Shown in pieces: positions 1 through 64,000 of a DNA stretch of 64,000 bases. The position numbers and the translations under genes were made by a program. Position 1 is the stretch's first letter. Every line of letters begins with the position of its first letter. The DNA comes from Aurelia coerulea (Eukaryota > Cnidaria > Scyphozoa > Semaeostomeae > Ulmaridae). The stretch spans positions 18,124,501 to 18,188,500 of the forward strand of contig CM076952.1 in assembly GCA_039566865.1 (NCBI GenBank), given 5' to 3'. The notes below the pieces were generated by a model. The model saw nothing but the letters and a program-made list of their open reading frames with translations. It was not told the DNA's origin and made no database searches.

Positions 1-89
1 TGCCCTTATTTATCCTCAAAATTAAAGATCTGACTACCTAAATAACACAGGTGACTATTCTTCACCTGAAGTTATTGGTGTCTTTCTAG

Positions 90-19594
<19,505 letters not shown>

Positions 19595-19627
19595 CTACCT
19601 TATTCACAGGTAAGATATATCTTTATA

Positions 19628-22086
19628 CGGAATGACTCAAAAAAAATTCCCCAGTTTGAAAAATCATTGTAGCAAAAGTAGTTAAGCCATAATCATAGAG
19701 ATTGATTTTTCTAATAGCTTCAAGATTGAAGTATTTTCTTTTTCTTTTTGGTAACTTTCAAAGTAGTAGTTCCCTTGGTAAATTCGAAAGATTTGAAAGA
19801 TCAGTCTGGCAGAAAAGCTGGAAAATGGCCTAAAACGCACGATCAAATCAACCAGGTCTTTTGGAATCCATTCGAAATCCTATTGTGATCACAGGTGATG
19901 GGGAATAATGAATATTATTGTATGGAATGAAAATGATGCAATAAAAAGTACCTTTAGTGCTTCATTTTTCTTGTTATTTCTCTTGCAATCCACTGTTAGG
20001 CCCATCTCGAAATAAACCGCCACCTCAATAACTACTAGGTTAACAGTTAGGGACCTAGTTTATTGGCGGTTTGTTTATTTTGAGATGGGCCTAACAGTGG
20101 AGTGGACACACAGACGGATTGCAAGCCAAATAACAAGAAAAATGAAGCACTAAAGGTATATTTTATTGCATCATTTTCATTGCATACAATAATATTCACT
20201 ATTCCCCGTCACCTGTGTTGTGATAAACTGAAACTGAGCTAGAAACTGACATTAACGTAACATCTCATTTGTCGCTCTGACAAAGGAGTACTGGAAATGC
20301 TAAACTGACAGGTTGCGTTTCCTTTATTTCCAGATGCCTTTGACAATGCGCTCTAGGACATTTTCGAATTTACCACGGGACTCCTACTTCGAAAATTACC
20401 AAAAAATTACAGAAAATATTTCAATCCCTTTGCTATTAGAAAAATAAATTGCTGTGATTATAGCGCAACTACTTTTGCTGCAATGATTTTTGGAACAGGG
20501 GGACAAGTTTGAGCGACAAGATAGACCGATAGAAATTTGACTATTTATGATAATTGTGGGGCTAAATTGCTAGCCAATTTTATCAAGGATTATAGGCCTT
20601 TTTGGTGGATTTTGAGATGCAGCGTTTTTATAAAACCGCTTGTGGTATGAACAAAAAGATCGATTTTTAACAATTAAATTTCCTTATCTATGTCGACATG
20701 TTAGCTGGACAACTGTTATCAGTTTAACAAGGACAGATTTGGTAAGACAATAGCACGAGTTGGTTTTAATTACACCGCAATTCAAAGCGATTAGCGATCG
20801 CAGACAAAAGGAAATTCTCTCAACCAGAAATTCAAAACAAACAAAGCCGCAAATGTTTCTCTGAAACCCAGGAAGCTAGCTCGCTTGTTGTGCATTCCAG
20901 AAATTGTTTTTAAGCGCAAACATGAGCATAGATCGAAAGAAGAAGGATATATCTAAACATCTACCTCGGGCATTTTATTTCTTAGGTTCAGAAGCTGAAC
21001 AGAAAATGTTTTAATTACACCCAAAAAATAAGAGAATTGAATCGCCTCCCAATCAGCTTTTGAATAAAATAAATTGAATGTCCGTGGCAGATGTTTAGAT
21101 ATATCCTTCTTCTTTCGATCTATGCTCATGTTTGCTCTTAAAAACAATTTCTGGAATGCACAACAAGCGAGCTAGCTACCTGAGTTTCAGAGAAACATTT
21201 GCGGCTTTGTTTATTTTGAATTTCTGGTTGAGAGAATTTCCTTTGTCTGCGATCGCTAATCGCTTTCAATTGCGGTGTCAATCAGAGCCAACTCATGCTA
21301 TTGCCTTACCAAATTTGTCCTTGTTTATCAGTTTAGGAATCTGAAAAATGATTTGAGAACGTTCAAACATCTACCGGTATATATTTTTTTGGATTACCTG
21401 GTATGGTTGCAAACATCCTCGTAATTTCGGAATTGGATGAAGCCAACCACACTCGTTTGGTCATAAAGCTCCGCTTTGTTTAACATATTACAGCAGTGTT
21501 TGCGCTTGATTTCTAAATAAGGCTTGTTCAATAGCTAAGATACTGAAGTATTTAAATTTATGTTAATTTATCCATGTGATTCACACTTCAACGTAAAGCC
21601 AGTAAAGCGGAAATAAATCGTCGTGAAATAAATGTGTCCGTGCAGCAAAGGTCTAACTTGTTTCATTAAAATCGGTCACTTGGTGCATTAGTTAAAACGT
21701 ATTTTCTTTGTAAGGCCTTGTATGGGAGTCTTGCAAACTGATGGAATCTTTAGCCAGCAAGGCCATTCAGCATTTTAGCCTTGCCAAAGTTGCAGATACA
21801 TGTGGTATTATCAGAGGAGAATGAAATAGTTAGGAAATAGTGTTTTCTCTCCGTATAATACCACATGTATCTGTAACTTTGGTAAGGCTAAAATGCTGAA
21901 GGGCCTTGGCTATATGTATTGCCTTACAAAGAAACTAATGCACCAAGTGACCGATTTTAATGAGGTTAGGCTTATAATCTAAGTTAGACCTTTTGCTGCA
22001 TGGACAAATTTATTTCACGACGATCGGGTGGCTACAAGCAACGTCACAGTCCGCCAAACACCCCACGTTTTTTTTGACTCACCCGG
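19628..22086. mobile_element. Composite of three consecutive foldbacks downstream of GOT1
   Basis: It begins 33 bp after the GOT1 stop. Palindromes: about 19640-20500 (centre ~20045, GGCCCATCTCGAAATAAACC and inverse), about 20700-21335 (centre ~21030, AGATCGAAAGAAGAAGGATA and inverse) and about 21600-22020 (centre ~21825, AATACCACATGTATCTG). The outer ends CGGAATGACTCAAAAAAA (after TA) and the inverse of CCGGGTGAGTCAAAAAAA (before TA, 22087-22088) may make it one mariner-like unit. AATAAA near 19939 is the first polyadenylation-like signal after GOT1. Confidence 0.5.
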
Positions 22087-22103
22087 TATATGTATTGAAG
22101 AAA

Positions 22104-22830
22104 CTACAATCTTGGAAATAATACATTGAGAAAAACTGCCCCCCCCCCCTCCCCGCGTTCAATGTTGGTTACTACAGGGTGTCCCAAAAAAGTGTGCCCT
22201 GTTTGCCTGAAGATTGCGAAAAAACGGCAAAAGATTCTTGCCAAACTTTTGCATGATGTTGCTCTTCAGATATTCAATTAAAGTTTGCAACCATTCCCGT
22301 AAAAGTCCGTTGAAAAATGATGGAGCTATGACCTTCAGAAGACCAAATTTGCCTGATGACTGAAACCAGTGGTCGGCCATTTTGTCTTGCTATTTTGTAG
22401 TGATAAGTATCTTCACGTGAGGTAAAAATAGTTTTTGTGAGGTAAGAAATAATGGAACTCTCCGGGGATTATTGGCATTTTCACGAGAGCTATGACATTG
22501 GAGGCTGTTCTTTCATTTTCAATCCATGCAGCCATTTATCACTGCAAAATAGTAAGACAAAATGGCCGACCGCTGGTTTTAGTCATCAGGAAAATTTGGT
22601 CTTCTGAAGGTCATAGCTCCATCATTTTTCAACGGATTTTTACGGGACTTTAATTGAATATCTGAAGTGCAACATCATTCAAAAATTTGGCGAGAATCCT
22701 TTGCCGTTTTGTCGCAATCTTCAGGCAAACGGGGCACAATTTTTTTGGGACACCCTGTATATGCTACAGTTTGCTGCTTTGCTCCAAGAATAAACCAACA
22801 TTGAATGGGGGGAGGGGGCGATAGTGGGGC
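22104..22830. mobile_element. C-run/G-run inverted element interrupted by 22175-22757
   Basis: Left part: CTACAATCTTGG, then a C-run, then GTTCAATGTTGGTT. Right part: AACCAACATTGAATGGGG. They mirror each other across the inserted MITE. The MITE at 41469-41687 has the same CTACAATCT terminus and CCTCCCCCC..TTCAATGTTG interior, so this is probably a copy of it split by insertion. Confidence 0.5.
22175..22757. mobile_element. Mariner-like MITE 'GCCTGAAGATTGCG' family, copy 1
   Basis: Left CAGGGTGTCCCAAAAAAGTG then GTTTGCCTGAAGATTGCG, mirrored at the right; TA at 22173-22174 and 22758-22759. The palindrome is long (GGTCGGCCATTTTGTCTT and inverse). The second copy, 51417-51966, lacks its right end. 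Confidence 0.8.
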
Positions 22831-23169
22831 ATGACTATCACAAATCATTTGCATTCCGTGAACACCGTTTTTTCTCATTAATTTTGTCCAGGATCGTAGG
22901 CATAATGTAGCGTGCAGTTTTTTGTAGCTTGACGTTCAACATTTTGGATGGTAAGATGCTTGGGAAAATGAAACATTCGGACAGTTTGTTTGTTTGTCCC
23001 AAAATATTTCCATCAATGTTTTTTTGGCAGATGTTAATGTTTGACACAAAAGCTAATCTCCTTAAAACACTATCGTCGTTTTCTTTTGCAGGAATCCGTC
23101 AAAAGACGTGAAGTTTGAAAGAAACTACGTTTTAGTCTCTTAGTTTGTGTGGTATTTCAATTTAGCATC

Positions 23170-23901
23170 AATAGACCTTTTGGCTATTCTAAAGAAGAAT
23201 ATGAATCAAACGATATTTTTATATATTTTGAAGAATTTTCGAATGTGCACAATAGTGATAGAAGTTCGAACGCCACTCAATCGAACATTTTGCATAAAAA
23301 TACCGGGTGTCCCAAAAAAAGTACTCCTGTTTAAAAAACCACCAAAAATTGATTATCAAACCTTTGATGAAATTTCTTTTTGAATTGCTTTATCAAAGAC
23401 CTAACAATATTCACAGATGATAAAATGATTGCTTTGATACAGCAAGGTAGGAAATTTACGCGTTGAAAAACCTTATTTTGAGCTTTAGTTTTTAAGCAAA
23501 ATACTCAATCTTGCCTAAGAGTCAAAATTTTCAGATTTTTTATCATCAATAAAGTCTCCAATGATAGTGCGCATTTATTTCTGTCATTTGTGACCATACT
23601 AGAAGTTTTACATGCACACAAAAATTGATTTGGCAATCGTCATTGCTTTTCGGCAGTATGATTCAAAACCAGGTAGCCCTAAACAGAGCTAAATTTGCTC
23701 ATTTTTAAACCATTTACAAAATCAGCTATGCCATGGATAATAATTTGGTCTTTGATCTACTGAACAAAAAAAGAAAATTGAAGATCGGCCGTGTAATCAA
23801 ATTTTGGTGATTTTTCAAACTGGAGTACTTTTTTTGGGACACCCAGTATATAAGAATATCGCTCGATCCAGATTCTTTTGTAGAACAGCTAAATGGTTAA
23901 T
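23170..23901. mobile_element. GACCTTTTAGCTATTCT foldback, interrupted copy
   Basis: Left arm AGACCTTTTGGCTATTCT to about 23302 and right arm from about 23847 match the intact element at 31113-31351. A 'GTACTCC' MITE (23303-23846) sits in the right arm. Confidence 0.6.
23303..23846. mobile_element. Mariner-like MITE 'GTACTCC' family, copy B
   Basis: Ends CCGGGTGTCCCAAAAAAAGT and the inverse of CTGGGTGTCCCAAAAAAAGT, TA on both sides (23301-23302, 23847-23848). The body is near-identical to copies A, C and D. Confidence 0.85.
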
Positions 23902-23906
23902 TCGAT

Positions 23907-24900
23907 TGTCCGAATCACATTTGAGCTGGGTGATCGGCTTTTAAAATCATGTTATTGAAAATTATTTTCTTATTGTCTCATATGGGTAAAGAAATGTATC
24001 CATGACATAATTATGTTAGACCCACTATTTGAATGTTTTGACACACTCATATACACGCTTCCCGCAAAATGCATACAGGTATGTTACGAATGATAAAATA
24101 AGTTCTCACAAAGATATATTTTCGTCGATGTAAATTTCCTATCACTTTCCTGCATCTGAAATAGGCCATACTTACGAAAACGTCAATTAAGTGATGAATA
24201 ATGCAATTTATATTCCTAACTTAGATATCATCGGAATAAAGATAGATAGTGCTTTCAGATGGAGTATGTCAAATCTTGAATAAAGGTGGGTTGCGTTTCT
24301 TGTGAAACAATCTGTTCGTAATATTCGCTGTTTTCGAGTGTATTAGAAAGTATCAGTTCTAACTATTATTTAATGATCAGATTATCGAGTTCGATAGCTT
24401 ATACTTCGTACAATCGTTTAGAATATTATGAAAATTTGTGGAAAAAGAAATGAAAAAAATGATTATGAAATCGAAACCTATATTTTATCTGTAATCCAAA
24501 TGAATCGAATTTTCGAATAATCTTTTGTTTTTGTGTACTGACTCGTTTTCAAAGAGGCTCTAGACCCCCTCTGGACACGAGGGACAGAGTCTAGAAAAAG
24601 GGCAAGCCTTCCTCCAGGTGCCAATTTCGTTGGTTCAACCTTATTTTATCAAACCAAATCAACTATATATTCGAACTCAGACTTGCCTTGTTTATAACCC
24701 TATAAGTTGCTGTTGAAAAAAACTCGCACTTTTCCAAGGTTTCTTGTAAAGATTAACCTTGCTTCAGGTGGAGCCCTGTGGAGCCATGACTTTTGCTGGA
24801 CTCTGGTGAGGGAGTACTCTGTGGTTTGCTGACTTTCTGCCAAAAATGGAAACCGCTGAATGGTTTGACGATATATCCAGATAACTTGATTCTTTTCAGC
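23907..24900. other. Intergenic, no gene seen
   Basis: AT-rich sequence. Around 24770-24800 is a short motif (GTGGAGCC..GCTGGACTCTGG) with relatives near 30676 and 30885, probably a dispersed repeat. No supportable reading frame. Confidence 0.6.
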
Positions 24901-24904
24901 CGAT

Positions 24905-25700
24905 GCAAGTATTTTTTTTATAAGAAACCGCTTATAAGGAAGGGACCAGTCATTTATAACTCTGGGTACCGGGGCGGGCTGGAATTTATAAACTGGTGAC
25001 AAGTTTTCACACCCGTTCCAATTTTCTCTAAAAAAATTTGATACCCCATTGAAAAATTAGAAAAAATTTCATACCCCAGTAGCCATCTACAGTATAAAGT
25101 TGTGATGTAAGTTTACTGTAATTCACTTTGCTTAGGTGCTTTCAATGAGGTTTCTGTTGATTCACTTTACCTTTATTTTGCATTGCTGCTGTAGTTTCCT
25201 TTACCTGAAAAATTTCATATCCCCTCGAAAATTCCCACAAATATTTCATACCCCCTCATTTTCCTTTGAAAAGTTTTGATACCCCCACCAATTCTAACCC
25301 ACCCCGGTACCCAGAGTTCTAAATGACTGGCCGCTAAGAAACAGTAGGCTCAATATTTCGAAAGTTAAGAAACAACCCTACCTGGAATTAAAAAGCTAAG
25401 AAACTTTTGTAATTTACAGTTTTAACTTTCCTGTCGCACTCAAAATGTTTTGACGCTGTATAGTTATAGCAACTGTTTGAATATTATTTTTGAATGCGAA
25501 TCATGATATTTACTTGTTTTGAGAGCTTACTTTAGCTTACTCATTTGAGAGCCCTTTGGACAAAATAGAATTAACTCTACACTTCCAACATTGAGAATAT
25601 AAGAAACATGTAAGAAACTTTTGGTAGCAAAATGGCCCACAAAAATTTAAGAAACTGCCTACCAGCCCGGACCTTAGTCTCTCATTAAAAAAAATACGTG
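24905..25700. mobile_element. TATAAGAAAC-type MITE, copy 2, split by an insertion
   Basis: The left fragment ends near 24938 and the body resumes at about 25332 (AAGAAACAGTAGGCTCAAT), following copy 1 closely to the terminus at 25700 before TA. The intervening 24940-25331 is a separate element. Confidence 0.65.
24940..25331. mobile_element. Inverted-repeat element carrying degenerate 'ATACCCC' repeats
   Basis: Ends CCAGTCATTTATAACTCTGG then GTACCGGGGCGGG, mirrored at 25295-25331. The inside repeats AAATTTCATACCCC/TTTGATACCCC, resembling the interior of the G-run cassettes. It sits inside the MITE of 24905-25700. Confidence 0.55.
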
Positions 25701-25733
25701 TATTCGGTTGTTTTATGCTGAACAACCGAATTC

Positions 25734-25860
25734 GAGGGGTGCATCACTCTTCCGAAGAGGCGTACGAGTTTTTTTAAATCAATATGATTTTTACTGATTT
25801 TTCTTGAAAACAAAGGATTTTTGCCAAAGGTGTACGAGATTTTTACAGAGTGATACGCCC
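25734..25860. mobile_element. GAGGGG..ATCACT MITE, copy 1 (right end clipped)
   Basis: GAGGGGTGCATCACTCT at the left, AGAGTGATACGCCC at the right, GCGTACGAG and GTGTACGAG just inside. Same family as 26122-26263 (inverted) and 59360-59614. Confidence 0.6.
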
Positions 25861-26121
25861 ATCGCAGTAATTGACTTCCGAAATTGCAGCATCCGAGTAC
25901 TTGAATTGCAGATAAGATTTACTTTCGGTAACAGAATTCGGCCTAATTTGAGACAGACAGTTCGTTATACCAGGACATTCGTTATATCGGGGGTTCGCTA
26001 GTTTAGGATTCAACTTTAAACAATGCTCAGTAGATGCTACCGCCACATCCGCTCCACCACACGATTTCACCAGGCATTGCTCGTAAAATTCACAGGTAAA
26101 ACAGCGATGCACTCCTCTCCC

Positions 26122-26263
26122 GAGGGGCGTATCACTCTCTAAAAATCTCGTACACTTTTGGCAAAAATCCTTTTGTTTTCAAGAAAAATCCGTAAAAAAT
26201 CCCTGAAAATCCTACTGTTTTAAAAAATCTCGTACGCTTTTTCGGAAGAGTGATATACCCCTC
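26122..26263. mobile_element. GAGGGG..ATCACT MITE, copy 2
   Basis: GAGGGGCGTATCACTCTCT and the inverse of GAGGGGTATATCACTCTTC at the ends. The flanks repeat CTCCTCTC (112-119 and 265-272 of this block), compatible with a 9-bp TSD. It is inverted relative to 25734-25860; the two together form a spaced inverted repeat. Confidence 0.6.
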
Positions 26264-27262
26264 GCTCCTCTCATCGTGACCGCACAGTACGTTGGCTTAA
26301 AATCGGTTAAGGATTGCACCAATTGCACTGGTAGTGTTGCAAAGGGCTAGCAATCAATGAGGATTTCACTGAACAATGATATGACTTTTCAGTGCAATCA
26401 TCGCAGGTTCCAAGACTTTACCAATAATCGTACGATTGCATTTAAATGTGATAGGTACGAATTGCACCGCTATTTTACCTTGTGCTTGCAACACGTAGAC
26501 TATGAATAGCAAGTCGCAAATTAGAGCGAAAAGTAGTCGCTAAATCATACCTTGAAAATCTTTCAGCGCCACCATACAAATTTGATCCTTCACAAGCCCA
26601 AATTGATTTGCAAAAGTACCTCTATTTACCTCCATGCTGCTGTGGAAATGTTTAAAAGAATAACCAAAGTTTAATGGATGATAGATTCGAGTCTTTCAAG
26701 CCTTTGCATTAAGTTCAAAAACTCCGTCTTCTCGGTGACAAAGTTCAATCATGCCTTTCGATCTCCAGAACTTCAAAACAGAGCCTCTCGACCCGAAGTA
26801 ACTGGAATACCTTCAAAACGTCTTGCTGCAGTCAGTTGTAAACTAGCTTCTGGCCGGCCTACAGAGTTGTGCAATGAAAAGTCTTCCCGAGTGAGTCTCG
26901 AGTCTTCGGTCGCATTTTTGCTCCACGCACACTGCGAAGCGGATTTACGTTGTCCTTTGAAGCAGCATAGCACGGGTGAATTTGGTAAAACAAAGGATAC
27001 CGGTCCAGTAAAGACAAACAAGGGATTTGGCAGCTTTAAGAATGGATTTCTCACCTTCGCCAGTGCATTCAGAGAAGAGGTGTGAAATCTATTCATCAAA
27101 AAGGTAAATCGCTTTGTCTTTTCGAACACATGAATCTTTTGTTCACATGTTCATCATAGCAATTTTATCAGAAAAAAGATTCGAATCGAGATTCTTTTAT
27201 TTCAAGAAGAAAAAAAATGGGAACAAGTTTCAGAACAGTTTTACGCCTCAAGAGTATGTGCC
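26264..27262. other. Intergenic, no supportable gene
   Basis: A 135-residue plus frame (26678-27085) overlaps a 118-residue minus frame. Neither shows a domain, a convincing start context or splice sites, and composition is only slightly richer in GC. I see no element borders. Confidence 0.5.
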
Positions 27263-27556
27263 CTGCAAATCTGAGTGACTAACAGCAACAACCTTCAAGA
27301 ATAGATTTCACACGTTCCGGCCAGCCAATCATGTTTTTGCTTTCTCTCTTTGTTTTGATTTGATCAAGTACACCCAGGGGTGCGAGATTCATTCTCGAGG
27401 GAGCCAAATCAAACCAGCTTTTCTAAATTTGTTAATCTTTTTTCCCTCAGAAATGCCCCTTGATACCTTTTCAACGCTTAATGTTTATAAATCACTCGTC
27501 ACATGTGAAATCTATTCTTGAAGATAATTGCTGTTAGTCACTCAGATTTGCAATTA
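27263..27556. mobile_element. Inverted-repeat element, ~53-bp arms
   Basis: TGCAAATCTGAGTGACTAAC through AAGAATAGATTTCACACG is mirrored at 27504-27556. No gene inside and no TSD found. GTGTGAAATCTATTC also appears alone near 27078. Confidence 0.55.
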
Positions 27557-27806
27557 CCTTTAACGCCCATAACCACAATCTGTATCCCTCGTTTACAAAA
27601 TTATTCTTGCTGTTGAAAAGCATGATACACCACAGTTGAAGTCTAATTTGAGCAAGAGTATATTCGGTTCTTTAGCAAAGAAGTCTATGTGGAGACGCTT
27701 TGGAAAGCTTCATATAAACTTCAGATCTATTCCTTATCAAAATGCAAAACAAAACCGAAAAAAAGAACCAAGAAGAACGATAGTGAGTAACTAAAGCCTG
27801 TTTCAC

Positions 27807-28783
27807 AGCATAGGAATCATTCGTCGTACATAGCCGATTGCTCGTGGCCCATGGTCGAAACCGCCAAAGCCTCATTTTCACGGACCAATTAGACGGCTAA
27901 AAAGCGAAGGAGACAAAAGAAACCCGTGAAGATTTTCGTAAATTTTACCTACCTTCATAAAACGCCACCAGGACAAAAAACTGCTTGAGATTTCCCGAAT
28001 TTTTTTAAAGCAATCTACTCTCCAGATGTTTGGGAGTAAAAGTTTGGATGCCGGTTAAAATATCTCCAGGATCGGTGGAGTTATGGCCACAAACAAACCG
28101 ACAAGGCACTGAACCTTGAACAATAGAGATTCTGGCCGGGAGACAATAGTAATAACAATAGTGATTGTTGTAAGAACGACCCGAAAACGCCACAATCTGT
28201 GTTTTCAATTGTTCTTGCTATTGTTTTTCGCTAAATTTTCTTTTATTGAAGATTCAATGCCCCTACGGTTTCTATGTGAATTGAAAAAGTCTACAAAGGC
28301 TTGTTCGCGCATTCCAAGTCATGTTGCAATACTCTAGGGAAGTTTCTGTATTGTACTACTTTTTACATTCATGGCAAAAGTTTGCTCGTTGCGAAATAAC
28401 TTATAAAATTCAAAAGAGGTTTTATCAAGAGGCTTTATCACCTGACTTGAAGTGGCGTAAACAGGTCTCGACAAGCCTTCGCCGATTTTGTCTATTGGAG
28501 AGGCAATAACTCCGCCAATCATGAAGATATTTTTACCGGCATCCAAACTTTTACTCCCAAACATCTGGAGAGTAGATTGCTTTAAAAAAATTCGGGAAAT
28601 CTCAAGCAGTTTTTTGTCCTGGTTGCGTTTTATGAAGGTAGGTAAAATTTAGAAAAATCCTCGCGGGTTTCTTTTGTCTCCTTCACTTTTTACCCGTCTG
28701 ATTGGTCCGTGAAAATGAGGCTTTGGCGGTTTCGACCATGGGCCACGAGCAATCGGCTATGTACGACGAATGATTCCTATGCT
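27807..28783. mobile_element. Foldback element, 9-bp TSD CTGTTTCAC, Mutator-like
   Basis: Inverted arms of about 285 bp (27807-~28090 and ~28500-28783) begin AGCATAGGAATCATTCGTCG. The perfect 9-bp repeat CTGTTTCAC flanks both ends (27798-27806, 28784-28792). The AGCATAGG start is shared with the element at 315-839. No transposase. Confidence 0.8.
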
Positions 28784-28879
28784 CTGTTTCACAGATGTCG
28801 GGCGAAATGCCCGCGAATAAAAACAAAAAGTAACGTTTAGCACGGTTTAGCACGGGGGTAGTTATGCATTATCCACTGG

Positions 28880-29075
28880 TAACAGCTTATAAGGAAACAG
28901 CTTATAAGGAACGATAGGGACAATTTTTCGAAATTTAGGAATTCGTGCTCCCTGAATTGAAACAGCAAAGACATGTTTGTTAATTTGCAGTTTTAATTTG
29001 CCCAGACCACTCTTCTGAAATGTTTTAACACTGTACAGTAATAGAAAATATTTTCAAAGTGTGAATTATGTTATT
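28880..29075. mobile_element. TATAAGAAAC-type MITE fragment
   Basis: CTTATAAGGAACGATAGGGA, CAATTTTTCGAAA and ACACTGTACAGTAATAG follow the left half of copy 1 (936-1322) with many changes. The right half is missing. Confidence 0.5.
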
Positions 29076-29284
29076 ACTTGACTGTACTGTCTTTAAAAAA
29101 TACGACTTTGTACGTAGACTAAGAACAGTTGCAACATTTCGAGTGTGGCTCTTCATCAAGCATAAACGGGCAAATTGTTCCCTGAACAATAGGAGTAATA
29201 GGCTTGCATCAGTTTTGCATCAGAAAACAATGAAATAGGGATCTTCATGGGGGGCCAAGGGGCAGCCCCAGGACAATAGCTGAC

Positions 29285-29606
29285 CCCGGGGGGGGGGTAC
29301 TTAGTATACTTGTCCGACGGGGATGTGCCGTTTTTAAGGGTATCGTTTTCACCAAATTTTTCTAGCACAGGGTATCAAAATGAGGCAATTTTTCTAGAGC
29401 AGTTTGTCAAAACATGTCAAAGGGGAATATTCTGCTAGATCGGGTCGCTTTTCGGTCAAATTTCCTGTTTTATAGTATACCTTTCACCAATTTTTTCTAG
29501 AACAGGTTATCATTTTGAGCGAAAATTCTGGAGCAGGGGAAAAAATTTTTTTTTCGTGGGCACACCCCCGTACAAATTTAAGTCAAGTACCCCCTCCCCC
29601 CCCGGG
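29285..29606 (+). mobile_element. G-run minisatellite cassette, intact copy (iii), 8-bp TSD TAGCTGAC
   Basis: Starts CCCGGGGGGGGGGTACTTAG, then GACGGGGATGTGCCG, then four or five degenerate units around TTTTTCTAGA.CAGG and GGTATCA. It ends with the mirrored GTGGGCACACCCCCGTAC and AAGTCAAGTACCCCC plus a C-run ending CCCGGG. TAGCTGAC lies directly outside both ends (29277-29284, 29607-29614). An 8-bp TSD is the hAT signature; the 5' TIR sequence is unlike the classical CAGNG start. Confidence 0.7.
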
Positions 29607-29854
29607 TAGCTGACATGGGCGGTAACGCGAAGTCAAACAGAAATACGTATACAGAATACAGACTTTCTTCCCCACACATGTTTCTTTGAAAAGCACCTAG
29701 AAATTGCTTCTATGCACATCACCTTAAATACACATTTTTGTGTCAAAACTGAATAAGTCACAATGAAACCAAATTTCTATAAGTTACAATGTAATAATGC
29801 ATATTAGGACATTCTAAAAAATAAATAAAGATATCGACAGTACCACTCGACCTA

Positions 29855-30390
29855 CCAGGTGTCCCAAAAAAGTACTCCTGTTTAAAAAATCACCAAAAAT
29901 TGATCATCAAACCTTTCATAAAATTTTCTTTTTGAATAGCTTTGTCAAAGACCCAAAAATATTCACAGATGATAAGATGTCTGCTTTTGGCGTAGCAAGG
30001 TAGAGAAATTATACCTTGAAAAACCTTATTTTGAGCTATAGTCTTTAAGCAAAATACTCAACCTTGCCTAAGAGTCACATTTTTCAGATTTTTTGTCATC
30101 ATTGAAGTCTCCAATGAAAGTGTGCATTTATTTCTGTCATTTACGATTAAACTAAAAGTTGTACAGAAATTTATCTGGCAATCATCAGTGCTTTTTTGCA
30201 GTATGATTCAAAACCAGGTAGCCCTAAAAAGAGCTAAATTGGCTATCTTCTCAAACTAATTACAAAATCAGCTATGTCTTGGAAAACAATTTGGTCCTTG
30301 ATCTACTTGACAAAAAAGAAAATTGAAGATCGGCCATGTAATCACATTTTGGTGAATTTTGACACGGGAGTACATTTTTTGGGACACCCG
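29855..30390. mobile_element. Mariner-like MITE 'GTACTCC' family, copy C
   Basis: CCAGGTGTCCCAAAAAAGTA at the left after TA; right end GTACATTTTTTGGGACACCCG, followed by TTA. The body matches copies A, B and D. Confidence 0.8.
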
Positions 30391-30391
30391 T

Positions 30392-31112
30392 TACCTCCTT
30401 AGAAAAATAGGTGAGTTCCATAATTCCCAAAATCTAGGACTGAACTTCCAAAACCCGGTTGTTTGGCTAGTCAGATGATTTCTTTAATTCAGTGTCAAAT
30501 TTTAGTCATTCTTGACAAGATATGGATGAGTCGAGAAATGTATTTCTTGTTTGAAAATCATAATATAAAACCATTAGGCCAATTTCAAAACTTGCAGTTC
30601 CATGCGATATAATTCACAATGCAATATTTTGCAAATTTAAAAATTCTGCTCTCTCTGGGTTGTTCTAAAAATAAAGAATTTTCCCAGAGTCCAGCAAAGA
30701 TCAAAGTCAAAACGTCCTCCGGATACCAGTAGCATTAGTTAAGTCTTCCTCGTCGTATTAAGGCAAAAACGACCAGAATTTTGGAACGGTTTAAGTTGAC
30801 CCTAAAATTCATTGTTGTTGTTCCAAATAGTCCAAAATGTTATTAGGTTTGTCATAAAGCTACGAAACTTTCCTTCTCTGGCTCACAGCCGTGGAGCCCT
30901 GATTTTTTTTGGACTCTGAATTAATTTGGTTTTCGACACAAAAGCACAAAAAGGAATTTTTATGCTCGGCAATATAATCGAATTTTGATGATTTTTCAAA
31001 AAGTGCACTTTATTGGTCATGGTAGCGTCATCGACAAAATCAGCTACAGTTTGTTTGTTTACACCGACTTCAAATCAAGTGATCAATCTCTTGATAAAGC
31101 ATCTTTTGAAGA
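30392..31112. other. Intergenic, nothing recognised
   Basis: AT-rich. It contains two short pieces of the GGAGCC..GGACTCTG dispersed motif (near 30676 and 30885). No reading frame of note. Confidence 0.5.
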
Positions 31113-31351
31113 GACCTTTTAGCTATTCTGCAAAAGAGCCTGGATCGAGCGTTATTTCTATACGCGAGGCTCGATAGAGTGGTGTTAAGAGCTTCTATCA
31201 CTATTGTGCAAATTTGAAAAGTCTACAAAGTGCACTTTGTAGAATTTTCGAATATGCACAATATTGATAGAAGCTCTAACGCCAGTCTATCGAACCTCGT
31301 GTATAAAAATAACGCACGATCCAGGCTCTTTTGTAGAATAGCTAAAAGGTC
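31113..31351. mobile_element. GACCTTTTAGCTATTCT foldback, intact copy
   Basis: An almost complete palindrome centred on CAAAGTGCACTTTG (about 31223-31236), with arms GACCTTTTAGCTATTCTGC and AGAGCCTGGATCGAGCG. It shows the pre-insertion state of 23170-23901. A fragment of the arm lies near 48670. Confidence 0.7.
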
Positions 31352-31384
31352 AACTTACAACTTGTCACGTTTGATCGTGCAGTT

Positions 31385-31636
31385 ATGGCCTATAAGATCA
31401 TGAACAGACTCAGCCCGGAAAATCTCTGGAACAAATTTCAACAAAGATCCCAATACTCCAGTTATAACACGCGGCTCTGTAGAGATCTTCAGATTCCAAG
31501 GTACAATCTGGAGTATGCCAAAAAAGGATTTTCCTATTCAGCTCTTAAGGTCTGGAATGAAATCCCTTTAAATATCAGGGAACTAACTACCTTGTGCCGA
31601 TTCAAAAAACAACTAAAAATACATCTGATGAGCTGA
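31385..31636 (+). pseudogene. Non-LTR retrotransposon reverse transcriptase, C-terminal remnant (CR1/L2-like)
   Basis: An 83-residue frame with the usual C-terminal signature of LINE reverse transcriptases: YKIMNRLSPENLW, NTRLCRDLQIPR, KKGFSYSALKVWNEIP and IRELTTLCRFKKQLK. The upstream catalytic domain (YADD block) is absent. About 150 bp downstream is a TGAAAATGAAAAATGAAA tail like the short 3' repeats of CR1/L2 elements. 5'-truncated and dead. Confidence 0.75.
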
Positions 31637-32094
31637 AAGCAATTTGAAACACAACTCCCTGGGAGAACAGCAATATAATCTTTAGCCCTCGATGTTTTTC
31701 TTTTTGTTTATATAAATATATTGATTAATTGCATTGTATGTTTTTTGTAGTTTTAATATGCTAAAGGGATATTGTGTATGAATAATTTAAAATGAAAATG
31801 AAAAATGAAAGGTCTATTCTTTAACATATTTCGCGGCACGCAAAATTGTGCCATGAATGAAAGCGAAAGTAGTATCAAGATTTCCCAACGGTATGGCCAC
31901 ACGGCTTGAAATGGGCAAAACAAACCGTAGCTGATTTCGTCTAATTGATTGACCTTATTGTCATTTGCGTGCAGTGAAATTTTGAAAATAAACGTAAGAG
32001 ATACTTCTCCTTGGTCATCAGGTAAGAGAGACTAAATCCTGCTTGTAAAGCGAAATAAAGCGAAGTAAAATAAAACAAACTGTTTTTCGCCGCT

Positions 32095-45261
<13,167 letters not shown>

Positions 45262-45723
45262 TTTGAATGAAAACAACGGCAGATTTCGTAGTCTGAACAA
45301 CTTCCCGTAGGCCCACTGAGAAACAAAGTTGATGTAACACGTTTGCGTTTTTTATTTAAATTGTTGTTGTGTTGTTGTCTGAGCATGCTCATAATTTGCG
45401 GAATAATTGTGTCTGTCAGCTTATTCAATTTTCTTTTGTTCTCGTGAATTATGCCAGAAAATATACAGTCCGCAAAGTCGCATAGCCAAATTTATCGTCA
45501 AAGCATTGGAATGTGATCACATGAAAATCTAAAACTCAAAGTTGCATTTTTGAATAGAACTTTTCAATTTTCCTCAGCAATCTTCGGCAAATCGGCAAAT
45601 CTTCGATTATTTCCTATATATTTTCGTTTTCACTGACACTCTGTGGCGTGGCTCTGCATGAAATAAAGTCACAAGAGGGCAACACACAGGGATACAAAGG
45701 AACTCTTGCAGCACAAATCCAAA
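45262..45723. promoter_or_regulatory. Shared OAT/RNF170 bidirectional promoter region
   Basis: The start codons of OAT (45261, minus) and RNF170 (45724, plus) are 462 bp apart with no other feature. CTATATATTTT at about 45613 could be a TATA-like element for RNF170. There is no transposon here, unlike everywhere around. Transcription starts cannot be placed from sequence alone. Confidence 0.5.
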
Positions 45724-46488
45724 ATGGCTCCAGAATATCTTCTGGAAGGATTCAGCAATGAAACTCTTCTTCTCGTGTTCACTGTGATTTTTATCTCACT
45801 GCTGGTTACCTATTTATGGGCAAATCTATCAGACCCCGATCAAGCCATACATCCAGACCAAAGAGCCGCTGTGTTGGAAACAAGAGAACAAAGAGCTGCA
45901 GCAGGCAGGAATGGGCCTAACTTACCACCAAGACGATCAACAGAGATACCCAATGATGGAAGATTTGAGCAATGCCCAATTTGCCTCGACCAAATGGCAA
46001 TGGCTACTGAAACAAACTGTGGACATGTGTTCTGTGGACCTTGTATCATCGCATATTGGGAAAACGGGGCATCAGCACTGCATGGCATGAATTGTCCAAT
46101 TTGCAGACAAAGTGTGTCACTCTTACTACCATTTTTTACAGAAGAAGACACCAACTCTGATAACTCTCATGAATGCATTGCGAAAATTCATGTCTACAAT
46201 CGAAGATTCTCTGGAGAACGCAGAACATTGATTGAATATATTCAAGATTTTCCAGTTCTTTTCAGACATCTTCTCCGTGAATTGGTTTCTGTTGATGGGC
46301 TTGTCTGGATGTTTAGAGTGAGAATCATCATGTATTTGTCCCTTGCAGTTGTGTATCTTATTTCCCCATTGGATTTGATCCCAGAAGCTATGACTGGTGT
46401 ACTTGGTTTCTTTGATGATATTATTGTCCTTATGGTTGTATTGGTCTATGTGACTGTCCTTTACAGACATCATATAACAGAACAGTAG
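45724..46488 (+). CDS. RNF170: RNF170-like ER-membrane RING E3 ubiquitin ligase, intronless
   Basis: 254 residues (human 258). Start chosen at the ATG of MAPEYLLEGF; the longer open frame begins only at a TTG. Order: N-terminal membrane segment (~14-34, LLLVFTVIFISLLVTYLW); RING-HC finger with C84, C87, C99, H101, C104, C107, C124, C127 (CPICLDQ..CGHVFCGPC..CPICRQ); NRRFSGE; then two C-terminal membrane segments with the DUF1232-like YLISPLDLIPE and FFDD motifs (~200-248). In mammals RNF170 ubiquitinates activated IP3 receptors at the ER; the same role is inferred here. One uninterrupted exon, whereas the vertebrate gene is split; this may be intron loss or an old retrocopy. Confidence 0.92.
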   Translation: MAPEYLLEGFSNETLLLVFTVIFISLLVTYLWANLSDPDQAIHPDQRAAVLETREQRAAAGRNGPNLPPRRSTEIPNDGRFEQCPICLDQMAMATETNCGHVFCGPCIIAYWENGASALHGMNCPICRQSVSLLLPFFTEEDTNSDNSHECIAKIHVYNRRFSGERRTLIEYIQDFPVLFRHLLRELVSVDGLVWMFRVRIIMYLSLAVVYLISPLDLIPEAMTGVLGFFDDIIVLMVVLVYVTVLYRHHITEQ

Positions 46489-46734
46489 ATCTCTTAGGAG
46501 TTGAGGCTGCATGCAGGCCAAGTATACTGTGATGTTATACAGCTACAACAGCAAAGTTCACGCTTACAAAAGCCAAGCACCGTTCACTAAGTACTAGACA
46601 TAAAAACCAAGAGTCACCTCAACATTCAAAGAAGTGCTTCAAATAATCTTTCTGAACTTGCAGTATACTACAACCTGCAAAATTGAGTTAGTTTCAGTTT
46701 ATTCATTTTAAAGTTCTCAACATATAAATAACCA

Positions 46735-47285
46735 CCGGGTGTCCCAAAAATAAGTACTCCCGTTTGAAAAATCACCAAAATTTGATTACACAACTGATCT
46801 TCAATTTTCTTTTTTTGTCAAGTAGATCAAGGGCCAAATTATTTCCCAGACTAGCTGATTTTGTAATTGGCTTAAAAATGAGCAACTTTAAGCTCTTTTT
46901 AGGTTTCCTGGTTTTGAATCGTACTGCAAAGAAGCACTGATGATTGCTAGATCAATTTCTTTGTGGATGTAAAGCATCTTGTCTGGTCATAAATGACTGA
47001 ATTAAATGCACACTATCATTGGAAACTTCAATGATGATAAAATTTCTGAAAATTTGGACTCTTAGGCAAGATTGAGTATGTTGCTTGAAAATGAAAACTA
47101 CAGCTCAAAGTAAGGTTTTTTAACATGTAATTTTTCCACCTTGTTGTATCAAAAGCAAACATTTATCATCTGTAAATATTTTTGGGCCTTTGACAAAAAA
47201 ACAATTCAAAAAGAAAATTTTATAAAGGTTTGATAATTGATTTTTAGTGATTTTTTAAACAGGAGTAATTTTTTGGGACACCCAG
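46735..47285. mobile_element. Mariner-like MITE 'GTACTCC' family, copy D
   Basis: CCGGGTGTCCCAAAAATAAG at the left (flank CCA rather than TA), right end the inverse of CTGGGTGTCCCAAAAAATTA before TA (47286-47287). The body is collinear with copies A-C. Confidence 0.8.
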
Positions 47286-47320
47286 TACAAAAACAGCAAA
47301 TAACTAGCAAGGAATATTAG

Positions 47321-47715
47321 GGGCCATCGACTTTTGATATTTGTATTTTTAACGGCACTTGGCCTATAAGATTGGAATCCCCACCCCCTCCCCCCTAATG
47401 GCCTACTACCAGAAGTGCCTCTGACCGGCCTAAAATTTTCAGCTGAAGTAAAATTCTGGGAGCAGCAAATAGAAGTCTTGTGGAACTTCAGCTGGACTTT
47501 TCAACAGAAGATACGCCATATAGAAGGTATGGTAAAACTGTTCTATTCTACATTCTGCATTGTTTGTGAAGTTGTTTATCCACGTTTTTCAAAAATTCCC
47601 TTTCAGAGATTACCATATGATTTTCATTTTCTTAACAGCCTAAGGCAAAACCCCCTCCCCCATAACAGCCAAATGCCATTAAAAATACAAAAATTGAAAG
47701 TTGATGGCCCCTTAT
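47321..47715. mobile_element. Inverted-repeat element AGGGGCCATCGACTTTTGAT
   Basis: The ~40-bp left end (through TATTTGTATTTTTAACGGCA) is mirrored at 47672-47713. CCCTCCCCC runs sit just inside both ends. No gene. A fragment of the ATGGGTAGTTAGACACTG MITE follows at about 47720-47812. Confidence 0.6.
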
Positions 47716-47719
47716 ATCT

Positions 47720-47812
47720 CCCATAGTAGTAAAGAATGTTTTCCTCCGCAAAAGAACAAGGCGGAATAAAAAGCTTTGGGAATCAGGCACAACTACAGTG
47801 TCTAACTACCCA
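47720..47812. mobile_element. 'ATGGGTAGTTAGACACTG' MITE, one-ended fragment
   Basis: GTTTTCCTCCGCAAAAGAAC as inside copy 1, ending in CAGTGTCTAACTACCCAT. The left terminus is absent. Confidence 0.55.
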
Positions 47813-48004
47813 TGGTTTCCTCTATCTAAAAATTCTAAAAAAATTTCAAATTACTGGTAACGCAAGGTACTTATGAGCAAATGTCTAAGTCTAAACATTG
47901 GTAAGGCTTGAAAAACTTTGCTGTGAAGATGTGAACTGATCCTGAGGGCACACACAGTAAGTAACCGACCATGAAGGTTGCTTTGGAGCTCATATATGTA
48001 ACTC

Positions 48005-48091
48005 ACAAGAAACTCTGTCTGAGTACTCAAAATCTGATGATTTTAAGAAACTGTCAGTACTGGCTCAAATTCTTGCTTTCTTATAAAATAC
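48005..48091. mobile_element. TATAAGAAAC-type MITE fragment (right end)
   Basis: TGAGTACTCAAAATCTGATG and TTTCTTATAAAATACGCC match the right end of the copy at 50395-50769. Confidence 0.5.
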
Positions 48092-48131
48092 GCCATGCTG
48101 GCTCTATTGTATTTCCGTTAGGTTATAGGGG

Positions 48132-48237
48132 GGCATGCGTTGTGAGTACATCCTTTTGTGGAATCTTTGTTGTTGCCATTTTCATGGTCCATGAAAATGG
48201 CCACCAACAAAGAGATGGAACATCCAAGGCATGCTGC
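48132..48237. repeat. Hairpin, ~48-bp arms
   Basis: GCATGCGTTGTGAGTACATC through TTGCCATTTTCATGG is mirrored with a few mismatches directly after a minimal loop. Confidence 0.55.
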
Positions 48238-48447
48238 TTGAAAAAGACCCTGTAAGCAGGACTTATGTTGTGTCGGAATGAAATTCAAATTATTTTTATA
48301 ATGCAGTCAGCCAGTTGGTGATAATGAATTTTTTAATTCTTGATGTGCATTCGTCTTTTCTCAATTAACTCTGCTGGATGAAGACCATGGGAGATGATCC
48401 ATCTTGCTTTTGTGTAAGCTTCACAGACTTGCACTTCTGAAAACACC

Positions 48448-48625
48448 CAGGGGGGGGGTAACTTAAGTTTCCATGATGCGGGGTTGTGCCATTCAAAGCG
48501 TAAACTACCACCCATAAATCCTGAAAACTTCTGAAAATTATACCCACAAATCCGGAAAAACCGAAAAATTTCACCCATGAATGAAATTTTACAAATACTC
48601 ATACCCATAAATCCTGGAAATATAA
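48448..48625 (+). mobile_element. G-run cassette, head plus decayed units, copy (iv)
   Basis: CCCAGGGGGGGGGTAACTTA then GCGGGGTTGTGCCATTC, followed by units around CCCATAAATCC.GAAAA. No mirrored tail or TSD is recognisable. Confidence 0.5.
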
Positions 48626-48829
48626 GAATTTATGACCAATTTATGAGCTATCATAGGCAATATCTATTCTACAGAAGAGTCTGCATCGAGCGATTTGGAT
48701 CAGCTTTGGATCCGTAACATAAGGGTAATGAGCTATTGGATCAGCCTCCTGTTTACATTGTTCCTGCTAACTAAACGGTAATACTTTTGTTCCTGAATCT
48801 ATGAACTAATTTTCTTCTGGAGCATGTAC

Positions 48830-49187
48830 CCCGGAGGGGAGGGGGTACTTGACCAGGTTTTGGTCGGGGACGTGCCATCGAAACTTCAAAGGCATACCCG
48901 TTCCTTATACCAATTTTCCGAAAGAGTATACCCGACCTTATACAAATTTTACGAAAAAGTACACCCGACCTTATACCAATTTTCCGAAAATGTATATCCG
49001 AACTTACACTTATACCAAAATCATGAAAATCGATACCGTTCCTTATACCGAAATCGCGAAAATCGATACCGTTCCTTATACCAAAATTGTGAAATCGATA
49101 CCGTTCCTTATACCAAAATCGCGAAAATTGATACCCTTCCCGATTGCACGTCCCCCGTACCCAAAATATGTGAAGTACCCCCCTGGG
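48830..49187 (+). mobile_element. G-run minisatellite cassette, copy (v), ~33-bp units
   Basis: Head CCCGGAGGGGAGGGGGTACT and GGGGACGTGCC. About seven ~33-bp units (CGTTCCTTATACCAAAATCG..AAAATCGATAC). Mirrored tail GCACGTCCCCCGTACC and GAAGTACCCCCCTGGG. Flanks GCATGTAC and CAGTGTAC agree at 5 of 8 positions, compatible with a decayed TSD. Reading frames through it are by-products of the repeat. Confidence 0.6.
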
Positions 49188-49195
49188 CAGTGTAC

Positions 49196-50130
49196 AAGCA
49201 CTTGAACTCAAAAACTTTGAAACGGATCAAAAGTGTACCAGTACCGTGTAAATGTAGTAGGGCGAGGATCAGCACACCGGGGAACAGCCATAAATTACGT
49301 TATCTGGTTTAAGTTATCTAGGAGTTACAAATAGCTACATTATCAAGTAAAACCAAAGATATTTTGTATCTTAGTTTTGTTGTAGCTGGCTAGCCTCACT
49401 ACATAAGGATCCTTTAGTTACGCTCATCTAATTGAGTTGAATTGTTGTTGTTGTTGACGCTGCACTGAGGACCGAAGCTAGACTCACGAAATAATCCCAG
49501 TTATCGCAACAACAACAGCAACAGCAATGACAACAACAACAACAATATATACTTTCGCTCAAACTGGGACTTATGGACTTTCACATCAAAAAGTGGGACG
49601 AAAATAAACAATGGGCGCACAGATTTTTCTGTGCCCTTTGAAACGAGGTTAATGGCCTCTTTTCGGTAGTTAGAGAATTTCAGGAGCTGTGCGTGTTGGC
49701 GTGCACTATTGCTAGATGAAGATTGCCTTCAAAATGAGGAAATTCTTGTTGAAACTGAAAGGTTTGTTAATTCTTAGATTAAAGAAACATTCTCGCGAAT
49801 ACTTGTTGCTTTTGTTCATTGCTAACGTCACTCAAAACTTGAATTTTGAGGCGTTTTATTATCTGACGATTGAGCTGACAATTTAGGCCCACCGCCATTA
49901 CTCGCCTTTTTGTACAGCGTTGCTATGGTTTCCATATCAGACATGAAATCGAGGGAAACAATTTCGTCCCAATTTTCAATGTGAAAGTCCATGAGTCGTA
50001 GTTATAGCGTCCATCAGCCTATCAATAGCAATAACTACGAACTTGCAATCAGTCTAGACCGAAGCACAGCTGGTCCTCATTTTCTTGAGATTCTTTCAAA
50101 AATGAGAAGAAACATGAGAAAATCGTTGAG
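49196..50130. other. Intergenic with (CAA)n/(TTG)n tracts
   Basis: GTTGTTGTTGTTGACG near 49442 and CAACAACAACAGCAACAGCA near 49507. The stretch CTAGCCTCACTACATAAGGA (49392) resembles 19305 (GOT1 last intron), a dispersed repeat. No supportable gene. Confidence 0.5.
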
Positions 50131-50132
50131 TA

Positions 50133-51000
50133 CATTAAAATCGAAAACTCTCGGACGATCAAACTTTCGGAGAAATTGTTGTCCGATAGTTTATTTGTCC
50201 GAAAGTTTTATATTCTTTGAAAAATAGCAAAAACACATCAATTTCTGTCACGCCACTGTTAAAAGGGAAACACTGTCATCGGCAATCCTGCTTCCAAAGT
50301 AAATTTCCACATTGTAGTTGTCAGTAACAATGTTCTACAGTCGATGAAAGTGCCTCTTTTTCATCTGCAATCTTGAAAACTTCTTTCAGAAATACACGTA
50401 TTTTTTTTATAAGAAACTGCCCATAAGAAACTCAGCTCTCAGATCGCCAAAAAATTAAGAAACTCCAGTACTGGGAAAATATAATTTAAGAAACTATCTA
50501 TTTGATAAAGGAAATCCTTGACATATTTTTAATCTATTTCACTTGTTTCCTGTATCATATTACTTGTAAGGCTCTTGAGTAATGTGAAAACATTGGAAAG
50601 TCTTAAAAACCTTGTTTTAAACTGTTCACGAGGGCACAGGTAGTGAACATGAAGATCGTTATGAAACCTCTAAGAAACTCGTAAGAAACCTTGAGTACTC
50701 AAAATCTGATAATTTAAAGAAACTTTCAGTACTGGCCCAAATTCTTAGTTTCTTATAAAAAAATGCGTGTATTTCCTTTCTTGCATACTTTAGTTGAATA
50801 ATTTTGATGCTGATATTTAGTTAATTCAAGTTGCACATGATTAATTATAACGCAAAAGGACAACTAGTTTTATCACATACATGGCAAAATTGTTTGTCCG
50901 AAAGTTATTTTGTCCCAAATTCTCGAAAAAGCTTCCAACAGTTTTTTGTCCGAAGTTGTTTTTCCGAAACTTTTCCGTCCGAAAGTTTTCGATTTTAATG
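50133..51000. mobile_element. TA-flanked element CATTAAAATCGAAAACT, 868 bp, interrupted
   Basis: The 25-bp TIR (CATTAAAATCGAAAAC then TCTCGGACG) is mirrored at the right; TA at 50131-50132 and 51001-51002. Several TTGTCCGAAAGTT repeats lie inside each end. The centre holds a TATAAGAAAC-type MITE (50395-50769). Confidence 0.75.
50395..50769. mobile_element. TATAAGAAAC-type MITE, copy 3, nested
   Basis: CACGTATTTTTTTTATAAGA and the inverse of CACGCATTTTTTTATAAGAA, TA on both sides (50393-50394, 50770-50771). The body differs from copy 1 more than copy 2 does. Confidence 0.75.
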
Positions 51001-51132
51001 TATAGATTTGGTGGTGTAGAAATTTAGCAAAATTGTCCAAAGTTTTATTTCAGTAATGGCAAACATGGAATTACCCTGGGTACCAGACTCTCTTACCCAG
51101 GGTAACATGGCATCGAAAGAGGCGCTCTAAGC

Positions 51133-51286
51133 ATGGGTGGTTAGACACTGCTGGTGTGCTTCTATGCAGGAGCGCTGGATACTATGTATCTGCGGGGGAA
51201 ATTTTTTGTAGTACTGCGGAGGAGATATCGAAAGAACGAAAATATTAAACTATATAGAAGCACACCAGCAGTGTCTAACTACCCAT
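51133..51286. mobile_element. 'ATGGGTAGTTAGACACTG' MITE, intact, 9-bp TSD GCTCTAAGC
   Basis: The ~33-bp TIR (ATGGGTGGTTAGACACTGCT then GGTGTGCTTCTAT) is mirrored at the right. GCTCTAAGC directly outside both ends (51124-51132, 51287-51295). The interior has GCGGGGGAAA and TGCGGAGGAG. A 9-bp TSD suggests Mutator-like. Confidence 0.85.
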
Positions 51287-51416
51287 GCTCTAAGCGAAAG
51301 TAAAGAAAGGGCATGGCCGGCCTTTCATATTTTTTTCTAGTCTAGACCCCATTGTCCGGCCAAGTTGAAAATAATCAAGACAAGGCTTCATAGTATGCAT
51401 GCAAGTCGAATATCTA

Positions 51417-51966
51417 CAGGGTGTCCCAAAAAAATTGTGCCCCGTTTGCCTGAAGATTGCGACAAAGTGACAAATGCTTCTCGCCAAACTTTGATATGAT
51501 GTTGCTCTTCAGATGTTCAAGTAAAGTTTGCTGCCATCCCCGTCAAAATCCGTTAAAAAATGACGCAGATATGACCTTCAGACCAAATTTGCCTGATGAC
51601 TGAAACCAGCGGTCGGCCATTTTGTCTTACTATTTTCAGTGATAGATAAAATAACTTCACATGAGGTAAGAAATAATTTCTGTGAGGTCAGAAATAGTGG
51701 AACTTTCTGAGGAATATCGGAAGTTTCACGAGAGCTATGACATTGGAGAATGCTATGCTGTTTCATTTTTCATCCACGAAGCTATGTATCGCTGCAAAAT
51801 AGTAAGACAAAATGGCCGACTGCTGGTTTCAGTCATCGGGCAAATTTGGTCTTCTGATGTCATACATAGCTCCATCATTTTTCAACGGATCTTTACCGGG
51901 ATGGCAGCAAACTTTATTTGAACATCTGAAGAGCAACATCATATAAAAATTTGGGGAGAATCTTTT
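51417..51966. mobile_element. Mariner-like MITE 'GCCTGAAGATTGCG' family, copy 2, right end lost
   Basis: TA + CAGGGTGTCCCAAAAAAATT, collinear with 22175-22757 until GGGGAGAATCTTTT, where CACAGTGATCCAGA (the terminus of the 5749 foldback family) begins at 51967. The right TIR is replaced. Confidence 0.7.
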
Positions 51967-53160
51967 CACAGTGATCCAGATCGACGAAATTATGGAATAA
52001 ATAGGAAAACATGAAGTTTCGAAAACAAGCAAATTTTTACATCCCCATTAAAGAGGGTATCCTTGGGCTTAACAGAAAGCAAAAATTTTCAAAATCGGAC
52101 TATCCAATGACGAGAAATGGCATTTTGAAGTTTGTCAAAATTTCAAGTGGTTGTTTGCATTAGAATTTCCGGTGCAATGTAGAGTTTTGAGCCAACTTTA
52201 AAGTGTCATAAATCAGCCTAAAAACGACCGATTTTCATGATTTTTGTACAAAATGGTCAGCAATTTAGTTGTGCTTAACATATGTCAAAGTGTGGTATAT
52301 TGAACGTAAGATCCTGGGTAGATGGACACTATTTTGATGCTTACTTTTTACGACAAATTTCGTGAAAAATTGCTACTCAAAGTTGAAAACAAAAAATCTA
52401 TGTAATTCTAGGTGTTAGATATTAATATATTAAATTACTAGAACCTATTTGGAGCATTCCTGCCAAAGTGCTCGTTTCAAATCGTTCTAATTTTGTCGCA
52501 AAAAATGTTTGAAGATTGCATGTGACATAGGTATTTCTTTCCTGATTTCCTTTCAAAACTGGAACGGTGCCGTGACTGTCTTCTTCAAGGCAAGAGCTCT
52601 AGATTTGTGAAATTGGTTTTCAAGAATTCAAAAGGGGTATTCTCGATGCACTGATTGAAACAATGGCCGATTTTTGTGAAACAATAGCTTAATGCTGTGA
52701 AACAATAGACCTACATTGGAAAACAGAATCTGTCGTCTCTTTCTTTCTGCAAGGTCCAACCAATTGAGATATGTGTAGTACTTTGATATATGCTATGTTA
52801 AAATTCGCTTGATATCTAAATCTAGTGGAACTAATTGATTCAAAACAGTTTCGCCGTCTCAACACCGAATTGTTTAGTTCAAAAAAAAGTACATCGAATC
52901 AATCACAAGGCTATCATTTGTTGCTTCAACGTATGGTTCAGCAGACTGACGACTTTTCTTAGATATCGTGATGGGATTTTGCCACAAGTGGCCATGAGGT
53001 TATCAATATCCACACAATATTGTCTTCGAGGTTGGCTTTAACTGAAGTGTGCCTAGCCCCACACCCAGCTCTACTTCGAAAAGTTCCTGATGTGCTTGCT
53101 CCATGCCTCCAAGCAGGGGGCGGACTGGGGCATCAGTTCCTTACCGGGAAATTAGCTGTT
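51967..53160. other. Left end of a CACAGTGATCCAGA element, then unrecognised DNA
   Basis: Only the terminus matches the 5749-9006 foldback; I find no right end. No gene, and no repeat structure beyond short motifs. Confidence 0.45.
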
Positions 53161-53164
53161 AGGG

Positions 53165-53443
53165 CGGTTCGCAGCTTCAAAGTTGCTTCAGCAAGATCGC
53201 TGTTTACGACTTTCAGGAATTTGTGATAAACAAAACAACTTTGCAAATACATGAAATCGACATGGACGAACAATATCTGTCAATTAAATCCTTGAGATCG
53301 TAAAGGGCAACGTCGATGGAGATGGATTGAAATGTGCGATAATCCCATTCAAAATCTCCGTTGACGAGTCGATGCTAAGCCTAAGCACCTTTCATACAAA
53401 TACAATGAAAATGTCAGGTGCAACGTCACGTCTGACTGCCCCT
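53165..53443. mobile_element. Second partial copy of the GGGGCAGTYAGACG element
   Basis: CTTCAAAGTTGCTTCAGCAA to about 53365 repeats 35105-35300 directly; it ends GTCACGTCTGACTGCCCCT before TTAA (53444-53447). Left terminus missing. Confidence 0.5.
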
Positions 53444-53611
53444 TTAAATATAATTGTTGAAGTAGATGTGGATGTAAGGTCTTAGGAACACCTCGCAATC
53501 GCAATTTTTTTCATTCTGGACTGAAACTGTATTCTACGGTCGAATGGGTAATAAAATCCCCCCCCTTCCACTTTGATTATGATTTCTTAATTGTATACAA
53601 AAGCCGCTATG

Positions 53612-54819
53612 CACGGGGGGGGGGGGTTCTTCCATAGTAAAGGTACCTGGGGATGTGCCGCGAGCAAGGGTATACATTTTAGGACTTTTAGTCTAGCCAA
53701 GGGTATCATTTTTGACAATATTGGTCTAGCGAACGGTCATGATATCATACTTGGTGCAAATTTCACTATTTTTGTCACGGAAATCGTCAAAATTGGTATA
53801 GCCAAGGGTACCATTTTCGTAAAAATTGATCCAGAGAATGGTAAAAATGGTGTAGCCAAGGGTACCATTTTCGTAAAAATTGATCCAGAGAATTGGTCAA
53901 AATGTGGTCTAGCCAAGGGTACCATTTTCGTAAAAATTGGTCCAGAGAATGGTCAAAATGGTCTAGCCAAGGGTACCATTTTCGTAAAAATTGGTCCAGA
54001 GAATGGTCAAATTGGTCTAGCCAAGGGTACCATTTTCGTAAAAATTGGTCCAGAGAATGGTCAAAATGGTCTAGCCAAGGGTACCATTTTCGTAAAAATT
54101 GGTCCAGAGAATGGTCAAAATGGTCTAGCCAAGGGTACCATTTTCGTAAAAATTGGTCCATAGAATGGTCAAAATGGTCTAGCCAAGGGTACTGTTTTGG
54201 AACTTGACGTAATGACAATAGAACCATTTTCGTAAAAATTGGTCCGAGCAGAAATGGTCTAAAATTGGTCGAGGTCGGAAAGCCAAGGGTAATCATTTTC
54301 GTAAAAATTGGTCCAGAGAATTGTTTGGAGCCAAGGGTTTCATTTTCGATTGGTCCGGAGAATGGTGCAAAAAAGGTCTAGCCAAGGGTACCATTTTCGT
54401 AAAAATTGGTCCAGAGAATGGTCAAATTGGTCTAGCCAAGGGTACCATTTTCGTAAAAATTGGTCCAGAGAATGGTCAAAATGGTCTAGCCAAGGGTACC
54501 ATTTTCGTAAAAATTGGTCCAGAGAATGGTCAAAATGGTCTAGCCAAGGGTACCATTTTCGTAAAAATTGGTCCAGAGAATGGTCAAAATGGTCTAGCCA
54601 AGGGTACCATTTTCGTAAAAATTGGTTCAGAGAATGGTCAAAATGGTCTAGCCAAGGGTATCATTTTCGTAAAAATTGGTCCAGAGAATGGTCAAAATGG
54701 TCTAGCCAAGGAAACTATTTCGTAAAAATTAGTCTAGCCAACGGTACCATTTTGAATATGCTCGCGGCAGACCCCTACCCAAAATTTGGCCAAGAACCCC
54801 CCCCCCCCCCCCCCCCGTG
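53612..54819 (+). mobile_element. G-run minisatellite cassette, largest copy (vi), 54-bp units, 8-bp TSD CCGCTATG
   Basis: Left end CACGGGGGGGGGGGGGTTCT then GGGGATGTGCCGCGAGCA; right end mirrors it (GCTCGCGGCAGACCCCTACC, AAGAACCCC, long C-run, GTG). CCGCTATG directly outside both ends (53604-53611, 54820-54827). The inside is a 54-bp tandem array (GGTCTAGCCAAGGGTACCAT then TTTTCGTAAAAATTGG): about seven units at 53792-54190, a degenerate stretch, about six units at 54377-54720. 54 is divisible by 3, so several frames on both strands stay open (18-residue repeats such as GLAKGTIFVKIGPENGQN). I do not regard these as genes. Confidence 0.75.
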
Positions 54820-55217
54820 CCGCTATGTCTGGTTGTCCGTCGGGTGTTACTTGGATGATGTCTGCAGCGGGGAGCAGTGTGTAACTAAGGTGTTGGTCAA
54901 ACGTAACGTTCATATGCGAATGATCATTGCCAATATACACCTCCTGACATGTTAATACATAACCAATAAATATACCATAAATGCGTTGATGTTGATTGCA
55001 AACAAACTTGTCATGTCTGCGACCTCTTTCATGGGGTCATATAACAGCTTATTGGCAAATCACAAATAGCCAGGTTGCTTTACAGGCGAGATACAAAATT
55101 TAACACGTTAGAATATGTGACATCTATAAAAAACCAATTCGCTGTTTTTGAACGTTTCCCCCTATATCGGTACCCTTTGCTAGTACCTTATTAGATTGCG
55201 ATTTACGCCCACTTTTA

Positions 55218-55378
55218 AGGCTAATTTCCAGTCCGTAGAAATTTCCGAGCTGGCGGAATTTTAGACAATAAAAGGTCGCTTAGCCGTAACTTTGTATTCA
55301 ATGCCAGAGCGACATTTTCTCTTGAATACAATAGAAATTCCGCTCGCTCGCAAAATTCCACTGACTGGAAATCAGCCT
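55218..55378. mobile_element. TTA-flanked MITE AGGCTAATTTCCAGTC (Harbinger-like), 161 bp
   Basis: AGGCTAATTTCCAGTC at the left, inverse of AGGCTGATTTCCAGTC at the right, TTA directly outside (55215-55217, 55379-55381). A 3-bp TTA TSD fits PIF/Harbinger. Duplicated with its flank at 56575-56735. Confidence 0.6.
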
Positions 55379-55804
55379 TTAGACGTTGATGGTGGACCTT
55401 GGAATTAGATCTAATCGTTCTAATAATCATGGCTTAGCCACTAGTTTATTCACTTGGATCTGTCACTAAGATTTTCCATTTTGGATTTGTACTCTTGAAC
55501 TTGTCATCTTTTTCGCTTAGAGTGGATTCATTGGAAAATGCTGAAATATTGATTACTAAATATAAACATGATTCTATTTTTTCGTCGAAAAATTGCCCTC
55601 CGATCCAGTTAATCGGACAAATTGGTCTAGCCAAGGGTACAATTTTCGCCTTTTAAAAATTGGTGCTGATTTTGGGCATATGTTGGTTTGGCGATTGTTA
55701 ACAAGTCACATTGAATTTCTTCGGTCCATTTTTCAGAAAGCTGTCGTAGAATTAACGACTGCTGCTTCTGAAAAGAGAAAATGCAGCGTAATATCACGTT
55801 TTCA

Positions 55805-56166
55805 ACCATTTTCGTAAAAATTGGTCCATAGAATGGTCAAATTGGTCTAGCCAAGGGTACCATTTTCGTAAAAATTGGTCCAGAGAATGGTGAAAATGGT
55901 CTAGCCAAGGGTACCATTTTCGTAAAAATTGGTCCAGAGAATGGTCAAATTGGTCTAGCCAAGGGTACCATTTTCGTAAAAATTGGTCCAGAGAATGGTC
56001 AAATTGGTCTAGCCAAGGGTGAATTTTCGTAAAAATTAGTCCAGAGAATGGTCAAAATGGTCTAGCCAAGGAAACTATTTTCGTAAAAATTAGTCTAGCC
56101 AACGGTACCATTTTGAATATGCTCGCGGCAGACCCCTACCCAAAATTTGGCCAAGAACCCCCCCCC
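55805..56166 (+). repeat. 54-bp minisatellite array, second cassette copy (vii), headless
   Basis: About four to five 54-bp units identical in type to 53792-54720, then the cassette tail. The G-run head is missing; it is replaced by an abrupt junction within TTTTCAACCATTTTCGTAAA. Confidence 0.7.
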
Positions 56167-56574
56167 CCCCCCCGTGCCGCTATGTCTGGTTGTCCGTCGG
56201 GTGTTACTTGGATGATGTCTGCAGCGGGGAGCAGTGTGTAACTAAGGTGTTGGTCAAACGTAACGTTCATATGCGAATGATCATTGCCAATATACACCAC
56301 CTGACATGTTAATACATAACAAATAAATATACCATAAATGCGTTGCTTTTGACTGCAAACACACTTGTCATGTCTGCGACCTCTTTCATGGGGTCATATA
56401 ACAGCTTATTGGCAAATCACAAATAGCCAGGTTGCTTTACAGGCGAGATACAAAATTTAACACGTTAGAATATGTGACATCTATAAAAAACCAATTCGCT
56501 GTTTTTGAACGTTTCCCCCTATATCGGTACCCTTTGCTAGTACCTTATTAGATTGCGATTTACGCCCACTTTTA

Positions 56575-56735
56575 AGGCTAATTTCCAGTCCGTAGAAATT
56601 TCCGAGCTGGCGGAATTTTAGACAATAAAAGGTCGCTCAGCCGTAACTTTGTATTCAATGCCAGAGCGACATTTTCTCTTGAATACAATAGAAATTCCGC
56701 TCGCTCGCAAAATTCCACTGACTGGAAATCAGCCT
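56575..56735. mobile_element. TTA-flanked MITE, duplicated copy
   Basis: Same as 55218-55378 with one or two changes; copied with its flanks by the higher-order duplication rather than by transposition. Confidence 0.6.
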
Positions 56736-57260
56736 TTAGACGTTGATGGTGGATCTTGGAATTAGATCTAATCGTTCTAATAATCATGGCTTAGCCACTC
56801 GTTTATTCACTAGGATCTGTCACTAAGATTTTTCATTTTGGATTTGTACTCTTGAACTTGTCATTCATTGGAAAATGCTGAAATATTGATTACTAAATAT
56901 AAACATGATTCTATTTTTCGTCGTGCTTGCCCTCCGATAAATCAGTTAACTCGGATAAATCGGGTAAATGGGAGAAGCGTTTGGTAAACTTGCTACGCCT
57001 TTTACAAGTTGCTGCTGCATTTTGGGCATATGTTGCTTTGGCGATTGTTAACAAGTCACATTGAATTTCTTCGGTCCATTTTTCAGAAAGCTGTCGTAGA
57101 ATTAACGACTGCTGCTGCTGAAAAGAGAAAATGCAGCGTAATATCACGTTTTTAATCAGGGGATCACTTTTCTAACAGTCCAGAAAAGAAGCGTCATTGT
57201 GGATTTATCAAAATTAAAAAAAGCTCGAATAATGTGTTCCCCTTGTCACTTTCTTTCACA

Positions 57261-59108
57261 CAGTGGCGGAAATTCAGCTTTTTGAGTGGGGGGGCAAGCC
57301 GTAAATTTTCCGAGTCGGAGGAAATGCTTTTGTTCTCAGGCATTTCGCTAGAAGACTTAGCGACCTGACATAAATAGTTCCTTAACCCTATTTGTACTGG
57401 GGGGGGGGGCGTTTTTCGCCCCACCCCTACCAGTTTTTGCTGCGTTGCGCTAAAACGACAAGAGATATAACCACCAGTTTTGGTGACTTTTATTCAAATT
57501 TCATAGGCAATTAAATTCTAAACATTTCATTGTTCTACCTCTGATCATGTGACCACAGTAATACCATATTTGGAGAGTAGTCAACAAAGAAAAAGCTTAA
57601 AATGCTCGCAGTTTTCGTATCGTTTGCCTGATCGATCTCAAACATGCACCATTCGATTGCATTTGATGAGTACTTTCATTTGATATATAAATGTTTCATA
57701 TTTGCTTATGTCAGCAAAATTTAATATCTATGACATCATTCACATTTATGACGTCATTTCTCTAATAAAGAAGTGTAAGATATAAATTTTTTTAGTCTAA
57801 TTTGCTTCATCTTATTTATTTGATTCATTTTGAGTCTATATTTACCAGATAAAAGGACAGGACTGGCAAAAACCTGCGATGAAAGTAAATGCATGCAACA
57901 AAAGGCTAATTTAAGGCTAATTGTGCTAAAAATAGAAACTAAAAAATTTTGAAAAGTATATATTTTTAAACTATAACATGTTTCCTACTATTTGAAACAA
58001 ATTTGGAGAAAATCGGTTGAGTGGTTGATTAAATAGAATTTTTCTGGTGAAGAAGGTATAAATTTGCCAATTTTCGTCAGTTTTTCGGTTGCCTAGCAAC
58101 GAATCACGTGACTTATTAATTGTCATTGTTATATTTGAATAGCCAATTGTCTAAAGAACAATAGGGGTAAGTCTTATTGTTATATATTTTGTAGTTTTGG
58201 AGAAAAAGAGGGCGTTTCCCCCCAGTACAAAATACCTAAAAAATCGCCCAGTACAAATAGGGTTAAATGTGCTAAGGTCATTGTATATCAGATTTCAAAA
58301 CTATTTATATTCAGCAGCTGATAGAAAAAGGCAAGAATGTATTATGAACGTACTGTCGTTAGGCCTAATAGCTACGAGGACGCTGGGGGCGAAGCCCCCA
58401 GGAAAATTTTTGAGGACACTCCCTATTTTTGCTTAGAATGCCTTTCATGACCCTATGTTTGCCAGTACTGAATTGGGATTTTGACAATGTTGTAGTATTT
58501 TTTTCAGAGTAGCATCCCAAGGAAATTTTTTGGGTAATCAGATAGTTTAATTGGGCTTAGGAGAGCTCTTGGATCCAATGTTTGCCAGTGCCAAATTAGA
58601 ATATTTGATAGTATGAATTACCAGTTCTCAAAACAGTTCTGCGTGAGGAACCTCTCCTTTGTCTTAGAACGCTTCTCGTAATTCAGGTTTTGCCTGCCCC
58701 CGCCCCCAACATGGAAACTTTGAAAATTCGCTGATAATTTGTGTTAATGTCGCGTCCAGGAAAATTTTGGAGAACTCCAACCTTTACATTGGCTTATAAT
58801 TCTCTCCCAAAGCTTCAACATCTCGCGGAAATATTGTTACTCTCTAACAAACCCATACCCAAGAACTTTCTTCTCGTTTATGAAATAAATGAAAGTGAAT
58901 AAAAACTTTAGAATATGCTTTTCGAGCTTGTGCATTTCGTTTGCTCTTTCTATATAAAAACTCGTCCACTTCTTGACGGTGACTCGTTTCTTCACTACAG
59001 TTTCAATCCCACCTACGAAATTTCCGACTTTTAAGAAAATTTCCGAGTCTTATCGAATTGGGGGGGCAATTGCCCCCCCCCCCAACCCCCCCATAAATTC
59101 CGCCACTG
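57261..59108. mobile_element. hAT-like non-autonomous element, 8-bp TSD CTTTCACA, 1.85 kb
   Basis: Ends CAGTGGCGGAAATTC and the inverse of CAGTGGCGGAATTTA, the CAG..GGCGG form common in hAT elements. The perfect TSD CTTTCACA lies at 57253-57260 and 59109-59116. G-runs sit inside both ends. No transposase frame; a GGGGGCGAAGCCCCC palindrome is at about 58386. A TTAA element (57386-58262) is nested inside. Confidence 0.8.
57386..58262. mobile_element. piggyBac-like MITE, TTAA TSD, nested in the hAT-like element
   Basis: The 16-bp TIR CCCTATTTGTACTGGG is perfect at both ends, with TTAA directly outside (57382-57385, 58263-58266). CCCTA/CCCTT starts next to TTAA are the piggyBac hallmark. Interior AT-rich, no transposase. 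Confidence 0.85.
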
Positions 59109-59359
59109 CTTTCACATCAAAATGCCGTCTTATTCATGGGTTTCAGACATGATTTATGTCTTCTGCTTGTAATTGGGATTCCTGCTATGCTTCAGACATG
59201 CTACATTCATATTTACTCTGCAAAACCACTCTTCCATGAAAAATTACAGGTTATGAACATGTCTATAGATCTTCCCATTGTTCCCAATGGGAACATGGTG
59301 GAAATTCTTATGGAAATTCATGAAATTGAAAAAATCGTTCTTTTCTCATGGTTAGTTAC

Positions 59360-59614
59360 GAGGGGCAAATCACTTCTCAAAATAGCGTACGTGATTTTTG
59401 TGATTTTAAAATCACACGATTTTTTTCTGTGATTTTAGTGATTTTTTTGTGATTTTAGTGATTTTTTTGTGATTTTTTTCTTGTGATTTTTCTATGATTT
59501 TGTGATTTTTGTGATTTTTGTATGGTGGTTTTGTGATTTTTGTGATTTTCGTATGTGATTTTTTTTGTGATTTTAAGGAAGGTGTACGAAAAAAAAATCA
59601 GTGATTTGCCCCTC
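59360..59614. mobile_element. GAGGGGCAAATCACT MITE with internal (GTGATTTT)n array, 10-bp direct repeats
   Basis: Perfect 15-bp TIR GAGGGGCAAATCACT at both ends; GGTTAGTTAC directly outside both (59350-59359, 59615-59624). The inside is a degenerate array of TGATTTT units between GCGTACGTGATTTTTG and GGTGTACG. Related, shorter elements: 25734-25860 and 26122-26263. Confidence 0.85.
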
Positions 59615-59638
59615 GGTTAGTTACACGAAATATGTTAA

Positions 59639-61634
59639 GGTGGTCGCAGGGTAAAACTTTTGGATTTTTTTCAAAATTATCAAAAAAAATTTTATCATCG
59701 ATTCAGGTGCTAAAATTATCGAGGAATTCGATACTACAGTCCTTTTTAACGTGGAGAATCGTATTTCTGACATATTTCTTAGTTAAACTACCCTAGTCGG
59801 ACTATATTTCCTTAGCAACGTCCATAGCAACCAATTCTGGCCCCATTTCTTCGCCCAAAGAACTGATTTTGTCAATTTTGGGGGCCCACTGTCGATAACG
59901 AGGCTTTGCTGTTGAATTGGATTGTTATGATTTTACATGAAGTACTTATTAGGTCTGCCATCGAGAAAACAAGACCTCGTTTGTTGATGCACTCCTTCAG
60001 CTGTAAACTTCGGTGTTGTTTATTTTGAAATGGGAAGTAATTCAAGCTACAGAGAGAAGACTACATGATAGTAGAAGTTCAAAGGGAAGACCAGGTAGCA
60101 AGGAAGCCAAAAATGATCAAGTGAAGTCTCTTTTAAGTCGTAGTAATCCATATAGAAAAAAGACAACAAGCAGAACTTGGCCTAGACAAACAAACAAAGG
60201 CCTAGTCTATTCGGGCCTATGCGATGATGTGGCAGTTATCGACAACCAAAAGCAAACATCATCAATAACTGGTAAAGATTTAAATTCAAGCCAAACTGCC
60301 CTTTCAAATCGGATGTGGAACCAACCAACCACTACCATCCCAAAGAAAATGAGATGATCAGCATCATCTCCAAAGGCAAATGGGGTCTGGTCTGGGGAGG
60401 TCGGAAAGGCACCAATGCCAATGGCATTTTCAAGTTGCAGATATCAATCAAATACAGATGATACTACTATGGAAGAAGATATATGATATTATCATAAAGC
60501 AAACAGATGCATTCCATTTCCTATTCACAAAAAGGGATAGCTGATATTTGTCAGGTTGAGCGCAGACTTGAGCGCATTAGCAGGACACAAAATTTCCGTG
60601 AAGCACTTGCAACCTTATCTAGAAGAGATTCATGCAATAAAAGACATATCCATATGCAGAAAGATTATCTCAGGAAGTTATCGTTGATCAGCAATCATCA
60701 ATGTTAACAGAGAGACAATTCAAATTCAAAATTTTATGAACCGCTTGATATGGAGCCAGCCAGGCACCCGATTTGCAAAATTTTGCATTGAAAATGGCAA
60801 GAGGTATCTGGTGCTGAGAAGAAATGGGTCTCAAAAGTGAATTACAGGACAAAGCAACCAAGAGCAAGAAAAAGAATACATCATAGGGAAACAAACAGAC
60901 ACTGACGGTCACAGCATGATGAAGTAAATGTTGTTTTGCGGAGAGAAAATCTAAGTTATTGTGTAAAAATGTCAAAAATAATCAACTGAACAATGGAAAA
61001 ACACTGTAAGGGATTTGTTCTAGTGTAGTTAAAAACCACTAGCTTCTACAGTAACAAGGGAGCTTTATTTCTCAGTGGAGAAGTATGTTCATTTATTGAC
61101 GTTTTCTATTTTTGCCATTTTCCGGAGTTTGATATTTTGATCAATTCTCAAACTTTCAAGGAAAATTTAAGAAAAGTGGTAAGAGATTTTGCCTTCAAAT
61201 TTTCACAGTTTGTGATGCATGTAATAAGGTATGTTCTGGACCTAAGATAGTTCTTCTACCTAGCATTGTGACATTGAAAAGTATTTTAATGATAATAGCG
61301 ATTATCGCAATTTTCTTGCATGCAAAGGTTTTCAAAAAAATTTCAATGTTATTTCCCTTACTGCACTGAACTCAAAGGTTCAGCACATGAAAGCATGTCT
61401 AAACAACAAACCCTGTAAATTTCATGGCATTTCTGTTTGATTTGACAAAGTTATTTTCCTTGAAAGACCCACCATTCCGCGACGCTTTGATCTCATTAAT
61501 TATGCGCATAAATTAATTTTTATCAAAATTTTCATCAAATTTCTTCATTTGGCTACCAACAGTCTCTTTCTATCCCTTGGATAGGTTCTTAACTCATAAA
61601 ACAAAAAAGTTAGAGTTTTTACCCTGCGACCACC
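59639..61634. mobile_element. TTAA-flanked element GGTGGTCGCAGGGTAAAA, 2.0 kb, with decayed reading frame
   Basis: GGTGGTCGCAGGGTAAAA is mirrored at the right end with TTAA directly outside (59635-59638, 61635-61638), so piggyBac- or Kolobok-like. It contains the broken frame 60013-60846. It begins only 14 bp after the second direct repeat of the 59360 element. Confidence 0.8.
60013..60846 (+). pseudogene. Decayed reading frame of unknown function inside the TTAA element
   Basis: One frame reads for ~830 bp in low-repeat, protein-like sequence (SNPYRKKTTSRTWPRQ; LSADLSALAGHKISVKHLQP; MNRLIWSQPGTRFAKFCIEN) but is broken by in-frame stops, among them TGA at 60355-60357, TGA near 60484, TAG at 60538-60540 and TGA near 60685. 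No transposase motif that I recognise. A captured gene piece or worn-out transposase are both possible. Confidence 0.35.
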
Positions 61635-61639
61635 TTAAT

Positions 61640-62490
61640 GATGGAAATGGTGCGCTTTTTTAATAGGTTCTTCATACTCTGGGCTGGGAATAAATGGGCT
61701 ACAGAGTTGACCTTTTTTTGACTTGACCCTTGATATTGTTTGTGAGCAAGACGACAGGTCAACATGATATCAATTTGAGCGTTCATACTAAATTCGCTCA
61801 TTGCAGTAACGTATCTCTAGACTGGCTACACAATCTCTGTATGCTCCTTAGAACTGATTTGTCGCTAATACAGAGACTTGTTGCCAAACAGTGTCTGAAA
61901 TCGGACTAACTTGATAGCCTCGTTTTCATAAGCGCTACATGCGTAAAACGCGGACCACGGAATTAATATTGGGCTGTTGTTGCTGCTGTGATCAGCAATC
62001 ATCAAAATGACTCAAGAAAACAACACATTGATACCAAGTTTTATTCATGTGAATTTGAAAGAATTTTAGACAGTTTATGACTCTGACAAAATTGAGCATG
62101 GACAGTGAACATAAATTTGAAATTTCAGAGGAGTTCAGAGTGACCAAAGATAAAGGAATCAAAGATTTGACAAGATTAGGCATTACATCATCATTATACA
62201 GTATCATTAGCAATCAGTTAAGTGGTATTTGAAGTGCAAGGAATTTTCAAAGGAACTGTCCTTTATATTTGCTCCAAGTGATTTGCTGCATCAGATAGAC
62301 AATCTCTCTCCAAGAAAAGTGCCATCTAAATGCATCCTGGTACAAGGTCTGATAATAATGAAGCAGGTATCTTGCTTTAAACAAACCAAACAAACCCCTA
62401 TGGATTAAAGATATCAACATCAATGCGATGAAGTAACAAATACTTGTTAAATCACAAGCAAAAAATTATATCACCCTTTCCTTTCCCTAT
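61640..62490. other. Intergenic, nothing recognised
   Basis: AT-rich. The short minus-strand frames here have no motif and no splice context worth reporting. Confidence 0.5.
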
Positions 62491-62494
62491 GTGA

Positions 62495-62570
62495 TCCAAA
62501 CACGGGGGGGGGGGGGGTTGGATCACATAAGGAACTTCCATAGTAAAAGTACCTTGGGATTTTTAGTCAT
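62495..62570 (+). mobile_element. G-run cassette head fragment, copy (viii)
   Basis: CACGGGG(n)TTGGATCACATAAG then GAACTTCCATAGTAAAAGTA and CCTTGGGATTTT, as in the head of the 53612 cassette but with an insert. No units or tail follow. CCTATGTGATCCAA just before the G-run pairs with TTGGATCACATAAGG after it. Confidence 0.5.
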
Positions 62571-62833
62571 GTTCACAAAAAACAATAAAATTTTTTTACT
62601 AAAATATCTAAAGATTGTTTCATTGGGAAATCAAGTGCATTCAAACCAAAACAACTGTTAAGGTGACAAAGTACAACAGCCCAACATTGCGAAGTAACAT
62701 GCTTGCAGTTAGATAATATTAGAAATTGAAATACACGAGCCAAATGTAAACGAAAAAATCACTACTAACCTGAACTTAGAGTAGGCCTACACCTACACTA
62801 CACTGCAGTTTTGTACTGACAAATGACACTCAC

Positions 62834-62968
62834 TGCTGTCTTGAAAATGCCTCTCAAGTATTGCAACAGCATTACATTTTGCCATTTCCTGTTAGAGCAC
62901 AAACAAATATCTCTTCCCAGTGCCCACTTTATCATGCCAAATGGCTGGCTAAATTCCTTCAGCTTCAT
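62834..62968 (-). CDS. Possible coding exon of an unknown minus-strand gene
   Basis: A 45-residue frame from ATG (62968) to a good donor (GCA|GTGAGT, phase 0). It starts MKLKEFSQPFGMIKW and includes ICLCSNRKWQ and MLLQYLRG. Not recognised, and no partner exon was found to the left. It could equally begin at an internal acceptor (CTCTAACAG). Noted because it sits ~370 bp from, and diverges from, the exon at 63335. Confidence 0.2.
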
Positions 62969-63334
62969 TTGCTTCTGGTCGATCAAGCTGCGACGACAGC
63001 GCCGGTCGCCATTACTTCTTCTTGAAAAACTCAGACCAAACAGGCCTCTACTTCAAAGGGAGGTTTTCCAGTAAAAATAAGTAAAGAGAGGAAAAGTTGA
63101 TTGGCTACAAAAAAATTTACTATTGTTTTAGCCGAAATGCTCCAATAAGATTTACAATTCGGTTTTTCGTTCTGAAAATTCCGATTTGAGACACTCTCTG
63201 GCAACTAGTCCCTCATTGAGCTGGCCATCAGCAACAACAACAACAGCGAAATCGAGGGACTAGTGTAGCTAGTCTAACGTATCTCTTGCATTTTTCTAAG
63301 GCCATTAAGGTTGGATTTCTCGGATAAATCGATC

Positions 63335-63407
63335 ATGAGCAAGATGAAAGTTGCATCATTGCTTTTGTTAGCAGTTTGCATTTGCGGAGACCCTTTCAAC
63401 GAAATCG
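63335..63407 (+). CDS. Possible first exon of a secreted-protein gene (continues beyond window)
   Basis: ATG at 63335 opens MSKMKVASLLLLAVCICGDP, a typical signal peptide (Lys n-region, Leu/Val/Ala/Cys core), then FNEI and a split Gly codon at a strong donor (G|GTAAGC, 63408). A longer intron, containing a foldback, would follow. No downstream exon is in the window, so family is unknown. An upstream in-frame ATG was not seen. Confidence 0.4.
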
Positions 63408-63505
63408 GTAAGCCATTTTCTGTCATTTGTAATTCTTTTTAATATACATCATTTAATAACTTACAATACGTACGTATTACTTTTAACACTACTTACAAAA
63501 TATTA

Positions 63506-64000
63506 CCGGGTGACCCAGAAAAAAGTGACCCAACGCAATCTGTTACAGAAAATTAACTAAGTGGCAGATTAAGATGCTTCAAACGTTGTTCTGTCGCTAA
63601 AAGACTAGCCTATGCCATGAGTATTTTTCGCAATTTTTTTCGGCACCGTAAATTTCCAAAATTAAGGATTTCGAGGAAAAGAGCATGCCTGAAATCCTCA
63701 AAAAGTCGTCAAAAACAGGGCATCGATTTACAGCCATTTCAAATCTTCAAAACAACGAGGAGCGTGTTTCATTTCAAACTGGGAATAGGTAACACAGTCG
63801 GAAGTCTTCAGAGCAAGTTTATAGTCCCTAGGTACTTGAAAATATTCTCAGGCAGAATGAAACACGCTCCTCGTTGTTTTGAAGATCTGAAATGGCTTCA
63901 AATCGATCCCTTGTTTTTGACGACTTTTTGAGAATTTCAAGCCTGCCCTTTTCCTCAAAATCCTTAATTTGGGAACTTTCCCGTGCCCAAAAAAATTGCG
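63506..64000. mobile_element. TA-flanked mariner-like foldback, right end beyond window
   Basis: TA + CCGGGTGACCCAGAAAAAAG at 63506. From about 63630 the sequence is mirrored around ~63818 to the last base (GAAACACGCTCCTCGTTG; CAAAAAGTCGTCAAAAACAG). The 104-residue frame inside is a by-product of the palindrome. Confidence 0.7.

Follow-up and report, generated by a model that had tools for sequence, protein, structure and literature searches.

The stretch of DNA that was analysed as a whole, referred to below as the window, comprises 64,000 nucleotides (positions 18,124,501-18,188,500 of contig C10) of a genome of 574 Mb and consists of animal nuclear DNA with a GC content of 37.2%. Its genes are an exon of a class-III aminotransferase, which by our reading is ornithine aminotransferase-like, and a gene for an RNF170-like RING protein, whose closest relative (from an ENA contig) is 92% identical and whose closest named relative, from the jellyfish Rhopilema esculentum, is 60% identical. 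The genome is presumably that of a cnidarian. The window also contains three cassettes (C1 to C3, Table 1), which share, at exactly the coordinates given in the initial annotation, a plan consisting of a G-run followed by TACTT or TTCTT, a spacer, the motif GGGG..GTGCC or one closely similar to it, an array of repeats, the mirror image of these motifs and a C-run.

In all three cassettes the left end aligns with the reversed right end. The homology between cassettes is directional, as the left end of C1 corresponds to the left end of C3 and the right end of C2, and the right end of C1 to the right end of C3 and the left end of C2; hence, C2 is inverted relative to C1 and C3, and the left and right ends are distinct from each other. 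The perfect 8-bp direct repeats that had been noted outside two of the copies are present, and the pairs of TAGCTGAC and CCGCTATG directly adjoin the symmetric termini CCC..GGG of C1 and CAC..GTG of C3, respectively. At random pairs of places examined with similar freedom of offset, a perfect 8-mer was obtained in 0.125% of 200,000 trials. The flanks of C2 (GCATGTAC and CAGTGTAC) agree at 5/8 positions, a level reached by 49% of random pairs and thus expected by chance.

Table 1. Positions within the window of the cassettes, their flanking duplications and related features
Feature	Position	Length	Strand	Characteristics
C1, full-length, type T1	29285..29606	322 bp	+	termini CCCGGGG..CCCCGGG; 95.6% to T1 consensus over 319 positions
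C1, left target-site duplication	29277..29284		.	TAGCTGAC, perfect 8-bp repeat
C1, right target-site duplication	29607..29614		.	TAGCTGAC, perfect 8-bp repeat
C2, type T2	48830..49187	358 bp	-	about seven 33-bp units (3.4 + 4.0); 85.3% to T2 consensus
C3, type T3	53612..54819	1208 bp	+	termini CACGGGG..CCCCGTG; expanded centre; 78-80% to T3 consensus
C3, left target-site duplication	53604..53611		.	CCGCTATG, perfect 8-bp repeat
C3, right target-site duplication	54820..54827		.	CCGCTATG, perfect 8-bp repeat
C3, 54-bp array	53782..54734		+	17.9 copies
C5, type T1, one G-run lost	2290..2587		-	85.1% to C1; 89.1% to T1 consensus
C6, single end	48447..48620		-	CCCAGGGGGGGGG-TAACTT..GGGGTTGTGCC; weak match to T1 consensus end, E 0.003
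C7, degenerate T3-like left end	62501..62565		+	71.7% over 60 positions
Tandem duplication, unit	54444..55804		+	late part of the array with the right end and flank of C3; self-comparison
Tandem duplication, second copy	55805..57158		+	right end at 56158-56176 and flank as in C3

Four further fragments had been assigned to the same family. The fragment at 2282 (2282-2585) is an inverted copy of type T1 (C5), and that at 62495 is a degenerate end (C7), in which the G-run is parted from the remainder of the end by a short sequence mirroring the outer flank. The fragment at 48448 (C6) stands by one weakly matching end; its interior looks like decayed units of ~31-33 bp, and a second end was not recognised. 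The fragment at 55805 has to be given up as an insertion of its own, because in a self-comparison of the window positions 54444-55808 and 55805-57158 showed 93.8% identity over 1382 positions, with the flank included, which rules out an independent insertion at this place. As this tandem duplication starts inside the C3 array, the second right end is itself a product of duplication.

A number of other repeats were observed in the window. They include a family of ~550-bp elements with inverted self-similarity, present in four copies that are 82-91% identical (11372-11919, 23301-23848, 29853-30394, and 46734-47287), and a 600-bp inverted repeat (5774-6373 and 8391-8990; 98.3% identity). Inverted repeats with C-run/G-run tips (CCCCTCCCC..TTCAATGTTG and CAACATTGAA..GGGGAGGGGG) at 22139-22824 and 41515-41640 seemingly represent another family whose tips are rich in G. 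At 6501-6560 and 29249-29272 there are short G-rich hairpins (for example, GGGGTCCAGGGGCGAAGCCCCTGG), and similar ones are seen in several hAT loci of the genome.

Dispersal of the family and its target sites

A genome-wide search by end motif, as recommended in the initial annotation, was carried out with the pattern GGGGRYGTGCC-N5-30-AAGGGTAT and yielded 3,201 exact matches (1,586 + 1,615) in the 574 Mb, with none for the control. Based upon the bases that follow GTGCC, four types were distinguished, viz. T1 (GTTTTT), T2 (ATCGGG), T3 (GCGAGC), and T4 (GCGAC). The copies that were fetched (n=76) are the first 60 in order from the first 100 listed places, all of which lie on contig C1, and 16 others of types T1 and T2 only; 73 of them were analysed, one being left out as misframed and two for want of a G-run or C-run. 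A perfect 8-bp target-site duplication was found in 48 of these 73 copies, and at least 7/8 bases agree in 58. When the right flank of another copy was used as the control, perfect 8-mers were obtained in 0.11%, although the scan for duplications, which picked among several C-runs and offsets, was freer than this control. In most of the perfect cases the duplication lies three bases outside both runs, which speaks against chance. For the remaining 15 of the 73 copies, some of which are cut short or old, the best duplication is no better than 6/8.

To look for empty sites, the flanks of the 47 copies with duplications of at least 7/8 were joined with the 8-mer present once and compared with the collected sequences, and in 11 of them the joined flanks were matched by a spanning sequence. 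Nine pairs, involving eight copies, were aligned, in which the empty sites are paralogous positions in other repeats rather than alleles. Eight of these pairs are gapless through a single copy of the 8-mer, which differs at no more than two bases: it is identical and single in three of the empty sites (L313 vs L311, L261 vs window positions 1390-1595, and L265 vs L313) and shows one or two differences in five others; the pair for L280 is too diverged to judge. The check by empty sites that had been suggested earlier thus came out in favour of insertion.

The likeness of these sequences might alternatively be due to segmental duplication, or to conservation of host sequence, instead of transposition. 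Duplication of this kind does occur, as seen from the local tandem duplication at 54444-57158 and from two pairs of copies with shared flanks (L275/L276 and L323/L324) among 41 copies with perfect duplications. However, the 8-mers and the 20-base left flanks of the other perfect-duplication copies differ, and together with the empty sites this refutes segmental duplication for the bulk of the examined copies and makes it extremely improbable as a general explanation. The mean pairwise identity of the copies is 0.938 for T1, 0.938 for T2, and 0.923 for T3, reaching 1.000 for the best T2 pair (ungapped columns). Near-identical copies occur at different sites, and the closeness of the copies indicates that the family was recently active.

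These results bear out the proposal that the cassettes belong to one dispersed family of transposons, characterised by G-run ends and by duplications of 8 bp. The three cassettes almost certainly represent a family of non-autonomous transposons with inverted repeats (MITEs), which moves by cut-and-paste and comprises at least five types, T1 to T5. In addition to their inverted ends and duplications of fixed length, its members are short (consensus lengths of 321-397 bp) and abundant (besides the above left-end matches, 165 were found for T5), and they carry no transposase gene, since full-length copies are too short for one.

Relatives of the family are also seen in other assemblies. The reverse frame of C2 is related to 104 predicted proteins (103 from ENA contigs and one from NCBI) and the C3 frame to three, and the precomputed annotation of these 107 relatives contains no Pfam domain; open frames of these elements thus stand as predicted proteins from other assemblies, which is of relevance for annotation. 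Among the relatives of the C2 frame, both ends were detected in 18/104, one end in 76 and neither in 10, by a pattern that undercounts them, and the outer flanks that are long enough (5 left and 11 right) are unrelated (mean identity of 0.08 and 0.07, respectively). One predicted protein (P0169) joins a coiled-coil stretch, which we take to be LINE ORF1-like, with the translation of an element, and perhaps represents an insertion into a retrotransposon copy of another assembly. Coral repeats with GGGGTACTC..GTGCCGC..GGGTAT units are presumably related to the family as well. In viral and prokaryote collections, 22 of the 236 loci listed for TGTGCCG..AAGGGTAT have a weak second feature and none has the plan; stricter or related patterns gave either no match or a single one (L095) without G-run and units.

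Types, centres and ends

The consensus lengths of types T1, T2, and T3 are 322 (14 copies), 321 (13), and 397 (18), respectively. All 14 T1 copies are 320-331 bp long and 9 of the 13 T2 copies 321-334 bp, and T3 copies vary from 253 to 522 bp. The centre had been described as a fast-evolving minisatellite, and this fits few copies; as a general claim it is too strong, in view of the nearly constant length of T1 and most of T2, T3 being more variable. A second claim, that the arrays of the three cassettes differ completely, has to be rejected. The T2 interior is homologous to that of T3 (z 12.7 against shuffles), although the likeness of T1 to both is weak in free alignment (z 2.6 to T2 and 3.0 to T3), its scores of 26 and 27 lying within the range of the shuffles (maxima 30 and 29). 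The T1 interior aligns with those of T2 and T3 at an equal offset beside the end, and its likeness rests mainly there. When the repeat units were anchored on GG.TA, an anchor that itself favours the first bases of the unit, GGGTATC and TTT were common to T1-T3 and TTGGT.TA to T2 and T3; the core GGGTATC..TTT of the repeated unit is thus kept in all three types. Based upon these comparisons, T2 and T3 most likely derive their centres from one common unit of ~33 bp, as does T1 with less certainty, and the number of units would shift by slippage or unequal exchange.

C3 owes its 54-bp array to a local expansion; when parsed, one unit of this array reads as a 33-bp monomer followed by a shortened monomer of 21 bp. 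The motif AAGGGTACCATTTTCG is present 12 times as an exact match in C3, vs 0-2 times in each of 20 genomic T3/T4 copies, and C3 is a strongly expanded outlier among these types. The family spreads the 33-bp unit through the genome, and in C3 one copy has grown to a minisatellite of ~1 kb, with a tandem duplication starting inside it, which makes a step from transposon to tandem repeat visible.

A sister type, T5, was found by excluding the standard bases after TACTT, which gave 236 matches (control 11); its left end, CCCGGGG-TACTTCCATTATGGCCTAACAGGGG, accounts for the 165 exact matches in the genome mentioned above. Five loci were fetched from the 236 matches, of which four are T5 and one has a T1-like right end. 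Both ends were found in three of the four T5 loci, with lengths of 443, 446, and 512 bp and duplications GATAAAAC, CAACCATG, and GCTACTGA/GCTGCTGA, respectively, and in two T5 copies the inverted ends align over 46-49 bp at 88-89%. Apart from the ends, the T5 centres showed no convincing likeness to T1-T3, the one match being to T1 over 39 positions (E 7e-4). The idea that the same ends occur on a different centre is hence borne out for T5, which shares the end plan and has another centre.

The ends of all types begin with CCC (T1, T2, and T5) or CAC (T3 and T4). Behind this come a G-run, then TACTT or TTCTT and, after a spacer of ~20 bp, a block containing GGGG. The runs (G with some A) are ~6-27 bases long in perfect-duplication copies where they are readable. 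For ten T2 copies that have perfect duplications and whose interior matches the consensus at 98% or more, the left/right G-runs measure 8/8 (four copies), 9/9, 12/6, 13/15, 13/11, 8/13, and 13/7. Run length is not correlated with divergence in T2 (Spearman -0.19, p 0.48, n=16), and in T3 (n=15) it is likewise independent of the divergence of the interior.

The plain reading of this variation is that the G-runs, which would alter in length like the arrays, changed by slippage after insertion or by homopolymer sequencing error. A transposase encoded elsewhere in the genome would bind the two-part end, cut just outside CCC or CAC and insert the element across an 8-bp stagger. It is also conceivable, but unlikely, that a homopolymer of variable length separates the cleavage site from the recognition motif and that this end module was moved onto the T5 centre. 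The transposase would in that case read the G-run itself, perhaps in a folded form, or tolerate a variable spacer, and the 33-bp units might provide extra binding sites, by analogy with those reported for Galileo. If the G-run does vary in copies that are still mobile, a fixed distance between the cut and the binding motif is not needed, and the thousands of natural copies form a ready series of spacer lengths.

The transposase

Candidate superfamilies for the transposase are hAT, P, and KDZ. The termini of hAT elements begin with YARNG and the target pattern of the Buster group is nnnTAnnn; P elements likewise make 8-bp duplications, with G at position 1 and C at position 8 of the target. Hermes prefers targets of the form nTnnnnAn (PMC10368747), and Zisupton, of the KDZ group, is described as making 8-bp duplications (PMC12730594).

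The cassettes had been called hAT-type, and movement by a hAT transposase (Ac/Hermes- or Buster-like) is a tentative possibility. It agrees with the 8-bp duplications, which are not specific to hAT, and with the abundance of matches to the hAT dimerisation domain (150 scored of 418 candidates). However, in 46 duplications (two shared-flank duplicates removed), the excess of T at position 2 (19/46, p 0.09) and of A at position 7 (17/46, p 0.23) is slight and non-significant, a central TA is found in 6/46 (p 0.28), and the preferred bases are instead G at position 1 (20/46, p 1e-4) and C at position 8 (21/46, p 3e-5). Most full copies begin with CCCGG or CACGG, unlike YARNG, and CAGGG is seen at few ends only. 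The two-part end was found in none of 36 hAT loci read for ends (20 with ~1.5 kb on each side and 16 with 1.2 kb on one side), where four loose matches to parts of the motif were noted, and no autonomous copy with the ends of the family was found in them. For two hAT groups, one homology border each was read, namely CAGGAGCGGATCC and (C)CAGGGCCGTCG. An exact T2 end does lie 328 bp from a hAT dimerisation domain (contig C2:12252239, within 12251911-12252373), whose match ends at profile position 69, and this place is probably a MITE inserted into a hAT gene. At another locus (L292), a decayed end resembling that of T2 lies ~230 bp away on the outer side of a hAT border. Among the matches listed, ends of the family lie within 20 kb of a transposase in two cases, viz. 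the above one at 328 bp and an end 15.9 kb away from a different hAT match. Membership of the hAT superfamily is a guess.

A P-superfamily transposase, whose target the G and C at the two borders of the duplication recall, is somewhat unlikely to be the mover. Of 269 candidates for the P-type RNaseH domain (PF21787), 150 were scored, many of them multi-copy and with open frames of 700-860 aa, and their identical scores and open frames suggest P elements recently active in this genome; among the matches listed, however, 147 P places and 230 end places include no pair within 20 kb of each other. Movement by a KDZ (Zisupton-like) transposase is quite improbable: the length of the duplication agrees with it and 60 KDZ matches are present in the genome, but among the matches listed none is found within 20 kb of 186 end places.

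Copies whose right end was unclear were considered as candidate autonomous elements; of ten inspected, seven have the ordinary right block within 450 bases, and L247, L320, and L322 lack it over this distance. The L320 locus has a T4 left end and, 827 bp apart, a right end of the form CACGG-G-run-TTCTT, with mostly non-repeat sequence in between, a longest open frame of 102 aa and a duplication of only 5/8; it represents either a nested insert or a different centre. A short palindromic insert (AGCCTGCGTGCAGACT..AGTCTGCACGCAGGCT) breaks up L322 and L360 and may belong to yet another small mobile family nested in these elements.

Comparison with known systems

A MITE that carries tandem repeats is of a known kind, whereas its G-run end design is one for which no described family was found among the publications listed in literature searches, the comparison being made outside Repbase. 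In cnidarians, the CMITE group of Acropora is described as combining a centre that is conserved with ends of several families; it has TTAA duplications of the piggyBac type, a length of ~100 bp and tips CCCTTT or CCCCTC (PMC2872659). An assignment to CMITE or piggyBac was rejected, as the duplications here are 8-bp long and varied rather than TTAA. The mirage minisatellites of amphioxus, which are animal minisatellites like the arrays here, were also considered and rejected, since they are reported to be tandem duplications of intron-exon borders, with no transposon ends described (PMC3087553).

The Drosophila foldback elements Tetris, DAIBAM, and Galileo are stated to contain internal tandem repeats, which in Galileo hold extra transposase binding sites; for Tetris, 8-10-bp duplications are given and no autonomous copy is reported to have been found (PMC4079207). 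The repeats of these elements are, as described there, part of long inverted arms, whereas here the short ends enclose a single array with one orientation, and the cassettes are thus not of the foldback type.

Closer in kind are Xmix/Xstir and miDNA4 of Xenopus and pearl/CvA of bivalves, where, as described, tandem repeats are spread by a non-autonomous element (PMC9659126). To our knowledge, these repeat-carrying MITEs have other ends and units than those seen here. Lastly, the family resembles Mar, a hAT MITE of Drosophila, and other MITEs with 8-bp duplications (the length reportedly made by Mar), in being short and gene-less with inverted ends; the distinction from MITEs of the Mar type is that the tips here carry G-runs of ~6-27 bases behind a three-base terminus.
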